Assembly (NCBI GenBank): GCA_026393985.1
Contig: JAPKZB010000078.1
Span: 62,001-126,000 of the forward strand
Origin: Acidobacteriota bacterium
GTDB lineage: Bacteria; Acidobacteriota; Terriglobia; Bryobacterales; Bryobacteraceae
Direction: 5' to 3'
Length of the DNA stretch: 64,000 nucleotides
A model generated the notes under the pieces. That model did no database searches. It worked only from the letters and a program-made list of their open reading frames with translations, and was not told the origin of the DNA. Positions 1-64,000 of this stretch are shown piece by piece. Each line of letters starts with the position of its first letter. Position 1 is the first letter of the stretch. A program made the position numbers and the translations under genes.

Positions 1-10
1 GGGCATCTAC

Positions 11-27
11 CGTTCGAGCCGCGAACG
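11..27. repeat. Inverted repeat upstream of the SGNH-DUF1080 gene
   Basis: CGTTCG and CGAACG form a perfect 6-bp inverted repeat around a 5-nt spacer, 15 bp before the first start codon. It could be an operator, or the end of a hairpin belonging to whatever lies left of the window. The sequence alone does not decide. It superficially resembles a tRNA T-arm, but no acceptor stem or other arms are present. Confidence 0.3.
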
Positions 28-42
28 CCGTCCCGTCGCGTT

Positions 43-1878
43 ATGAGACTTGTTATGAGATACGATACCGCCGTGCGCCCTACCCTTCTCGCCCTCCTCG
101 CCACCGCCGCTCTCGCGCAGGAGTTCCACCTCAAAGACGGCGACCGTGTCGTCTTCTTCGGGGACTCCATCACCGACCAGCGGCTCTACACGACCTTCAC
201 GGAGACCTTCACCGTCACCCGCTTCCCCGGCCGCAAGATCACCTTCACCCACTCCGGCTGGGGCGGCGACCGCGTCACCGGCGGCGCCGGCGGCGGCATT
301 GCTGAACGCCTCTCCCGCGACGTATTCGCCTACCAGCCCACCGTTGTCTCCATCATGCTCGGCATGAACGACGGCCGCGTCCGCCCCTACGAACAGCAGA
401 TCTTCGACACGTATGCCAACGGCTACGGGAACATCATTAAAGAGTTGAAAGCCAAGGCCCCCGGCGTCCGCATCACGGCCATCCAGCCTTCGCCCTACGA
501 CGACGTTACCTACGAGCCCCGCTTCCCCGGCGGCTACAACGCCGTCCTGCTGCGCTTTGCTGACTTCCTCGGCCAACTGGCCAAAGACCAGCAGCTCACC
601 GTCGCCGATCTCAACCGCCCCGTCACCGCCATGCTCGCCAAGGCCAAGGCCACCGACCCCAAGCTCTCCCAGCGGATCATCCCGGACCGCGTCCACCCCG
701 GCCCCGCCGGACACCTCATCATGGCCGGCGGTCTGCTCGCCGGCTGGAGCGCGCCCAGCCTCGTTTCAGCCGTCACCATCGACGCCAAATCCCAAACCGT
801 CACCGCCGCGGCCAACGCCAAAGTCACCAATCTCGCCAGGCTCTCCTGGACCCAACTCGATAGCGCCCTTCCCTTCCCCGTCGAGATGGCCGACCCCACC
901 ATGGCCCTGGCCGTCAACTCCGCGGACTTCGTCGAACGCTTCAACCAGCAGACGCTCAAGATCACCGGCCTCCCCGCCGGCCCGCACACTCTCCGCATCG
1001 ATGGCAGCGAAGTCGCCACCCGTACCGCTGCCGAATGGGCCGCCGGCGTCAACCTCGCCTCGCTCCGCACCCCCATGTGGGCGCAGGCCGCCGAGGTGCA
1101 CGCCCTCACGCTCCGCCGCGCAAACGTCCACAACACGCGCTGGCGCAACCTGCAGGTGCCGCTCAGCCAGGACGGCCTCGCCGGCCTCGCCAAGGCTAAC
1201 GAAGCCATCGACGCGCTCACCGCCGAGCTCACCGCCAAGCAGCGCGCCGCCGCCCAACCCGTTCCGCATCAGTTCGAACTCGTCGCCGGCCCTTCGGCCT
1301 TCCGGCCGCTGTGGAACGGCCGTGACCTCACCGGCTGGCACATCAGCCAGGTCAACCACCACGGCAACACGCAGGGCTGGAAGGTGGAAGACGGCGCCCT
1401 GACCGGCACGCAGGACCGGCCCGGCCACGGCGGTATTCTCCTCACCGACCGCCCCTACAAAAACTTCGAAATCAGCCTTGAAGTCAACCCCACTTACGGC
1501 TGCGACGGCGGCCTGTTTCTCCGCGCCAACGAGAAAGGGCAGGCCTATCAGGTGCTGCTCGACTACCTCGACGGCGGCGCCATCGGCGGCATCTACGGCG
1601 AACGTCTGCAGGGCGTCACCACCTTCGTGCCCCGCTGGCAGCTCTGGTATCGCAACGCCGATTGGAACCATCTGCGCGCCCGGATTGAAGGCGACACGCC
1701 GCGCATCCGCGTCTGGCTGAACGGCATTCTGATCACCGACTTCACCGACACGGCCAACCATCTCGCCGACGGCGCCACCAGCGGCATGGTCGCCGTGCAG
1801 GTGCACGCCGGCAATCGCTGGGTGCCCGGCGGCAAGCAGCGCTTCCGCAACCTCATGATCCGCGAGTTACCGAACTAA
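43..1878 (+). CDS. Secreted SGNH/GDSL hydrolase fused to a DUF1080 (3-keto-disaccharide hydrolase-type) domain
   Basis: The 611-residue protein starts with an export signal (Leu/Ala-rich core to about residue 25, ending ALAQ). The SGNH hydrolase domain follows at about 30-235: FFGDSITD with the nucleophile Ser (block I), GWGGDRV (block II), MLGMNDGR (block III) and DRVHPGPAGH with the Asp-x-x-His pair (block V). A linker region leads to a C-terminal DUF1080 lectin-like domain at about 415-609 (LWNGRDLTGWH, GGLFLR). SGNH enzymes remove acyl groups from esters, and DUF1080 proteins bind or cleave sugars, so a periplasmic polysaccharide deacylase/hydrolase is likely. ATG 43 is the first start and ATG 55 is equally possible; neither has a clear ribosome site. 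The stop overlaps the convergent kdsA stop by 4 nt. Domain assignment is secure; substrate is not known. Confidence 0.88.
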   Translation: MRLVMRYDTAVRPTLLALLATAALAQEFHLKDGDRVVFFGDSITDQRLYTTFTETFTVTRFPGRKITFTHSGWGGDRVTGGAGGGIAERLSRDVFAYQPTVVSIMLGMNDGRVRPYEQQIFDTYANGYGNIIKELKAKAPGVRITAIQPSPYDDVTYEPRFPGGYNAVLLRFADFLGQLAKDQQLTVADLNRPVTAMLAKAKATDPKLSQRIIPDRVHPGPAGHLIMAGGLLAGWSAPSLVSAVTIDAKSQTVTAAANAKVTNLARLSWTQLDSALPFPVEMADPTMALAVNSADFVERFNQQTLKITGLPAGPHTLRIDGSEVATRTAAEWAAGVNLASLRTPMWAQAAEVHALTLRRANVHNTRWRNLQVPLSQDGLAGLAKANEAIDALTAELTAKQRAAAQPVPHQFELVAGPSAFRPLWNGRDLTGWHISQVNHHGNTQGWKVEDGALTGTQDRPGHGGILLTDRPYKNFEISLEVNPTYGCDGGLFLRANEKGQAYQVLLDYLDGGAIGGIYGERLQGVTTFVPRWQLWYRNADWNHLRARIEGDTPRIRVWLNGILITDFTDTANHLADGATSGMVAVQVHAGNRWVPGGKQRFRNLMIRELPN

Positions 1879-2672
1879 GCGGACTCCGCCACTGGACGCA
1901 GGTGACGCCGCGTCACCTCGTCCAATTCCTGCAAGCGGCGCCAGAATCCGGCCAGTTGATCGAGCGGCAGCGCATTTGCCCCATCCGACAGCGCCCGTTC
2001 CGGCGCCTCGTGCACCTCGACAAAGATGCCGTCCACGCCCACGGCCACCGCTGCCCGCGCCAGCGGCTCAATGAACTCGGGCTGTCCGCCGCTGCCCTCC
2101 CCCGCCACGCCCGGCAGCTGCACGCTGTGCGTGGCGTCAAAGATCACCGGCCAGCCAAAGCTGCGCATCACGACGAGGCCGCGCATATCGACAACCAGGT
2201 TGTTGTAGCCGAACGAGGTGCCGCGCTCGGTGAGAATGATGTTGTTGTTGCCCGTCGAGGCAACCTTCTCGGCCGCCAGGCGTATATCCCACGGCGAAAC
2301 AAACTGCCCCTTTTTGATGTTCACCACCCGGCCCGACCGCCCCGCTTCGAGCAGCAGATCCGTCTGCCGGCACAAGAACGCCGGAATCTGAAGAATGTCG
2401 CAGACCTCGGCGGCCGGCCCCACTTGCCACGGCTCGTGGACGTCGGTCAAAATGCGGTAGCCCCGGCGCTTCAACTGCAGCAGCATCCGCATGCCCTCGG
2501 CAAAGCCCGGCCCGCGGTAGGAATGCACGCTCGACCGGTTGGCCTTGTCGAAAGAGGCCTTGAAGACGAAATCCGGCGAGACCGATTCGATACTCTCGGC
2601 GAGAAAGTATAGATGCTCTTCGCTTTCGATGACGCAGGGGCCGGCAATCAGGTCGAGCGACTCATTGGGCAT
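1875..2672 (-). CDS. kdsA: 3-deoxy-8-phosphooctulonate synthase (Kdo-8-P synthase), metal-dependent class
   Basis: KdsA condenses phosphoenolpyruvate with arabinose 5-phosphate to make Kdo-8-phosphate, the precursor of the Kdo of lipopolysaccharide. The 265-residue cytosolic protein has family length and signatures ([42 protein letters not shown]). The four metal ligands known from class II enzymes such as that of Aquifex are all present: Cys13 in AGPCVIES, His in [10 protein letters not shown], Glu in VEVHEAP and Asp in [10 protein letters not shown]. Metal-independent enzymes like E. coli KdsA have Asn at the Cys position, so this one should need a divalent metal. Its ATG lies within the last codons of pyrG (11-nt overlap), so it is the third gene of the kdsB-pyrG-kdsA operon. 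Confidence 0.97.
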
Positions 2673-4299
2673 GCATCAGCTCCGCGCTCCGGCCAATGCG
2701 GCGGAGATGCTCCTCGTAAGAAGCGCCCACAAAGGCGGTGAACAGTGGATGCGGTTCGAGGGGCTTGGACTTCAACTCCGGATGAAACTGGCAGCCGAGA
2801 TACCACGGATGGTGTTTGATCTCGCAGATCTCGACGTAAATGCCGTCCGGCGTCTGGCCCGTCAACTGCAGCCCGCCCTCGGTCAACACCTTCTCAAAAT
2901 CCCGGTTGAACTCATAGCGATGCCGGTGCCGCTCGCTCACCAGCTCCTGCCCGTAGGCCTCGCGGGCAAAGCTGCCGGGTGCGAGGCGGCAGGGATAGGC
3001 GCCGAGGCGCATCGTCCCTCCCAACTCATCAATGCCCTTCAACTCACGAAGCTTGTAGATGACGCGGTGCGGTGTCGAGGGTTCAAATTCGGTCGAGTCC
3101 GCCAGCGGCATGCCGCACACATTGCGGGCGTACTCAATCACCATGGTCTGCATGCCGAGGCAGATGCCAAAGTACGGCACCTTGTTTTCGCGTGCATAGC
3201 GGATGGCGTTCAGCATCCCCTCCACGCCGCGCTTGCCGAAGCCCCCCGGCACCAAAATGCCGTCAAACTGCTTCAGCGTCTCGGCGCAGCCGGGCCACGT
3301 CAGGGTCTCGGCCTCAATCCAGTGGATGTTCACCTTCAGCCGCCGGGCGAGGCCCCCGTGCAGCAGCGCTTCCTTCAGGCTCTTGTAGCTGTCCTCGTAC
3401 TCGACGTACTTACCCACCAGGCCGATGTTCACTTCATCCACGGTGTTCTGCATGCGGTCGAGCATTTCGGTCCAGCGAGCCAGATCCCGCGGCGGGGCGT
3501 TCTCCATGCGGAACTGGTGCAGGATGATCTCATCGACGCCCTGCTCGGCGAACATCAGCGGCACTTCGTAGATCGTCTTGGCGTCCGAGGCGCTGATCAC
3601 CGCCCGCGGCTCCACATCGCAAAACAGCGCGATCTTCTCTTTGACATCGGCGCCCAGCGGCCGCTCGCTGCGGCAGACCAGAATATCCGGCTGCACGCCG
3701 ATCGCCCGCAGCTCCTTCACGCTGTGCTGCGTCGGCTTGGTCTTCAACTCGTGCGCCGCCGCAATCCACGGCACCAGGCTCACATGCACGAAGATCGTAT
3801 TGTCCCGGCCCTTTTCATGGCGCACCTGCCGGATGGCTTCAAGAAACGGCAGCGACTCAATGTCGCCCACCGTGCCCCCGATCTCGACAATGACCACATC
3901 GACGTCCGGCGACACGCGCTCAATGCCGGCCTTGATTTCGTTGGTGACGTGCGGGATCACCTGCACGGTCTTGCCGAGGTAGTCGCCCCGGCGCTCCCGG
4001 CTGATGATGGTCTCATAGATCCGGCCCGAAGTCAGGTTATTGGCCTGCGTCAGCGGCGCGTGGGTGAACCGCTCATAGTGGCCGAGGTCGAGGTCGGTCT
4101 CGGCGCCGTCGTCGGTGACGAACACCTCGCCGTGCTGATAGGGGCTCATCGTCCCCGGGTCAACGTTCAAATAAGGATCAAACTTTTGCAGCGTGACGCG
4201 CAACCCGCGGCTTTCGAGCAGGCAACCAATGGATGCCGCGGCAATCCCCTTCCCGAGAGAACTCACCACGCCACCCGTCACGAAAATGTATTTGGCCAT
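2662..4299 (-). CDS. pyrG: CTP synthase (glutamine-hydrolysing)
   Basis: PyrG aminates UTP to CTP using ATP and glutamine. The 545-residue length is typical. The N-terminal synthetase domain begins with [13 protein letters not shown], the ATP-binding loop. The C-terminal class I glutamine amidotransferase domain shows the nucleophile Cys in YFGICLGMQ and the His-x-Glu pair in [12 protein letters not shown]. It sits 6 nt downstream of kdsB and overlaps kdsA by 11 nt. Placement between the two Kdo genes makes sense because KdsB consumes CTP to activate Kdo. The ATG at 4299 is the only start that gives the complete N-terminal motif. Confidence 0.98.
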
Positions 4300-4305
4300 A
4301 GAAAA

Positions 4306-5052
4306 TTAAGAGAGAGTGCCCAGATGCCTCTGGACGCGAGCAAGGTCTTCCGGGGTATCTACCCCCAAGGATTCGTACTCCGTTTCAGCAACGTGAATGG
4401 CAAAGCCATTCTCGAGCGCCCGCAACTGTTCGAGTCGCTCGGCCTGTTCCAACGGGCCCACCGGCAGCCCGGAGTAGCCGAGCAGAAACTCCCGCCGGTA
4501 GACATACAGCCCGATGTGCTTAAAATAATCCACCGCGCCGCCCCGGTTGAACGGGATCGGACTGCGCGAAAAGTAAAGGGCAAAGCCCCGGCGGTCGGTG
4601 ACGACTTTGACGACGTTCGGATTGGTGATTTCGTCAAGGCGCTCGATGCGGCGCTTGAGCGTCGCCATCTGCGCCTCGGGGTTTTCGAGCAGACTCTCGA
4701 CGGCCACGGCAATGGCGCCCGGGTCAATCAGCGGCTCATCACCCTGAATGTTCACGACAATCTCCTGCGGATGGCCGGCGGCCACCTCCGCCACGCGGTC
4801 GGTGCCGGAGAGATGGGTAGAGGCGGTCATCCGAACCGGGGCTCCAAACGTGCGGCAAGCGGCGGCGATCGCCTCATCGTCGGTGGCGATGACGACCTCA
4901 TCGAGGGAAGAACAGCGGCAGGCGCGTTCATAAACGTGCTGCAGCATCGGCTTGCCGTCCAGAGGGACGAGGGGCTTCCCTGGAAATCGCGTAGAGGCCA
5001 GGCGCGCCGGAATAATTCCTATAACTCTGGCGGGCACAATAGATGGTAACAC
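4306..5052 (-). CDS. kdsB: 3-deoxy-manno-octulosonate cytidylyltransferase (CMP-Kdo synthetase)
   Basis: KdsB couples Kdo to CMP from CTP, the committed activation step for LPS core assembly. Family motifs are GIIPARLASTRFPGKPL (nucleotide loop), ATDDEAI and NIQGDEPLID. An open frame runs upstream to 5199, but that extension is non-homologous and would overlap the divergent cytochrome gene. I chose GTG at 5052, which gives 248 residues, the usual length; GTG at 5037 is an alternative. No strong ribosome site is seen before either. It is the first gene of kdsB-pyrG-kdsA and is divergent from the gene at 5077, leaving only 24 bp for both promoters. Confidence 0.93.
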   Translation of the reverse strand: MLPSIVPARVIGIIPARLASTRFPGKPLVPLDGKPMLQHVYERACRCSSLDEVVIATDDEAIAAACRTFGAPVRMTASTHLSGTDRVAEVAAGHPQEIVVNIQGDEPLIDPGAIAVAVESLLENPEAQMATLKRRIERLDEITNPNVVKVVTDRRGFALYFSRSPIPFNRGGAVDYFKHIGLYVYRREFLLGYSGLPVGPLEQAERLEQLRALENGFAIHVAETEYESLGVDTPEDLARVQRHLGTLS

Positions 5053-5076
5053 GCACTCTGGTGATAAGATTTCGTC

Positions 5077-7533
5077 ATGGCAAATCGCTGCCTCGGCTTC
5101 GCGCTCGCTCTGCTTCCGGCGCTCTGCGCCGCCGCGCCCTCCGATTTTTTCGAACAACGTATCCGCCCGCTCTTCGTCAAGCGCTGCCAGGGCTGCCACC
5201 CCATCGCCAAGCTATCGAGCGCCGCCGTTGTCGCCGGCAATCCCGAAGCCAGCGTGCTGTATCAAGCGGTCGCCCGCACCCACGCCACCCTGCAGATGCC
5301 GCCCACCGGCAAGCTGCCCGACGCCGAAATAGCCGACCTCGCCCAATGGATTCGCGAAGGCGCCGTCGTCCCGGCCGCGCCGCCCCCGGGCAAGCCCTCC
5401 ACCTGGGCGTTCCAGCCGCTCCCCCCGGCCGCCCCCGTCGATATCGACGCCCAACTGGCCAAATTGCGAAACGAAGCCAAGCTCACCCCCAACCCCCGCG
5501 CCGAGAAACGCACCCTGCTCCGCCGCGTCACCTACGACCTCACCGGCCTGCCCCCCACCCCCGCCGAACTCGCCGCCTTCGAAGCCGACCGCTCCCCCCA
5601 GGCCTTCGCCAAGGTCGTCGATCGCCTGCTCGCCTCGCCCCACTACGGCGAACGTTGGGCCCGCCACTGGCTCGACCTCGCCCGCTACGCTGACGGCCAG
5701 CTCGGCGCGAGCAGCGACACTCCCTACGCGAACGCCCACCGCTACCGCGACTGGGTCATCAACGCCCTCAACGCCGACCGCCCCTATAACGAGTTCGCCC
5801 GCGCCCAGATCGCCGCCGACGCCCACCCCGGCAACCCCGCCGACCTCGCCGCCCTCGGCTTCCAGGCCCTCGGCCACGGCGCCAACGACCAGCTCGACGT
5901 CACCACCCGCACCTTCCTCGGCCTCACCGTCGCCTGCGCCCAGTGCCACGACCATAAGTACGACCCCATCCCCACTAAAGACTACTACTCCCTCCTCGGC
6001 GTCTTCAAGAGCAGCAAGAGCCACGAATATCCCCTCGCCGACGAAGCCATCGTCAAAGCCTACCAGGACCACAAAAAACGCATCGACGACGCCAAGTTCG
6101 CCCTCGACCGCTTCGTGCAACTGCAGGCCGCCGACCTCGCCGAACTCCTCGCCCGGCAGACCGCCCAGTACATGACCGCCAAGACCGCCGACGGCCTCGA
6201 CCCCGAGATCTTCGCCCGCTGGCAGGCCTATCTGAAGAACCCGGCCAAGGACCACCCGTTTCTTGAAAACACCACGCCCGAAAAGTTCCAGGCGCTCGTC
6301 AATCGCGTCTTCGCCGACCGCCGCGGCATGGAGGAGCGCAACTTCGTTAAACTCGGCGGCACCAAGGGCCTCCGTGACGAATCCACCCGCCAGTGGACCA
6401 ACCTCGAATCGCTGCCCATTCTCGAGTACTACCTCTGGCGCGACCTCGCCTCGGATCCCTACAAGAAGGACTTCTTCTCCTTCGGCGGCGGCATCTACTA
6501 TTTCGGCGAAAAGGAGATCGACCGCTGGCTCTCCCCGCTCTGGAAGGCCGAACACGACCGCCTGCGCAGCGAACTCAAAGAACTCCAGGACACCCTGCCC
6601 GCACAGTACCCGTTTCTCCACTCGCTCAAGGATGCCGACAAGCCCGCCAACGCCAAGGTAGCCATCCGCGGCGACGAACAGAACCTGGGCGAAGAGGTGC
6701 CGCGCCGCTTCCTGAGCGCGCTGTGCGAAAACGAACCCAGACCGTTCACCCAGGGCAGCGGCCGCGCCGAACTCGCCGATGCCATTCTCAGCCATCCCCT
6801 GGCTGCCCGCGTGATCGTCAATCGCGTCTGGCAGGGGCACTTCGGCGCGGGCATCGTCGCCAGCCCCTCCAACTTCGGCCAGCTCGGCGAACGCCCCACC
6901 CACCCGGCGCTACTCGACGCCCTCGCCGCCGGCTTCGTCGCGGACGGATGGAGCCTCAAGCGGCTCCACCGCCGCATTCTGCTCTCGGAGGCTTACGCGA
7001 TGAGCTCCTCCTACTCGGCCGCCAACGCGCAGATCGACCCCGAAAACAAGCTGCTCTGGCGGGCGAACCTGAAGCCCCGGCTCGACGCCGAATCGCTTCG
7101 CGACAGCCTCCTCGCCGTCTCCGGCCAGCTCGACGGCAGCGCCGGCGGCCCCGCCCAGCCCCTCACCGACGATTTCCGCCGCCGCGCCGTCTATGGCTAC
7201 GTCGGCCGCACGAAGCCAGACCCCAGCTTGGCGCTGTTCGACTTCCCCAATCCCAACAACCCGGCCGAAAAACGCACGACCACGCTCGGCCCCCTGCAGC
7301 GGCTCTACTTCCTGAACAACTCCTTCGTCACCCGGCAGGCCGCAGCCCTGACGCAGCGCCTCTCGGGCGACGATCGCGCCAAGATCCAACAGCTCCACGA
7401 GATCCTCTACCTCCGCGCTCCGCGCGCCGAAGAGGTGACCATGGGCCTGCAATTCCTGCAGCAGAGCGGCGGCGCCTGGCCGCAGTACGCGCAGGTCCTC
7501 CTGACGGCAACCGAATTCACGGCGGTGAACTAA
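5077..7533 (+). CDS. Secreted DUF1549/DUF1553 (PSCyt1-PSCyt2-PSD1) cytochrome-like protein
   Basis: The 818-residue protein has a signal peptide (residues 1-20, ending CAAA) followed by a cytochrome-c-like domain with one haem motif CQGCH (37-41). DUF1549 follows, with the conserved CAQCHDHKYDPIP near residue 290, and then DUF1553 in the C-terminal half (AVIVNRVWQGHFG-type region, then RLDAESLRDS). This family is abundant in Planctomycetes and Solibacter-like Acidobacteria. It nearly always pairs with a DUF1501 protein, as here (next gene 2 nt downstream). Its biochemical role is unproven; links to polysaccharide breakdown are an inference from genome context. The start ATG 5077 is preceded by TAAGAT six bases upstream and lacks a Shine-Dalgarno site, so the message may be leaderless. 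Confidence 0.93.
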   Translation: MANRCLGFALALLPALCAAAPSDFFEQRIRPLFVKRCQGCHPIAKLSSAAVVAGNPEASVLYQAVARTHATLQMPPTGKLPDAEIADLAQWIREGAVVPAAPPPGKPSTWAFQPLPPAAPVDIDAQLAKLRNEAKLTPNPRAEKRTLLRRVTYDLTGLPPTPAELAAFEADRSPQAFAKVVDRLLASPHYGERWARHWLDLARYADGQLGASSDTPYANAHRYRDWVINALNADRPYNEFARAQIAADAHPGNPADLAALGFQALGHGANDQLDVTTRTFLGLTVACAQCHDHKYDPIPTKDYYSLLGVFKSSKSHEYPLADEAIVKAYQDHKKRIDDAKFALDRFVQLQAADLAELLARQTAQYMTAKTADGLDPEIFARWQAYLKNPAKDHPFLENTTPEKFQALVNRVFADRRGMEERNFVKLGGTKGLRDESTRQWTNLESLPILEYYLWRDLASDPYKKDFFSFGGGIYYFGEKEIDRWLSPLWKAEHDRLRSELKELQDTLPAQYPFLHSLKDADKPANAKVAIRGDEQNLGEEVPRRFLSALCENEPRPFTQGSGRAELADAILSHPLAARVIVNRVWQGHFGAGIVASPSNFGQLGERPTHPALLDALAAGFVADGWSLKRLHRRILLSEAYAMSSSYSAANAQIDPENKLLWRANLKPRLDAESLRDSLLAVSGQLDGSAGGPAQPLTDDFRRRAVYGYVGRTKPDPSLALFDFPNPNNPAEKRTTTLGPLQRLYFLNNSFVTRQAAALTQRLSGDDRAKIQQLHEILYLRAPRAEEVTMGLQFLQQSGGAWPQYAQVLLTATEFTAVN

Positions 7534-7535
7534 TC

Positions 7536-8879
7536 ATGCTTCGCAGAGATATTTTGAAAGGCATCGGCGGCAGCCTCGGCATGCTGGGCATGGCCCACGC
7601 CGCGGCGCCCGGCCCTCACTTCGCGCCCAAGGCCAAGCGGATCATCTTCCTGTTCCTCAACGGCGGCATGTCGCAGGTGGACACCTTCGACCCCAAGCCC
7701 GTGCTCGACCAGCGCGACGGCGAACCCATGCCCGGCCCCAAGCTGCAGACGGACCGCGCCGCCGGCAACCTGATGAAGTCGCCATTCCGCTTCGCCCGCC
7801 ACGGGCAGAGCGGCCTGCCGGTGAGCGAGATCTTCCCGCAGCTGGCCAAGCGCGCCGATGATCTGTGCGTCATCCGCTCGATGTACTCGGACAACGGCAA
7901 CCACGGCCCGTCGCTGCTCATGATGAACTGCGGCCACAACCTGCCCGGGCGCCCGGCCATGGGTTCGTGGCTCACCTACGGCCTCGGCACGGACAACCGC
8001 AACCTGCCGGGCTTCGTCGTGCTCTGCCCCGGCTATCCGGTGCTCGGCCCGCAGCTGTGGGACTCGGCCTTCCTCCCCGCCACCTACCAGGGCACCCACC
8101 TGCTGACGAAGGAGAGCGGCCCCGAGAAGATCCTCCAGAACATCCGCAACGCCAAGCTCTCGCTCGGCGAGCAGGAGCGGCAGCTGGCGCTGCTCGACCG
8201 GCTCAACGCCGGCTACCTGCAGCAACTCGGCCACGAGCCGCAGATGGAAGCGAGCATTGCGTCGATGGAGGTCGCCTTCCGCATGCAGACCGAGGCGCCG
8301 GAGATCTTCAACATCAGCAGCGAGCCGGAGCATGTGCGCGCCCGCTACGGCGACCACGAGTTCGGCCGCGGCTGTCTGATGGCCCTACGCTTGGCCGAAA
8401 AAGGCGTCCGCATGGTGCAGGTCTACTTCGGCAACTTCCAGCCGTGGGACAGCCACGACGATATCCGCGTGCACTCCAAGCTGGCGCAGGCCGCCGATGG
8501 GCCCATCGCGGCTCTCCTCGAAGACCTCAAGCAGCGCGGCCTGTTTGAAGATACGCTCGTCGTCATCGGCAGCGAGTTCGGCCGGACGCCGATGATTCAG
8601 AACAGCGGCCTCGAACGCGTCGGCAACGGGCGCGACCATAACGTCCACGGCTTCACGACGGTGCTCGCCGGCGGCGGCGTCAAAGGCGGCATGGCCTACG
8701 GCGCCACCGACGACTTCGGCTATAAGGCCGTCGAGAACAAGGTGCACGTCCACGACCTGCAGGCGACCATTCTGCACCTGATGGGCCTCGACCACACCCG
8801 GCTCACCTACCGCTATAGCGGGCGGGACTACCGGCTTACCGACGTGGGCGGCCACGTCGTTAAGCCGGTGCTCGCCTGA
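7536..8879 (+). CDS. DUF1501 family Tat-type secreted protein
   Basis: The 447-residue protein begins MLRRDILKGIGGSLG, a twin-arginine-like leader of the form found on DUF1501 proteins. The body resembles the alkaline-phosphatase/sulfatase-fold DUF1501 family: FLNGGMSQVDTFDPKP near the start, GSEFGRTPM near residue 350, HNVHGFTT and GYKAVENKVHVHDLQAT near the end. Metal-binding Asp/His residues appear in these motifs. Its ATG lies 2 nt after the PSD1 stop, so the two are cotranscribed. A long open frame upstream of 7536 in this phase is the shadow of the PSD1 gene. The enzymatic activity of this family has not been established as far as I know. Confidence 0.92.
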   Translation: MLRRDILKGIGGSLGMLGMAHAAAPGPHFAPKAKRIIFLFLNGGMSQVDTFDPKPVLDQRDGEPMPGPKLQTDRAAGNLMKSPFRFARHGQSGLPVSEIFPQLAKRADDLCVIRSMYSDNGNHGPSLLMMNCGHNLPGRPAMGSWLTYGLGTDNRNLPGFVVLCPGYPVLGPQLWDSAFLPATYQGTHLLTKESGPEKILQNIRNAKLSLGEQERQLALLDRLNAGYLQQLGHEPQMEASIASMEVAFRMQTEAPEIFNISSEPEHVRARYGDHEFGRGCLMALRLAEKGVRMVQVYFGNFQPWDSHDDIRVHSKLAQAADGPIAALLEDLKQRGLFEDTLVVIGSEFGRTPMIQNSGLERVGNGRDHNVHGFTTVLAGGGVKGGMAYGATDDFGYKAVENKVHVHDLQATILHLMGLDHTRLTYRYSGRDYRLTDVGGHVVKPVLA

Positions 8880-8889
8880 CCGGCGCGGC

Positions 8890-10851
8890 CTACCGGTAGA
8901 ACGGCTGGCCCTTCAGCCAGCGCGGCCCATACTGCAGCGGCGGCGCGCCCACTTCGTGCGCGCCGAGGTCCGGGGCCTTGCCGACGAAGTTTTCGTTCAC
9001 CGTCGGAATGACGATGCCCGCATCGACGGCCCGGCTGCCGGGCTTCAGCTTCAGGTTGATGTCCATGGCGTGATAGACGTCAAAGCGCTTGGCCGGATCC
9101 GGCGGACGCAGGTTTTCGAAGATATCGAAGTCCACTTCGATGCTGTGCGCCTCCTGCCCCGTGGCGGCCTTGTAGTCGGCCAGGGTGGCGAATGATTTCC
9201 AGTCTTCGGCCTTCGGCTCGTAGACGCGCTGGCCGGCCGGCGGGGCAAACCAGCTGTACTGACTGGCGATGCCCTTGTTGGGCCGGTAGCCATTGTAGTC
9301 CGAGGTGTTGGTGGAGACCGCGTTGGCCAACCGTAGAATGCCGCGGTCCGGCGTATCGCGGCCGAGATAAAGGTTGTTGCGGAAGTGCATGTTCGACGAG
9401 GGATCGCCAATCAGGTTCTCGCCGATGATCGTGTTGTGATAGACGAACAGGCCGGCGGGTTTGGCCGAGAACTTGAAGGCCACGCCGCTCGGCGTATGGT
9501 AGAGCGTGTTGCGGATGAAGTAGACCGGCCCGCCGAAGACGGGCTGCGAGCTGAAGCCGCCCTGCGCCGAATTGGTGCCCCGGTTGTTGAACACCCGGAC
9601 GTTATGGACGCCGCCGTCGGTTTCGACGTAGTCGTCGTTGAACAGGTGCAGGTCGTTGTTGTAGATGTCGATCGCGGAGGCGCGCATGTCCGGGTCCTTG
9701 GGCGGGGTGCCGTAGGTGGAGATGCCGATGGCGTCGTGGAAGTAGGCGATGGCGTTGTGCGCGATCACGTGGCCCTGGCCGTAGACTTTGATGGCGTAGT
9801 AGCTCACCATGCGGTGCGACTTGAAGGGCGGTTCAACCCACTGGTTGCCTCCCGGTTCGCGCTGGCGGCCGCCCCAGCCGATCAGGCGGAAGCGGTCGTC
9901 GCGGCCGATGAACAGGTTGTCGGCGATGTAGAAGTCGTTTGAACCGGCGAACTCGGTCCAGACGCCGAAGCCGATGTTTTCAAAGCGGCAGTTCTTGACG
10001 GTGAGGCCGACGGCGCCGGTCACCTCTTTCTGCCCGGCGAAGATCGCCACGTCGGTATTGCGGAAGGTCAAGCCGTCAAAGATGTGATAGCGCGAGGCCA
10101 TGACGTCGAACAGGCGATGGTTGCTGTCACCGTCGAAGATCACTTCGCCGTCGCCGGCGGCCTTGATGGTGATGGGCTTTTCGGGGGTGCCTTTGAGCGT
10201 CAGCGACATGGAGCCGTCAAAGGGCGCCATCATGGGGTCGACGTAGTCGAGGCGCTCGGGGCGATAGAGGCCGGAGTGGACGAGCAGCGTATCGCCGGGC
10301 TGGGCGCGGCGCTCCCAGACGACGGACCAGTCGCCGAGGCCGGCGCCGTAGTAGGCCTGCAGAATGCCGGTAAAGGAAGGCTGCTGCCGCGGGCCGAAGT
10401 AGTCGGGCGGATAGACGTGCAGGGTGCGGCCGCGCTTGTAGGGCTGGGGCTCGGTGCGGGTGCGGACCTTGACGACCTGCGTGGTTTGGCCGGTGACGCC
10501 GTCCGGGTCAGTCATCACGAAGCGGCACTCGTACTCGGTGCCGGGGGTGAGGTTCAGGATGCTGCCGGCAAAGCCGTGCGGGACGGTGTAGTCCAGATTC
10601 TCTTTGCGGCGATAGACGTTTTCGCCGCCGATGCGCACGAGCGGCATGCCCTTTTTCCAGTTCGCTTCGCCCACGGGGCGGTACTCCACCGAGACGGCGG
10701 CGTTACGGTTTTCGTCGCCGGTGATGGGCCATTCAAAGCCCAGGTTCAGCAGCGTCGGATGTTCAACGTGAAACTTGCCGGCTTCGGTAGCGTTCTGTGC
10801 GAACATATTGGCCGCGGCAAGAGAAAGTAATGTCAGATAACGAATGCCCAT
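8890..10851 (-). CDS. Secreted right-handed parallel beta-helix repeat protein
   Basis: The 653-residue protein starts with a signal peptide (MGIRYLTLLSLAAANMFAQ). Residues about 25-135 look like a fibronectin-III-like domain with a characteristic 'ethanolamine-like' wording (SVEYRPVGEANW, ECRFVMTDPDG). The remainder consists of beta-helix turns: repeated short strands with N-ladder residues (TFRNTDVAIF, VKNCRFENIGFG, YIADNLFIG, HVIAHNAIAYF, DIYNNDLHLF, VRVFNNRGT). Such proteins are often polysaccharide lyases or surface adhesins, and no specific lyase family is evident. It is second in a two-gene minus-strand unit with the dehydrogenase at 10873 (21-bp gap). A TATAAT box in that gap suggests it also has its own promoter. 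Confidence 0.85.
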   Translation of the reverse strand: MGIRYLTLLSLAAANMFAQNATEAGKFHVEHPTLLNLGFEWPITGDENRNAAVSVEYRPVGEANWKKGMPLVRIGGENVYRRKENLDYTVPHGFAGSILNLTPGTEYECRFVMTDPDGVTGQTTQVVKVRTRTEPQPYKRGRTLHVYPPDYFGPRQQPSFTGILQAYYGAGLGDWSVVWERRAQPGDTLLVHSGLYRPERLDYVDPMMAPFDGSMSLTLKGTPEKPITIKAAGDGEVIFDGDSNHRLFDVMASRYHIFDGLTFRNTDVAIFAGQKEVTGAVGLTVKNCRFENIGFGVWTEFAGSNDFYIADNLFIGRDDRFRLIGWGGRQREPGGNQWVEPPFKSHRMVSYYAIKVYGQGHVIAHNAIAYFHDAIGISTYGTPPKDPDMRASAIDIYNNDLHLFNDDYVETDGGVHNVRVFNNRGTNSAQGGFSSQPVFGGPVYFIRNTLYHTPSGVAFKFSAKPAGLFVYHNTIIGENLIGDPSSNMHFRNNLYLGRDTPDRGILRLANAVSTNTSDYNGYRPNKGIASQYSWFAPPAGQRVYEPKAEDWKSFATLADYKAATGQEAHSIEVDFDIFENLRPPDPAKRFDVYHAMDINLKLKPGSRAVDAGIVIPTVNENFVGKAPDLGAHEVGAPPLQYGPRWLKGQPFYR

Positions 10852-10861
10852 ACGTGGGGCG

Positions 10862-10867
10862 ATTATA
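10862..10867 (-). promoter_or_regulatory. Perfect -10 box (TATAAT) just upstream of the beta-helix gene
   Basis: Read on the minus strand, TATAAT lies 10 nt before the ATG at 10851, in a 21-bp intergenic gap, with no Shine-Dalgarno site between. A transcript starting 6-8 nt downstream of this box would have a leader of only about 3-4 nt. No good -35 is visible. Confidence 0.45.
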
Positions 10868-10872
10868 TCGAC

Positions 10873-11895
10873 TTACGAGGAGCAATCGACCAGGATCTTC
10901 ATGACGTCGGCTCCCTGCTCCATTTCGAGCAGCCCCTTTTCGACCTGGTCGAGCGGGTAGACGTTGGTGATGAGACGGCGGAACGGAACTTCGCCGGCGG
11001 CGAGCAGCGCAATGGCTTCGTCAAAATCCTCGGGCTCGTAGACGCGGGTGCCGATCATCTCCTGCTCTTTCCAGAACATTTTATGCAGGTCCACGGGGAC
11101 CGGCTTCGGGAAGACGGCGACGATGACGATGCGCGCCCGGACGCGGCCCAACTTCGTCATCAACTCCGCGCCCGGCGCGGAACCCGAAACTTCAAAGACC
11201 ACGTCGGCGCCATCGCCGGCCGTCTCGGCGGCCACGTAAGCCGGGACGTCGGTAGAGCGGGGATCGAGCACCGTAAGGCCCATCTCCCGCAGCAGGCGGA
11301 TGCGGAAGGGGTTGATCTCGGTAACCACAACGCGGGCGCCGTGCTGCCGGGCCACCAGCGCCACCAGCGCGCCAATGGGGCCGCCGCCGAGGACGACGGC
11401 GAACTCACCGGGGGCGACGCGGCCGAGGCGGACATCGTGGCAGGCGACGGCGATGGGTTCAATCAGCGCGGCGTCGAGCAAGGGCAGATCATCGGGCAGC
11501 GCGTGCAGGGTGTGCGCCGGCACCGTCCAGAGGCCCTGCATGGCGCCGGGGGCGTCGATGCCGATGAACTGGAGTTTGGGGCAGACGTGGGAGTGGCCGC
11601 GCCGGCAGGTGGGGCAGACGCCGCAGGGCGCGAGCGGCCGGACGGTAACGCGGTCGCCGGGCGCCCAGCGGTCGACGCCGGCGCCGACGGCGGTGATGGT
11701 GCCCGAACTTTCGTGGCCGATCACCTGCGGGAGCTTGACCCGGTGGTCCATGTTGCCGTGGAACAGATGGAGGTCGGTACCGCAGATCCCGCAATGGGAG
11801 ACCTGGATCTGGACCTCGCCCGGGGCGGGGGCGACGGGGGCGCAGGGAGCGACGGAGATTGTCCGGTTACTTAAATATTGGGCAGCGCGAAACAT
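10873..11895 (-). CDS. Zinc-dependent medium-chain alcohol/polyol dehydrogenase
   Basis: The 340-residue cytosolic MDR-family dehydrogenase carries the catalytic zinc ligands (Cys in GICGTDLH and the GHE motif in QVIGHESSG). Four structural-zinc cysteines lie in CGVCPTCRRGHSHVC, and the Rossmann loop is GGGPIGALVALVA. It belongs to the sorbitol/threonine dehydrogenase-like group, oxidising a secondary alcohol with NAD(P). The exact substrate cannot be read from the sequence. The open frame extends upstream to 12456, but homology begins at MFRAAQY, so I chose ATG 11895. GATACT lies six bases before that ATG. It is cotranscribed with the beta-helix protein and divergent (27 bp) from the small secreted protein at 11923. 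Confidence 0.93.
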   Translation of the reverse strand: MFRAAQYLSNRTISVAPCAPVAPAPGEVQIQVSHCGICGTDLHLFHGNMDHRVKLPQVIGHESSGTITAVGAGVDRWAPGDRVTVRPLAPCGVCPTCRRGHSHVCPKLQFIGIDAPGAMQGLWTVPAHTLHALPDDLPLLDAALIEPIAVACHDVRLGRVAPGEFAVVLGGGPIGALVALVARQHGARVVVTEINPFRIRLLREMGLTVLDPRSTDVPAYVAAETAGDGADVVFEVSGSAPGAELMTKLGRVRARIVIVAVFPKPVPVDLHKMFWKEQEMIGTRVYEPEDFDEAIALLAAGEVPFRRLITNVYPLDQVEKGLLEMEQGADVMKILVDCSS

Positions 11896-11901
11896 CGCCT
11901 T

Positions 11902-11907
11902 AGTATC
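11902..11907 (-). promoter_or_regulatory. -10-like box (GATACT) for the alcohol dehydrogenase gene
   Basis: On the minus strand GATACT is separated from ATG 11895 by the six bases AAGGCG. Either the AAGG is a poorly spaced ribosome site or the transcript is leaderless. The same short geometry occurs before several other first-of-unit genes in this window. Confidence 0.35.
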
Positions 11908-11922
11908 CGTCGTCTTTCGGGA

Positions 11923-12282
11923 ATGGTCAAACAACTCCTCGTAGCGTTTACGCTTCTGGCTACCTCTTTGGTGGCCGCAGATGTGACAGGTAAGTGGTCG
12001 GCGCAGGTGCCGGGCCGCGGTGGGGAAACCCGGGAACAGATCTACAACCTCAAAGCCAACGGCGCTGAGCTGACGGGTACGGTTGAGGGTATGGGCGAGC
12101 CGGCCCCGATTGCGGACGGCAAGGTGGACGGCGACAACGTTTCGTTCACGATGACGCGGGAATTCAATGGCAACCAGATGAAGTGGACGTTTACGGGGAC
12201 CGTGGCGGGCGATGAGATGAAGCTGAAGCGGGCCGGGGGACGGGGCGAGCCGCGGGAGTTTACCGCCAAGCGGGTGAAGTAG
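11923..12282 (+). CDS. Small secreted lipocalin-like protein of unknown function
   Basis: The 119-residue protein has a signal peptide (MVKQLLVAFTLLATSLVAA) and a mature part of alternating beta strands (DVTGKWSAQVPG, AELTGTVEGMG, VSFTMTREF, KWTFTGTVAGDEMKL). This looks like the short beta-sandwich 'TGKW' proteins that are common in Acidobacteria. No catalytic motif is visible and no function is assigned. An in-frame upstream start at 11878 would run across the divergent dehydrogenase start and lacks signal-peptide character, so ATG 11923 is preferred. Confidence 0.75.
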   Translation: MVKQLLVAFTLLATSLVAADVTGKWSAQVPGRGGETREQIYNLKANGAELTGTVEGMGEPAPIADGKVDGDNVSFTMTREFNGNQMKWTFTGTVAGDEMKLKRAGGRGEPREFTAKRVK

Positions 12283-12290
12283 TTTTTTGC

Positions 12291-12329
12291 GCCGGGTGCG
12301 TTGGCCATCGTCTGGACGGCGCACCCGGC
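12291..12329. terminator. GC-rich hairpin between convergent genes, probable bidirectional terminator
   Basis: GCCGGGTGCG and CGCACCCGGC form a perfect 10-bp stem around a 19-nt loop, 9 bp after the end of the small secreted protein. A T6 run precedes the stem on the plus strand, so neither direction has the usual U-tract directly after it. It may work through Rho or simply as an RNA end-stabiliser. The rest of the 215-bp gap (12283-12497), GC-rich with no other recognisable element, shows nothing further. Confidence 0.45.
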
Positions 12330-12497
12330 CTGATGCGTTCGCGCCGCATGCGGGGGGAGCGACGGGGCGGAGAAGAGGACGGGGCCGGACTGTCGGTGGA
12401 CGCCAGACTGGCGTAGGACAGGGCCGGGGAAGCGTGGCGGCCCATGAGGCCGACATCGTAGCCCGGCGGATGCGGCGGAGCCGTGGGGGATGCGCCG

Positions 12498-13868
12498 CTA
12501 CGCGATCAGTTCCCGCAACACCGTGCCGTGGACGTCGGTGAGCCGCCGGTCGATGCCGTTGTGGCGATAACTTAGCCGCGTGTGATCGATGCCGAGCAGA
12601 TGAAGCATCGTGGCGTGGAGGTCATAACAATAGACTGGCTTTTCGACGGCCTTGTACGACCATTCGTCGGTCGCCCCGTAGCTCACCCCGCCGCGGAAAC
12701 CGCCGCCGGCGAGCCAACTGGTGAACCCCGCCGGGTTGTGGTCGCGGCCCAGGCTGCCCTGGCTGCAGGGCATGCGGCCGAACTCGGTGGTCCAGTGGAC
12801 GATGGTATCGTCGAGCAGTCCGCGCGACTTGAGATCGCGGAGTAAGCCCGCCAAGGGGCGGTCGAGCGAGCGGCCCAACTCGCCGTGATCTTTGGCCAGG
12901 TTCTCGTGGCTGTCCCAGTTACGGCGGGGAAAGCCGTTGTCGGCCCCGCTCCAGATCTGCACGAAGCGGACGCCGCGTTCGACGAGCCGGCGCGCCACCA
13001 GGCAGCGTTCGCCCATCTCCGCCGTCGCGGGATCATCCACGCCATAAAGCTTGCGCGTCGCCGGGGACTCGCCGGCCGTGGCGAGCACCTCCGGGGCGCT
13101 CATCTGCAGCCGCGCGGCCATGGTGTAGGAGGCGATGCGGGCTTCGAGCAGCGAGTCGCCGGGGTGCGTCGTCAGATGCTGCCGGTTCACACGGTCGAGT
13201 AGCGCCAGGCCCTCCCGCTCGCTCTCCGGGCTGATGTAGCCGGCCTGCTTGGGCGCCGCCAGATCATAGATGGGCTGCGGCGTGCCGACGCGGACCGTGG
13301 TCGCCTGGTGCGCCGCGGGCAGAAAGCCGGCCGACCAGTTGCCCGGGCCGTTCGGCGGCACGCCGCGGTGATCGGGCAGGACGATGAACTTCGGCAGATT
13401 GTCGTTCAGGGTGCCGAGCGCGTAGGAGAGCCACGCGCCGGCGCTGGGGAAGCCGGGCAGAATAAAGCCCGTATTCTGCATGAAGGTGGCGGGGCCGTGG
13501 ATGTTCGACTTCGATTGCAGCGAGTGGACAAAGGCGATGTCGTCAACACACTGGGCAATCTCCGGGAACAGATCGCTGACCCATTTGCCGGACTGTCCGT
13601 AGCGCTTCCACGCCCAAGGGCTGGGCATGACCACGCCGGGGTTGCTCTGGAAGAGTTCGACCTTTTCGCCCGGGTCCCAGGGCTGGCCGGCCTTTTCGAT
13701 CAGCCGGGGCTTGTAGTCGAAGCTGTCGCACTGGCTGGCGGCACCCGAAAGAAAGATCTGGATGACGCGTTTGGCGCGCGGGGTGTGGTGGGGCGCGCCG
13801 CCCTCCTGCCCCAGCATCTGCGCCAGCGCCAAACCGCCAAACGAACCCAACAGATCCCGTCTCCGCAT
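12498..13868 (-). CDS. DUF1501 family Tat-type secreted protein (second copy)
   Basis: The 456-residue protein has a twin-arginine-like leader MRRRDLLGSFGGLALAQ. DUF1501 motifs are VIQIFLSGAASQCDSFDYKP, TEFGRMPCSQG, GRDHNPAGFT, SYKAVEKPVYCYDLHATM and LLGIDHTRL. An upstream TTG at 13880 would add four residues. ATG 13868 is preferred because TGAGG stands 6 nt before it and the leader then starts cleanly at the RRR motif. It begins 8 nt after the stop of the partner PSD1 gene. It is a divergent paralogue of the protein at 7536 rather than a recent duplicate, judging by limited identity outside the motifs. Confidence 0.92.
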   Translation of the reverse strand: MRRRDLLGSFGGLALAQMLGQEGGAPHHTPRAKRVIQIFLSGAASQCDSFDYKPRLIEKAGQPWDPGEKVELFQSNPGVVMPSPWAWKRYGQSGKWVSDLFPEIAQCVDDIAFVHSLQSKSNIHGPATFMQNTGFILPGFPSAGAWLSYALGTLNDNLPKFIVLPDHRGVPPNGPGNWSAGFLPAAHQATTVRVGTPQPIYDLAAPKQAGYISPESEREGLALLDRVNRQHLTTHPGDSLLEARIASYTMAARLQMSAPEVLATAGESPATRKLYGVDDPATAEMGERCLVARRLVERGVRFVQIWSGADNGFPRRNWDSHENLAKDHGELGRSLDRPLAGLLRDLKSRGLLDDTIVHWTTEFGRMPCSQGSLGRDHNPAGFTSWLAGGGFRGGVSYGATDEWSYKAVEKPVYCYDLHATMLHLLGIDHTRLSYRHNGIDRRLTDVHGTVLRELIA

Positions 13869-13876
13869 CGTCAACC

Positions 13877-16252
13877 TCAATCTACGAACAAAAACTCGTT
13901 GGTATTCAGCAGGACCCGGGCCAGATTGGCTAGACCGTGGCGGGCGCCGTAGGCCGCCTCTTCAGTCGACAGGCGGCGGCCGAGGACGAGACGGCCCAAA
14001 CGATCGCCGTCGTTGGCCGCGCGGGCCGCCAGGTGCTCCGCCATGCGGACCATGAACCGGTTGTTCCACATCGCCAGCGCCTGAATGGCCGTGAGGGTCG
14101 TCGAGCGTTTCGGCGTGAGCAGCGAGGGGTCCGGGCAGTCGAGGCGCTCCATGAACGGGTCTGGCGCGCTCCGGACGAGGAAGCGATAGATGCTTCGGCG
14201 GTAGCCGCCGGGGGCATCGGGGTCGAAGGAGGCGTAGTCGTAGACGGGCGAGTGGTCGTCTTTGAAGCCAAACTGGCGGACGGCGGGGCCGCCCATGGTG
14301 AGGTCGAGCTTGCCGGCGGCGAGCAGGACGGAGTCGCGGACGCTTTCGGCGTCGAGGCGGGTACGATTCATGCGCCAGAGGAGGCGGTTGCCGGCGTCGA
14401 GCTTGGCGGGGGCGTCGCGGTGGGTGGAGCTTTGGCGGTAAGTGGCGCTGAGGACGAGCAGGCGATGCAGCTGCTTGAGCGAACCCTTGGCTTCGTCGCG
14501 GAACCAGACGGCGAGCCAATCTAGGAGTTCGGGATGCGAGGGGAGCGAGCCCATGCGGCCGAAGTCGTTGGGCGTGTCCACCAGGCCGGCGCCGAAGTGA
14601 TAGTGCCAGACGCGATTGACGATGGAGCGCCAGGTGAGCGCGTTGCGGTCGCTGGCGATCCATTCGGCCAGGGCGGCGCGGCGTTGGCCCTCTTCCGCGT
14701 GCAGATCCGGGAAGGTCACCGCCACACCGGGCACGGAGCGGAGGGCGGCCGGGGTGGCGAGGGCACCGGGGGCGCTGAGGTTGCCGCGGTCGAGGATGTG
14801 CACCGGGCGGGGGGTGAGCGCAGGGCGGAAGGCGCCGGCGCGGGGGAAATAGGCGGCGCCGGAGTAGACGAGTTGGGGGGCGGGCAGGGCGGCCAGGCGG
14901 GCGTCGAGAGCGGTGAGCTCTTTTTGTCCGGCGGTGATGGCGGCCAGAGTCTCGGCACCGGCCAGGGCGTCGACCATCTTTTGGCGGGTGGCGCGGTCGG
15001 CCGTGCGGCGAGTTTCGAGGCGGAGCTTTTCGGCGGCTTCGGCGGGGGTTTTGGGGGTGCCGAGGTGGGCGATGAGCAGGCCGGCGTCCTGGATGCGGAT
15101 GTCGAGGGCGGTGAGTTCGGGGCTCGAGGCGAACTCGACGCGGTCGAGGTGGGGCTGCAGGCGGCGCTGGACAGCGAGTTTTTCCTGGAGGAGCGCACGG
15201 CGGGCCGTGGAGACGGCGGGGTCGGCGTCGTAGGGGCGGTCGGCGCGATCGATGCCGGCGAAGACGGCCTGGAGGTTGTAGTAGTCGGCCTGGGGGATGG
15301 GGTCGAACTTGTGGTCGTGGCAGCGGGCGCAGTGGGCGGTGAGACTGACGAAAGTGGAGATGGTGGTGGCGACCATGTCGTCGCGGTCGAGCAGGCGGGT
15401 GAGGTTTTTGTTGGCGGTGCCCTCTTTGAGCTCCTGGTGGCCGACGAAGTCCCAGGGGCCGGCGGCGAGGAAGCCGGTGAGGGGGAAGGCGTGGGGTTCG
15501 TTGGGGTAGAGGACATCGCCGGCGAGCTGGGCGCGGACGAAGCGGGGGTAGGGGAGATCTTCGTTGAAGGCGCGGATGACGGCGTCGCGGTAGGGCCAGG
15601 CGTGGGGGCGGGGCTTGTCCTTGTCGTAGCCGTGGGAGTCGCCATAGTGGACGACGTCGAGCCAGTGGCGGGCCCAGCGTTCGCCGTAGCGGGGGGAGGC
15701 GAGGAGACGATCGACGAGGCGTTCGTAGGCGCGGGGATCGGGGTCGGCAGCGAAGGTGTCAGACTCTTCGGGGGTGGGCGGGAGGCCGTGGAGATCGTAG
15801 GTGAGGCGGCGAATGAGGGTGCGGCGGTCGGCTTCGGGGGAGGGGGTGAGGCCGGCGGCTTGGAGTTTGGCGTGGACGAACTGGTCTACCGAGCCGGGTT
15901 TCGGCGGGGGCAGAGGCCGGAGCGACCACCAGGTGGCGGCTTCGCCGGCGGAATCGTCGGAGGCGCCCTGTTCGACCCAGCGGCGGAGGAGGGCGACCTC
16001 TGGGGAGGTAAGGGGCGGCCCGGCCTTCGGCATGCGAGGGCGTTCGCCGGTAAGCGTTTGGAGCAGGAGCCCGGAGCGGGCGGCGGCGGCGATACTGGTG
16101 GCCGTTTCGGCGATGAAGCCGCCCGAGGGGTTACCAGCCTGGTGGCAGGCCACGCAGCGCTGTTGCAGCACGGGAGCGATATCCCGGCGGTAGCTAACCG
16201 GTTGGGCCACCAGCGGGCCGGCCGCGAGGGCGAGCAGCAGACAAGCCTTCAT
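13877..16252 (-). CDS. Secreted DUF1549/DUF1553 (PSD1) cytochrome-like protein (second copy)
   Basis: The 791-residue protein has a signal peptide (residues 1-17), a single N-terminal haem motif CVACH (about 33-37), DUF1549 with CARCHDHKFDPIP, and DUF1553 (SIVNRVWHYHFGAG, RLDAESVRDS). Compared with the copy at 5077, the central Ala/Glu-rich coiled segment (around 370-450) is more degenerate and contains runs of Ala/Arg/Leu. ATG 16252 is used; a GTG one codon upstream (16255) is possible. It lies between an unrecognised Tat-type protein upstream and its DUF1501 partner downstream, so the three probably form one transcript. Confidence 0.92.
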   Translation of the reverse strand: MKACLLLALAAGPLVAQPVSYRRDIAPVLQQRCVACHQAGNPSGGFIAETATSIAAAARSGLLLQTLTGERPRMPKAGPPLTSPEVALLRRWVEQGASDDSAGEAATWWSLRPLPPPKPGSVDQFVHAKLQAAGLTPSPEADRRTLIRRLTYDLHGLPPTPEESDTFAADPDPRAYERLVDRLLASPRYGERWARHWLDVVHYGDSHGYDKDKPRPHAWPYRDAVIRAFNEDLPYPRFVRAQLAGDVLYPNEPHAFPLTGFLAAGPWDFVGHQELKEGTANKNLTRLLDRDDMVATTISTFVSLTAHCARCHDHKFDPIPQADYYNLQAVFAGIDRADRPYDADPAVSTARRALLQEKLAVQRRLQPHLDRVEFASSPELTALDIRIQDAGLLIAHLGTPKTPAEAAEKLRLETRRTADRATRQKMVDALAGAETLAAITAGQKELTALDARLAALPAPQLVYSGAAYFPRAGAFRPALTPRPVHILDRGNLSAPGALATPAALRSVPGVAVTFPDLHAEEGQRRAALAEWIASDRNALTWRSIVNRVWHYHFGAGLVDTPNDFGRMGSLPSHPELLDWLAVWFRDEAKGSLKQLHRLLVLSATYRQSSTHRDAPAKLDAGNRLLWRMNRTRLDAESVRDSVLLAAGKLDLTMGGPAVRQFGFKDDHSPVYDYASFDPDAPGGYRRSIYRFLVRSAPDPFMERLDCPDPSLLTPKRSTTLTAIQALAMWNNRFMVRMAEHLAARAANDGDRLGRLVLGRRLSTEEAAYGARHGLANLARVLLNTNEFLFVD

Positions 16253-16277
16253 CACGGCTACCAGGATATCAGGCTAG

Positions 16278-17501
16278 CTACAGACGCCTGCCATCCGGGC
16301 CCCAGCCGCTGACGCAGAAATTGGAGGCGCGGGGGGCCTGGTAGCGGACCTGTTGGAGTTCAGGCGTGGCGAGTTTGCGGTGGCCCTGGAGGCGGGATTC
16401 GAGGGCGAAATCGAGAATACCGCTCGACAGCAGGGTGCGTTCGACGGGGTAGGGGGCGCGGCCGGTGATAAACATCTCCTCGATCTTCTGCACGAGGCAG
16501 CCGAAGTGATGGTACGGGGGGCCATCCTGGAGCTTCATCAGGGTGGAAATGGGTTCGTTTCGTCCGGCGACATCGACGGCGACCGTGAAGTCTTCGACCG
16601 CGCCCGTGAGCAGGAAGGCGGCAGCGAGGAGGCCATCGGCATATTCGACGACGAAGACGGCCGGGGAGGGGACGATTTTCCTCAGCTCGCCCGGCTTGCG
16701 GGTTTCGCTGTGGGCGATGGCGCGGTCAAACAGTTTCTGCGCCCAGGCGTTGGTGGCGAGAAAGTTCCAGCAGGCCTCGCCTTCGAGACATTGGACACTT
16801 TTGACGCCCGTTTCGCCGCCGGCGCGGCGTTCGGTCATTGCCTGCAACGCGTCGAGCACGTGGAAGCCGTAGATGTCGAGCCCGCTGTAGGAGATCGCGA
16901 CCGCGTAGCGCTGCTTTTCGCCCCACGGGGCATCGACACCGGGCTTGCGGAAGGCGACCGGGGCCGAGGAGCCGGCGAGCATGGGGAACTTCAACTCACG
17001 CGAGATCTCCACCATACGTTTGGCCTGGCGGAAGCTCCAGGATAGATGTTTGTCGTTGAAGACCGGCACGGCGCGGCCGGCTTGCCGGAAGACGTCGGTA
17101 ATCTTCAGGAACATCTCGAAGCGGGGGTAGAGCTTCTGCTCTTTGTCGTTGGAGGGGTAGTCGCCGTGTTCGCCAATCAGCAGGACGCCATCGACGGCGA
17201 GTTGCGTGCCGCCGAGCGTGAGCGCTTCGGCAACGGTGCGGTAGATGGGGACATTGAACTTCCTGGCACGCTCCCGGCTCATGTCTTTGGTCGGGACCTG
17301 CTCAGTGAACAGGGAGACGATGCGGGATTGGGGGTAGGGCGGGCGCTCGTCCTGGTTGAAGCCTTCGAGGTACTTGCCGACGATGACGTCGGCGTGGGAC
17401 ATGCGGCGGTACTCGGTAACGATGGCCGCAATCCGGCGGGGCGGGGTCTGGGCGGGAACAGAGGCGGCGGCGGCACTGGCCAGGAAGAGTCTTCTTTGCA
17501 T
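16278..17501 (-). CDS. Exported protein of unknown function, PSD1/DUF1501-associated
   Basis: The 407-residue protein starts MQRRLFLASAAAASVPAQ, a Tat-like leader. The body is a well-formed alpha/beta protein (IAAIVTEYRRMSHADVIVGKYLEG, VDGVLLIGEHGDYP, VPVFNDKHLSW, FPMLAGSSAPVAFR). The N-terminal half is reminiscent of nucleotide-binding folds, but I find no diagnostic Rossmann or catalytic motif and do not recognise the family. It is first in a three-gene minus-strand unit with the PSD1 and DUF1501 genes (gaps of 25 and 8 nt), so it may act in the same unknown envelope process. Confidence 0.8.
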   Translation of the reverse strand: MQRRLFLASAAAASVPAQTPPRRIAAIVTEYRRMSHADVIVGKYLEGFNQDERPPYPQSRIVSLFTEQVPTKDMSRERARKFNVPIYRTVAEALTLGGTQLAVDGVLLIGEHGDYPSNDKEQKLYPRFEMFLKITDVFRQAGRAVPVFNDKHLSWSFRQAKRMVEISRELKFPMLAGSSAPVAFRKPGVDAPWGEKQRYAVAISYSGLDIYGFHVLDALQAMTERRAGGETGVKSVQCLEGEACWNFLATNAWAQKLFDRAIAHSETRKPGELRKIVPSPAVFVVEYADGLLAAAFLLTGAVEDFTVAVDVAGRNEPISTLMKLQDGPPYHHFGCLVQKIEEMFITGRAPYPVERTLLSSGILDFALESRLQGHRKLATPELQQVRYQAPRASNFCVSGWGPDGRRL

Positions 17502-17567
17502 GGGGAGAAAGGGAAACGGCCTATTCCGGATGGGAAAGGCCGTTGGTTGAAGTTATGGGAAGCAAAA

Positions 17568-17954
17568 CTAGTGTTTTGCGGGAGCCGCCGCTGTGGGTGC
17601 GGCCGCCGGGGCAGCCGTGGGCGGAGGATCGACTTTGCGCAGACCCGTGGGGTAGACGCGTTCGCGGCTGCCGAGGTCGATCATGCAGAAGCCCAGCAGG
17701 ATCCCCAGGAAGATGAGGGAACTGACAAAGATGATCGAGTTGAGCGCCTTGTCGTGCCGGAGGTGCATGAAGATCAGGGCGACCAGAGATGCCTTTACGG
17801 TCGCAATTAGCATGGCGATGATGATGTTTACCGTCGACGAGCCGAAATCAACATAAGCCGCGCCGACGGTGACTCCGGTCAGGATCAATAGGGCGATCAG
17901 CGTGAGCAGGTACGGAAGAGGGGAGTGGGAGGTGTGGTGCGCTTGTTCGCTCAT
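17568..17954 (-). CDS. Cytochrome c oxidase subunit IV family protein (caa3-type)
   Basis: The 128-residue inner-membrane protein has three predicted transmembrane helices (about 14-34, 43-65 and 74-95), with the family feature VALIFMHLRHDKALN between helices 2 and 3. A Pro/Ala-rich C-terminal tail ends in APAKH. The small subunit IV helps assemble or stabilise haem-copper oxidases. It is the last gene of the act-cox operon, 7 nt after coxC, and the operon ends in the following 66-bp gap. Confidence 0.9.
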   Translation of the reverse strand: MSEQAHHTSHSPLPYLLTLIALLILTGVTVGAAYVDFGSSTVNIIIAMLIATVKASLVALIFMHLRHDKALNSIIFVSSLIFLGILLGFCMIDLGSRERVYPTGLRKVDPPPTAAPAAAPTAAAPAKH

Positions 17955-17961
17955 GAGAATC

Positions 17962-18621
17962 CTAGCTGACGAGATAGAGAAGGGGGAAAAGGTAGATCCA
18001 GATCAGGTCGACCAAGTGCCAGTAGAGACCGATCAAGTCCACCGGGGTGTAGTAGGCGCTTGAAAAGTCACCGCGGTTGGCCCGGATCATAATCCAGGTG
18101 ATCAGAATGATACCGATCAGCACGTGGAAGCCATGGATGCCCGTCATGGCGAAGTAGAAGCCGAAGAACATCGCCTGCTGGGGAGGGCCACCAATATCGG
18201 CAAGGTTGAAGAAACGGCCGGGGAGCAAACCATCGTGGAACTTGTGGGAGTACTCGAAGTATTTGACGACGAGGAAGGCGAAGGCAAAGCCGAGGGTCAG
18301 GCCCAGGTTGAGAACCGTCTTCGATTTCTCGTCGGTCGAGGCATAGTGAACCGCCATTACCATCGTAAAGGAGGAACAAAGGAGGAAAACCGTGTTCACC
18401 GCGCCGAGAACCCGGTCGAGATGATGGTGACCGGCGACCCAGGCCTCCGGATAGACCCCCTGCATGAGGCCGAATCCGACGAAGAGGCCGCCGAACATCA
18501 GGATCTCCGTGGCCAAAAAAAGCCACATGCCGATCTTCGACGTATCGAGTTGTTGTTCGGCGGTAGCGAAGTGATGCTGGCGGAACCGGTGTTCCGCCAC
18601 ATCATGCGTAGAATGACTCAA
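17962..18621 (-). CDS. coxC: Cytochrome c oxidase subunit III
   Basis: The 219-residue protein has five or so membrane helices and COX3 signatures ([19 protein letters not shown], then [15 protein letters not shown] and [17 protein letters not shown]). The frame is open to 18726, inside coxA. The likely start is TTG 18621, which shares its last two bases with the coxA stop (TTGA) and has GGGGAGGA five bases upstream; this gives [13 protein letters not shown]. No ATG or GTG is better placed. The overlap implies translational coupling so that subunits I and III are made in step. Confidence 0.94.
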
Positions 18622-20264
18622 TCGTTCCTCCCCTGTCCCATCGGGCGGTAGTAATCGTACGGCCCACCACCGACGGACGGGACTTCGTGGAAATTGTGGG
18701 TAATCGGCGGCGAAGAGGTCTGCCACTCCAACGTCCGGCTATGCCAGGGGTTGGCCGGAGCATCCATTTTCTTGCGCAGCGAAGCGAACAGGTAACCCGC
18801 CATGATCAGAAAGCCGAGGCCCAGGATCCACGATCCGACAGTAGATGCCTGGTGCAGGAACTGGAACTCCGGCAGGTAGTTGTAGTAACGACGGGGCATC
18901 CCGCGGCTGCCCAACACGAACTGCGGCAGGAACGTCGCGTTAAAGCCAATGAACACCAGGGCGCAGGCAACGCGGGCGGCGGATTCACTGTACATGCGTC
19001 CGAACATCTTCGGCCACCAGTAGTGCAGACCGCCGAGGAAGGCGATGACCGTCGACCCCATCATCACGTAGTGGAAGTGGGCCACCACGAAATAGGTATC
19101 GTGCAGGTGGATGTCAACTGATACGGCGCCCAGGAAGATACCAGTCAGACCGCCGATGCCAAACAGCAGAAGGAAGCTCAACGCGTACAGCATCGGGGCA
19201 TTGAAGGCAACCGATCCTTTGTACATTGTAACGATCCAGTTAAAGGTTTTGATGGCGGACGGAACCGCCACAAAGAAGGTGATGAAGGAGAAGATCGCCG
19301 AGGCCAGTTGGGACTGACCGGAGGTGAACATGTGGTGTCCCCAAACGATGAATGACACCAGAGCAATCGCTACCGAGGAGAAGGCTATAGCCCGGTAGCC
19401 GAAGATCGTCTTCTGCGAGAAGGTCGGGATGATTTCGGAGATGATCGCCATACCCGGCAGAATCATGATATAGACGGCCGGATGGGAGTAGAACCAGAAG
19501 AAGTGCTGGAAGAGGACGGGATCCCCGCCCAGCTTCGGGTCAAAGATACCGATACCGAAAGTGCGCTCCATGAGAAGCAGCAACAAGGTGATGGCCAACA
19601 CGGGGGTAGCAAGCACCTGGATGAGCGCCGTAGCGTAGATGCCCCAGCAGAAGAGCGGCATATCGAACCAGCCCATGCCCGGGGCGCGCAGTTTGTGAAT
19701 GGTCGCGACGAAGTTCACCCCCGTAAGAATCGAGCTGAAGCCAAGCACGAAGACTGCGAACGTCATCAAGGCTACGCTGCCATCCGTGGTCGTCGAGTAG
19801 GGCGTGTAGAACGTCCACCCGGTGTCGACGCCGCCGGTCACCATGGCGGTGATGGCGATCAAAGCGCCGACCATGTAGATATACCAACTGAACAGGTTCA
19901 GTTTCGGGAAAGCGACGTCTTTGGCGCCCAGCATTAAAGGCAGTACGAAGTTAGCGAGCGCGGCGGGTACCGATGGAATGATGAAGAGAAAAACCATGAT
20001 CGCGCCGTGCAGGGTGAAGACCTTGTTGTAGGTCTCCGCAGACATGATGGTCTGTTTCGGCGTGAGCAGTTCGAGGCGAATCATCATGGCGAAGACGCCG
20101 CCAAGGAAGAACATGAACAGGATCGCCCAAAGGTACATGATGCCGATCCGCTTGTGGTCTACTGTCGTCAGCCAGGATTTCAGGCCTTTGCCGTCGTGTA
20201 GATAATCCACGTCATGGTGATCGGCGTGGCCGCTGATGTGTGGTGAAGTAATAATGTCAGCCAT
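18618..20264 (-). CDS. coxA: Cytochrome c oxidase subunit I, A2-type haem-copper oxidase
   Basis: The 548-residue catalytic subunit, with 12 membrane helices, reduces O2 to water and pumps protons. Haem and CuB ligand regions are [16 protein letters not shown] (CuB His), WGHHMFTSG (His-His pair) and [15 protein letters not shown] (haem a3 and a His). In A1-type oxidases the D-channel Glu sits in GHPEVY. Here the motif is YSHPAVY, the Tyr-Ser replacement that defines the A2 subfamily, found in Thermus-type caa3 enzymes. It is flanked by coxB and coxC. A2 assignment is from this motif alone. Confidence 0.97.
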
Positions 20265-20280
20265 GTGAAACCCCCTTCGT

Positions 20281-21222
20281 TTATTTCAATTCCTTGATGT
20301 AAGCAATGATACCCCGCATCTCCGGGATTCTGAGCAGCCCCTGGAAGGTCGGCATCACCGGCTCGTAACCGGCCACGATGCGGGCCTGCGGATTATTGAT
20401 CGATTCGGCGATGTAGTTGTCATCGACGGTGACAGTCGAACCGTCGGTGAACTTTTCCAGGCGCCCGTAGAGACCTTTGAAGGACGGGCCGGTGTTTTTG
20501 CTTCCGTCGATGCTGTGGCAGGAATTGCAGCCCTTGTTCTCGTAGACCAGTTTGCCAACCTCAACGGGGGCCATCGTCTGCAGTTCGGGGTCACCTTCGA
20601 GCAGCCATTTCTCGTAGACCTCCGGAGAGTCGACAAAGAGATTCGCCATCATGTCGGAGTGCGATTTCCCACAGTACTCCGCGCAGAATACCTGGTGCCG
20701 ACCGGGGACGGTCGGTGTGAAGGTCAGGTCGACGAAGCGCCCCGGTATCACGTCGGTCTTCTGACGCATCGAGGGGATGTAGAAGTCATGCAGAACATCT
20801 TCGCTCGTCAGGATCAACTTTACCGGACGGTTTACCGGCACGTGCAGATTGCCGATAGTCCGGGTGCCGTCGGCATATTCAAAGGCCCAGAGCCATTTTT
20901 TACCCGTCACGTGGATCTCTATGGCGTCGTTTGGCGCAACGCTGGCGCGTACGTAGTCATTGAACCCCCAAAAGAAGATGCCCATGACGATAATCAGGGG
21001 CACGATACTCCAGAGGAGTTCGAGAGTCAGGTTGTGTGCAATATTTGGCGTAAGCACGCCCTCTTTACGCCTCCGGTACTTCCAGGCGAGATAGACAGTC
21101 AAAAACACAATAAGTGCGAAGAAAAATACGCTCAGCCACACCAGAAACATGTAGAGAACGTCAACGTCGTTGGCGTACGCGCTTCCCTGTGGGCCAAGCA
21201 TCCAATGCCTGATGGAATCCAT
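20281..21222 (-). CDS. coxB: Cytochrome c oxidase subunit II with fused C-terminal cytochrome c (caa3-type)
   Basis: The 313-residue protein has two N-terminal helices (about 21-46 and 66-88) and a periplasmic cupredoxin domain with the full CuA site [16 protein letters not shown]-terminal cytochrome c domain carries CNSCH and a distal Met near PVMPTF. The fusion lets the oxidase accept electrons from its own tethered haem, the caa3 arrangement. Usually this suits electron delivery from a complex III partner in a supercomplex, here alternative complex III encoded upstream. The start ATG 21222 lies 10 nt after the SCO gene. Confidence 0.97.
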
Positions 21223-21232
21223 GTTGCCTTCC

Positions 21233-22048
21233 TTATAATGAAACCGGCCCCGCTGGGGGCGACTGCTTAAGGTCTTCCCGCTCCTTGCGCCAGAAGCGCA
21301 GAAGGGAAGCGCCTAGAATGAACACCGTGAGCGCCCCGCCGCCTCGCATGATGTTGCGGGCAAACAGGACATAACTTTTTGCCTGAGGGTCGTACTGGAA
21401 ACAGTAGAGAAGCAGATGTTCCCCGGTAGAACGCATCTTTCCGTCGCGGGCCTCAGTCAAACCCATCCGGAGATCAAACGCCTTGTACTTGATGCCGTAG
21501 AGGTACCGGGCAATCTTGCCTTCCGGCGTGAGCAGGATCAGAGCCGCGCTGTGCGCGTACTGCTGCCGATCCTTGTCCCACCGGTAATGGAAGCCGGCCT
21601 GCTCTGCCAGCTTACGCGCGTTATCGTTGTAGTCGGACAGAAAGTGCCAGCCCGGAGCCGGCCGGTCGAAGCTGATCAACTGGGTCTGCTTTTTGGCGGC
21701 GGCAAGGGGGTACATCTCGCGAGGGTCGATGGAGATGGTAACGATTTCGTACTCTTTGCCCGGGGTCCAGGGAAGTTCCCGGATGCTCGAAGTCAGACCG
21801 TTCATCACGAGGCTGCACAGCATTGGACAGGAGTAGTAGACGAAGTTCAGGACGACGGGGCGGTCCTGCCGCAGGAAGCTGGACAAGGATACCGGACGGC
21901 CGTTTTCGGCAATGAACTCGAGGTTTCCGTCAAGCACCGCGCCGAGGCGCTCCTCCACCCCAACGCCGTTCAGTTCCTGGGGAACGGAGGCGTTACCCTC
22001 GACAATCGCGAGGGCGAAGAGTGCGGAGATGAGGAGGCGGGCAAGCAT
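21233..22048 (-). CDS. SCO1/SenC-type copper chaperone for the oxidase CuA site
   Basis: The 271-residue protein has an N-terminal signal/anchor (MLARLLISALFALAIVEG) and a thioredoxin-fold SCO domain with the copper-binding CPMLC (C-x3-C) and a conserved His near GWHFLSDY. A C-terminal membrane helix (GALTVFILGASLL) follows. An open frame upstream reaches 22120 but is not homologous. ATG 22048 gives a clean signal sequence. SCO proteins load copper into subunit II, which fits its location immediately before coxB. Confidence 0.93.
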   Translation of the reverse strand: MLARLLISALFALAIVEGNASVPQELNGVGVEERLGAVLDGNLEFIAENGRPVSLSSFLRQDRPVVLNFVYYSCPMLCSLVMNGLTSSIRELPWTPGKEYEIVTISIDPREMYPLAAAKKQTQLISFDRPAPGWHFLSDYNDNARKLAEQAGFHYRWDKDRQQYAHSAALILLTPEGKIARYLYGIKYKAFDLRMGLTEARDGKMRSTGEHLLLYCFQYDPQAKSYVLFARNIMRGGGALTVFILGASLLRFWRKEREDLKQSPPAGPVSL

Positions 22049-22067
22049 ACGATTCACAGAAACAAAT

Positions 22068-22505
22068 TTACTTGGCGGGTGCGGGCGGATTGGCCGGGGA
22101 GGTAGCAGCCGGGGCAGCATCTTCGGGCTTCTTGACGGGATAGGGAGTCACGGGGAACTTCCAATTTCCGCCCGGAGCGGCTTCGACCACAACCAGCGCC
22201 ATCGCCTTATCGATCGGCAGTCTCACTGTACCAGCGGCCTTGTTGAGCCTGCCGTAAGTATTGAGCTGCTGCGACTCCCGAGTTTGCAGGTCGAGATAAT
22301 CCTTCGAAACAGGTTCCAACTGGATTCGCTCAACGGCCGCATCGCGGAAACTATTGTAGTAGATGGCGCAACCGATACAAACCGCTACAATAAAACCAAC
22401 AATCGCTACCGTCACCACCAGAACGGGAACGGTTTGCACCTCCGTCCGGTCAAAACCAAGTTCAGCGACCTCTTCCGGGGTCAGGTTCTTGGGAGTGTTA
22501 GACAT
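22068..22505 (-). CDS. Single-pass membrane protein of unknown function in the act-cox operon
   Basis: The 145-residue protein has a charged N-terminus (NLTPEEVAELGF), one strong transmembrane helix (about 25-48), then a periplasmic region of mixed helix/strand (DYLDLQTRESQQLNTYG, GTVRLPIDKAMALVV), ending in a Pro/Ala tail. ATG 22505 overlaps the actF stop by 8 nt, so coupling to actF is likely. I do not recognise the family. Its position between actF and the SCO gene suggests a subunit or assembly factor of alternative complex III or the bridge to the oxidase; this is inference. Confidence 0.85.
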   Translation of the reverse strand: MSNTPKNLTPEEVAELGFDRTEVQTVPVLVVTVAIVGFIVAVCIGCAIYYNSFRDAAVERIQLEPVSKDYLDLQTRESQQLNTYGRLNKAAGTVRLPIDKAMALVVVEAAPGGNWKFPVTPYPVKKPEDAAPAATSPANPPAPAK

Positions 22506-23706
22506 TCTGGAACTCCAATCCTTTTTCGAGTCGAGGATCGCCGACCGCCACAATCGGGGCCGACTTCAGCCGCCACCAGAAACCTAGAGCCAGCGTGCTC
22601 ATGACGGCGATGAAACAGGCTGCATCCATCCAATGAGGGGCGACGCCCGCCTTGGCGAAGTTTGGCATGACCAGCCAGTAGACATCGACATAGTGCATGC
22701 AGAGAATCCAAACGGTCACAAACCGCAGTACGTTCAGGCTGCGTTTGCTGGCGCGCGCCAGCAGAACGAGGAAAGTAGCGGCAAAGTGCCCGAGGAGGAG
22801 TATGGCGCTGACCGTCTCCCACGTGCCCGTCCGGCGGACCTTGAAGAAAATAGTCTCTTCGGGCAGGTTGGCATACCAGATCAACATGTACTGGGAGAAG
22901 GCAACGTAGGCCCAGAAGACCGTGAGGGCGAACATCCATTTCCCCATGTCATGGTAATGTTCCACCGTGACCGAGTTGGCCAGAATCCCATTCGCGCGAA
23001 AGCGGAGCAGCGTGAAGGTCAGGATGGCAAAGAAAGCCCACATACCTCCGGCAAGGCAGTACACGCCAAAAATCGTCGAGTACCAGTGGGGCTGCAGAGA
23101 CATGACCCAATCGACGCTCGCCAGCGAGGCGGACAGAAAGAAAAGCAACATGCCCGGAGCGGAGATGCGCTCGCTCTTGAAGGTTAAGTTCAGGTCCTTC
23201 GAGCGATCCTGGGCCCGCGACCAGCTCGACAGGCGCCACGCCCAGAAGCTCCAGATCGCAAAATAGATGGCCGCCCGGATGTAGAAGGCCGTCGGGTTAA
23301 GGAAGGCCTCTTTTTTCTTAAGCAGGGCATCGGTTTCCATGATTCCCGGATGCGACCACTCGTACAACTCATGAAGGCCAAAGGCGACCGGCAGGAAAAG
23401 CAGCGCGAGAACCGGCATCGACATCATGATGTTTTCCATCAACCGGCGCAGCGGAACGCTCCATGCCGCTCCGGTCAGATGCTGAATCATTGTAAACAGG
23501 GCGGCGCCAACCGCAATGCCCGTACCGAAGAAAAAGGCCACTAGGTAGGAGGGAAAGAACTGCTTGTGGTCGACGCTGTAGCCCGCCAACGCCGCTACCC
23601 AACCGAGGACGAAGACGCCGAGGATGATGTTCCGACCCTTCTCCCAGGTAGCGGCCGGGAGTTCGTAACTGTCTTTCGGAACGGCGTGATGGTGATGTTT
23701 GCTCAT
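22498..23706 (-). CDS. actF: Alternative complex III quinol-binding subunit ActF (NrfD/PsrC-like)
   Basis: The 402-residue integral membrane protein has about ten helices, from the same PsrC/NrfD family as ActC but with the shorter ActF form. Quinol oxidation and proton-conducting residues are expected in the helices (ENIMMSMPVLALLFLPVAFGLHELYEW region). The N-terminus is MSKHHHHAVP, with four consecutive histidines. It lies 21 nt downstream of actE and overlaps the next gene by 8 nt. Together ActC and ActF form the two membrane cores of alternative complex III. Confidence 0.92.
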   Translation of the reverse strand: MSKHHHHAVPKDSYELPAATWEKGRNIILGVFVLGWVAALAGYSVDHKQFFPSYLVAFFFGTGIAVGAALFTMIQHLTGAAWSVPLRRLMENIMMSMPVLALLFLPVAFGLHELYEWSHPGIMETDALLKKKEAFLNPTAFYIRAAIYFAIWSFWAWRLSSWSRAQDRSKDLNLTFKSERISAPGMLLFFLSASLASVDWVMSLQPHWYSTIFGVYCLAGGMWAFFAILTFTLLRFRANGILANSVTVEHYHDMGKWMFALTVFWAYVAFSQYMLIWYANLPEETIFFKVRRTGTWETVSAILLLGHFAATFLVLLARASKRSLNVLRFVTVWILCMHYVDVYWLVMPNFAKAGVAPHWMDAACFIAVMSTLALGFWWRLKSAPIVAVGDPRLEKGLEFQNV

Positions 23707-23727
23707 GTTGCGACTCGTGGTCCTCGA

Positions 23728-24336
23728 TTAATTCAGTTGAGCCCGGAGATTTTCCGGCACGTCTTCTTTGGTTCCGCTGTTGGCCCGGTGCAGCGCACGG
23801 AGGTAGGCTACGATCGCCCAGCGGTCGTGATCGCTGGTCTGGGTGCGGTAACCCATCATCGTCCGGCGACCCTCGCTGGCGACCGAGTACAGCTCCCCGT
23901 CATTCATCTGCTGCACGCGCGGCTCGATCAGGTTGGCCGGCTGGAAGGCCGCGCCAGCGCGAATGCCGACGATCCCCTTGCCGTCTCCAACGCGAGAGTG
24001 ACACGGCGCGCAGTAGGTATTGAACTTGAGCTGGCCCTGAGCAAGCAACTCGGGCGTGACCGGCTCCTGGTTCTTACCCACATATTGGGAGGCGACCACC
24101 CCCCACCGGTAGGCGTCGTCACCGCCGAGTTGGCCAATCGCCACCGTACCCTCGGGCGGACGACGGCTGGAGCGCTTGTCAGCAAACAGCGGACTCTGCT
24201 GCTGCGCCTTGTACTTGGGCTGCGCCTTCATATCATCCCAGATCTGCAACGGGGGCGTATCCCGGCTGGGGCTGAGGCATCCAGTTAGCAACAGGCTGCC
24301 GGCCAGCGGCAGGAGAAACAAAATACGGGAGCGCAT
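23728..24336 (-). CDS. actE: Alternative complex III monohaem cytochrome c subunit ActE (lipoprotein)
   Basis: The 202-residue protein has a lipoprotein signal peptide ending LLLTGC, so it is tethered to the membrane by an N-terminal lipid. A single c-type haem motif is CAPCH near residue 108, with a candidate axial Met in TMMGYRTQ. In ACIII, ActE passes electrons from the pentahaem ActA toward the cytochrome or oxidase. Its ATG shares one base with the actD stop (TAATG), suggesting coupled translation. Confidence 0.93.
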   Translation of the reverse strand: MRSRILFLLPLAGSLLLTGCLSPSRDTPPLQIWDDMKAQPKYKAQQQSPLFADKRSSRRPPEGTVAIGQLGGDDAYRWGVVASQYVGKNQEPVTPELLAQGQLKFNTYCAPCHSRVGDGKGIVGIRAGAAFQPANLIEPRVQQMNDGELYSVASEGRRTMMGYRTQTSDHDRWAIVAYLRALHRANSGTKEDVPENLRAQLN

Positions 24337-24875
24337 TATGCCTCGACGACCTCCAACTTCTCGGCTCCCAGGGAGGCGAGGAAATCTTTTGTGGCGTTGG
24401 CGTCAAACCTTTTGTCGGAAGCCTCGATCACCAGCAGAAAACGGTCATCGGAAGAACCGGCCACGCCCGAGTAGTTGAAAATCGGATGGCTGAGGCGCGG
24501 CAAACCGTTCAACCCTAGCATGCCGAAGACCGCAGCGAAGGCCGAGAGAAGAACAGTCAACTCGAACATGACCGGAAAGCCGAATTCAAAAGCGAACAAC
24601 GGCTTGCCACTGATGACCAGTGGGTAGGCAATCGTGCCCGTCCACCACTGCAGGAGAACGGCAGTGGTGAAACCCGTCGCGCTGCCACAAAGTACGATGT
24701 AGCCGAGAATCGAGGGCTTGGCGCCCATCGCCTCGTCAATGCCGTGGATCGGGAAGGGGGTATAGGCTTCCATCTTGGTATACCCTTGCGCCCGGGCGGC
24801 CTTCACTGCATCGAGCAGAGTATCCGGGGAGGAGAAGTCGGCAACGACGCCGTGTATGGAGGAGTGATCAGCCAT
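24336..24875 (-). CDS. actD: Alternative complex III subunit ActD (DUF3341)
   Basis: The 179-residue protein with two central membrane helices (about 55-80 and 95-120) has the DUF3341 signature: GVVADFSSPDTLLDAV, EAYTPFPIHGIDEAMG, then SHPIFNYSG, DDRFLLVIE. ActD is a small structural subunit of ACIII without redox centres. The open frame continues to 25151 but homology starts at MADHSSIHGV, so ATG 24875 is used, 8 nt after the actC stop. Confidence 0.93.
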   Translation of the reverse strand: MADHSSIHGVVADFSSPDTLLDAVKAARAQGYTKMEAYTPFPIHGIDEAMGAKPSILGYIVLCGSATGFTTAVLLQWWTGTIAYPLVISGKPLFAFEFGFPVMFELTVLLSAFAAVFGMLGLNGLPRLSHPIFNYSGVAGSSDDRFLLVIEASDKRFDANATKDFLASLGAEKLEVVEA

Positions 24876-24883
24876 GGCGTTCC

Positions 24884-26314
24884 TTAGTGGGCCCGGACGG
24901 ACTCGGGCGATCCGGCCGTCGTCGCGGGGAGATAGTGCTTTTCGTGTTCGGTCTGGATCATCATGCCCTTCACTTCGCTTACCGCGATGATCGGCAGGAA
25001 CCGGGTAAAGAAGACAAACAGGGTGATGAACAGCCCAAATGTGCCAAAGAAGGTGAGAATATCGACAATTGTCGGCCGGAAGTAGCCCCAGGAAGCGGGA
25101 AGATAATCGCGGTGCAAGCTGGTGGCGATAATCACGAAACGTTCGAACCACATCCCGATGTTCACGAAGATCGAAAGAACAAACATGAACGGGATGTTGG
25201 TCCGCAGCTTCTTAAACCAGAAGAACTGGGGCGAGATGACGTTACAGGAGACCATCGACCAGTAGGCCCAGGCGTAAGGGCCCATGGCGCGGTTGATGAA
25301 GGTGAAGCGCTCGTATTCGTTGCCGGAGTACCACGCGATAAAGAATTCGGTGGCGTAGGCGTAACCGACAATGGTTCCTGTTGCCAGGATCACCTTATTC
25401 ATGTTCTCAAGGTGGGTCATGGTCACGAGGTGTTCGACCTTGAAGACCCAGCGGGCGATCACCATGAGCGTGATCACCATCGCAAAGCCGGAGAAGATGG
25501 CGCCGGCGACGAAGTAGGGTGGGAAAATGGTGGTATGCCAGCCCGGGATGATGGAAACCGCGAAGTCGAAGGAAACAATCGTGTGCACGGAGAGCACGAG
25601 CGGGGTTGACAGACCGGCCAGGATCATATACGCCTTTTCGTAGTTCTTCCAGTGCGTCGCCGAACCGCGCCAACCGAGCGAGGCGATGCCGTAAATCGTG
25701 TGCCGGAGCTTGGTGGTTGCCCGGTCGCGGATGATGGCCAAGTCCGGGATCAGGCCGACATACCAGAACATGGCCGACACAGTGGCATAGGTGGAGACCG
25801 CGAAGACGTCCCACAGCAGCGGACTGCGGAAGTTTTGCCACATGGCCAGATCCGCGTTCGGAATCGGGAACAGCCAGTAGGCCCGCCACGGACGGCCGAC
25901 GTGCACCAGAGGATAGATGCCGGCGCAGGCCACGGCAAACAGCGTCATCGCCTCGGCGAAACGGTTGATCGAGGTGCGCCACTTTTGCCGGAAGAGAAAC
26001 AGAATGGCCGAGATCAGGGTGCCCGCGTGACCGATACCGATCCAGAAGACGAAGTTGGTAATGTCCCAACCCCAACCGACCGGGTTGTTGTTACCCCATA
26101 CACCGACGCCGGTGGCGACGAGATAGGCCAGCATGGAGCCAAGCAGGAGAGTGATGCTCCCGCTGATGGCGAGAGCGATGTACCAGTTGCGGTGCGTCTC
26201 CAGTTCGGTATGGATGCTCACCGCCTCGGTGACATCGTGGAGCGAGGGCTGGCCAGTGACCAGCGGAGGACTTAACTGTTCAACAGCTTTGGGATCGAAT
26301 GCTAGGTCAGCCAT
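24884..26314 (-). CDS. actC: Alternative complex III quinol-binding subunit ActC (NrfD/PsrC family)
   Basis: The 476-residue membrane protein has about ten helices, the larger of the two NrfD-like subunits. Typical features are [47 protein letters not shown] and [29 protein letters not shown]. It binds quinol on the periplasmic side and passes electrons to the Fe-S clusters of ActB. Its ATG overlaps the actB stop by one base (TAATG). Confidence 0.95.
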
Positions 26315-29300
26315 TAAGCAAGCTCCGGATTGGGATTGCGCACCTTCGCCAGGTAGGTAGTGCGCGGCTTGACATTGAGTTCATGAAGAAGTGTGTAGTT
26401 CCGATTGTTCTTCTTCATTTTGGAAACGGCACTGTCCGGGTCGTTGAGGTTCCCGAAAGAGATTGCTTCCGCCGGACAGGTCTGCTGGCACGCCGTCAAG
26501 ACATCGCCATCCTGAATCGGCTTGCGGCCATTTACTTTGTGCGCGATTTTCACTTCCTGAATACGCTGCACGCAGTAGTTGCACTTTTCCATGACGCCGC
26601 GCATGCGAACCGTGACATCGGGGTTGAAGACCATCTTGCCGACCTCTTCGAGGTCCTTGTGCCAGTTGAAGTAGTTGAAACGGCGTACTTTGTACGGGCA
26701 GTTGTTGGCGCAATACCGGGTGCCGACGCAGCGGTTGTAGGCCATGTCGTTCAGGCCTTCCGGGCTGTGGACCGTCGCCGCTACCGGGCACACCGATTCG
26801 CAGGGAGCGTTTTCGCACTGCTGGCAGGCCATCGGCTGGTGCACAACCTCCGGATCCTCCTCAGTACCGGTAAAGTACCGGTCCAGACGAATCCAGTGCA
26901 TCTCACGGCCCTTGGCTACCTGATCGCGCCCGACCACCGGAATATTGTTTTCCGACTGGCAGGCGACCAAGCAGGCGTTGCAGCCGATACAGGACTGCAG
27001 GTCGACGACCATCCCCCACTGGTTGCCCTTCGAATAATCGTAGGAGTCAAACAATTGGAACAGCTCGACGTGGGCATCTTCGTGCGTGGCGAAGTGCGCC
27101 TCTTGTTTATATTCGGCCACCGTCGATTCGCGAACCACGGGCCGGCCGGCCTGGTCGTGATGCTCCTGCGTAGTAACGAGCGTGTAGGTTCGAGGCGACT
27201 TTGTAATCGTAACGCCCGTGCCGAAGCCCATGGCATCCGCGGTGCGGAGCAGGTAGGCGTTGTAGCCCACCCCGGTTCCGACCCGGCCTACCGAGGTCCG
27301 GCCGTAGCCGAGCGCGAGGGTGACAGAGTTGTCCGCGTGGCCCGGTTGGACCAGAACAGGAGCCTCCACCTTGCGGCCACCGCGCTCGACCACAATCACC
27401 GAGCCTTCTTCGAGCTTCAGTTCTTTCGCGGTTCTGGGGCTTACGAGGGCGGGGTTGTCCCAAACGATCTTGGTCATGGGCTCGGGCGCTTCCTGGAGCC
27501 ACGCGTTGTTGGCGTAGCGTCCGTCGAAGGTGCTGGCCGAAGGAGCAAAGACCACCTCCATTCCCGGGGCGGCTTTCGGAGCAGACGCAAGCGCTGACTC
27601 GACGGCCTTTGCGTTCAACGCCGGTTTGACGGCCGCCGGCTGAGAACCGGCGATCAGACCGTCGTGCAGAGCCTGACGCCAAGCCGCATCGGCGAGCTTG
27701 GCGTTAGCTTTGACCTGTTCGTAAGCGCTCGTGGGTACCCCGAGCACCAGCGAAACGACCTCAATCGCCGACTTGGTCTTAAAGATGGGCTCAATGAGAG
27801 GCTGCTGCAGCGAGATGGTGCCATCGGAGGCAATGGCATCGCCCCAGCTCTCTAGAGCATGGGACTCCGGCAGATGCCAGGTGGCGGAGACGGCCGTCTC
27901 ATCTACTTCACTGCCCAGGTGGATGGTCGTTGCTACGGACTTGAATTTGGCGGCGAATTCGAGATCCGCAGGCGCGTTATAAACCGGGTTAGCGCCGACC
28001 ACAACCAGCGTCTTCACCTGCCCGGCGCCGATCTCTTTGGCCAGTTCGGTGATGCCGAACGCCGAGGATTCGCGGCCCGGGCGTGTATACATAACGGTCT
28101 CGCCGATGTTGCCGAGCGCCTGATTGATCGCAGCGGCCAAGGCATGGACCGCAGCCGGCTGCCGGGGACCCGCCAGAACCGCCGAGCGGCCCTTGTGCGC
28201 CAACAGGTCTTTGGCCAGAGCGGCGATTAACTTGTCGGACTGCCCGAGAATCTTCAGCCCCTGCGGTAGCGCCCCGACTTCGCGAGCGAGGTCGGCGGCA
28301 AAAGCCTGCACATCGGCGGCGCGAAGCCGCAAGCGATGGTCGGCCTGCGCCCCGGTAAGGGTAAAGTTGTTTTCGACGACGTAGAGCCGGTTTACGCCGG
28401 CGGCGGCGTGAGCAGCGGCAGCGGTCTTCGGCGGCTCGGCTTTGGGCTCTTCCGTTTTGTGCTCCGCAGCTTTATGTTCCGCAGACTGGTGCGCATCGGC
28501 ATTATGCCCTGCCGCGGCGTGTCCTTCGCCGTGACCAGCACTGTGACCGGCCGGTACGCCCGCATCGACCGCCTTACGCCGCTTCGCGAAATCGCGGATC
28601 ACATTCAGGCCCGGGTTATCCAACTGGAGGAAGTCACAATCGAGTGAGAGGACTACATCTGCTTTCAGCAGGTTGAACTGCGGGCGAAGCCGTTCGCCAA
28701 AGGCGACTTCGGACCCAGCAAGGGCCGCATCCTCATTGATGGCCTCGTATTCGATCCATTTGGCCTTGGGGTGCTTGGCCAGCAGGCTCGCGCGCAGCGC
28801 GCCCAACGTCGGCGACAAAACTACGCCCGACAGGACCCGGACGCCCTCGCCATCGGCCACGAAGGTGGCTTTGGCTGCCGCCTCGAAGGCTTCCCACGTG
28901 CTCGTCTTGCCTTTCTCGAGAACCTTCTGCGACCGGTCCGGGTCGTACAGGTTCAGAATGGAAGCCTGCGCCCAGGCGTTGGCCGAACCCTTCGAAACCG
29001 GGTGGTTCCGGTTTCCTTCAATCTTTACCGGGCGTCCGTCGATGGCTTCCACCACCAAAGGTTGCGCCTGGCCCGCCACGTTCATCACCGTTGCGTAGTG
29101 CTGCGGAGCGCCGTGCACCAGCCCTTCGACGCCTTTGGCATAGGGCAGGATCTTTTCAACCGGCCGCCGGCACGCCGTCAACCCGGCCAGCCCCATCGAG
29201 GCAGCCATGAGCTGCATGAAGCGGCGACGCGAGCCGGAATCGAGCAGTTCCGTCGCTCCCTCGGGGAACTCCTGACCGAGCCACTCCTTAAATTTCGGCG

Positions 29301-29373
29301 TAGCCACCAGTTCGTTCAAACTGCGCCAGAACTTCTTTCCGGTCTGGTTTCCAATCCCTTCGATCTGAATCAT
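26314..29373 (-). CDS. actB: Alternative complex III iron-sulfur subunit ActB (degenerate molybdopterin-like fused to ferredoxin-like domain)
   Basis: The 1019-residue protein (from ATG 29373; a GTG at 29382 adds three residues) carries an internal Tat-like motif [14 protein letters not shown] near residues 48-61. The large N-terminal part resembles molybdopterin oxidoreductases but no cofactor ligand is evident, as in other ActB proteins. The C-terminal ferredoxin-like domain has exactly 15 cluster cysteines in [39 protein letters not shown] and CQQTC. This fits three [4Fe-4S] and one [3Fe-4S]. A His/Ala/Glu-rich insertion (about residues 273-325) interrupts the N-terminal domain. The start overlaps the actA stop as ATGA. 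Confidence 0.95.
28399..28557 (-). other. His-rich low-complexity insertion in ActB
   Basis: This segment encodes alternating GH, AEH and KAAEH units with eight histidines in about 50 residues, followed by Lys/Glu/Pro and poly-Ala. It separates two well-folded parts of the molybdopterin-like half of ActB. It looks like a surface loop or linker, perhaps metal-binding. Confidence 0.8.
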
Positions 29374-30017
29374 CGATGACACCCTGAGCAGTTCACGGGC
29401 GGATTAATGCCCTTCTTTGCAATGATTTCGCGGCCAAGGGCAACAGGATCACCCTCGGGCTTCCAATCGAGTTTCGTTACAAACTGCGTCGGCCGCAGAT
29501 TGGGCGCGGGGTTACGGTGACATTCCAGACACCAGCTCATCGCCAGCGTCTGCACCTGCTTTACCTCCACCATCTGGTCAATCCGGCCATGACAGCTCAC
29601 GCAGCTCACCCCGGCATTGGTGTGAGCGCTGTGGTTGAAAAAGACGTAATCCGGTAGCCGGTGCACCTTAACCCAGGGCACCGATTCTCCACTCGCCCAA
29701 CTGGCCCGCACGGGTTCGAGTACCAGGCTCTTCTCTTTGACCTTCGAGTGGCAGTTCATGCAGGTCTGCGTCGGGGGAATCGACGCGTAGGCGGCCTTCA
29801 AGACCGAGGTGTGGCAATAGGTACAATCCATACCCATATTGCCCGCATGGAGCTTGTGGCTGTATGGCACGGGCTGTTGAGGCTGGTACCCAGGCTCGAG
29901 AGTAGTCGGCAGCGTCGCATAGTACAAAGTACTAGCGCCACCAATCACCCCGAGACCGGCCATCACCAAAACAGTTCGCAGGATGCGATCTGATTTCTTG
30001 GAAAACTTGAGTCCCAT
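29370..30017 (-). CDS. actA: Alternative complex III pentahaem cytochrome c subunit ActA
   Basis: The 215-residue protein has one N-terminal membrane anchor (about 12-33) and five CxxCH haem motifs: CTYCH, CMNCH, CVSCH, CLECH and CSGCH. Additional His residues (SHKLHAGN, FNHSAHTN) are likely axial ligands. It collects electrons from the ActB clusters. It is the first gene of a 12-gene minus-strand operon running to 17568. The -10-like TATAAC stands 4 nt before its ATG. Confidence 0.95.
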   Translation of the reverse strand: MGLKFSKKSDRILRTVLVMAGLGVIGGASTLYYATLPTTLEPGYQPQQPVPYSHKLHAGNMGMDCTYCHTSVLKAAYASIPPTQTCMNCHSKVKEKSLVLEPVRASWASGESVPWVKVHRLPDYVFFNHSAHTNAGVSCVSCHGRIDQMVEVKQVQTLAMSWCLECHRNPAPNLRPTQFVTKLDWKPEGDPVALGREIIAKKGINPPVNCSGCHR

Positions 30018-30021
30018 GGTC

Positions 30022-30027
30022 GTTATA
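30022..30027 (-). promoter_or_regulatory. -10-like box (TATAAC) of the act-cox operon
   Basis: On the minus strand TATAAC is followed by GACC and then the actA ATG. A GGAG sits 15 nt upstream of the ATG, too far for a normal ribosome site. This supports a leaderless or near-leaderless transcript, but no -35 match is seen. Confidence 0.35.
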
Positions 30028-30175
30028 GCAACTCCTGAAAGGCCGGGTGGTCTTTACGACGGACCGGAAGCAAATTCCTCGACGTATCGCAGCCGGGATT
30101 GCGGAAGGGGTTTAAGCGCGTCACAACTCTCCCTCTCTACGTCTACCATAGCGACACCACTTCTGCAATATCGGC

Positions 30176-30202
30176 AAAAATTCCAGTTTGACAGGAATTT
30201 TT
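30176..30202. repeat. Perfect 9-bp inverted repeat, candidate operator
   Basis: AAAAATTCC, a 9-nt spacer, then GGAATTTTT form a perfect dyad in the divergent control region, about 58 bp before the kinase start. The right arm continues into further Ts. It could bind the neighbouring REC-XRE regulator as a dimer, or form a hairpin with a U-tract on the plus strand acting as an attenuator. The spacer contains TTGACA (30188-30193), so a bound protein could cover a -35. Confidence 0.5.
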
Positions 30203-30260
30203 TTCGCCAGACCCTCGCTATGGCGCCCAACGCTGGAAAAATGCATAAACTTGTTCAAGG

Positions 30261-31763
30261 ATGAGTTCATGCTGGAAAATTCGCGTCCCCGAGGTTCGCA
30301 CCCCCGGCTATCTGGGGCGCCGATTCGGCAACCTCCAACTGCGCCTCAAGCTCATTCTCCTGCACAATCTGTTTTTTCTGGTACTATCGGGCGGCGTCTA
30401 TTTTACCGTCTTCCCCTTACTGGAGCAACGGGTGCAGGACGACCTGGCCCGGGAGGTCGCCCTGTGTCTGGTGCTGCTGGAAGCCGAAACCCCGTGGACG
30501 GGGGCCGCAGCCGTCTCGATTCTGCCGCGCTACTCCTATCGAGAAGGTAGCGCCCAGGAACTGGAAATCTCCTCCGATCTGCGCCGGCAACTCGACCGGC
30601 AGCCGGGAGTGAACATCACCGGCCCGGCCCAGCCAGGCACTCTGGCCGGGACAGTGATCTATCGGCGCTTAGCCTCCCGAGAAACATACCGGAAAATCCG
30701 GATGCCGTATGTCTACTACGAGCGCTCGCTCGACCGGGTCCGCTTTGCCCTCTTTGCGGTGCTGGGCATCATCTACGTCCTCGCGATTGTGCTGCTCGAG
30801 TCGGTGATCATGCCGCTCTACGTTTACCGTCCGCTCCACGCCATGCTGAACGCCGACGTAGCATCGCAGACCGGCGACCGGGCGCACGAGATTATCCCCG
30901 CCGACTTTATTCCGGGAGATGAGATCGGGCAGATCATGCGCTCCCGCAACCGCACCGTGGCCGAGTTACGACGGCAGGAGGACGAGCTCGAGCATGCGTT
31001 AGACCGCCTGGAAAGCGCCAAGCGGAAGATGGCGGATCAGGACCGGCTGGTGAGCCTGGGCATGCTGAGCGCGGGCGTGGCGCACGAGCTGAATACGCCG
31101 CTGGCGGTGCTGCAGGGCTCGATTGAAAAGCTGCTCGAAACGGTACCGGAGCCGGCCACGCAGGAGCGGCTGCGGCGGATGCAGAGGGTGGCGGCGCGGC
31201 TGAAGACGATCAGCGAAGGGCTCCTTGATTTCTCGCGCGTGCGACGCGAGCAGAAGCAGGAGGTCTCGATGCACGAACTCGTCGAGGAGGCCTGGGAGTT
31301 GGTCTCACTCGATGAGAAGGCCGCGCAGACGATTTTTGACAATCGAACGGCGCTGGAGTGCCGGGTCTATGGCAATGCCGACCGCTTGATGCAGGTGTTC
31401 GTCAACCTCCTGCGCAACGCGCTGCAGGCGGTGCCGGCCGGCGCGGGCCGGATTGCCGTGCAGACCACGCTCGACATCGACGACGCCGAACGGTGGTGGA
31501 CGATCGCGGTGGAGGATAACGGCCCGGGTATACCGCCCGATGTGCTGCCGGATATCTTCGAGGCATTCATCTCCACCAAGCTCGACTCGAAGGGCACCGG
31601 CCTCGGCCTGACCGTCTCGGAGGGGATCATCCAACAGCACGGCGGCAGCATCAGCGCCGCCAACCGGCCCGGCGGGGGCGCGCGCCTGGCGATTCGCCTG
31701 CCGGAGGCGCCCGTAACCGTCGCCACAGAAGCGGTGGAAGGAGGCAACGTCTATGCCCGTTGA
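30261..31763 (+). CDS. Membrane-bound sensor histidine kinase
   Basis: The 500-residue protein has two membrane helices (about 30-52 and 158-185) enclosing a periplasmic sensor region of about 100 residues without a recognised fold. HAMP-like and coiled-coil segments follow (190-265, ELRRQEDELEHALDRLESAKRKM). The HisKA box is LGMLSAGVAHELNTPLAV with the phospho-accepting His. The HATPase domain shows the N box NLLRNALQAV, G1 DNGPGIPPD and G2 GTGLGLTVSEG. It resembles NtrB/ZraS-type kinases. It is the first gene of a coupled unit with the response regulator (11-nt overlap) and the receptor, and is divergent from the act-cox operon, a plausible target. Confidence 0.95.
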   Translation: MSSCWKIRVPEVRTPGYLGRRFGNLQLRLKLILLHNLFFLVLSGGVYFTVFPLLEQRVQDDLAREVALCLVLLEAETPWTGAAAVSILPRYSYREGSAQELEISSDLRRQLDRQPGVNITGPAQPGTLAGTVIYRRLASRETYRKIRMPYVYYERSLDRVRFALFAVLGIIYVLAIVLLESVIMPLYVYRPLHAMLNADVASQTGDRAHEIIPADFIPGDEIGQIMRSRNRTVAELRRQEDELEHALDRLESAKRKMADQDRLVSLGMLSAGVAHELNTPLAVLQGSIEKLLETVPEPATQERLRRMQRVAARLKTISEGLLDFSRVRREQKQEVSMHELVEEAWELVSLDEKAAQTIFDNRTALECRVYGNADRLMQVFVNLLRNALQAVPAGAGRIAVQTTLDIDDAERWWTIAVEDNGPGIPPDVLPDIFEAFISTKLDSKGTGLGLTVSEGIIQQHGGSISAANRPGGGARLAIRLPEAPVTVATEAVEGGNVYAR

Positions 31764-32382
31764 GGCTCCCGGCACGGACCTCAAGATCGAGATCGCCATC
31801 CTCGATGACGATCTGGACTTTCGCAACTACATGGAGGATTTCCTCACCGACGAGGGCATCTACAACGTCCGGCTGTTTGCCCACCCGGACGACCTGTTTG
31901 CCGCCAACGAGCAGAACCTCGCCGACATCGTGCTACTCGACATGAAGATGGGCGACTTCCAGGGCGACCAGGTGCTCGAACACCTGCATACACGCTGGCC
32001 CGGGCTTTGCGTGATCGTTGTCACCGGCTACCCCTCGCTCGAAGATATGCGGCTGACCTTCAAGATGAACGTGTTCGACTACCTGTCGAAACCGTTCTCG
32101 CTGGCGCAGTTGCGGCAGACCCTCAAGAACGCTATTGAAACCTTCGGCCTCGGCAAGACGCCGCAGGACCGGTTACGGGAGCGGCTCGGGCACCGCATCA
32201 AAGTCCTGCGCGTGGAGCGGGACTGGTCGCTCAAGGACCTGGCCGCCACCACCAAGCTGAGCGTCTCGCAGATCAGCGCCATTGAACGCGGCACGCACCT
32301 GCCGAGCATGGAGAGCCTGCTGGCCATCTCGCGGGCCTTTGACAAGAAACCGTCCGAACTTCTGGAAGCGATCGACTTTTGA
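31753..32382 (+). CDS. Response regulator with REC and C-terminal XRE-type (Cro/C1) helix-turn-helix
   Basis: The 209-residue protein has a receiver domain at 10-128: acidic pair in AILDDDLDF, phospho-accepting Asp in IVLLDMKMG, Thr in VVTGYPS and Lys in YLSKPFS. The DNA-binding domain, at about 147-205, is an XRE helix-turn-helix (LGHRIKVLRVERDWSLKDL, LSVSQISAIERGTHLPS, LLAISRAFDKKPSELL). This differs from the OmpR, NarL, NtrC or LytTR outputs of most response regulators. It overlaps the kinase by 11 nt and the receptor start by 4 nt (TTGA), so all three are coupled. Targets may be its own unit and the divergent act-cox operon (inference). Confidence 0.94.
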   Translation: MPVEAPGTDLKIEIAILDDDLDFRNYMEDFLTDEGIYNVRLFAHPDDLFAANEQNLADIVLLDMKMGDFQGDQVLEHLHTRWPGLCVIVVTGYPSLEDMRLTFKMNVFDYLSKPFSLAQLRQTLKNAIETFGLGKTPQDRLRERLGHRIKVLRVERDWSLKDLAATTKLSVSQISAIERGTHLPSMESLLAISRAFDKKPSELLEAIDF

Positions 32383-34877
32383 AATATTTTCTTACGCTGT
32401 TTTTCCCCTGCGTTCTCTGGGCGCAGAAGCCCGAGGCGGGCGATGCGCAAAAGCGCGTTGAACTGAACCTGCTCGGCAAAGAGGACGCGGCCAAAGGCGA
32501 AAGCCGCCGCAACGAAAACATACAGTTCAACCTGGTGGACAACAACGCCCTGAAAGAGCTGAACGTCCGGCTGGGGGCAACGGCGACGCTCGTCGAGGAG
32601 TTCCGGGCCGATCGCGGCTACTTCGGCGCCGAGTTCGGCACCCCGGCCCCCGGGCCGATTGCGCTGGCGGCGCAGCGCCGGGCCGGCTGGCACGGCAATC
32701 TCTTCGCCAACCATCAGAACAGCGTCTTTTCCGCGCGCGCCTTTTTCCAGGTCGGCGATGTCAAGCCGGCGCGGGAGAACCGCTACGGCTTCCAGAGCGG
32801 CGGCAGCCCCTGGCGCGGTGGCTTCGTTTCGCTACAAGGCTCGCAGGAGAAGCTGCGCGGACAGGTGAACGGCAACGTGCTGGTACCCTATGCCGGCGAA
32901 CGCACGGCGCTGGCGACGGACCCGGCTGTGCGGGCGCTGGTGCAGCGCTACCTGGACGCTTTCGGCCCCGAGCTGCCCAATCGGGGCAATGGTACGCGGC
33001 AGTTGAACACCAACGCCCCCCAGCGCATCGACAGCAACGACGGCAGCCTCCGCCTCGAGCAGGACCTGACGGCGAAGGATCGCCTGTTTGCCCACTACCA
33101 GTACACGAGCCAAACCGTCGATGCGTTTCAACTGATCGCGGGGCAGAACCCGGACACGACCACGCGGTCCCACCGGGCGCGCCTGACGTGGAACCGGGGC
33201 GGGAGGCTGCTACTGACCTCGAGCTTCGACCGCATCGGCTCGCTGCTGGTGCCGGAGCCGAACGCCGTGGGCCCGATGATTTCGACCGCCGGGTTGACCA
33301 CGCTGGGGCCGCTCGGCGCTATCCCGATCGACCGCGCGCAGAACAGCTACCGGCAGGAGGCGCAGTACACCGCCACCTACGGACGGCATACCCTCAACCT
33401 GGGCGGCGGGCTTACCCGCCGGCAGTTCAACGGCCAGGAGACCGACTCGCACCGCGGCTACCTCTCGTTTTCAAACGACTTCGGCCGGACGGGGATTGAG
33501 AACATGCGGCTGGGCACGCCGTCGCAGTATCTGGTGGCGGTGGGCGATATCCACCGCGGGTTCCGGCAGACGCTGGGCGTGCTGTACGCGCAGGATTCCT
33601 GGAAGGTCAACACCAATCTCACGCTCCAGTTGGGTTTGCGCTGGGAGATGGTGGGCCGCCCCACCGAGGTCAACCGCCGCAATGAGATCCCCTACGACGC
33701 GGACTGGAACAACGTGGCGCCGCGCGCGGGCTTTGCCTGGCGGCTGCCGAAAGGCGCCGGGGTGCTGCGCGGGGCCGCCGGGGTTCATTTTGGTGAGATC
33801 CTGCCGGTCTCCTACTCGCAGATTCGCTTTTCCCCGCCCCTGAGCGTCAAGCTGGTGATCCTTGCTCCGAGCCTTCTCAATCCGCTGGCCGGCAGTGGCG
33901 TTGCGCCCAAAGGCAATCTGTATCTGATCGATCGCGAGCTGGCGACGCCTTATCACTACCAGTACAACTTCAGTTGGGAGCGGGCGCTCGGCGCGGGATG
34001 GCGGCTGCAGGCCGGCTACGCCGGGAGCCGCGCGCATAAGCTGCCGATCATGTGGTACACCAACCGCGCCCACCCCACGCCCGGCATTCCGCTCACCACG
34101 GCCACGATCAACGAACGGCGGCCCATCGCCAATCTGGCCGATGTCCGCCTCGTGCTGAACGGCTCGCGCGGCTACTTCGACGCCGGACGGCTCACCGTGG
34201 TCGCCCCGCGCGTCAAGCGCTTCACCGTCGATGCCGCCTACTGGTTCAGCAAGGCGCTCGACCTCGGCGCCGACTATACCAATACGGCCTACGACGCCGA
34301 CTCGCGCCTGTCCCGCAGCCAGAGCGAGTACGAAACGCACAGCGACCGGAAAGGCCGCAGCCAGTTCGACCAGCCCCACGCCTTCCTGGCCCGGGTCGGC
34401 TACGATCTGCCCCGGGGCTGGAACGTGAGCACGGTGGCGCTGCTCAAGCAGGGGACGCCCCTCAACCTGACCACCCTCGACGGACCCGGCTTCGGCAACG
34501 TCGACGGCAACGGCGGGGACCGGCCCAATCTGCTCGACCCCACGATTCTGGGCCGCAGCTACGGCAACCCCGATACGTCGGTGGCGCGCCTGCCGCGGAC
34601 GGCCTTCCGCTACATCGCGCCGGGCGCCGAGACGGGCAACCTGGGGGCGAACGTTTTCCGCAAAGGCGCGATTCGCAACGTGAACGCGGCCCTGGCCAAG
34701 ACGTGGCAACTGCCCCGCGACATGAAACTGCTCCTGCGGGCCGAATCAATCAATCTGCTCAACACGCCGCAGTTTGCCGAGCCGGGCAGCGTGCTGGGGA
34801 CACCGGAGTTTGGCTTCATCACCAACACGCTGAACGATGGCCGGACGTTTCGGTTCAACTTAGGGCTGCAGTGGTAG
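32379..34877 (+). CDS. TonB-dependent-receptor-like outer-membrane beta-barrel protein
   Basis: The 832-residue protein has a signal peptide (MKYFLTLFFPCVLWAQ), a short plug-like region (about 40-130; NALKELNVRLGATATLVEEFRADRGYFGAEFG) and a long barrel of alternating strands (RLRGQVNGNVL, HYQYTSQTV, HTLNLGGGLTRRQF, LQLGLRWEMVG, YQYNFSWERALG, FNLGLQW). It ends in an aromatic residue, as outer-membrane barrels do. It resembles the Oar-like receptors of Acidobacteria but lacks the usual N-terminal carboxypeptidase-regulatory domain and is shorter than typical. The start is TTG 32379, which overlaps the regulator stop (TTGA). No TonB box is obvious. The substrate is unknown. Confidence 0.85.
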   Translation: MKYFLTLFFPCVLWAQKPEAGDAQKRVELNLLGKEDAAKGESRRNENIQFNLVDNNALKELNVRLGATATLVEEFRADRGYFGAEFGTPAPGPIALAAQRRAGWHGNLFANHQNSVFSARAFFQVGDVKPARENRYGFQSGGSPWRGGFVSLQGSQEKLRGQVNGNVLVPYAGERTALATDPAVRALVQRYLDAFGPELPNRGNGTRQLNTNAPQRIDSNDGSLRLEQDLTAKDRLFAHYQYTSQTVDAFQLIAGQNPDTTTRSHRARLTWNRGGRLLLTSSFDRIGSLLVPEPNAVGPMISTAGLTTLGPLGAIPIDRAQNSYRQEAQYTATYGRHTLNLGGGLTRRQFNGQETDSHRGYLSFSNDFGRTGIENMRLGTPSQYLVAVGDIHRGFRQTLGVLYAQDSWKVNTNLTLQLGLRWEMVGRPTEVNRRNEIPYDADWNNVAPRAGFAWRLPKGAGVLRGAAGVHFGEILPVSYSQIRFSPPLSVKLVILAPSLLNPLAGSGVAPKGNLYLIDRELATPYHYQYNFSWERALGAGWRLQAGYAGSRAHKLPIMWYTNRAHPTPGIPLTTATINERRPIANLADVRLVLNGSRGYFDAGRLTVVAPRVKRFTVDAAYWFSKALDLGADYTNTAYDADSRLSRSQSEYETHSDRKGRSQFDQPHAFLARVGYDLPRGWNVSTVALLKQGTPLNLTTLDGPGFGNVDGNGGDRPNLLDPTILGRSYGNPDTSVARLPRTAFRYIAPGAETGNLGANVFRKGAIRNVNAALAKTWQLPRDMKLLLRAESINLLNTPQFAEPGSVLGTPEFGFITNTLNDGRTFRFNLGLQW

Positions 34878-37535
34878 CAGGCCGATCTCGCGCAGCCAGC
34901 CAAAGCTGTCCGTGAGAGCCCGGTCGATCTCGGCGGGCGTGGCCGTGTAGCCGGGGACGACGAAGGCGTGCTGGGAGCCGGGATAGAGAATCACCTTCGA
35001 CCGCCGGTGTGCCCGCGCGAAGCGCTCGGACTCGGTGAAGGGCACGACGGTATCGTTGCGGCCGTGCAGGAGCAGGGCGGGCGGCGTCCGAGCGTCGATG
35101 GCGAACAGCGGGGACAGGCGCCGGGCTTCGGCCGGCGAGGCTGTGCGGTCCACCCACTTGCCGGTGAGATCGGGGACGGGATTAAAGGCCACGATGGCGT
35201 TAGCACGCTCCCGGGTGACGGTGCCGAGGGCGAGCGCGAGGTGCCCTCCAGCGCTGTCTCCGGCGGCGACGACGCGCTGTGGGTCCACGCCCAACTCGAC
35301 GGCGTTCTTGCGGATCCAGACGAGGGCGGCTTCCACGTCTGCAACGGCCGGGGCCACCGAGCCCAGGCGGTACTGCACCGTGAAGCCGATCGCCCCCTGC
35401 GCGGCGCTGTACTCGGCCGCGGGCAGGAACATCTCCGGACGGCCGCCAGTCCAGCCGCCGCCGTGGATCCAGAGCACGGCGGGCCGCGGGAGCGCGCCGC
35501 GGCGGCCGACCATCGTCAGCTTCAGGCCGGGCTTGTACTCAAAAGTCTGCGCCTTCTGCATCTCCCAGGGGTCGGCGGCGAGGCCGTTCTGATCCCAGAC
35601 CACGCGCCCGGCGCGGAGGGTGAGTTCGCATTGCAATAACTGCGTGCCGCTGATTTTCGAGCCGCCGACATCGAGGAAGCCGTACTGTCCTTTATCGAGC
35701 CGGAGCAGGGCGACATCGGCTTCGGCGCCGGGCGTCAGGTGACCAAGCGCGGGGCGCCGGATCGCCTGCGCCGGGGCCCAGGTGGAGGCGCGGATCACGT
35801 CCACGAGCGGCATGTTCATGTTGAGAAATTTCGACATGGTGGCGAGCATGTTCTTCATGCCGCCGTTGGCGCTGCCGACGTGGAGGTCGGTCGAGATCGT
35901 GTCGGGCGCGAAGCCCTGGCGCATGGCGGGGACGGCCCATTGAAACAGCAGCGAGCCCGAGCCGTGACCCACGTCAAAGAGAATGCCGCGTTCGCGCGCC
36001 GCGCGGTAGTGCGGCCGCAGCTTGCCGTCTTGATCGAGCACGGGATCAAAGGGCCGGTACATATGCGTGTAGATATCGCCGGGGCGGAGCTTGTCGAGAA
36101 AGAGATCGCGGTGCGGCCGTTCGATGTGGATGACGCCGAAGTCAACCATCACAGGCAGCTTGGCGAGGCCGGCCGCCTGCACGGCGCGGTCGACGGCAAA
36201 CCAGTCCGGCGCCATCCAGTGGGCGGTCTTGATGCCGACAATCAGATCCGGGTTAGCGGCGGCCATGCGGGCGGCCTCTTCCGGATCGAAGTCGGCCGGG
36301 TCCTGCTCGTTGCGGCCGCCCATGCCGCCGGCGACGATGTTGAGAAAGGCCAGGACGCGGGTGGCGGCGGAGCGGATCAGCCGGTCGCGGAAATCCGGGA
36401 AGTTGCGCCAGCCGGAGCTGCCGGCATCGACCAGGGTGGTGACGCCGGCGCGGAAGCTGTGCATGTCGGCGGGGACGGATTGATCGCCGCCGGCCAGCAC
36501 CTGCCCGTTGGGGCCGGTATAGACGTGGGCGTGCATGTCGATGAGGCCGGGGACGACGTAGAGGCCGCGGGCTTCGACCACCCGTTTGGCTTGGGCGCGC
36601 GGGATATCGGCGGCGACAGCGGCGATTCGGCCGTTGTGGATGGCGACGTCGCGGACGGCGTTGAGCTGGTTTTTGGGATCGATGACGGTGCCGCCTTTGA
36701 GCAGCAGGTCATAAGCGGGTTCGGCGCCGGTGTCGAAGACGGCCAGCACGGGGAGATGGTCGCTCGGGTAGCGGCCGACGTTGTTACGGGTAATGGCGTC
36801 GACGCGTTTGACCTTCCACTGGGGAGCGCGGAAGAGAATCCAATCGATACGGTTGGGGCCGACGGTTCCTTTGAATCCGTGGAAGGTGCCTTCGGGGCCG
36901 CTGGTGGCGGCGGCGGCGGACTTGGCATCGGTGAGGGTGGCGGTGAGAATGCGGTAGGCCTCGCTGCCGGGGGCGGTGTTGAAATCGCCGGTGAGGACGA
37001 AGGGCGAGGCCAGGCCGAGGCGGGAGGCGATGAGTTTGGCCGAGGCGACGCGGGCCGCTTCATCGAGCTGGCCGCGGTGGGCGAAGTGGGTGTTGAAGTA
37101 AGTGAACTTTTGGCGAGTGGCGAGGTCGGTGAAGATGGCCCAGGTGACCATGCGCGGCAGCGACATGTTCCAGGAGCTTGAGCCGGGGACCTCCGGCGTC
37201 GCGGAGAGCCAGAAGTTGCCGGAGTCTTCAAGGCGCAGCCGGGAGGTTTTGTAGAACACGCCCATGTGTTCGTCCTCTTTGTTGCCGCGGCGGCTGAGGC
37301 CGAACCAAGCGTATTCGGGGAGCTTTTCAACGATGTACTGGCCCTGCGCGTAGAACAGCTCCTGCGTGCCCATCACATCGGGGGCGGCCTCGCGGATGGT
37401 GTCGACGAGAAGGTCGCGCCGGTTTTCCCAGACATCGGGACCGTCGCCCGGATTGGGGTAGCGCACGTTGAACGTCATCACGCGCAACTCGGCGGCGAGC
37501 AGCGGCAGGGCGGCGAACAGGAGCAGGAGACGCAT
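34860..37535 (-). CDS. Secreted three-enzyme fusion: EEP-family phosphoesterase, amidohydrolase, alpha/beta hydrolase
   Basis: One uninterrupted 891-residue frame has an N-terminal signal (to about 15) and three enzyme domains. Residues 16-270 are an endonuclease/exonuclease/phosphatase fold with Asn23, Glu59, Asp184-x-Asn186 and Asp259-His260. Residues 272-660 are an amidohydrolase of the dihydroorotase/deacetylase-like type with His335-x-His337, Lys436 (likely carboxylated), His491, His524 and Asp550. Residues 662-891 are an alpha/beta hydrolase with HGGGW (691), GDSAGG (Ser761), Asp828 and His856. All catalytic residues look intact. The domains are normally separate proteins, and I know of no described protein with this order. 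It ends the GntR-linked minus-strand run and overlaps the convergent receptor gene by 18 nt. Confidence 0.9.
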   Translation of the reverse strand: MRLLLLFAALPLLAAELRVMTFNVRYPNPGDGPDVWENRRDLLVDTIREAAPDVMGTQELFYAQGQYIVEKLPEYAWFGLSRRGNKEDEHMGVFYKTSRLRLEDSGNFWLSATPEVPGSSSWNMSLPRMVTWAIFTDLATRQKFTYFNTHFAHRGQLDEAARVASAKLIASRLGLASPFVLTGDFNTAPGSEAYRILTATLTDAKSAAAATSGPEGTFHGFKGTVGPNRIDWILFRAPQWKVKRVDAITRNNVGRYPSDHLPVLAVFDTGAEPAYDLLLKGGTVIDPKNQLNAVRDVAIHNGRIAAVAADIPRAQAKRVVEARGLYVVPGLIDMHAHVYTGPNGQVLAGGDQSVPADMHSFRAGVTTLVDAGSSGWRNFPDFRDRLIRSAATRVLAFLNIVAGGMGGRNEQDPADFDPEEAARMAAANPDLIVGIKTAHWMAPDWFAVDRAVQAAGLAKLPVMVDFGVIHIERPHRDLFLDKLRPGDIYTHMYRPFDPVLDQDGKLRPHYRAARERGILFDVGHGSGSLLFQWAVPAMRQGFAPDTISTDLHVGSANGGMKNMLATMSKFLNMNMPLVDVIRASTWAPAQAIRRPALGHLTPGAEADVALLRLDKGQYGFLDVGGSKISGTQLLQCELTLRAGRVVWDQNGLAADPWEMQKAQTFEYKPGLKLTMVGRRGALPRPAVLWIHGGGWTGGRPEMFLPAAEYSAAQGAIGFTVQYRLGSVAPAVADVEAALVWIRKNAVELGVDPQRVVAAGDSAGGHLALALGTVTRERANAIVAFNPVPDLTGKWVDRTASPAEARRLSPLFAIDARTPPALLLHGRNDTVVPFTESERFARAHRRSKVILYPGSQHAFVVPGYTATPAEIDRALTDSFGWLREIGLLPLQP

Positions 37536-37547
37536 AAGAGGAAAGAT

Positions 37548-38249
37548 CTATTCGCGGCCGGGGAGCGGGAGCACGGCGCCGGTGATCTCGGCGCCGGCGT
37601 CACTGGCGAGCCAGACGAGCAGGCTGGCGACGTTGGCGGGCTGCACCCAGCGGGTGGAGTCGTAGTCGGGCATGGCGGTGCGGTTGGCGTGAGTGTCCAT
37701 GGTGCCGGGGGCGACGATGTTGGCGCGAATGCGGGCGTCGCGGTTTTCGACGGCGATGGTTTGGATAAGCGAGATGAGAGCGGCTTTAGCGGCGGCGTAG
37801 GCGCCCAGGGTGGGCACGGCGTTGATGGCGGCCGGGCTGCCGATGGCGAGAAAGGCGCCGCGTTTGGCGGCGCGCATGCCGGGCAGCACGGCGCGGGCCA
37901 GATGGATGGCCGGGCGGAGATTGACGGCGAACATCTTGTCCCAGGTCTCGTCGCTCGTCTGTTCCAGGCGCAACCCGCCGGCAAAGCCGCCGACCAGATG
38001 CACGACGGCGTCGATGCGGCCGTGCAGGAGCATCGTATCTTTGACGAGCTCTTCGACTGCGGCGAAATCTTCGAGGGCGACGGCGACGTGGGTCAGGGCC
38101 GGGTGTTCCGGGCTCTTCGAGCGGGGCACGCGATCCACCCCAACCACGCGGGCGCCAGCTTCGAGAAACGCCTTGGTGACGGGGATGCCCAGGCCGCCGC
38201 TGGCGCCGGTGATGATGACGACCTTACCGTCGAGGTTAAGAGAGAGCAT
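37548..38249 (-). CDS. Short-chain dehydrogenase/reductase
   Basis: This 233-residue classical SDR has the cofactor loop TGASGGLG near residue 14 and the catalytic Tyr-x3-Lys in YAAAKAAL with a Ser in GSPAAIN before it. C-terminal NIVAPGTMDT is also typical. It probably uses NAD(P)H to oxidise or reduce a carbonyl; the substrate is not predictable. It sits 13 nt after the sulfatase and 12 nt before the triple-domain fusion, in the same minus-strand run. The Cys-free N-terminus and lack of a signal peptide place it in the cytosol. Confidence 0.93.
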   Translation of the reverse strand: MLSLNLDGKVVIITGASGGLGIPVTKAFLEAGARVVGVDRVPRSKSPEHPALTHVAVALEDFAAVEELVKDTMLLHGRIDAVVHLVGGFAGGLRLEQTSDETWDKMFAVNLRPAIHLARAVLPGMRAAKRGAFLAIGSPAAINAVPTLGAYAAAKAALISLIQTIAVENRDARIRANIVAPGTMDTHANRTAMPDYDSTRWVQPANVASLLVWLASDAGAEITGAVLPLPGRE

Positions 38250-38262
38250 AGGGTTCGAACTC

Positions 38263-39918
38263 CTAGGTTACCTGCTTGATCTCGACGTACTGCACGCCGA
38301 GCTCTTCCCCGTTGATCCGGAGCACGGGTTCGAGGCGCCCCGGACCCACCGGCAGACGCAGGCCGGAGAAGCGGACGGTGCGGGCGCCGGCGGCAAACGC
38401 GGCGGACTGCTCGAGGCTGCCGAGTTTGAAGACCGCCGTGCCGGCCGCGGCGGCGGGAGCAAAGAGCAGGTCGACATCGTAGGAGGCCGCGCGAAGCACT
38501 TCCACCTCCCAATAGCCGATGCCCTTGGCCTCCCAACTGGCGCGCGGCCCGCGCCAATCCTGGCGCGTGAGCAGCGTCGGGTTCTCGCCGGGATAGCCGA
38601 TGGCGAGACGGGGCGGGGCGTAGCCGCCGCGCGAGGCCGCTACGCTGCGGAACCACGCTTCGGTCTCGCCCCGCAGGCGGGCCACCACGTCGGGATGCCG
38701 GGCGGCGACGTTGTTGGCTTCAGCCGGGTCGGCGTCCATATCGTAGAGTTCGACGCCGTTGACGAGCTTCCAGCGCTGCGTGCGCACGGCGTGGGAGCGG
38801 AACAGTTCCGGCGTGTCGCCGCGGTGCCACTGCGTGTGAATGCTGCGGTCCTTCCAGCCGGCGGACTTGCCTTCGAGCAGGGGCAGCAGGCTGCGGCCAT
38901 CGAGCGGCACTTTGGGCAGCGGGACGCCTGCGGCGGCGATCAGGGTGGGCAGCAGGTCGAGGTGCGAGGCGATGCGATCGATCGTGAGGCCGGGCTTGAC
39001 GCGGGCGGGCCACTGCAGGAAGCAGGGTACGCGGATGCCGCCCTGATAGACGGTGGTCTTCAGGCCACGCATGCCACCGTTGAAGCGGGGCTGCTGCGGG
39101 CCGTTATCGCTGAGAAAGACGACGATGGTGTTGTCCCGCAGTTGGAGCCGCGTCAGTTGTTCCTGCAGCTTTCCCACGTTCTCGTCGACGTTCTGGAGCA
39201 TGCCGTAGATCTTGGCCGTGACGTCATCGAGGCCCTTGGCTTTGTAGGGCTGGCTGTACTTCTCTTCGATCTGCAGCGGGGTGTGCGGGGCGTTGGTCGG
39301 GAGGTAGATGAAGAATGGCTTCGTTTTGTTCTTTTCGATGAACTGCATCGTCTCCCGGAAGAAGATGTCGGTGCAGTAGCCTTGGGCCTTCTCGTACTTG
39401 CCGTTCCGGCGGAGGACGGGATTGAAGTAGGACTGGCCGGGCGGCGGGTCGCCGGGTTGGGCGAGGCCACCGCCGTTGATGACGAGCGCTTCATCGAAGC
39501 CCTGGTCGCCGGGGCGGAGGGGGTAATTGTCGCCGAGGTGCCATTTGCCGAAGATCGCGGTGCGGTAGCCGGCGGCGCGGAGCGTCTCGGCGATGGTGAC
39601 CTCTTTCGTGTCCATGAGGGCGCGGCCGAGGTAGGTGTCAACGACGCCCGTGCGGTAGTTGTAGCGGCCGGTCAGCAGGCCGGCGCGCGTGGGGGCGCAG
39701 ACGGGGCAGACCTGAAACTGGGTGAACTGCGCGCCTTGGTTGGCGAGGGAGTCCATGTGGGGCGTGGCGAGGTCGCGGTTGCCATGCAGCGAAAGATCGC
39801 CGTAGCCCTGGTCGTCGGTGATGATGACGATGATGTTGGGCCGGGCGCGGGGGGCGGCCGTGGCCGCGGCGGCAGGGGCGACGGAGGCAGCGGCGAGGAA
39901 TTGACGGCGGTTCAGCAT
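38263..39918 (-). CDS. Tat-exported sulfatase (formylglycine type)
   Basis: The 551-residue protein has a Tat-like leader (MLNRRQFLAAASVAPA) and the sulfatase core: NIIVIITDDQGYGD with the metal-binding Asp pair, and the formylglycine motif CAPTRAGLLTGR (C-x-P-x-R), whose Cys must be modified by a formylglycine-generating enzyme. GKWHLGD and the second metal site FLSDNGPQQ follow. A C-terminal beta-rich domain, about 420-551, looks like a sugar- or ligand-binding addition. It likely removes sulfate from a sulfated glycan or small molecule. It is 15 nt downstream of the DUF6454-like gene in the six-gene minus-strand run. Confidence 0.94.
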   Translation of the reverse strand: MLNRRQFLAAASVAPAAAATAAPRARPNIIVIITDDQGYGDLSLHGNRDLATPHMDSLANQGAQFTQFQVCPVCAPTRAGLLTGRYNYRTGVVDTYLGRALMDTKEVTIAETLRAAGYRTAIFGKWHLGDNYPLRPGDQGFDEALVINGGGLAQPGDPPPGQSYFNPVLRRNGKYEKAQGYCTDIFFRETMQFIEKNKTKPFFIYLPTNAPHTPLQIEEKYSQPYKAKGLDDVTAKIYGMLQNVDENVGKLQEQLTRLQLRDNTIVVFLSDNGPQQPRFNGGMRGLKTTVYQGGIRVPCFLQWPARVKPGLTIDRIASHLDLLPTLIAAAGVPLPKVPLDGRSLLPLLEGKSAGWKDRSIHTQWHRGDTPELFRSHAVRTQRWKLVNGVELYDMDADPAEANNVAARHPDVVARLRGETEAWFRSVAASRGGYAPPRLAIGYPGENPTLLTRQDWRGPRASWEAKGIGYWEVEVLRAASYDVDLLFAPAAAAGTAVFKLGSLEQSAAFAAGARTVRFSGLRLPVGPGRLEPVLRINGEELGVQYVEIKQVT

Positions 39919-39933
39919 TGCCCCGCCAGCATA

Positions 39934-40638
39934 TCAAGGCAGGCGGTAGCGGAACAGTCGGCTGGGATCGTCCTCGGGGAGAAGATAGAGAACGCCGTCG
40001 CGGAGGGCCATGCCCTCGTTCGAGAAGCGGACGCCACGGTCGGTAAGGCCCGTGGTGATGAACTTTTCGACGGCCAGGGTTTCCGGGTCGAGCCACTCGA
40101 TGGCCCCGGCCGTGCGGCTCTTGACGCCGTTGCCGACGAGGCGGCCGCCGGTGGCTTTGAGATCCTGGAAGCCGGTGCCGGTGGGGTTGGGCCGCTGGTC
40201 GAGTAGCGTCCCGTCGGGGCGCCAGCGGTAGAGCAGGCGCGCGTCCCAGTTGCCGCCCCAGAGCACGCCGTCGGCGATGGCCACGCAGCCGATGTGATCC
40301 GGCACGGCGAACTGGGCTTCGAGCGCGAGGGTCATTTTGTTGCGCTTCTGCACCCGGGCGCTCGACTCCCGGCGGTACTCGGCTACCGGCACCCACAGGG
40401 AGCCGCCGGCCAGCTGCAGGCCGCCGGGGTGGTAACGTTCGCCGTCCTGCACTTCGACCGTGGCGAGGCGCTCGCCGGTCTTCCAGTTGTACCGGGAGAG
40501 GTAGCCTTTGCGGGTCGCCTTCTCGACGGCCGAGACCCAGAGGAAGTCGCCTTCGACGTCGATGCCCTGGACGTGGTGGGTAGGACCAGTCAAGTGGGTG
40601 ACACCGAGCAGGGTCAGCGATGCGAGTTCAGCGAGCAT
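39934..40638 (-). CDS. DUF6454-like beta-propeller protein
   Basis: The 234-residue protein has repeated short blade-like units (GDFLWVSAVEK, GGSLWVPVAEY, DGVLWGGNWDARLLYRW, GGRLVGNGV, DGVLYLLPEDDP), as in SMP-30/YncE-like propellers. The opening LTGPTHHVQGIDVEG matches what I know of the DUF6454 family. A short hydrophobic N-terminus may or may not be a signal. ATG 40638 shares a base with the antiporter stop (TAATG). Function is unknown; it may bind or process the sulfatase or TIM-barrel substrate. Confidence 0.75.
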   Translation of the reverse strand: MLAELASLTLLGVTHLTGPTHHVQGIDVEGDFLWVSAVEKATRKGYLSRYNWKTGERLATVEVQDGERYHPGGLQLAGGSLWVPVAEYRRESSARVQKRNKMTLALEAQFAVPDHIGCVAIADGVLWGGNWDARLLYRWRPDGTLLDQRPNPTGTGFQDLKATGGRLVGNGVKSRTAGAIEWLDPETLAVEKFITTGLTDRGVRFSNEGMALRDGVLYLLPEDDPSRLFRYRLP

Positions 40639-41834
40639 TACTCAATTCTAATCGGCGACTCGTCGGGATCCTCGGGCATTTGCGCGAGCGACCGGAACGT
40701 GACCGCGAGCAGGACCGGGGCGACGACGGTGGTCATGACGGCCATCACGACGACGACGCCATACGTCGCCTTGCTGACGATACCCATCGCGGCGCCCAAC
40801 TGCGCCACCACCATGCCCACCTCGCCCCGCGGCACCATGCCGGCGCCGATGCGCCGCGCATCGGGCCAGCCCAGCGAGAGCGCGCCGAGGCCGCAGCCGA
40901 GGAGCTTGGACACAATCGCGGCCACCGTGATGACGGCGGCCAGGGTCAGCGTGCGGGGATCCCGGAGCACGTTCACGTCGAGCGCCAGGCCGATGCCGGC
41001 GAGGAAAAACGGCACAAGCAACTCGGTAACCCCCTGCGCCAGATCCTGCACGCGATGGGAGACCGTTTCGGCGAGCGCGACTCCCGCCAGAAAGGCCCCG
41101 ATAATTGCGGCCACCCCGGCATAGCTCGCAAAGACGGCCAGCGCGAACAGCAGAATCATCGCCAGCGAAAACTGCGATTCGCCGCCGCGCAGCCGCCGGT
41201 CGATACCGGGTAGCACCCGGCCAACGGTCCGGCTACCGAAACTCAGCACGAAAAGAGTAAAGCCGATGGAGAGGCCGGCGGTGGTGGTGAGTTGCAGGAC
41301 ATCGAAACTGCCCCGCGCCATGCTCGAGACAACGGCCAGGACGATGAGTCCGAGAATGTCATCGATTACGGCGGCCGCCAGAATGATGCGGCTGGCCCGC
41401 ACGTTGAGCAGGCCCTTGGCGGCCAGCACCTGCGCGGTGATGCCCACGGACGTGGCGACCATCGCGGCGCCGACAAACAGCGCTTCAATCTGATTGGACC
41501 CGTAGTAGACATAGATCGCGTAGCCCATGGCAAAGGGCAGCAGCACCCCGAGCAGCGCCACGATGGAAGCCACGCGGCCCACTTTAAACAGGTCCGAGGC
41601 CTTCACCTCAAGACCCACGCGGAAGAGCAGAAACATCACCCCGAGGTCAGAAAACTGCGTGATCTGGCTCGGCTCCACCCAGTTCAGGACGCTTGCGCCG
41701 AGCAGCACCCCGGCCAGAATCTGGCCGACGATGCCGGGCAGGCCGCAACGCTCGCAGATCTCGCCCAGAATTTTCGCCGTGCCGAAGACGAGGAGCATCG
41801 CCAGCGGCAGTTGGGAGCCGGCGTGCTCACTCAT
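40638..41834 (-). CDS. Cation:proton antiporter (CPA2/KefB-like)
   Basis: The 398-residue membrane protein has about 12 helices: GIVGQILAGVLLG, LGVMFLLFRVGLEV, ILAAAVIDDILGLIVLAVV (with the conserved acidic pair of the CPA ion path) and IGAFLAGVALAETV. It lacks the cytosolic TrkA-N domain of KefB/KefC, so it resembles the minimal Na+ or K+/H+ exchangers. An upstream open frame to 41915 is not homologous. ATG 41834 overlaps the TIM-barrel gene stop as ATGA. It may adjust ion or pH balance when the neighbouring pathway runs, but that is inference. Confidence 0.93.
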   Translation of the reverse strand: MSEHAGSQLPLAMLLVFGTAKILGEICERCGLPGIVGQILAGVLLGASVLNWVEPSQITQFSDLGVMFLLFRVGLEVKASDLFKVGRVASIVALLGVLLPFAMGYAIYVYYGSNQIEALFVGAAMVATSVGITAQVLAAKGLLNVRASRIILAAAVIDDILGLIVLAVVSSMARGSFDVLQLTTTAGLSIGFTLFVLSFGSRTVGRVLPGIDRRLRGGESQFSLAMILLFALAVFASYAGVAAIIGAFLAGVALAETVSHRVQDLAQGVTELLVPFFLAGIGLALDVNVLRDPRTLTLAAVITVAAIVSKLLGCGLGALSLGWPDARRIGAGMVPRGEVGMVVAQLGAAMGIVSKATYGVVVVMAVMTTVVAPVLLAVTFRSLAQMPEDPDESPIRIE

Positions 41835-42721
41835 CGAGCACGCATCCAGGCGACAAAGGCCCGGGCATAGCGGTCCAGATTCTCTTCCGAGCCGCCGCCG
41901 AGCAGCGGCGAACACATCTCATAAGCCACGCCCCCAGTGTATCCGGCCTGGACGGCGGCGCCGAAAAACGCCCGGTAGTCGATGAAGCCTTCGCCAAACG
42001 GCACGGCCTGCACATACGGGGTGGCCGGGACGTAGTTGACGAGCGCCGGTTCGTAGCGATGGCGGGGGCGGCGGACGTAGTCGGCCACGGTGGTGTGGGC
42101 CATCCAGGGCGCCAGCGAGGCGGCCGCGGCGGCGAGGTCATCACCATGCAGCGCCGGGGCCCAGGCGTCGAAACCGGCCTTCATGTGGGGATCGTTCACC
42201 TCGCTGAGCAGATCGCGAAAGCTCTCCCAACCGGCGGCGACATCGTGGTGGTTCTGCAGCAGGAGGGTGACGCCGCAACGTCCCGCCCGGCGGGCGCATT
42301 CACCGAGGGCATCGACAATCATGCGCCACTGCGCGGAGAAGGGGGCCGCCGGGTGTTCGTACCCCGTGAAGATCCGGACGTAGGGAGCGCCCAGATCGGC
42401 GCCGAGTTGCGCGAGCGCTTCGACGTAGTGAATCTGCATCTCCCGCTGCGGGACTTCGGCGTGTTCGAGGTCGGCCGTGAAGTTGGTGTAGCCGGCCAGG
42501 ACGTTGTGCCGCAGCCCGGCGGCGGCGAGATGGTCGCGGAGTTGGCGGCGGCGGGCAGCGTCGAAATCAAGCGGACTCAGGTGGGGCCGCTTGGCCATGA
42601 GCATGACTCCATCGAAATCCAAACTGGCCGCTTTGCCGGCAAACTGCTCGACGGAAAGGGCGGCCTGCCCCCAGGAACCGGAATAGCTGACCGAGTGAAG
42701 AAGAAGGGGCAGAGTCGACAT
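41831..42721 (-). CDS. Sugar-phosphate isomerase/epimerase-like TIM-barrel protein
   Basis: This 296-residue xylose-isomerase-like barrel (AP endonuclease 2 superfamily) shows FDGVMLMAKRPHL, NVLAGYTNFTADLEH, VRIFTGYEH, VTLLLQNHHDVAAGW, KAGFDAWAPALHGDD and GGVAYEMCSPL, with metal-ligand Glu/His/Asp candidates. Members interconvert keto sugars, inosose or hydroxypyruvate-like compounds. It is the first gene of a minus-strand run to 34860 and is divergent from the GntR regulator by 36 bp. The specific reaction is not determined. Confidence 0.88.
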   Translation of the reverse strand: MSTLPLLLHSVSYSGSWGQAALSVEQFAGKAASLDFDGVMLMAKRPHLSPLDFDAARRRQLRDHLAAAGLRHNVLAGYTNFTADLEHAEVPQREMQIHYVEALAQLGADLGAPYVRIFTGYEHPAAPFSAQWRMIVDALGECARRAGRCGVTLLLQNHHDVAAGWESFRDLLSEVNDPHMKAGFDAWAPALHGDDLAAAAASLAPWMAHTTVADYVRRPRHRYEPALVNYVPATPYVQAVPFGEGFIDYRAFFGAAVQAGYTGGVAYEMCSPLLGGGSEENLDRYARAFVAWMRAR

Positions 42722-42733
42722 GATGCGTAATTA

Positions 42734-42748
42734 GCTATACTCTATAGC
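42734..42748. promoter_or_regulatory. Perfect 15-bp palindrome, probable GntR operator
   Basis: GCTATA-CTC-TATAGC is a perfect 6-3-6 dyad in the 36-bp space between the divergent TIM-barrel gene and the GntR gene. It includes TATACT (42736-42741), a near-consensus -10 for the GntR gene, with TCGACA (42715-42720) as a 15-bp-spaced -35. Binding here would block both directions, the common autoregulated layout of GntR/UTRA repressors. Confidence 0.65.
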
Positions 42749-42757
42749 ACTTTCCTC

Positions 42758-43390
42758 ATGGCGGCCGCATATCTTCGAATTCACCAGGCGATCTCCGAGC
42801 AGATCCGCGCGGGCAAGCTCCAACCTGGTGATAAACTTCCGTCCGAACGCGACCTGGCCGCCAGGTTCGGCGTCAGCCTGATGACGGCTCGCCATGCGGT
42901 TTCGATGCTGCAGCAGGAAGGCTGCGTGATCCGGCGGGTGGGGTCCGGGACGTTCGTCGCGCCGGCTACCTCCGGCGGGCAGCGGCTGCGGGATCCGCAT
43001 GAGCTGTGCAGCAGCCGGCTGGTGGGGCGATTGGCGGCCGTGCAGCTTTTGGCCGAAGGGGCGCTGCTGCCGCAACCGATGGACGGGCAGGCTTGTGGCG
43101 TGGTTAGCCGGGTCTGGACGTCCGGAGCGGTACGGGTGATCGAGGAGCAGATTTGGATTCCCGCCGGTAACGAAAAGGATCTGCGCAAGCTGGGCGCCAC
43201 GCCGCTACTGGCTTGGCTGACCGTAGACGGCCTGTTTGCCCGGGAGACGATTGAGGCGGTAGTCGTGCACGGGTCCTCGATGCTGCGCATCACCCACACC
43301 CTCTACGACGGGAGCCAGCGGGCGGTGGCGCACCGGGTGGCGTTGTGTTTGGGCGACCGGATACGGGTGCAGCGGATCATTCAGCGCTAA
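42758..43390 (+). CDS. GntR-family transcriptional regulator, HutC/UTRA type
   Basis: The 210-residue protein has an N-terminal winged helix (8-70: YLRIHQAISEQIRAGKL, LPSERDLAARFGVSLMTARHAV, VGSGTFV) and a shortened C-terminal effector domain of the UTRA (chorismate-lyase-like) fold at about 80-205 (TIEAVVVHGSSMLRI, AHRVALCLGDRIRV). It likely represses the divergent metabolic run and itself until it binds an intermediate. The ATG is 9 nt beyond the palindrome. It is 35-40 residues shorter than typical HutC proteins, the loss being in the effector domain. Confidence 0.92.
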   Translation: MAAAYLRIHQAISEQIRAGKLQPGDKLPSERDLAARFGVSLMTARHAVSMLQQEGCVIRRVGSGTFVAPATSGGQRLRDPHELCSSRLVGRLAAVQLLAEGALLPQPMDGQACGVVSRVWTSGAVRVIEEQIWIPAGNEKDLRKLGATPLLAWLTVDGLFARETIEAVVVHGSSMLRITHTLYDGSQRAVAHRVALCLGDRIRVQRIIQR

Positions 43391-43462
43391 GGTTTTTGTG
43401 CAGACCTTGGGGACTGAGACTTTGCGGCTCAGATTTTGCCTTGTGGAGCCGATACGGATCCT

Positions 43463-44368
43463 ATGGATGAGAATCCCCCGAAGGAACGCCGGCGCCGGCC
43501 CCGCTTGCCCGCCCGGGCGTCGATGCAAGTCCAGCTTTGGCTGCAACTGCCCAATGGGAAGTGGCAGAAGCTGTCGGCGGCGGTGGAGAACTTTTCGCAG
43601 AGCGGCCTCGGGGTTCTGGTGCACGCGGAGCTGGAGACCGGACAGACCGTGCTCGTCGAGGGAGCGCCAGCCAGCGTGGCCTCCGGGCCGGGCCGTCCGC
43701 ACGGGATCGTCAGTTGGGTCAATCCGGCGGGAAATGCGTTTCGGGCCGGCATCTCGTTTGAATTGAGTTCGCCGGGAGGTCCCTCGATCGGGAACCCTTA
43801 CGCCGTGAACTCCTCCGACGAAGAGCTGGACTACTACGAGTTCCTGCAGATTCACCCGAAAGCGGAGCCGGATACCATCCACCGGGTCTACGGGATTCTG
43901 GCCAAACGCTTTCATCCGGAGAACCAGGACACGGGGAGCGAACAGCTTTTCAAGGCCCTGGTGACCGCCTACCGGGTGCTCGGCGACCCGGTGCGCCGGG
44001 CCGCGTACGACGTCGAACGGGGGCGGGCGCAGAAGCGGCAATGGCGGGTTTTCAGCCCGGAATCGGCTTCCGGCGGGGTGGAGGCCGAACGCGAACAGCG
44101 GCAGGCCGTGCTGGCCATGCTCTACGTCAAGCGGATGCGGGAGACCCACAACCCCGGGGTTCACATTCAGGAATTTGAGGAAATCCTGGGCATTCCCCGT
44201 GAGCATCTGGAGTTTACCCTCTGGTATCTGCGGAAGCAGGGTTTTGTAGTCCGCACCCACCATGGCCGGTATGCCATCACTGTCAAAGGGGTTGACCGGG
44301 CCGAGGAGTGGGGCGCAACGCCCCGACCGGCTGCGTCGTACCTGACACCGGAGCTCTGCTTTCGGTAG
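43463..44368 (+). CDS. PilZ - J-domain - winged-helix fusion protein
   Basis: The 301-residue cytosolic protein has an N-terminal PilZ-like domain at 8-103: an Arg cluster RRRRPR (9-14) and NFSQSG (43-48), matching the c-di-GMP-binding RxxxR and (D/N)xSxxG signatures. A J domain follows at about 123-183 (YYEFLQIHP, LAKRFHPENQD, VTAYRVLGDPVRRAAYD), in which the DnaK-activating HPD is HPE. A C-terminal winged-helix-like region runs about 205-275 (VHIQEFEEILGI, LEFTLWYLRKQGFV). It could link c-di-GMP to DnaK or to transcription. A TTG at 43436 is in frame; ATG 43463 is preferred. Its end overlaps the convergent gene by 86 nt. Confidence 0.85.
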   Translation: MDENPPKERRRRPRLPARASMQVQLWLQLPNGKWQKLSAAVENFSQSGLGVLVHAELETGQTVLVEGAPASVASGPGRPHGIVSWVNPAGNAFRAGISFELSSPGGPSIGNPYAVNSSDEELDYYEFLQIHPKAEPDTIHRVYGILAKRFHPENQDTGSEQLFKALVTAYRVLGDPVRRAAYDVERGRAQKRQWRVFSPESASGGVEAEREQRQAVLAMLYVKRMRETHNPGVHIQEFEEILGIPREHLEFTLWYLRKQGFVVRTHHGRYAITVKGVDRAEEWGATPRPAASYLTPELCFR

Positions 44369-46373
44369 GTGTACTGCCCGAGGGGTTGCCAAAGGTAACC
44401 AGGTGCTGGCCGCGCGGCAGCAGCACGGTAAATCGGCCCGGGCCGCTGTCGAGGATCAGCGGCGCGGCCTCCATGCCGTCGATCTCGACGATGGCCGGAC
44501 GCAGATTCAGCACGGCGATCGCCCGCCCGGCGCTGGCGTAGGCCAGGTCCACCGAACCACCCCGCACCGCCGCCGTCTTCAGGTCGCCGTTAAAGTCGAG
44601 CACGCGGAACGGCAGCGTGGCCGTGGACGGTTCGATGGCCACCGGGCCCGGCGGCAGCCAGAGCGTTCGCTCGTCGGCCACCGGCCACAAACGACCGTTC
44701 ACGATAGCCGCCCCCTGCCAGGGGATTCCCACGCCGCGCGGCGATTCGATCACCAGACGATTGGCGACGTACTCCACCCGGTCCACGGTGGCCGCCGCGG
44801 AGGCCAGCAGCGGCAGATCCTGGGGCAGGATGGAATTCTCAAAGTACAGCGCCACGCGGGCGAAGGCTTTGGCCGAGAGATTCACCAGTTGGAACAGCTC
44901 GGTGCCGGTCTGCTGTTTGGTGGGGTAAACATCCTGGTAGCGTTCGACGATGTTGATGTCGATGGCCAGCTTCTCGCGATGCGTCGTCAGCGGATTATAC
45001 TTCTCGGCAATCTGCGGGTAGCGCTGCGGACCGAGATGCCAGATCGTCGCGGGGTCTTCAATGAGGAAGGTGAAATCGTGGCTGTCGAGCAGCGGCAGCA
45101 GGCGGCCGGCATCGGCGCCGATCAGCTCCCGCATGCGGGTATCAAACCGGTCGTCGACGTGAGTCAGCACGATGTCGAGATGCGGCTTCTGCCGCCGTTC
45201 GGCCTCCAGGCGCCCCAGCCACTCCTCTTGCATCTGCTTGGCCAGATGGGCCCGAAAGTCGAGCAAGGCCGGTCGCAGTTCGTGTTTGCGGTCCTTGACG
45301 ATGGCCAGCGGATCGACGCCGTGCTCGCGCGTAAACGCGGCGCGGGCGTTGTCGTTGAAGGGGGTGAAGCGGGCCGGATTGTCGATGCCTTCGAGCGATT
45401 CAAAGTACAGCTCGGCCAGATTGACGCCGTCCCAGTCGAAGCGGCGGACAAGTCCGGAGAGCCCGGCGGCGACGGCCCGCGCGCAGTCGGGGTTCTGCAG
45501 GTTCATCAGCTTGCGCCAGTCGAGGTGAGCGTCCTGCAGCAGGGCGGTCTTTTCGCGCCACTCGGGATGCTGCTGCCAGAACTGCTCGCTGACGTGCGGC
45601 AGTTCGACCCAGGCATAGACGAGGATCGCCCGACGGTGACAGGCTTCAATCAGCTTGCGCAGATACTCGTCGCGGCCGGCGTCCGGTTCGTGATAGTGCC
45701 AGGCGGCCACGTGCAGGGCGCCGATGCCGGCCCGCCGCCAGCGTTCGGCAAAGTAGTCCGGGTCGACGCGCAAGCGGTAGCTGGAATCAAAGAAAGCCCA
45801 AAGCCGGCCGCTGCGGTAGGGCGGCTGCAAACCCAGGTCGGCCAGCGCCTGCAGGGCGTAGGGGAATCGTTCATGACCCAGCTTGCCGGGGCCGACGGCC
45901 AGCCACAACACCGCTCCGGCGCCGTGGCGGAGTCCGGCCATCAGCGGCGCTTTCGTCCAACGCTCGTGCGTATAGACTTTGGCCGCGGCCGGAAGGGTGA
46001 ACCGGGGCAGGTCGAGCGACTGCTGCCAGATGATGGGCAGTTGGGGGTCGGCCGCGTCTACGACGCTGCGGGTGGAAGTCAGCGGCCGGCTGGCCACGAT
46101 GCCCAGTGCCTCGGCCAAAGGGCTATCGCCTTCGATCACGACCAGGGCGCCTGCGGCGATGCGGGATAGCCAGGTGGCCGGGTCCGCCGTGGTTCCGGCC
46201 GGCAGCACCAGCAGACGGGCAGGCCCGTCCGCCGCCGAGGTCAGACCGATTGAGGTGAGCACAGCAGGCCAGGAGGTGGGCTCATCGCCGACGACGTGAA
46301 ATGCGTACTGCAGTTCAGGGCGGGCGGCCCCCAGCATCCCCGCCGCGAAGAGAAGACTAACGAGTAATCGCAT
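44283..46373 (-). CDS. Secreted glycoside-hydrolase-like TIM-barrel protein (PgaB C-terminal/GHL-like)
   Basis: The 696-residue protein has a signal peptide (MRLLVSLLFAAGMLGAA), an N-terminal alpha/beta domain (30-180), and a central barrel at about 190-480. The barrel carries YLRKLIEACHRRAILVYAWVELPHVS, DWDGVNLAELYFE (possible acid pair) and KPHLDIVLTHVDDRF. A C-terminal beta domain at about 520-690 follows. The barrel segment is like the hydrolase domains in GHL10/PgaB-type proteins. ATG 46373 lies 17 nt inside the end of the TPR-barrel gene, so the two are cotranslated. The family was placed by motif resemblance only; the last 25 residues are Thr/Pro/Arg-rich and may be disordered. Confidence 0.7.
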   Translation of the reverse strand: MRLLVSLLFAAGMLGAARPELQYAFHVVGDEPTSWPAVLTSIGLTSAADGPARLLVLPAGTTADPATWLSRIAAGALVVIEGDSPLAEALGIVASRPLTSTRSVVDAADPQLPIIWQQSLDLPRFTLPAAAKVYTHERWTKAPLMAGLRHGAGAVLWLAVGPGKLGHERFPYALQALADLGLQPPYRSGRLWAFFDSSYRLRVDPDYFAERWRRAGIGALHVAAWHYHEPDAGRDEYLRKLIEACHRRAILVYAWVELPHVSEQFWQQHPEWREKTALLQDAHLDWRKLMNLQNPDCARAVAAGLSGLVRRFDWDGVNLAELYFESLEGIDNPARFTPFNDNARAAFTREHGVDPLAIVKDRKHELRPALLDFRAHLAKQMQEEWLGRLEAERRQKPHLDIVLTHVDDRFDTRMRELIGADAGRLLPLLDSHDFTFLIEDPATIWHLGPQRYPQIAEKYNPLTTHREKLAIDINIVERYQDVYPTKQQTGTELFQLVNLSAKAFARVALYFENSILPQDLPLLASAAATVDRVEYVANRLVIESPRGVGIPWQGAAIVNGRLWPVADERTLWLPPGPVAIEPSTATLPFRVLDFNGDLKTAAVRGGSVDLAYASAGRAIAVLNLRPAIVEIDGMEAAPLILDSGPGRFTVLLPRGQHLVTFGNPSGSTPTESRAPVSGTTQPVGALRPTPRPGQPL

Positions 46374-48390
46374 ACCAGAACCCCGCACGGATATCGAGAT
46401 AATTGGGACGGCGCGGGTTGCCGGTGTTCACCAGGTGAACGCCGCGCAGTGCCTGGACGGTAAAGAGCATCGACGGCGGCATGGCCGCCCAGCGGAAACG
46501 GACCCCCGGACCGGCCTCGGCCGTGTTGGCCCAATACTGGCGCTTGACGTCGGCATTCAGGTTCATCGACCAGAACAGCTGCGTCCGGAAGGTATTGTCA
46601 TCCTCACCGCCGCCGAAGTTCCGGCCGAACTTGTTCTGCGACTGAAAGATGGTGTTGTGGTCAAACCGGCTCACGTAGACGGCGTCGTTGCCGGTTTCGG
46701 CAAACCAGCCGGGCTTGCTGTTCAGAATGGTGGGACCGTAGAAGCGGGTCAGGCTGAGCCCGGCCCGGTAGTCCGGCATGGCGCGCGGAATGTCGGAGCG
46801 GCGGATGTAACTCAGCGCCGTGCCGGCTTCGGCCCAGGCGAACAGGCCGCGGTGGACGGGCGTCGCCACGCCGAGGCCGACGATGAGGGCGCTTTCTGAG
46901 AAATACATGGGGCTGGCCGCGGTCATCTGCGCCCGGTCGAGGCGGCCGCTGCGGGTATCGCCGACAAAACGGGCGGAAAAGTAAGGCTGAAGGGGACCTT
47001 TCACCTTCCATGCGGTCTTCAGTTGGCCGTAGGCGAACACATCCTGCCAGCGGGAACTGAACAGGGGGAACAGCCAGAAGGTGGTCTGCAGCCGGGCGCT
47101 GGCCGACCGGAGGTTTTCGTAGGCCTTGTTGGCTTCGAGGGCGACCTTGGGATCGGGACTGCGGCGGGCGAGGTCGAACCAGCGGACGGCGACCTGATCC
47201 TGCCGGGTGATGTTATGGGCCCAGCCGAGCTTCAACATGACGTCGAAATCGAGGGGGTCGGTTTCGTGAGCGATCGCCAGGTATTTGAGGGCGTCGCGCA
47301 GATATCCCTTTTCGAGCGACCGCTGCGCCAACTCCTTGGCCTCGATTCGGCGGGCGGCCTGCGGCGTTTCGGGCCTTTTGCGGAGGCTGCGGGGTAGCTT
47401 CAACACCTCGCGTACGCGGTCGGCCAGTTCGCCTTCGTCGCCCTTGAGGACGAGGTCGAGCAGCGGCATGGCTCCGGTTAAATCGTTGCGGTTCAGACGA
47501 AGAAAACCGAGTTGCGCGGTAGAGAGCAGATCCTCGGGCGCATTGGTGACAATGCGGCGGAACTCGTCTTCGGCTTCGGCCTTGTTGCCCATTTCGAGGA
47601 GAAGATAAGCCAGTTCCCGGCGGAGTTCGATGTTGTTCTCATCGAGCGCCAGCGCCTGGCGGAACTCATAGACGTAGGGATAACGGGCCGGCAGCAGTTC
47701 GCGGGCCGCTTCGGCGACGCGCGGTTCGGCGCCCCGGCTGGCGGCCAGGAGCGCGGCGAAGGCATCTTCGTTGCGCCCCAGCGCCTTCCACACCCGGCCG
47801 AGGTCCAGTAGAAAGGCGCGGATGGTAGGCTTCAGCCGCCAGGCTCGTTCAAAGTGTTTGGCGGCGAGAGCGAGTTCATCGCGCTGCTCGGCCAGTTTGG
47901 CGAGCTCTTCGTGGCCGGAGTAGCTATCCGGCAGCTCGGCCACGGCTTGCTTCCAGCGGGCGATGCCGGTGCGGAGAGGCAGGTCGATGTTCTCATAGGC
48001 CTGCGCGGCGGTTTCGCGGCTGGCCGGGTCGTCTGCTTTGCGGATTCGGTCGAAGACGCGGCGGGCGGCGATGGTCTCCCTGGTTTCGTGGGCGAGGAAG
48101 GCGTATTCGAGCGCGACGTGATGGTCGGCCGGGTCGAGCTCCATGGCGCGGCGAAACTGGTCCCGCGCGGCCACGGTTTTTCCGATCTTCAGCAGGGTGT
48201 AGGCGAGATCCTTGCGAATGGCGGCCCGGTCGGGCGCCAGATGGACCGCCTGGTCAAAGAGGCGGACGGCCTCGTCGAACTGCCGCTCCCGGAGCGCGGC
48301 GTAGGCTTTCTCGAGAACGGGGTAGGACGAATCCGCGGCGGGGGCGCCGAACAGGGCGGCCAGCCAAAGAATGATTACTCTTGTTTGCAC
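46357..48390 (-). CDS. TPR protein with C-terminal outer-membrane barrel (NfrA/PgaA-like)
   Basis: The 677-residue protein has a signal peptide (MQTRVIILWLAALFGAPAA), at least eight TPR units (about 25-440: YAALRERQFDEAVRLFDQAVHL, AYTLLKIGKTVAARDQFRRAM and so on), and a C-terminal region of about 220 residues of barrel strands (FAYGQLKTAWKV, LQPYFSARFVGD, ALIVGLGVATPV, DIRAGFWYAITR). This matches NfrA (phage N4 adsorption protein A) and the TPR-porin layout of PgaA/BcsC exopolysaccharide exporters. The start is GTG 48390. It is coupled to the glycoside-hydrolase-like gene. No synthase or glycosyltransferase is nearby in this window. Confidence 0.82.
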   Translation of the reverse strand: MQTRVIILWLAALFGAPAADSSYPVLEKAYAALRERQFDEAVRLFDQAVHLAPDRAAIRKDLAYTLLKIGKTVAARDQFRRAMELDPADHHVALEYAFLAHETRETIAARRVFDRIRKADDPASRETAAQAYENIDLPLRTGIARWKQAVAELPDSYSGHEELAKLAEQRDELALAAKHFERAWRLKPTIRAFLLDLGRVWKALGRNEDAFAALLAASRGAEPRVAEAARELLPARYPYVYEFRQALALDENNIELRRELAYLLLEMGNKAEAEDEFRRIVTNAPEDLLSTAQLGFLRLNRNDLTGAMPLLDLVLKGDEGELADRVREVLKLPRSLRKRPETPQAARRIEAKELAQRSLEKGYLRDALKYLAIAHETDPLDFDVMLKLGWAHNITRQDQVAVRWFDLARRSPDPKVALEANKAYENLRSASARLQTTFWLFPLFSSRWQDVFAYGQLKTAWKVKGPLQPYFSARFVGDTRSGRLDRAQMTAASPMYFSESALIVGLGVATPVHRGLFAWAEAGTALSYIRRSDIPRAMPDYRAGLSLTRFYGPTILNSKPGWFAETGNDAVYVSRFDHNTIFQSQNKFGRNFGGGEDDNTFRTQLFWSMNLNADVKRQYWANTAEAGPGVRFRWAAMPPSMLFTVQALRGVHLVNTGNPRRPNYLDIRAGFWYAITR

Positions 48391-48447
48391 GGCTTCTTGT
48401 GCCGTAGTGTCGCCGTTGCCGCAATTCTCTCAGGCAATAATGAGGGT

Positions 48448-49614
48448 ATGAGCTTTTCGGGTGTCGATTACTTCCTCGTGGATTCTGCGCTTAACGAGGA
48501 GGAGTTGCTGGTCCGCCGGTCGACGCGCGAGTTCGTTGAGGCGCGGGTGGTTCCCGTCATCAAAGAGGCCTATAACGAAGGGCGCTTCCCGTTGGACCTC
48601 GTACCCGAGTTGGGACGCATGGGCTTTTTCGGCGCCAATCTGTCCGGCTACGGGTGCGCCGGGATGAGTAATGTTGAGTACGGCCTGGTGATGCAGGAGC
48701 TCGAACGGGCCGACTCCGGCCTGCGCTCTTTCGTCAGCGTGCAGGGCGCGCTGGTCATGTACCCGATCCACGCCTACGGCACCGCGGAGCAGAAGCAACA
48801 TTGGCTGCGGCGGCTGGCGACCGGCGAGGCGATTGGCTGCTTCGGGCTGACGGAGCCGGATTTCGGTTCAAACCCAAGCGGCATGAAGACGCGCGCCCGG
48901 CAGGACGGCGCCGATTGGATTCTCGACGGCGAAAAGACCTGGATCACGAATGGTTCGCTGGCCGATGTCGCTCTCGTGTGGGCCCGTACGCCGGAGGGCA
49001 TCCGGGGTTTCCTGGTGGAGCGGGGGACGCCCGGGTTCACCACGGCCGATCTCCACGGCAAGCTCTCGATGCGGGCGTCGGTGACATCGTCTCTATCGTT
49101 CGCGAATTGCCGCGTGCCGGCGACGGCGCTGCTGCCCGAGGCGAAAGGATTGAAAGCCGCGCTTGCGTGCCTGACGCAAGCGCGCTTCGGCATCGGGTGG
49201 GGCGTGCTCGGTGCCGCCATGGAGTGCTACGAAGTGGCTCGTCAATACGTCATTCTTCGTAAGCAGTTCGACGACCGGCCGCTCGCCTCTCATCAATTGG
49301 TACAGGAGAAACTGGCCAACATGATCACTGAGATCACCAAAGGTCAACTGCTCGCCCTGCACGCAGGCCGACTCAAAGACCGGGGTAAACTCGACCCCGC
49401 CCAGGTCTCAATGCTCAAACGGAACAACGTCGCCATCGCGCTTGACTGCGCCCGCGCCGCCCGCGACCTGCTCGGCGCCAACGGGATCATGGACGACTAT
49501 CCGATCATGCGGCACCTGTGCAACCTCGAAACGGTGAAGACCTACGAGGGAACAGACCATATTCATGCCCTGGTCATCGGAGAACGGGTAACCGGTGTTG
49601 CGGCTTACCGTTAG
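48448..49614 (+). CDS. gcdH: Acyl-CoA dehydrogenase, glutaryl-CoA dehydrogenase-like
   Basis: The 388-residue flavoprotein oxidises an acyl-CoA, probably glutaryl-CoA, to crotonyl-CoA with electron transfer to ETF. Motifs are CFGLTEPDFGSNPSGMKTRA (FAD region), WITNGSLADVALVWAR, QFDDRPLASHQLVQEKLA and the catalytic Glu in KTYEGTDHIHALVIG. The GcdH subtype is supported by LTEPDFGSNPSGM and YEGTDHIH. An open frame runs upstream to 47854, antisense to the TPR gene; homology begins at MSFSGVDYFLV (ATG 48448). It is divergent from the TPR gene (57 bp). Confidence 0.93.
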   Translation: MSFSGVDYFLVDSALNEEELLVRRSTREFVEARVVPVIKEAYNEGRFPLDLVPELGRMGFFGANLSGYGCAGMSNVEYGLVMQELERADSGLRSFVSVQGALVMYPIHAYGTAEQKQHWLRRLATGEAIGCFGLTEPDFGSNPSGMKTRARQDGADWILDGEKTWITNGSLADVALVWARTPEGIRGFLVERGTPGFTTADLHGKLSMRASVTSSLSFANCRVPATALLPEAKGLKAALACLTQARFGIGWGVLGAAMECYEVARQYVILRKQFDDRPLASHQLVQEKLANMITEITKGQLLALHAGRLKDRGKLDPAQVSMLKRNNVAIALDCARAARDLLGANGIMDDYPIMRHLCNLETVKTYEGTDHIHALVIGERVTGVAAYR

Positions 49615-49626
49615 GTGGCCTATACT
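49598..49626 (+). promoter_or_regulatory. Probable sigma-70-type promoter for secG
   Basis: TTGCGG (49598-49603) and TATACT (49621-49626) are separated by exactly 17 bp and end 20 bp before the secG ATG. The -35 lies inside the end of gcdH. TTGAGG is a plausible ribosome site between the promoter and ATG 49647. Confidence 0.5.
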
Positions 49627-49646
49627 GATTTGAGGTAGTTCGTTTC

Positions 49647-50081
49647 ATGCCGATACTCTTCTACTTTTTGACGGCGATTCACGTTATCGTCTGCCTTTTC
49701 TTAATCATTGTCGTGCTGCTGCAGAGCGGCAAGGCGGCTGATTTGGCGGGGGCGTTTGGAGGTATGGGTTCGCAGACTGTTTTCGGTCCGCGGGGCGCGG
49801 CTACTGTGTTGACGAAGGCGACCACCATTGCGGCCGGCGTCTTCTTGTTTACTTCGCTTTCTCTCTCCGTGCTTTCCACACGGAGTGGAGGTACCGGTTC
49901 CAAGTCGGTTCTTGAAACCACGAAGGATCCGGCCGCGGCAACGGCCCAGCCTGGCCAGCCGGCTGCTCCGGTTCCCGGCGCCGAGCCGAAAGTGGAGCTG
50001 TTTAACGAGCAGGGCCAGAAGGTGGGTGAGAAGAAGTTGGATCTCACGAACCCGAACGCTCCGGTCGAGAAGAAGAAGTAA
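49647..50081 (+). CDS. secG: Preprotein translocase subunit SecG
   Basis: The 144-residue protein has two membrane helices (about 5-27 and 53-75) and the family segment FLIIVVLLQSGKAADLAGAFGGMGSQTVFGPRGAATVLTKAT-type, split here as VVLLQSGKAADLAGAFGG and QTVFGPRGAATVLT. The long hydrophilic C-terminal tail, rich in Ala/Pro/Lys, is larger than in E. coli (110 residues) but common in this group. SecG assists SecYE in Sec-dependent export. It is followed 23 nt later by tRNA-Leu, a conserved pairing in many genomes. Confidence 0.95.
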   Translation: MPILFYFLTAIHVIVCLFLIIVVLLQSGKAADLAGAFGGMGSQTVFGPRGAATVLTKATTIAAGVFLFTSLSLSVLSTRSGGTGSKSVLETTKDPAAATAQPGQPAAPVPGAEPKVELFNEQGQKVGEKKLDLTNPNAPVEKKK

Positions 50082-50104
50082 ATACGGTTGGAGTTCTCCC
50101 CACT

Positions 50105-50189
50105 GCGGAGGTGGCGGAATTGGCAGACGCACTAGCTTGAGGTGCTAGCGGGTAACACCGTAGGGGTTCAAGTCCCCTCCTCCGCACCA
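50105..50189 (+). tRNA. tRNA-Leu, anticodon GAG
   Basis: The 85-nt cloverleaf includes an encoded CCA. The acceptor stem GCGGAGG pairs with CCTCCGC (50179-50185), and A is the discriminator base as in tRNA-Leu. The anticodon stem CTAGC/GCTAG encloses the loop TTGAGGT with anticodon GAG at 50139-50141. A long variable arm (class II) precedes the GGGGTTCAAGTCCCC T-arm. Confidence 0.97.
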
Positions 50190-50199
50190 TTTTTTGAAG

Positions 50200-50233
50200 A
50201 AAGCCATCCCCCATGGGTTGGCTTTTCTCTTTT
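50200..50233 (+). terminator. Terminator after tRNA-Leu
   Basis: AAAGCCA (50200-50206) pairs with TGGCTTT (50219-50225) around an inner CCC-ATG-GGG-type helix, followed by TCTCTTTT. This is a normal intrinsic terminator shape, 11 nt after the CCA. The remaining gap to 50323 shows no convincing promoter, although GGAGAGGA before the next gene is a strong ribosome site. Confidence 0.65.
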
Positions 50234-50323
50234 GGGTACTGTCGAGCCAACTGCGTTTTCCGTCCAGGGACCTGCATTTGACCCCAAAAGTAGGAACGGG
50301 GGGTTGTACACTGGAGAGGAACC

Positions 50324-50881
50324 ATGCTTTTTCGACTTTGGGCTGGCCTTCTGTTGTTCGCCTGGACCATGCTGGCAGCCGGTGAGCTTTCCGGGCGGCG
50401 CGCTCCGGGTTTTGCTCTACCCGATCTGAACCTGAACTACCACGACCTCGCCGACCTGCGCGGCCGCGTTGTGCTGATCGAGATCATGCAGACCACCTGC
50501 CCGCACTGCAAAGCTCTTTCGGCCAACCTCGAGAAGGCCAAGCAGAAATTCGGCGACCGGATTGCTGTTCTATATATTGTTAATCCGCCCGATAATCAGC
50601 GAACGGTACAGGGCTACATCGCCGAGACCGCCATCAAATCGCCCGTCCTTTTTGACTGTGGGCAGGTAAGCGCATCGTATTTGATGATTACGCCGCAGCG
50701 GCCCTCCATCAGCGTTCCGCACCTATTCGTCATCGATCAGAACGGCTACATCCGCAATGATTTCGGCCACTCCGAGGCCAACAAAAGCATCCTCGAAGGA
50801 AGCGGTCTTGAATCGGAAATCGCCAAAGTGCTGAATGCGCGTTCCGTTCCGACCAAACCTTCCGTTTCTCCCCAAAGGTAA
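50324..50881 (+). CDS. Secreted/periplasmic thioredoxin-like (TlpA-type) protein
   Basis: The 185-residue protein has a signal peptide or anchor (LWAGLLLFAWTMLAAG) and a thioredoxin fold: RAPGFALPDLNLNYHDLADLRG, redox motif CPHC in IEIMQTTCPHCKAL, cis-Pro region ISVPHLFVIDQNG. Such proteins reduce disulfides for cytochrome c maturation or other periplasmic targets. ATG 50324 is preceded by GGAGAGGA at 4-11 nt. It lies 134 bp after the tRNA and 41 bp before citrate synthase, with no obvious functional link to either. Confidence 0.88.
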   Translation: MLFRLWAGLLLFAWTMLAAGELSGRRAPGFALPDLNLNYHDLADLRGRVVLIEIMQTTCPHCKALSANLEKAKQKFGDRIAVLYIVNPPDNQRTVQGYIAETAIKSPVLFDCGQVSASYLMITPQRPSISVPHLFVIDQNGYIRNDFGHSEANKSILEGSGLESEIAKVLNARSVPTKPSVSPQR

Positions 50882-50922
50882 CCCGTCCAAAATTCGATAA
50901 GCTGTCAGAGACTCTCACCGGC

Positions 50923-52194
50923 ATGCCTGCAGACACACTCACCCTTACCGACAACCGAACCGCGAAAACCTACGAAGTGGCCATCAAAGACGGCGCCATC
51001 AAGGCCACCGATCTGCGCCAGATCAAGGTCGACGCCGATGATTTCGGCCTGATGACCTACGATCCCGCCTTCATGAACACCGCGGCCTGCAAGAGCCGGA
51101 TTACCTTCATCGATGGCGATAAGGGGATCCTGAACTATCGCGGCTACCCCATTGATCAGTTGGGTGAAGGCTCCTACGTCGAAACCGCCTACCTGCTCCT
51201 CCACGGCGAACTGCCCAACGCCGCGCAGCTGGCCGACTTCAGCGCCGCCCTGCTTGCGCGCGTCGAAGTCCCCGCCTTTTTTGACAACTTCTTCCATGCC
51301 TTTGAGCAGTCGGCCCACACGATGTCGATGTGGATGGCCGGTCTGGCCGCGCTCTCGGCGGCTTACCCCGGTGCCCGTAAGGTACTCGACCCGGCCTCCC
51401 GCCACGAGTACACGCTGCGCGGCATCGCGCAGGTGCTGACCCTGGCCGCCTACGCGCACCGTCGCGCGCAGGGGCTGCCCATCGTCAAGCCCAAGGCCGG
51501 CCTCGGACTCGTCGAAAACTTCCTGCACATGCTCTTTGACCGCGAACCGGATCCGGTTCTGGTCAAGGCGCTCGATGTGCTCTTCATCCTTCACGCCGAC
51601 CACGAGCAGAACTGTTCGACGTCGACCATGCGTCTGGTAGGCAGCTCACAGGTGGACCCGTTCACCGCCCTCGCCGCCGCCTCCGGTGCTTTGTTCGGCC
51701 CCCTCCATGGCGGGGCGAACGAAGCGGTTCTCAAAATGCTCCGCCACATTGAAAGCGTCGAGAACATTCCGGCGTTTATCGAAGGCGTGAAGAAGGGCGA
51801 AGGCCGGCTGATGGGCTTTGGCCACCGCGTTTATAAGAATTACGACCCCCGAGCCCGCATCGTCAAGCAGACCGCCGATGCGGTCTTCGCCGTCACCGGC
51901 AAGAACCCGCTGCTCGATGTCGCCGTCGAACTCGAACGCATCGCCTTGAGCGACGAATACTTCATCAAACGACGCCTTTACCCCAACGTCGACTTCTATT
52001 CCGGCCTGATCTACGAGGCCATGGGTTTCCCGGTGGAGATGTTCACCGTGCTGTTCGGAGTCGCCCGTACCTCCGGATGGCTCTCCCAATGGGAGGAGTT
52101 AATCTGTGATGACGATCAGAAGATTGGCCGCCCGCGGCAGCTCTATCTCGGCGAAGCGAGGCGCGACTACGTACCTCTCGAAAACCGCGGTTAG
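50923..52194 (+). CDS. gltA: Citrate synthase
   Basis: GltA condenses oxaloacetate with acetyl-CoA. The 423-residue protein has the type I/II dimer-fold motifs: FVLHADHEQNCSTSTMR-like segment (here FILHADHEQNCSTSTMR), FGPLHGGANEAVLKML with the catalytic His, and GFGHRVYKNYDPRA with the second His and Arg. N-terminal TFIDGDKGILNYRGYPIDQL is diagnostic. The length fits. The ankyrin gene starts within its last 89 bp on the same strand, in another frame. Confidence 0.96.
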   Translation: MPADTLTLTDNRTAKTYEVAIKDGAIKATDLRQIKVDADDFGLMTYDPAFMNTAACKSRITFIDGDKGILNYRGYPIDQLGEGSYVETAYLLLHGELPNAAQLADFSAALLARVEVPAFFDNFFHAFEQSAHTMSMWMAGLAALSAAYPGARKVLDPASRHEYTLRGIAQVLTLAAYAHRRAQGLPIVKPKAGLGLVENFLHMLFDREPDPVLVKALDVLFILHADHEQNCSTSTMRLVGSSQVDPFTALAAASGALFGPLHGGANEAVLKMLRHIESVENIPAFIEGVKKGEGRLMGFGHRVYKNYDPRARIVKQTADAVFAVTGKNPLLDVAVELERIALSDEYFIKRRLYPNVDFYSGLIYEAMGFPVEMFTVLFGVARTSGWLSQWEELICDDDQKIGRPRQLYLGEARRDYVPLENRG

Positions 52195-53371
52195 CGCGCT
52201 GTTTTTTGTTCTCTGGCCAGCTCTGGCAAGCGAGCTGCACACGGCGGCTCGCGCCGGGGACGCGCAACGGGTTCGGGAACTGCTGCGGTCGGGCATCCCG
52301 GTCTCCTCGCCGGACATGCTCGGCGGCACGGCCCTACACGACGCCTCCTGGAGTGGTCACCGCGAGGTCATCGAAACGCTCCTGGCCGCGGGCGCTGACG
52401 TCAACGCCCGCCATGTCGAAGGCGGCTCTACGCCTCTCCACTACGCCATCATCACCAACCGCGGCCCCATCGTCAGCCTCCTGCTCGACCGCGGCGCCGA
52501 CCTCACCGCCCGCGACCGCGCCGGATCTACCGTCCTACACCTGGCCGCCAACCGCGGCTATGAAGAGCTGGTCGCCTTTCTGATCGCCCGCGGCGCCAAG
52601 ATCGACGTCGTCGATGAAAGCGGCGTTACCCCGCTCGAAGAGGCCTCCTGGAAGGGCCAGACGACCATCGTCGCCCTGCTGCTCCAGCACGGCGCCACCC
52701 CCCAGCGTCCGAACGCCACCTCCCGCGCCACGCCCCTCCACGTCGCCGCTCAGAAGGGGCACGCCGAAGTCGTCCGCCTTCTCCTCGCCGCCGGCGCCCC
52801 CGTCAACCTGCCCAACGGCGAAGGCGCCCTGCCGCTCGACCTCGCGCTTGGCGGCCGCAAACTCGCCGCCGCCGATGCCCTGCTCGCCCACGGCGTCCAA
52901 CTCACCAAGGTGCAAATTCGCCTGGAGGCCGCCGTGGTCGCCGGCCATGCCGATCTCGTCCAATGGCTCCTCGCCCACGGCGGCAGCGCCAACACCGCCA
53001 CCGCGCAGGGCTCCACGCCGCTGCACGACGCCGCTCTCAAAGGCCACCTCGACGTTCTCCAGCTGCTCCTCGCCGCCGGCGCGCCCGTTTCGACGCTCAA
53101 CGCCGCCGGCGCCAGTGCCCTGCACGACGCTGCTCTGGCCGGCCGTCGCGACGCTGCCGCCCTGCTGCTCGACCGTGGCGCCGCCCTCAACCTGCAGGAC
53201 AAAGAGTCCGGCGCCACGCCCCTGTTCCTGGCCGCCTCCTGGGGGCGCCTCCCGGTGGTCGAACTGCTGCTCGAACGCGGCGCCAACCGCCTGTTGCGAA
53301 ACAAGGCGGGCAAAACACCCCGCGAAATCGCCGTTGAAAACGGTTATACCGAACTCGCCGCGCTACTCTAA
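52106..53371 (+). CDS. Secreted ankyrin-repeat protein
   Basis: This 421-residue protein has a hydrophobic export segment (about 28-43, VSALFFVLWPALA) after a basic start, then about eleven ankyrin units of 33 residues (GGTALHDASWSGHREVIETLLAAGADVNAR, STPLHYAIITNRG, GSTPLHDAALKGHLDVLQLLLAAGAPV). It is probably periplasmic and mediates protein binding. The start is GTG 52106 or ATG 52109, inside gltA. GGAGGAG at 52092-52098 gives normal spacing to the GTG. No other start is available before the export segment. Confidence 0.87.
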   Translation: MMTIRRLAARGSSISAKRGATTYLSKTAVSALFFVLWPALASELHTAARAGDAQRVRELLRSGIPVSSPDMLGGTALHDASWSGHREVIETLLAAGADVNARHVEGGSTPLHYAIITNRGPIVSLLLDRGADLTARDRAGSTVLHLAANRGYEELVAFLIARGAKIDVVDESGVTPLEEASWKGQTTIVALLLQHGATPQRPNATSRATPLHVAAQKGHAEVVRLLLAAGAPVNLPNGEGALPLDLALGGRKLAAADALLAHGVQLTKVQIRLEAAVVAGHADLVQWLLAHGGSANTATAQGSTPLHDAALKGHLDVLQLLLAAGAPVSTLNAAGASALHDAALAGRRDAAALLLDRGAALNLQDKESGATPLFLAASWGRLPVVELLLERGANRLLRNKAGKTPREIAVENGYTELAALL

Positions 53372-53387
53372 CTCCCCAAGGACCCTC

Positions 53388-54053
53388 ATGCTGCCTGATC
53401 CCGAACTCCTCCCCATGCTTAAGGAACGCGTCTTCAGCGCCCTGCTCGGCGACGTGCTCGACAAGATGGGCTTCCTCCACCAGTTCCTTCCCCCGAGCGT
53501 CCGCCCTCTGCGCGACGACATGCTGCTCGCCGGCCGCGCGATGCCGGTGCTTGAAATCACCCTGCCCGAAGATGTCGCCCCCGGCCGTAAACCCTTCGGC
53601 CTCATGCTTGAAGCCCTCGACGACCTCAAGCCCCACGAAGTCTACATCGCCGCCGCCGGGCACCCCCCCTACGCGCTCTGGGGCGAACTCATGTCTACCC
53701 GCGCCCGCCACCTCGGCGCCGCCGGTGCGGTCATGGACGGCTACTCCCGCGATACGGCCGGCGTTCTCGCCGTCGGCCTCCCGGTCTTCTCCACCGGCGC
53801 CTACGCGCAGGACCAGGGCCCCCGCGGCGAAGTCGCCGATTTCCGTGTGCCGGTCCACTTCGGCCGTGTCACCGTCCACCCGGGCGACCTGATCTTCGGC
53901 GACCGCGATGGCGTCCTGGTCATCCCCAGGGCGGCCGAAGAGGAGTGCATCCGCCGGGCTCTTGAAAAGCTCGCAGGCGAAAACCTCGTCCGCGTCGCCA
54001 TCGAAAACGGCATGAGCACCGTCGACGCCTTCGCCAAACACGGAGTCATGTAG
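53388..54053 (+). CDS. RraA-like family protein (HMG/CHA aldolase or regulator-of-RNase fold)
   Basis: The 221-residue protein has the RraA/4-hydroxy-4-methyl-2-oxoglutarate aldolase fold: LGDVLDKMGF, AGRAMPVLEI, GELMSTRARHLGAAGAVMDGYSRDT (metal-site Arg-Asp), GAYAQDQGPRGEVADFRVPV, VHPGDLIFGDRDGVLVIPR. These proteins are aldolases or RNase E inhibitors, and the GDRDGVLVIP motif fits the aldolase-like majority. The frame continues upstream to 52614 inside the ankyrin gene, but ATG 53388, with AAGGACC before it, begins the homology. Confidence 0.88.
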   Translation: MLPDPELLPMLKERVFSALLGDVLDKMGFLHQFLPPSVRPLRDDMLLAGRAMPVLEITLPEDVAPGRKPFGLMLEALDDLKPHEVYIAAAGHPPYALWGELMSTRARHLGAAGAVMDGYSRDTAGVLAVGLPVFSTGAYAQDQGPRGEVADFRVPVHFGRVTVHPGDLIFGDRDGVLVIPRAAEEECIRRALEKLAGENLVRVAIENGMSTVDAFAKHGVM

Positions 54054-54055
54054 CG

Positions 54056-54853
54056 TTGCCCTTCCTCATCCTCGGCGCCGGCTTCACGGGCGAACGCGTT
54101 GCCCGCCGCCTGGAAGCCGCCGGCCACGCCGTCTTGCGCACCAATTCCCGCAACCTCCCGCTACCCGATGTCTCGCTGCTCGAAACCCTGCCCGGCGACG
54201 ATTGGACGGTTCTCCATTCCATCCCCGCCATCCGCACCGCGGAAGGCGCCTGGGAGGCTACGCCGATGCTGGTGGCCGCCCTCCGTGGTAAGGTCCGGCG
54301 GATGGTTTATCTCTCCACCACCGGCGTCTACGGCGAAGCCCGCGAGGTGGATGAGACCACCCCGGTGCAGGCCCGCACGCCGCGCGAAACGCTCCGCGTA
54401 GAAGCCGAACGCGCCGTCGCCGCGGGCCCCTGGTCAAGCTGCATCCTCCGGCCCGCCGCCATCTACGGCCCGGGGCGCGGCGCCCACGTCTCCCTCCGCG
54501 AGGGCAAATGGAAAATCGGCGGGGAAGGCGCCAACTTCGTCTCCCGCATCCACGTCGACGACCTCGCCACCCACGCCGTCGCCACGCTCCTCGGCGACCT
54601 CACCGGCGCCTGGCCCGTCGCCGACGAAGAGCCCTGCACCACCCTCGCCATTACCGAGTTCTGCTGCGCGCTCCTCGGCCTGCCCCTCCCCCCGGCCGTC
54701 CCCCCCGGCGCCCTCGATGAAACCCGCCGGGCCGACCGCCGCGTCAACGGCGCCGCCGTCCGCGCCCGGCTCGGCATCACCCTCGAATATCCTAGCTACC
54801 GGACCGGCATCCCGGCATCCTTCAAGGAAGAACATGACAGATCAAAAATTTGA
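54056..54853 (+). CDS. NAD(P)-dependent epimerase/dehydratase family protein (extended SDR)
   Basis: The 265-residue protein has the dinucleotide motif LILGAGFTGERVARRL and the YLSTTGVYG segment with the SDR Tyr. It also shows ILRPAAIYGPGRG and SRIHVDDLATHAV. It is related to YeeZ-like nucleotide-sugar epimerases, substrate unknown. The start is TTG 54056, 2 nt after the preceding stop, with GGAG about 10 nt upstream; no ATG or GTG precedes the cofactor loop. Its end overlaps hemH by 20 nt. Confidence 0.85.
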   Translation: MPFLILGAGFTGERVARRLEAAGHAVLRTNSRNLPLPDVSLLETLPGDDWTVLHSIPAIRTAEGAWEATPMLVAALRGKVRRMVYLSTTGVYGEAREVDETTPVQARTPRETLRVEAERAVAAGPWSSCILRPAAIYGPGRGAHVSLREGKWKIGGEGANFVSRIHVDDLATHAVATLLGDLTGAWPVADEEPCTTLAITEFCCALLGLPLPPAVPPGALDETRRADRRVNGAAVRARLGITLEYPSYRTGIPASFKEEHDRSKI

Positions 54854-55838
54854 TGCGTTTCTGCTCGTCGGCTTCGGCGGACCCGAGAAGAGAGAGGACG
54901 TCATTCCGTTCCTTGAAAACGTTCTGCGCGGCCGCAACGTCCCGCACGAACGGATGCTCGAAGTCGCCGAGCACTACTATCACTTCGACGGCGTCAGCCC
55001 CATCAACGGCCACTGCCGCGAACTGCTCGCTGCCGTGAAGGAGAATTTCGCAGCCCACGGCCTCACGCTCCCGCTCTACTGGGGCAACCGCAACTGGGAC
55101 CCTTACCTCACCGACACCGTCGCCGCCATGAAGGCCGACGGCGTACGGCGCGCCCTCGCCTTCCCCACCTCCGCCTTCAGCTCCTACAGCGGCTGCCGCC
55201 AGTATCGCGAGAACATCGCCGATGCCGTCGCCGCCGTCGGCGATATCGAAATCACCACCATCCGCCGCTTCTTCAACCATCCGGGCTTCATCGAAGTGAT
55301 GATCGAAAGCGCCCGCGCCGCCGCTGCTTCCCTGCCCGGCGCCAAGCTGCTGTTCACCGCCCACAGCATCCCCAACGCGATGGCCGACACCTGCTCCTAC
55401 GCCGGCCAGTTGCGCGAAGCCTGCCGGCTGGTGGCCGAAGGCGCCGGCATCGCCTCCTGGGAGTTGGCCTACCAGAGCCGCAGCGGACCGCCCACGCAGC
55501 CCTGGCTCGAGCCCGACATTCTCGACGCGCTCCGCGCCGAAAAAGCGGCCGGCACCGCGGCCGTCATCGTCCAACCGATTGGATTCATCAGCGACCACAT
55601 GGAGGTGATGTTCGACCTCGACTACGAAGCCAAGCACCTGGCCGAAGAGTTGGAGTTGCCGTTCCTCCGCGCGGCCACGGCCGGGACCCATCCCCGCTTC
55701 GTCGCCATGGTCCGTGAACTGGTCAACGAGTACCTCCACGGGGCGCCGCCGCTCTCGATCGGCCTGCTCCCGCCCCGCCCCAGCGTCTGCCCCATCGATT
55801 GCTGCCCGCGCCCGGCGGGCCGGCCCGGCGCCCGCTAA
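54834..55838 (+). CDS. hemH: Ferrochelatase (possibly coproporphyrin type) with Cys-rich C-terminus
   Basis: The 334-residue protein inserts Fe2+ into protoporphyrin or coproporphyrin. Catalytic His177 is in LFTAHSIPNAM and Glu257 in ISDHMEVMFDLDYEA; the QSRSGPP loop is present. Cys121 (SSYSGCRQYREN) and three C-terminal cysteines (Cys319, Cys323, Cys324 in SVCPIDCCP) look like the four ligands of the [2Fe-2S] cluster seen in some bacterial ferrochelatases; this is inference. ATG 54834 has AAGGAAG just upstream; the open frame before it is non-homologous. It ends the plus-strand housekeeping run at a strong terminator. Confidence 0.94.
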   Translation: MTDQKFDAFLLVGFGGPEKREDVIPFLENVLRGRNVPHERMLEVAEHYYHFDGVSPINGHCRELLAAVKENFAAHGLTLPLYWGNRNWDPYLTDTVAAMKADGVRRALAFPTSAFSSYSGCRQYRENIADAVAAVGDIEITTIRRFFNHPGFIEVMIESARAAAASLPGAKLLFTAHSIPNAMADTCSYAGQLREACRLVAEGAGIASWELAYQSRSGPPTQPWLEPDILDALRAEKAAGTAAVIVQPIGFISDHMEVMFDLDYEAKHLAEELELPFLRAATAGTHPRFVAMVRELVNEYLHGAPPLSIGLLPPRPSVCPIDCCPRPAGRPGAR

Positions 55839-55856
55839 CCGGGCCGCCGGGTTTTT
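55824..55856 (+). terminator. Strong intrinsic terminator of the hemH unit
   Basis: CCCGGCG plus CCCG pair with CGGG and CGCCGGG to form an 11-bp stem with one bulged C and a 5-nt loop (CTAAC), followed directly by TTTTT. The hairpin contains the hemH stop codon. Confidence 0.8.
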
Positions 55857-55862
55857 GGCCCC

Positions 55863-58217
55863 CTACTCGGGCAGCCCCAAGCTGAACAAAACGCCGGAGG
55901 CGGAAACGGCCACAAACTGTTTGCCGTCGACGGCGTAACTCATGGGCGAAGAAGCGATGGGGCCTCCCGTCTGCATCGTCCACAGCGGCCGCGCGGTCTT
56001 CGCGTCGAGGGCAATCAGATTGCCCTCGGCCGAGGCCGCCAGCAGCAGCCCCGTCGAGGTAGCCAGCACCCCCGCGGCCAGCGAACCGCGGGAGAGCTTG
56101 TAATCCCACTTGACTTCGCCGGTCACGGTATCAATCGCTTTGATGCCCGTCAGCACCGGGTCGCCGGTCGGCATCGAACGGCCGCCCCAAAATGCCTTGC
56201 CAGGCTCATAAGTGGACGGCTCGCGCAGATAGCGCTGCGGCGCATCGGCGTAGACGACGTAGAGCCAGCCGGTCTTCGGGTCATACGAGGGCGACTGCCA
56301 GTTGGTGCCGCCCACCAGGCTCGGGGCCACCACGCGGCCTTCGGGCGTGGCATTGGAGCCCGGGCGGACGATGGGCCGGCCGTCGGGCTGGAAGCCATCG
56401 TTCCAGGTTTGCGAGACATAGGGCTTGCCGAGCAGCAGCTTGCCGTTGGTGCGGTCGAGCACGTAAAAGATGCCGTTGCGGTTGGTCTGCACGAGCAACT
56501 TCTGCGCGCCGCGGTTGATCAGCACCAGGTCCTGATTGGCGTCCCAGTCGTGGCTGTCGTTGGGGGTGAACTGGTAGTGCCATTTCCGCTGGCCGGTGGC
56601 GGGGTCGAGCGCCACCACCGAGCAGGAGAACAGATTGTCGCCCTTGCGAACCTCGGCGTCCATGTCGGGTCCGGGGTTGCCGGTGGCCCAGTAGAGGGTG
56701 TCGAGTTCAGGGTCGTAGGAGCCGGTGAGCCAGGTGCCGCTGCCGCCGCGCTTCCAGCTATCGCCTTTCCATGTCTCGTTGCCGAACTCGCCGGGGCCGG
56801 GCGTCGTGTAAAAGCGCCAGAGGCGGCGGCCGGTCCGCGGATCGTAGGCGTCGAGGAAGCCGCGGATACCGTGCTCGCCGCCGGCCACGCCGACGATGAT
56901 CTTGTCCTTGATCGCCAAGGGGGCCGCCGTCACCGAATAGCCTTCCATCGTGTCGGCCACCTGCGTCTCCCACAGCGGCAGTCCGGTCCGCGCGTCGAGG
57001 GCCACCAGGGCGGCATCGAGCGTGCCGACAAACACGCGGTTGCCCAGCACGGCGACGCCGCGGTTGAAACGGTTGCTTTCAAACGGATTCACTACTCTTT
57101 GTTTGCGCTCGTACCGCCAGATCTCCATTCCGGTGCGGGCGTCGAGGGCAAATACCTGGCCGGGCATCCCGGAGGTGTACATCACGCCGTCGATGACGAG
57201 CGGGGTCGATTGCAGCAGCGTGTCGCCGGGCATCTGCGCCGCCCACTTGGTCTGCAGATTCTTCACGTTGGCCGGGGTAATCTGCGCGAGCGTCGTGAAG
57301 TGGGTACCCTGGTAGTCGCCCCAGTAGGTGAGCCAGTTCTGGGGTTCGGCGGCGGCGTTGCGCAAACGTTCAAACGTCAGCCCACCGGCGAGCGGGACCT
57401 GGCTCGTCTTCGTGAGATCGCGGGCCACGTTCGACTTAAGGAACGCGATCAGGTCCGTGGTCTCGGCCGGGGTAAGCTTCGCCGGTGGCATGAAGGAGCC
57501 GGGGACCGTGGTGACGGTGACCTTCCGCTTGTCGAGCAGATGGAGTTTACCGGTGGTCTCGGCCAGATGCAGCGTGAAGGTGTCCTGATTGCGGATGATG
57601 CCCCGCAGGGTGCGGCCGTCCGGGAGTTGGACGGTCGTGATGGACGGGCCAACCGTCCGCCGCCCGCGGGCGCGGCCCACCGAGGCGGGGTCCAGAAGCT
57701 TCTGCCGGATGGTCGCGGCGGGCAGGGCCGCGGCGGCCGACAGGTCGGGCGCGAAGATGCCGCCGCGCGCGTTCACAGCGTGGCACCGTTCGCAGCCCGC
57801 GCGCCCGAAAAAGAGCGCCTCGCCGGCGGCGGGGTTGCCCGGGACCGTTTCGGCCGACCGCGCGCCGGTATCGGCCAGGCTGCGGAGGTAGCTGACCATC
57901 GACCAGATCTGTTCGGCCTTCAGCCCTCCGAAGGGCGGCATCTGCGTCCCCTTGAGGCCGTTACGAATGTTGAGGAACAGTTCGCCATCCTTCGAGCCGT
58001 GTTTGAAAACGCCGGTCGAGAGCGCCGGGCCGCGTTCGCTACCCGCGGCGTTGCCCCCGTGGCAGGCCTGGCAGGTCTGTTCGTAGAGGCGTTTGCCCGC
58101 GGCGATCGCCTCCGGCTTGCCGGCCAGCGGGTTCTTTTCATTCTCGGGGATGTGCTCCTGAGCGGAGACCACAGCAGCGGCAAACAGTGCCAGGACGATG
58201 CAACGCATGGACTCCAT
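55863..58217 (-). CDS. Dihaem cytochrome c - PQQ-dependent dehydrogenase fusion
   Basis: The 784-residue secreted protein has a signal peptide (to about 21). Two cytochrome c-type parts follow: CQACH near 52-56, and CERCH near 135-139, the second ahead of a domain found in haem-binding family proteins. A PQQ beta-propeller then runs from about 280 to 780 (AEPQNWLTYWGDYQGTHFT, GGEHGIRGFLDAYDPRTG, TPNDSHDWDANQDLVL, W-motif repeats). Unlike classical quinohaemoprotein alcohol dehydrogenases, the haems are N-terminal. It probably oxidises alcohols or aldoses and passes electrons to the respiratory chain. ATG 58217 has GGGAG at good spacing; ATG 58208 is an alternative. Confidence 0.9.
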   Translation of the reverse strand: MESMRCIVLALFAAAVVSAQEHIPENEKNPLAGKPEAIAAGKRLYEQTCQACHGGNAAGSERGPALSTGVFKHGSKDGELFLNIRNGLKGTQMPPFGGLKAEQIWSMVSYLRSLADTGARSAETVPGNPAAGEALFFGRAGCERCHAVNARGGIFAPDLSAAAALPAATIRQKLLDPASVGRARGRRTVGPSITTVQLPDGRTLRGIIRNQDTFTLHLAETTGKLHLLDKRKVTVTTVPGSFMPPAKLTPAETTDLIAFLKSNVARDLTKTSQVPLAGGLTFERLRNAAAEPQNWLTYWGDYQGTHFTTLAQITPANVKNLQTKWAAQMPGDTLLQSTPLVIDGVMYTSGMPGQVFALDARTGMEIWRYERKQRVVNPFESNRFNRGVAVLGNRVFVGTLDAALVALDARTGLPLWETQVADTMEGYSVTAAPLAIKDKIIVGVAGGEHGIRGFLDAYDPRTGRRLWRFYTTPGPGEFGNETWKGDSWKRGGSGTWLTGSYDPELDTLYWATGNPGPDMDAEVRKGDNLFSCSVVALDPATGQRKWHYQFTPNDSHDWDANQDLVLINRGAQKLLVQTNRNGIFYVLDRTNGKLLLGKPYVSQTWNDGFQPDGRPIVRPGSNATPEGRVVAPSLVGGTNWQSPSYDPKTGWLYVVYADAPQRYLREPSTYEPGKAFWGGRSMPTGDPVLTGIKAIDTVTGEVKWDYKLSRGSLAAGVLATSTGLLLAASAEGNLIALDAKTARPLWTMQTGGPIASSPMSYAVDGKQFVAVSASGVLFSLGLPE

Positions 58218-58237
58218 TATCACTCCCACGGTCTGGA

Positions 58238-58243
58238 TATAAT
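58238..58243 (+). promoter_or_regulatory. Perfect -10 box 5 bp before the esterase start
   Basis: TATAAT ends 5 nt before the GTG start at 58249, so transcription should begin at or within the start codon. There is no ribosome site. This suggests a leaderless GTG-started message. Confidence 0.5.
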
Positions 58244-58248
58244 GCGCT

Positions 58249-59229
58249 GTGCTCAAAAATACCCTCTTCCTCATCGCCCTCACGGCCGCCGCCCAGGAGG
58301 TCCATCCGGACCGGCGAGTGACGTTCTCTCTCGAGGCGCCCCAAGCCCGGGAGGTGACCTTCTTCGGCGATTGGATGAAGGCCGGCGCCAAGGAGCCGAT
58401 GACCAAGGACTCGAAGGGCATGTGGCGCGTCACCGTCGGGCCGCTCGACCCGAACATCTATATTTACAGCTTCACGGTCGACGGCGTCACCATCGCCGAC
58501 CCGGTGAACCCGCGCGTCAAGCTGCGCGCGCGCACCTCGGCCAGCCTGGTCGAAGTACCCGCCGAGTCACCGCTGCCCTGGCAGGCGCGCGAGGTGCCGC
58601 ACGGCGCCGTCGAGATCAACTGGCAGCACGCCAAGGCCATCGGCAACGAGGCGCGGGCCTTCTGGGTCTACACGCCCCCCGGCTATGCGCAATCAAAAAA
58701 GAAGTACCCCGTGCTGTACCTGTTCCACGGCTCAAACGACACGGCGGGCGGCTGGGTGCTCGTGGGGCACGCCAACTTCATCCTCGACAATCTCATCGCG
58801 GCCGGCCAGGCCACGCCCATGATCGTCGTCATGCCCTTCGGCCATGCCGTGCCGTTCGGCTCTCCGCGCGAGGTGCAAGCCAAAAACGTAACGGTGTTTG
58901 AAGACTACCTGCTGCGCGACGTCATGCCCACCGTCGAGGCGAAGTATCGTGTCACCAAAGAACGCGCTATTGCAGGCCTTTCGATGGGCGGCGGGCAGTC
59001 GATCCACATCGGCCTGCGCCATCCAGAGATGTTTTCCGCCCTCGGCGCCTTTAGCGCCGCCCTGCCGGACAACGCCGCGGCGCTGCTGGCTGCCGCGCCG
59101 CCGAAGCTGTTTTGGTTCGCCTGCGGCCGGCAGGACTTTCTGCTCGAACGCAACCGGGCCTTCGATAAACTGCTGACCGAACGCAACGTCCGGCACGTTT
59201 ACCGCGAGACGGAGGGGCCACACTTATAG
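58249..59229 (+). CDS. Fes-type esterase with N-terminal CBM48-like domain, C-terminus displaced by a frameshift
   Basis: The 326-residue frame has a signal peptide (MLKNTLFLIALTAAAQ), an E-set/CBM48-like domain (about 20-105) and an enterochelin-esterase-like alpha/beta hydrolase: VLYLFHGSNDT, nucleophile Ser245 in AGLSMGGGQS and Asp296 in CGRQDFLLE. The family normally ends GGHTW...WRRYLAEFAPLLF with the catalytic His. Here the frame ends ETEGPHL and stops, and the expected tail (HTYSVWRQYLAEFVPLLFR) lies in the next frame at 59219-59278. One base extra, or two missing, in the GGGGCC at 59214-59219 would explain it. It lies between the two PQQ systems and is divergent from the first. Confidence 0.85.
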   Translation: MLKNTLFLIALTAAAQEVHPDRRVTFSLEAPQAREVTFFGDWMKAGAKEPMTKDSKGMWRVTVGPLDPNIYIYSFTVDGVTIADPVNPRVKLRARTSASLVEVPAESPLPWQAREVPHGAVEINWQHAKAIGNEARAFWVYTPPGYAQSKKKYPVLYLFHGSNDTAGGWVLVGHANFILDNLIAAGQATPMIVVMPFGHAVPFGSPREVQAKNVTVFEDYLLRDVMPTVEAKYRVTKERAIAGLSMGGGQSIHIGLRHPEMFSALGAFSAALPDNAAALLAAAPPKLFWFACGRQDFLLERNRAFDKLLTERNVRHVYRETEGPHL

Positions 59230-59278
59230 CGTGTGGCGCCAGTATCTGGCCGAGTTCGTGCCGTTGCTGTTCCGCTAA
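59219..59278 (+). pseudogene. Displaced C-terminal end of the Fes-type esterase
   Basis: In frame +1 relative to the main esterase reading frame, this segment encodes 19 residues of a Fes-family tail (HTYSVW, then RQYLAEFVPLLFR) ending at a TAA stop. It restores the Trp-Arg-x-Tyr-Leu motif and the catalytic His. Either the gene is truly frameshifted in this strain or the sequence has an indel in the G/C run. Confidence 0.75.
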
Positions 59279-59283
59279 GCCGG

Positions 59284-60885
59284 CTACTTCTTCTTGATCT
59301 CAATCACCGGCGAGGCGATGGACTCGGCCGGTTCAAACAACCCAAACGAGAAGACCGCGCTCGCCGACGCGATCGCGACGTACTGCTTGCCGTCGATCGA
59401 ATAGACCACGGGCGATGCCGTCAACATCTCGCCGACGTTGAAGTGCCAGAGGTGCTTGCCGTTCTTGGCGTCGAGCGCCAGCACGTTACCATCGTCGTCC
59501 CCGCTGAAGATGATGCCGCCGGCTGTCGAGACCGTGCCGGTCCACATGCGGCCGAGACCCGTCATGGGGTACTCCCAGACGCGCAGGCCCGTCTTCGGGT
59601 TGAGCGCGCGCAGGATCACCTGGCCGCCCTCTTCGGTCGCCCCGCCGCCCGAAAAGTTCTTCATCGGCTGCGGCTGCTGCGAGGACCGGAAGTACATGCC
59701 GCACTGCTCGAGCGTCAGCACATAGAGCAGGCCGGTGCCGGGGTTGTAGGACTGGCCCATCCAGTTGGTCGCGCCCTTCACGCTCGGGCAGATCCAGCGG
59801 CCTTCGGCGCTCGGCTCGATATTCGGCAGTTCGATCGGGCGCCCCTTGGCGTCGATGCCCTTGGCCCAGGTGACCTTATCGATCAGCGGGGTGGCGCGGA
59901 GGAACTCGCCCGTCACCCGGTCGAGGGCATAGAAGAAGCCGTTGCGATTGGCGTGGAGCACCGCCTTGCGCGGCTTGCCCGCAATCTCGGTATCGAGCAG
60001 CACCGGCCAGCTTTGCGCGTCCCAGTCATGCGTATCGTGCGGCGTGAATTGGAAGTACCACTTCATCTTGCCGGTATCGAGATCAAGGGCCAGCAGCGAG
60101 CAGGAGTAGAGATTGTCGCCCGGACGCACGCTGCCGTTGTAGTCCGGCCAGGGGTTGCCGGTCGTCCAGTAGAGCGTGTTCAGCTCGGGGTCATAGGTGC
60201 CGGACAGCCACGTGGCGCCGCCGCCCCAGTCGATCAGGTCGCCCCAGGTCTCCGAACCCTTTTCGCCTTTGGCCGGGATGGTGTAGGTCTTCCAAAGCTC
60301 CTCGCCCGTATCGGCCGACAGCGCCATGAGAAAGCCACGCATGCCGCCATCGCCGCCGGAGCTGCCGACGATGACCTTGCCCTTGGCGATGACGGGCGCC
60401 GAAGTGGACGTGGTGCCTTTGGCGACATCGGCATACTGCTTGTTAAAAATCAGCGCGCCGGTGTGGCGGTTGAGCGCCACCAGGTAGTTGTCGGTGGTCG
60501 TGAAGTAGACCTTGTCCTGCCAGATGGCCGCGCCGCGGTTGGCGCCGTTGGCTTTGGCGCGCGGGTCGGCGTAGCGCCAGATGAGCCGGCCGGTGCGGCC
60601 GTCTACCGCGTAGATCGAATTCGGTGCCGTGACGTAGAGCACACCCTGGTAGACAATCGGCGAACTCTGCAGTCCGCGCGCGCCAGGGACGTGGTAGACC
60701 CACTTGGGCACCACGTTGCGGACGTTGGCGGCGTTGATCTGCTGCAGCGGACTGTAGCGCCAACCCGAGTAGGTTCCGGCGTAGGTAAGCCAGTTCTCGC
60801 CGGCGCCTTTGGCAATCTCTTCGTGGCTGACCTGCGCCACGGCGGAGCCGGTCAGCAGGAGAGCGAACAGGACGGGGCGGATCAT
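59284..60885 (-). CDS. PQQ-dependent dehydrogenase-type beta-propeller (no haem domain)
   Basis: The 533-residue secreted protein has a signal peptide (MIRPVLFALLLTGSAVAQ) and a propeller of PQQ W-motifs (ENWLTYAGTYSGWRYSPL, IYAVDGRTGRLIWRY, SSGGDGGMRGFLMALSADTG, DTHDWDAQSWPVLL). The haem function is supplied by the separate cytochrome gene directly upstream (4-nt ATGA overlap). The family oxidises alcohols or sugars in the periplasm with the cofactor PQQ. It ends 6 bp beyond the displaced tail of the convergent esterase. Confidence 0.92.
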   Translation of the reverse strand: MIRPVLFALLLTGSAVAQVSHEEIAKGAGENWLTYAGTYSGWRYSPLQQINAANVRNVVPKWVYHVPGARGLQSSPIVYQGVLYVTAPNSIYAVDGRTGRLIWRYADPRAKANGANRGAAIWQDKVYFTTTDNYLVALNRHTGALIFNKQYADVAKGTTSTSAPVIAKGKVIVGSSGGDGGMRGFLMALSADTGEELWKTYTIPAKGEKGSETWGDLIDWGGGATWLSGTYDPELNTLYWTTGNPWPDYNGSVRPGDNLYSCSLLALDLDTGKMKWYFQFTPHDTHDWDAQSWPVLLDTEIAGKPRKAVLHANRNGFFYALDRVTGEFLRATPLIDKVTWAKGIDAKGRPIELPNIEPSAEGRWICPSVKGATNWMGQSYNPGTGLLYVLTLEQCGMYFRSSQQPQPMKNFSGGGATEEGGQVILRALNPKTGLRVWEYPMTGLGRMWTGTVSTAGGIIFSGDDDGNVLALDAKNGKHLWHFNVGEMLTASPVVYSIDGKQYVAIASASAVFSFGLFEPAESIASPVIEIKKK

Positions 60886-61694
60886 TGCGCGGACTCCTTG
60901 CTGCGGATATCCTGCTTGGCAAGGTAGGCGAGCAGGTCGCGGAGTTCGGTGCGGGAAAGACGCTTGGCGAAGTCGGTGGGCATGGGGGTGGTGTCGGAGA
61001 TGGTCAGTTTTTTAACGTCGCGCATTTGAATCAGGTGGAGCGCGCCTTTGGTGTCGACCAGTTGGAGCGAGTAGTTGCTGCGGTTCTTGGCGACGCCTTC
61101 GAGCTTCTGGCCGTTCTTGAGTTCGACGGTGGCCGCTTCGTTGCCGAGGTAGTAAAGGTCCTTGGCCGGTTCAACGACGGATTCGCGAATCACCGCCAGC
61201 GGACGGCTGCCGCCGATGTTCGACAGATCCGGGCCCATGCTGCCGCCCTGTCCGCGGATGGAATGGCAATTGGCGCAGCCCGCCTTGGCACCCCAGTAGA
61301 TGGCTTTACCGGCCGCCGGGTCGCCGGGCACGGGGTTGGTGCTCGCCGGGCCGGTCAGCGAGTGGATGAAGGCGACGAGGTTCCAGGTCTGGTCGTCGGG
61401 GAGCTTGGTGGCCGGCATGTCGGCCACGCCGTTGCGGATCACCGAAAAAATGTTTTCATCGCTGAGCGGATGCCACAGCGAGCGGCGCACCAGGTTGGGG
61501 CCGCGCGCGCCGCCGCCGCCGTCGGGGCCGTGGCACCCCGCGCAGGAACCCATGAAGAGCTTGGTGCCGGCGGCGATGGCCTCGGGGTTGCCGATGGCGG
61601 GATTCTTGGAGTCGCTCAGGTACATCCCATGCTGCGCCAGCACGGGGAGAGCAAACAGAGCTGCGGCGAATGGAGTTGCGGCAAAGACACGCAT
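60882..61694 (-). CDS. Secreted dihaem cytochrome c partner of the PQQ dehydrogenase
   Basis: The 270-residue protein has a signal peptide (ending LPVLAQ) and two haem motifs: CAGCH near residue 51 with GVADMP Met and CANCH near 140. It aligns with the N-terminal half of the fusion at 55863 (SKNPAIGNPEAIAAGTKLF versus KNPLAGKPEAIAAGKRLY). This shows that the same system exists here in split form. It is coupled to the PQQ gene by an ATGA overlap. TAGACT and AGGG stand 9-15 nt before its ATG. Confidence 0.93.
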   Translation of the reverse strand: MRVFAATPFAAALFALPVLAQHGMYLSDSKNPAIGNPEAIAAGTKLFMGSCAGCHGPDGGGGARGPNLVRRSLWHPLSDENIFSVIRNGVADMPATKLPDDQTWNLVAFIHSLTGPASTNPVPGDPAAGKAIYWGAKAGCANCHSIRGQGGSMGPDLSNIGGSRPLAVIRESVVEPAKDLYYLGNEAATVELKNGQKLEGVAKNRSNYSLQLVDTKGALHLIQMRDVKKLTISDTTPMPTDFAKRLSRTELRDLLAYLAKQDIRSKESAQ

Positions 61695-61826
61695 AGTGAC
61701 CCTAGTCTATGCCAGTCGGTGCATTGGAATCACCTGGGTGGTGTAAAAGCACCAAAATCGGGCAATTTCGACGGGTTTTCGCCGTGGCCCCCTACTTGCA
61801 GAAGCAGCAGCCGAGGTAACACCAAC

Positions 61827-62162
61827 ATGAAAACCCTTCTGATCGGTCTTGTCTTCGGCCTCGCCCTCAGCGCCCAACCCTACGCGGGCCGCGGCGGGTC
61901 CGGCTTCGATCACGGCTACGGCCCGGCGGCCGCGGCTGACAACTTCGCTGCCCGTATCGCGTTTGGCGAACGCACCGGCCGCCTGACGCCGCGTGAAGCA
62001 CGCCGCTTGTGGGAGATGGAGCGCCATCTGCAGCGCGAAATCGGCCGGGCCTCCCGCTTCGGCTTCTCCCGCGGCGAACGCGAACGGATCGCCCGGCTGT
62101 CGGCACAACTCGATGCCGCCATCGCCCGGCAGATGCGCGACGGCGACCGCCGCTGGCGCTAA
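61827..62162 (+). CDS. Small secreted alpha-helical protein of unknown function
   Basis: The 111-residue protein has a signal peptide (MKTLLIGLVFGLALSAQ), a Gly-rich stretch, then a charged helical region: NFAARIAFGERTGRLTPREARRLWEMERHLQREIGRA and later GERERIARLSAQLDAAIARQM, given here only in part. The Arg/Glu-rich helices resemble CpxP/Spy-like or other periplasmic small proteins, but I do not assign a family. GAGGT lies 10 nt before ATG 61827. It is followed 34 bp later by the ceramidase-like gene. The 132-bp gap before it (61695-61826) holds no clear element. Confidence 0.8.
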   Translation: MKTLLIGLVFGLALSAQPYAGRGGSGFDHGYGPAAAADNFAARIAFGERTGRLTPREARRLWEMERHLQREIGRASRFGFSRGERERIARLSAQLDAAIARQMRDGDRRWR

Positions 62163-62196
62163 CACTCCGGCGCGGGGAGTGCTGTAGGCTGAGGAA

Positions 62197-63615
62197 ATGC
62201 CCCATCTCCAAGCCGGCACTGGCCGTAGCGACATCACCCCCGCGCCGGGGACACCCCAAGGCATCTGGGGCGCGCAACTGCATCAGCGCGGCGCCGGCGC
62301 CGACATGCCGCTCTACGCCACGGCCCTCGCCCTTTCCGACGGCGCCACCACCGCGCTGCTGATCGACGTCGACGTCATCGGCTTCAACGAAGAGTGGGCC
62401 ACCCGCGTTACCACCGCCGTTGCCGAGCTCACCGGCCTACCCGCCGCCGCCATCCGCGTGGCCGCCTCGCACACCCACTCCGGACCCAAAACGCTTCGCC
62501 TCGAAGTCGTCTCCGAAGGCCTCGACATGGGCCTCGAATACCTTGAAACCCTGCCCCGCCGCATCGCCGGCGCCGGCTGGCAGGCGCTGCGCAATCTGCG
62601 CCCCGTGCGCGTAGCGGCCGGCGAAGGCGCCTGCGCCATCAACGTCAACCGGCGGCTTACCCTCGACAACGGCCGCGTCGTCGTCGGCCGCAACTGGCAG
62701 GCCCCCGTAGACCGCACCGTGCGCGTCATCCGCTTCGACGACCTCGACGAGCAGCCGGTGGCCGTCATCGTCCACTACGCCTGCCACCCCACCATCATGG
62801 CCTGGGATAACGAGTGGTTCACTCCCGACTTCCCCGGCGTCGTCCGCGAGGTCGTCGAACGCGACCTCGGCGGCCACTGTCTCTTTCTCCAAGGCGCCGC
62901 CGGATCCGTCGGACCCATCCTCGGCTTCACCGGCGACCGCGCCGTCTACCGCCGCCTCGGCCGCATCCTGGGCCTCGAAGCCGCCAAGGTCGCGCTGTCC
63001 ATCGACACCCGCCAGCGCACCGAACGCTTCGTCGGGGTCATGGAATCCGGAGCGCCCATCGCCCTCTACGACGAGGTGCCAACCCCGGACGCCCCCGTCC
63101 CCTTCACCATGCGCTGCCGCACGCTCCGCCTGCCGGCCAACGAGTTCCCACCCCACGCCGAACTCGTCGAAGCGGTCACCCAACTCCGCGCCGCGCTCGA
63201 CGCCGCCCGCGCCGCTGGCAGCGGCGTCCGCGAAGCCACCGCGGCTCTCACCCGCGCCACGATGAAAGAAGAGCGCGCCCGCATGGTGCGCGGCCAAGCC
63301 TTCGTCGAACGCCAATTGCAGGTCCTCCGCCTCGGCGACATCGTCCTCGTCTCCATGCAGGACGAGCCGTTCGGCGAAATCGGCGACCGCATCGTCGCCG
63401 GCAGCCCGTTCCGCCACACGCTCGTCTCCGGCTACTCCAACGGCACCTTCGGCTACATGCCCACCCGCGCCGCCTTCGCCGAAGGCGGCTACGAGGTCGA
63501 CACGGCGCTCTACGGCCCCGCCACCGAAGACCTCGTCGTCGAAGCGGCCCTGGCCCTGCTAGGAGAGCTCGACCCGCCCGGCGTAGCGCCGTGCCAGCAC
63601 ACTGCAAACGAATAG
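62197..63615 (+). CDS. Neutral/alkaline ceramidase-like hydrolase (N-terminal-domain type)
   Basis: The 472-residue protein matches neutral/alkaline non-lysosomal ceramidases in the N-terminal domain: AGTGRSDITPAPGTP, zinc-site His in AASHTHSGPK and HYACHPTIM, LFLQGAAGSVGP, and GYSNGTFGYMPTRAAFAEGGYEV. It is shorter than classical ceramidases (about 640-750 residues), lacking the C-terminal Ig-like domain, and no signal peptide is evident. Such shorter forms hydrolyse amides of unknown identity in many soil bacteria. GAGGA lies just before the ATG. Its 3' end overlaps the convergent transporter gene by 57 nt. Confidence 0.88.
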   Translation: MPHLQAGTGRSDITPAPGTPQGIWGAQLHQRGAGADMPLYATALALSDGATTALLIDVDVIGFNEEWATRVTTAVAELTGLPAAAIRVAASHTHSGPKTLRLEVVSEGLDMGLEYLETLPRRIAGAGWQALRNLRPVRVAAGEGACAINVNRRLTLDNGRVVVGRNWQAPVDRTVRVIRFDDLDEQPVAVIVHYACHPTIMAWDNEWFTPDFPGVVREVVERDLGGHCLFLQGAAGSVGPILGFTGDRAVYRRLGRILGLEAAKVALSIDTRQRTERFVGVMESGAPIALYDEVPTPDAPVPFTMRCRTLRLPANEFPPHAELVEAVTQLRAALDAARAAGSGVREATAALTRATMKEERARMVRGQAFVERQLQVLRLGDIVLVSMQDEPFGEIGDRIVAGSPFRHTLVSGYSNGTFGYMPTRAAFAEGGYEVDTALYGPATEDLVVEAALALLGELDPPGVAPCQHTANE

Positions 63616-64000
63616 CTGAATCTGGTGGTAAACGATGATCGGCAGCAGGATCGGCCCCAGACTCGCCGAGCCGGCAAAGATCAACTTCGCCATCGGCGCA
63701 CCCGACGCCAGCGTCTTCTTCGATCCGCACAGCACGGCGACAATCTCATCGGGAACGTTAAAGCGCAGCACCCGCGCCAGCGTGGTCGTCAGCGCCAGTA
63801 CGAAAGCCAGCAGAGCCGAAGTCGCCAGCACCGTCAGCGCCAGAACGCCCGGGCCATAGGTGGTCCACAGCCCCGCGTTCACCGAATCCGAAAACGCGGC
63901 AAACACCAGCAGCAGGATGATGCACTTGTCCGAGATCGCCGTGTACTTCTTGTACCGGCCGAAAAACTTGCCGGCGAACGGGCGCAGCAGTTGCCCGAGC
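63559..64000 (-). CDS. SBF-like (bile acid:sodium symporter family) transporter, 5' part outside the window
   Basis: The reading frame is open from the right window edge to a stop at 63559, covering the C-terminal 146 residues. It shows three to four membrane helices (KCIILLLVFAAFSDSV, LTVLATSALLAFVLALTTTL, SLGPILLPIIVYHQIQLFV), with FAGKFFGRY at the edge. This fits the PF13593-type sodium/bile acid cotransporter relatives (YfeH-like). It is truncated by the window, so the start is not seen. Confidence 0.85.
   Translation of the reverse strand, partial: LGQLLRPFAGKFFGRYKKYTAISDKCIILLLVFAAFSDSVNAGLWTTYGPGVLALTVLATSALLAFVLALTTTLARVLRFNVPDEIVAVLCGSKKTLASGAPMAKLIFAGSASLGPILLPIIVYHQIQLFVCSVLARRYAGRVELS

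Follow-up and report, generated by a model that had tools for sequence, protein, structure and literature searches.

The question raised by this locus is whether three enzymes of families that normally occur as separate proteins have truly become one exported protein in a bacterium of the Bryobacteraceae (Acidobacteriota), and if so, what such a protein would be for. In the window, by which we mean the whole stretch of 64,000 nucleotides that was analysed (positions 62,001 to 126,000 of contig JAPKZB010000078.1, assembly GCA_026393985.1), a preliminary description made from the letters alone had pointed to a single frame of 891 residues that joins an EEP (endonuclease/exonuclease/phosphatase) domain, an amidohydrolase and an alpha/beta hydrolase. 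The gene lies at 34860..37535 on the minus strand, as do all its parts given below, and consists of one uninterrupted frame of 891 codons and a stop; strand, length and continuity are as had been described, and all 13 catalytic residues that had been named sit at their positions. The three families match non-overlapping stretches of the one protein, each above its curated cut-off, with profiles of Pfam and NCBIfam. Residues 1-16 (37488..37535, MRLLLLFAALPLLAAE) have, judged by eye, the look of a Sec-type signal sequence, which agrees with the one signal peptide suggested earlier, and the ATG of the fusion is the only one that would keep this signal, since the next methionine, M20, falls inside the EEP domain. 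Export at least as far as the periplasm is probable.

The EEP domain, residues 17-267 (36735..37487), matches Exo_endo_phos (PF03372) over residues 20-260 with 63.1 bits against a gathering cut-off of 24.5. What we take to be the catalytic and metal residues of the EEP site, N23, E59, H150, D184, N186, D231 and H260, are invariant in all 19 EEP rows of alignment A2; three of them (H150, N186 and D231) complete the site and come in addition to the 13 of the preliminary description. Phosphodiester cleavage had been proposed for this domain. Its membership of the EEP family stands, but phosphodiesterase activity is unproven: among solved relatives whose activity has been named, the closest is a mannosyl-6-phosphatase. 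As this enzyme, Bt3783, is the only close structure with a stated activity, a sugar phosphatase is our best guess for the EEP domain.

The middle domain, residues 274-655 (35571..36716), is a binuclear amidohydrolase of the COG3964 type, and over residues 274-651 it scores 411 bits with the amidohydrolase/deacetylase model NF006689, for which the equivalog cut-off is 371 bits. We take this model to be the same as COG3964, with which a reference title that names an Agrobacterium tumefaciens enzyme cog3964 agrees. H335, H337, K436, H491, H524 and D550 are common to 7/7 fused and 11/11 stand-alone amidohydrolase rows, and are presumably the HxH, the carboxylated lysine, the two histidines and the aspartate of the binuclear site. 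Dihydroorotases need a conserved arginine after the HxH for substrate binding, and 2OGJ, which carries a tryptophan at that position, is excluded from the true dihydroorotases, according to PMC12524618. The arginine is absent here, with Y339 in all seven fused proteins and a tyrosine or phenylalanine in the 11 stand-alone rows, and because of this replacement and the score as NF006689 the amide or cyclic-amide chemistry that had been put forward is unsupported. The 2ogj enzyme (Atu3266) is said, in work by Ornelas from 2013, to hydrolyse acetyl-(R)-mandelate and similar esters, and for that reason "deacylase" seems a better label for the domain than "cyclic amidase". Stand-alone amidohydrolases with signal-like starts, again by eye, are encoded elsewhere in the same genome. 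Two tandem paralogs of the middle domain are found at G000:C76:14296-16532 (L005), with a match to the formylglycine-generating-enzyme family about 1 kb further on, and in an Acetobacteraceae MAG (L074:6001-8144) a COG3964-type amidohydrolase frame is followed after 2 bp by an alpha/beta hydrolase frame, a similar pair that is unfused.

The C-terminal part, from about residue 662 to 891 (34863..35552), is a compact alpha/beta hydrolase similar to BD-FAE and to Thermogutta Est2, the best stretch of the BD-FAE match being residues 683-775 (91.6 against a cut-off of 26.8 bits). The GDSAG motif and the triad S761, D828 and H856 are present in 7/7 fused proteins. A profile search with this domain gave Thermogutta Est2 first and then a rumen lipase, acetyl xylan and carbohydrate esterases and a GH43-CE bifunctional protein, and the same search also brought many general esterases; the resemblance suggests a domain of the carbohydrate-esterase kind. 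Among 101 relatives, the nearest esterase outside the fused locus (L119, 45% identity) is joined to an SGNH hydrolase; there, in a genome of the same family (G058), a frame of 565 residues at L119:793-2490 holds the esterase relative together with a GDSL/SGNH hydrolase.

Between the three domains are two joints, residues 268-273 (36717..36734) and residues 656-661 (35553..35570), and the junctions that had been placed at about 36720 and 35560 coincide with these borders. Related stand-alone amidohydrolases end at about the second joint or extend beyond it by a tail of at most about 32 residues. A full-length AlphaFold2 model (mean pLDDT 75.8, pTM 0.55) was good for the EEP and amidohydrolase domains and failed for the esterase third, with pLDDT below 50 for residues 767-891, probably because just the seven fused rows covered that part; the esterase domain modelled alone reached a pLDDT of 95.6 and a pTM of 0.93. 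With the full model, Foldseek found the COG3964-type structures 8je0, 8wzy, 2ics and 2ogj first, and 3mpr, 3g6s and 4c1r within the top 17. How the three active sites face each other is not readable from this model, given the pTM and the badly modelled third domain, and the channelling of one substrate through them that had been suggested is conjecture.

A search for the same order of domains, which had been proposed as a check, found full-length orthologs of the fusion in seven of the 19 genomes of the genus, at 82-97% identity and in a frame of 890 or 891 codons. Six further loci, L045-L050, were taken as the other six fused genomes by their matching identities and counted once; they are titled as MAGs of Acidobacteria, Acidobacteriales, Acidobacteriaceae, Bryobacteraceae or Candidatus Sulfopaludibacter. 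All 16 catalytic positions are identical in the seven orthologs. In seven of the 21 pairs (Nei-Gojobori), dN/dS was 0.06-0.14 for the EEP domain, 0.06-0.17 for the amidohydrolase and 0.065-0.11 for the esterase, and 0.09-0.26 for the second linker (residues 650-682), which is less conserved than the domains; the ratios of distant pairs are rough, since dS is close to or above 1 in several cases. Purifying selection acts on each of the three domains, and constraint is relaxed in none. One could still suppose a chimera of assembly or a recent accident without function, as all are drafts and six of the seven carry MAG in the title, and one relative (G012) holds a decayed copy. That seven assemblies share the joints at such identities, with invariant active sites and purifying selection, makes this so improbable that it can be set aside, and the low chance given earlier to a join that keeps the frame is borne out; the same uninterrupted frame in seven of 19 genomes in practice excludes an artefact. 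The families are otherwise separate, as had been claimed: seven other genomes of the genus have an EEP that ends at the joint, stand-alone amidohydrolases occur in the same genome, and in 18/18 stretches from relatives that surround an EEP gene, no relative of this amidohydrolase or esterase is fused to the EEP. It is a true, selectively maintained and lineage-restricted triple fusion of known families.

Within our searches, the architecture is seen in one bacterial genus alone. No full-length match beyond the same seven was found in 237 genomes of the family and 257 of the order (overlapping sets, E <= 1e-152, best three candidates per genome scored), where the other five matching genomes have the amidohydrolase alone. 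In a sample of 396 genomes of the phylum (E <= 1e-140) the fusion is in its own genome only, the other six fused genomes being evidently outside the sample. Among the matches listed, best first, at least seven of 101 relatives have it, and exact patterns of eight residues, which catch close relatives only, found six loci besides the window across genome contigs. By our estimate a fusion of less than about 40% identity could escape these searches. We found no description of the three-domain fusion in the literature, as judged from search entries rather than full texts.

The origin of the fusion can be followed from the genomes of the same genus that do not have it. Seven of these (G003, G004, G005, G007, G014, G015 and G018) have a stand-alone EEP of 65-70% identity, which in all seven stops within a few residues of the first joint. 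In the EEP tree (30 rows) the fused proteins form one clade (100/99) beside these seven (99/98), and in the amidohydrolase tree (43 rows) they again form one (100/100), beside stand-alone enzymes of another genus (L023 and L142; 99/96). The latter tree came with a long-branch warning for the distant rows L004-L006, L062 and L074; the depth of the L006 split is unsure, and the fused group and its sisters are unaffected, since the notice sets L006 against the whole of the large side, to which the fused group belongs. An EEP phosphatase that already existed would thus have gained at its end, once and in frame, a COG3964-type amidohydrolase and a compact esterase. The ancestral EEP may already have stood near a sulfatase and a dehydrogenase: in four of the seven stretches, genes related to the sulfatase and the short-chain dehydrogenase (SDR) of our locus share a contig with the stand-alone EEP and precede it by 0.2-4.7 kb, and in G007 the order is sulfatase, SDR and EEP, with the EEP about 0.2 kb after the related pair. 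Of the other three stretches, L101 is cut upstream by the contig end and L102 on both sides, and L099 shows neither gene. We also considered a remnant of the esterase downstream of the amidohydrolase genes of genus g13, where alignments cross the stop in L023 and L142, and found it to be chance extension. Downstream of the g13 amidohydrolases there is a sulfatase in L160 and no relative of the window proteins in L159; at L160:2686-5412 (G593), the sulfatase-like gene follows, on the same strand, a stand-alone amidohydrolase that is one of the two closest.

The fusion has also been lost. In G012 a relic lies between the SDR and the TonB genes at L164:11122-11574 (also L120). It corresponds to residues 648-827 and contains two stops; the EEP and most of the amidohydrolase are gone, and the rest of the gene run is kept. 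In the sulfatase tree, G012 and the fused genome G006 stand together (99/98). At E <= 1e-10, G002 (83% complete) and G008 (62% complete) gave no EEP, and G011 and G013 of the same genus have distant EEPs only. With single fused clades in the trees and a relic in the syntenic place, one gain and at least one loss is the history that we read from these data, and the fusion arose once within the genus. The gene is dispensable, as G012 has lost most of it and yet keeps the rest of the run.

The fusion is the last of six genes on the minus strand with gaps of -4, -1, 15, 13 and 12 bp: a xylose-isomerase-like TIM barrel (41831..42721), a sodium/hydrogen exchanger (40638..41834), a DUF6454 protein (39934..40638), a sulfatase (38263..39918), the SDR (37548..38249) and, 12 bp downstream, the fusion. 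The sulfatase has the C-x-P-x-R motif for formylglycine, CAPTR at residue 74, and a Tat-like leader by eye. The formylglycine-generating-enzyme family (FGE-sulfatase), which is broad, has 15 matches in the same genome (best 3.9e-82), and these may include a true FGE. A GntR regulator (42758..43390, plus strand) is divergent from the run and a TonB-dependent outer-membrane beta-barrel protein (32379..34877, plus strand) is convergent with it, and its 3' end overlaps that of the fusion by 18 bp (34860-34877). The order from GntR to TonB recurs at all six other fused loci, with two deviations: GntR is cut by the stretch end in L049, and L048 has one extra gene before the TonB gene. This gene, class I methyltransferase-like by eye, stands between fusion or relic and TonB gene in G006 (L048:8325-9362) and G012 (L164:11717-12412); in the fused loci other than that of G006, fusion and TonB gene adjoin without it.

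The six genes are presumably co-transcribed. No Rfam model matched in 34000-43500, and a scan for promoters and terminators stayed at chance level. The 12 bases before the fusion ATG (37536-37547) are rich in pyrimidines and have no evident Shine-Dalgarno or ribosome-binding motif, as is the case in the orthologs, and translation of the fusion may depend on the SDR gene just upstream. Readthrough from the SDR to the fusion was considered and dropped: in the window, the stop of the SDR and the fusion are in one frame, but the distance between the two genes varies, being 12 bases in five of the seven orthologs and 11 in two. In the 18 stretches around EEP genes of relatives there is no relative of the amidohydrolase or esterase beyond one weak match (L166), of 63 residues, to an amidohydrolase about 4 kb away from the EEP. 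A relative of the TonB receptor is present in 5/18 and of the sulfatase in 4/18, and in 11 of these stretches, listed by eye, the neighbours are of various kinds, a part of them carbohydrate-related. Genomes of this sort have many sulfatases and TonB receptors, and for this reason the nearness of both is weak evidence.

What the protein does can at present be proposed from its relatives. We put even weight on a maintained hydrolase with three sites that, together with the sulfatase, would act outside the cytoplasm to clear a carbohydrate-type substrate of its decorations. The EEP site would remove phosphate from the decorated carbohydrate, the binuclear metal site would hydrolyse an N- or O-acyl bond and the esterase site would take off an acyl group, while the sulfatase, presumably co-transcribed and Tat-exported, would work alongside, and the products would pass to the dehydrogenase and isomerase-like enzymes of the same run in the cytoplasm. 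That the EEP is sugar-phosphatase-like and the third domain carbohydrate-esterase-like suggests a glycan, or a glycan derivative, that loses phosphate and acyl groups. The three activities, the shared substrate and its carbohydrate nature are what we infer from these likenesses, and guesses of the substrate rest on relatives of 27-35% identity. A common substrate for the three sites is plausible; the strongest form of the idea, in which phosphate, O-acyl and N- or alpha-O-acyl groups of one glycan or derivative are all taken off by one exported chain that with the sulfatase makes up a complete "de-decoration" module, is rather doubtful.

Against joint action speaks that outside the fusion the three families are not found together, as seen in the 18 EEP stretches with their one weak match, and also that G012 does without the gene. 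It could thus be that all domains are active and share no substrate, and that three exported hydrolases are simply carried on one chain, with one signal peptide and in one unit of expression, to scavenge phosphate and acyl esters broadly. The second linker, less conserved as for beads on a string, and the widespread type to which the compact esterase belongs would fit this, but of the eight genomes of the clade only G012 has lost the fusion, which in the other seven is intact and always the last gene of the same run, and we hold this explanation for tentative, though still a real contender. Improbable, in our opinion, is that the EEP is an exported nuclease or phosphodiesterase and that the protein salvages phosphorus or nucleic-acid derivatives. 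The EEP superfamily includes nucleases, and TDP2 and nocturnin are among the fold matches. Their identity is 16-21%, however, whereas that of the Bacteroides group to which the sugar phosphatase belongs is 32-34%, and an amidohydrolase and an esterase would be odd partners.

Gene fusions are natural hypotheses on shared pathways. This one ties a little-studied group of EEP phosphatases, the misannotated COG3964 amidohydrolases and a carbohydrate-esterase-like domain to a sulfatase gene run, and identifying one substrate would open a way into all three families. It is also a traceable case of a triple fusion that was gained once and is decaying again in one lineage.

Each third of the protein has its counterpart among known systems. 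The EEP structures 4c1r (Bt3783), 3mpr and 3g6s are 32-34% identical to the fusion EEP over 267-273 columns, and 3l1w is a further structure of the group of the Bt3783 mannosyl-6-phosphatase (PDB 4c1r); the catalytic residues are the same, whereas the fusion EEP is Acidobacterial and the N-terminal third of a larger protein. TDP2 and nocturnin share the fold at the lower identity given above. The COG3964 amidohydrolases 2ogj, 2ics, 8je0 and 8wzy have 27-32% identity to the middle domain and the same six metal-site and catalytic residues, and differ from it in that the domain of the fusion is fused and probably exported. For the third domain, Thermogutta terrifontis Est2 (PDB 5ao9/7bfn) is 33-35% identical with a Foldseek TM of 0.86-0.90 by query length, and 6xyc and 6tkx, acetyl xylan and other carbohydrate esterases, are structural relatives; the Ser-Asp-His triad is shared with the BD-FAE and Abhydrolase_3 esterases, while the esterase of the fusion is fused and has a very short N-terminus. 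The nearest parallels in architecture are the GH43-CE protein (6mly) and the SGNH-fused L119, in which an esterase of the same type is joined to another hydrolase, but with other partners, neither an EEP nor an amidohydrolase.
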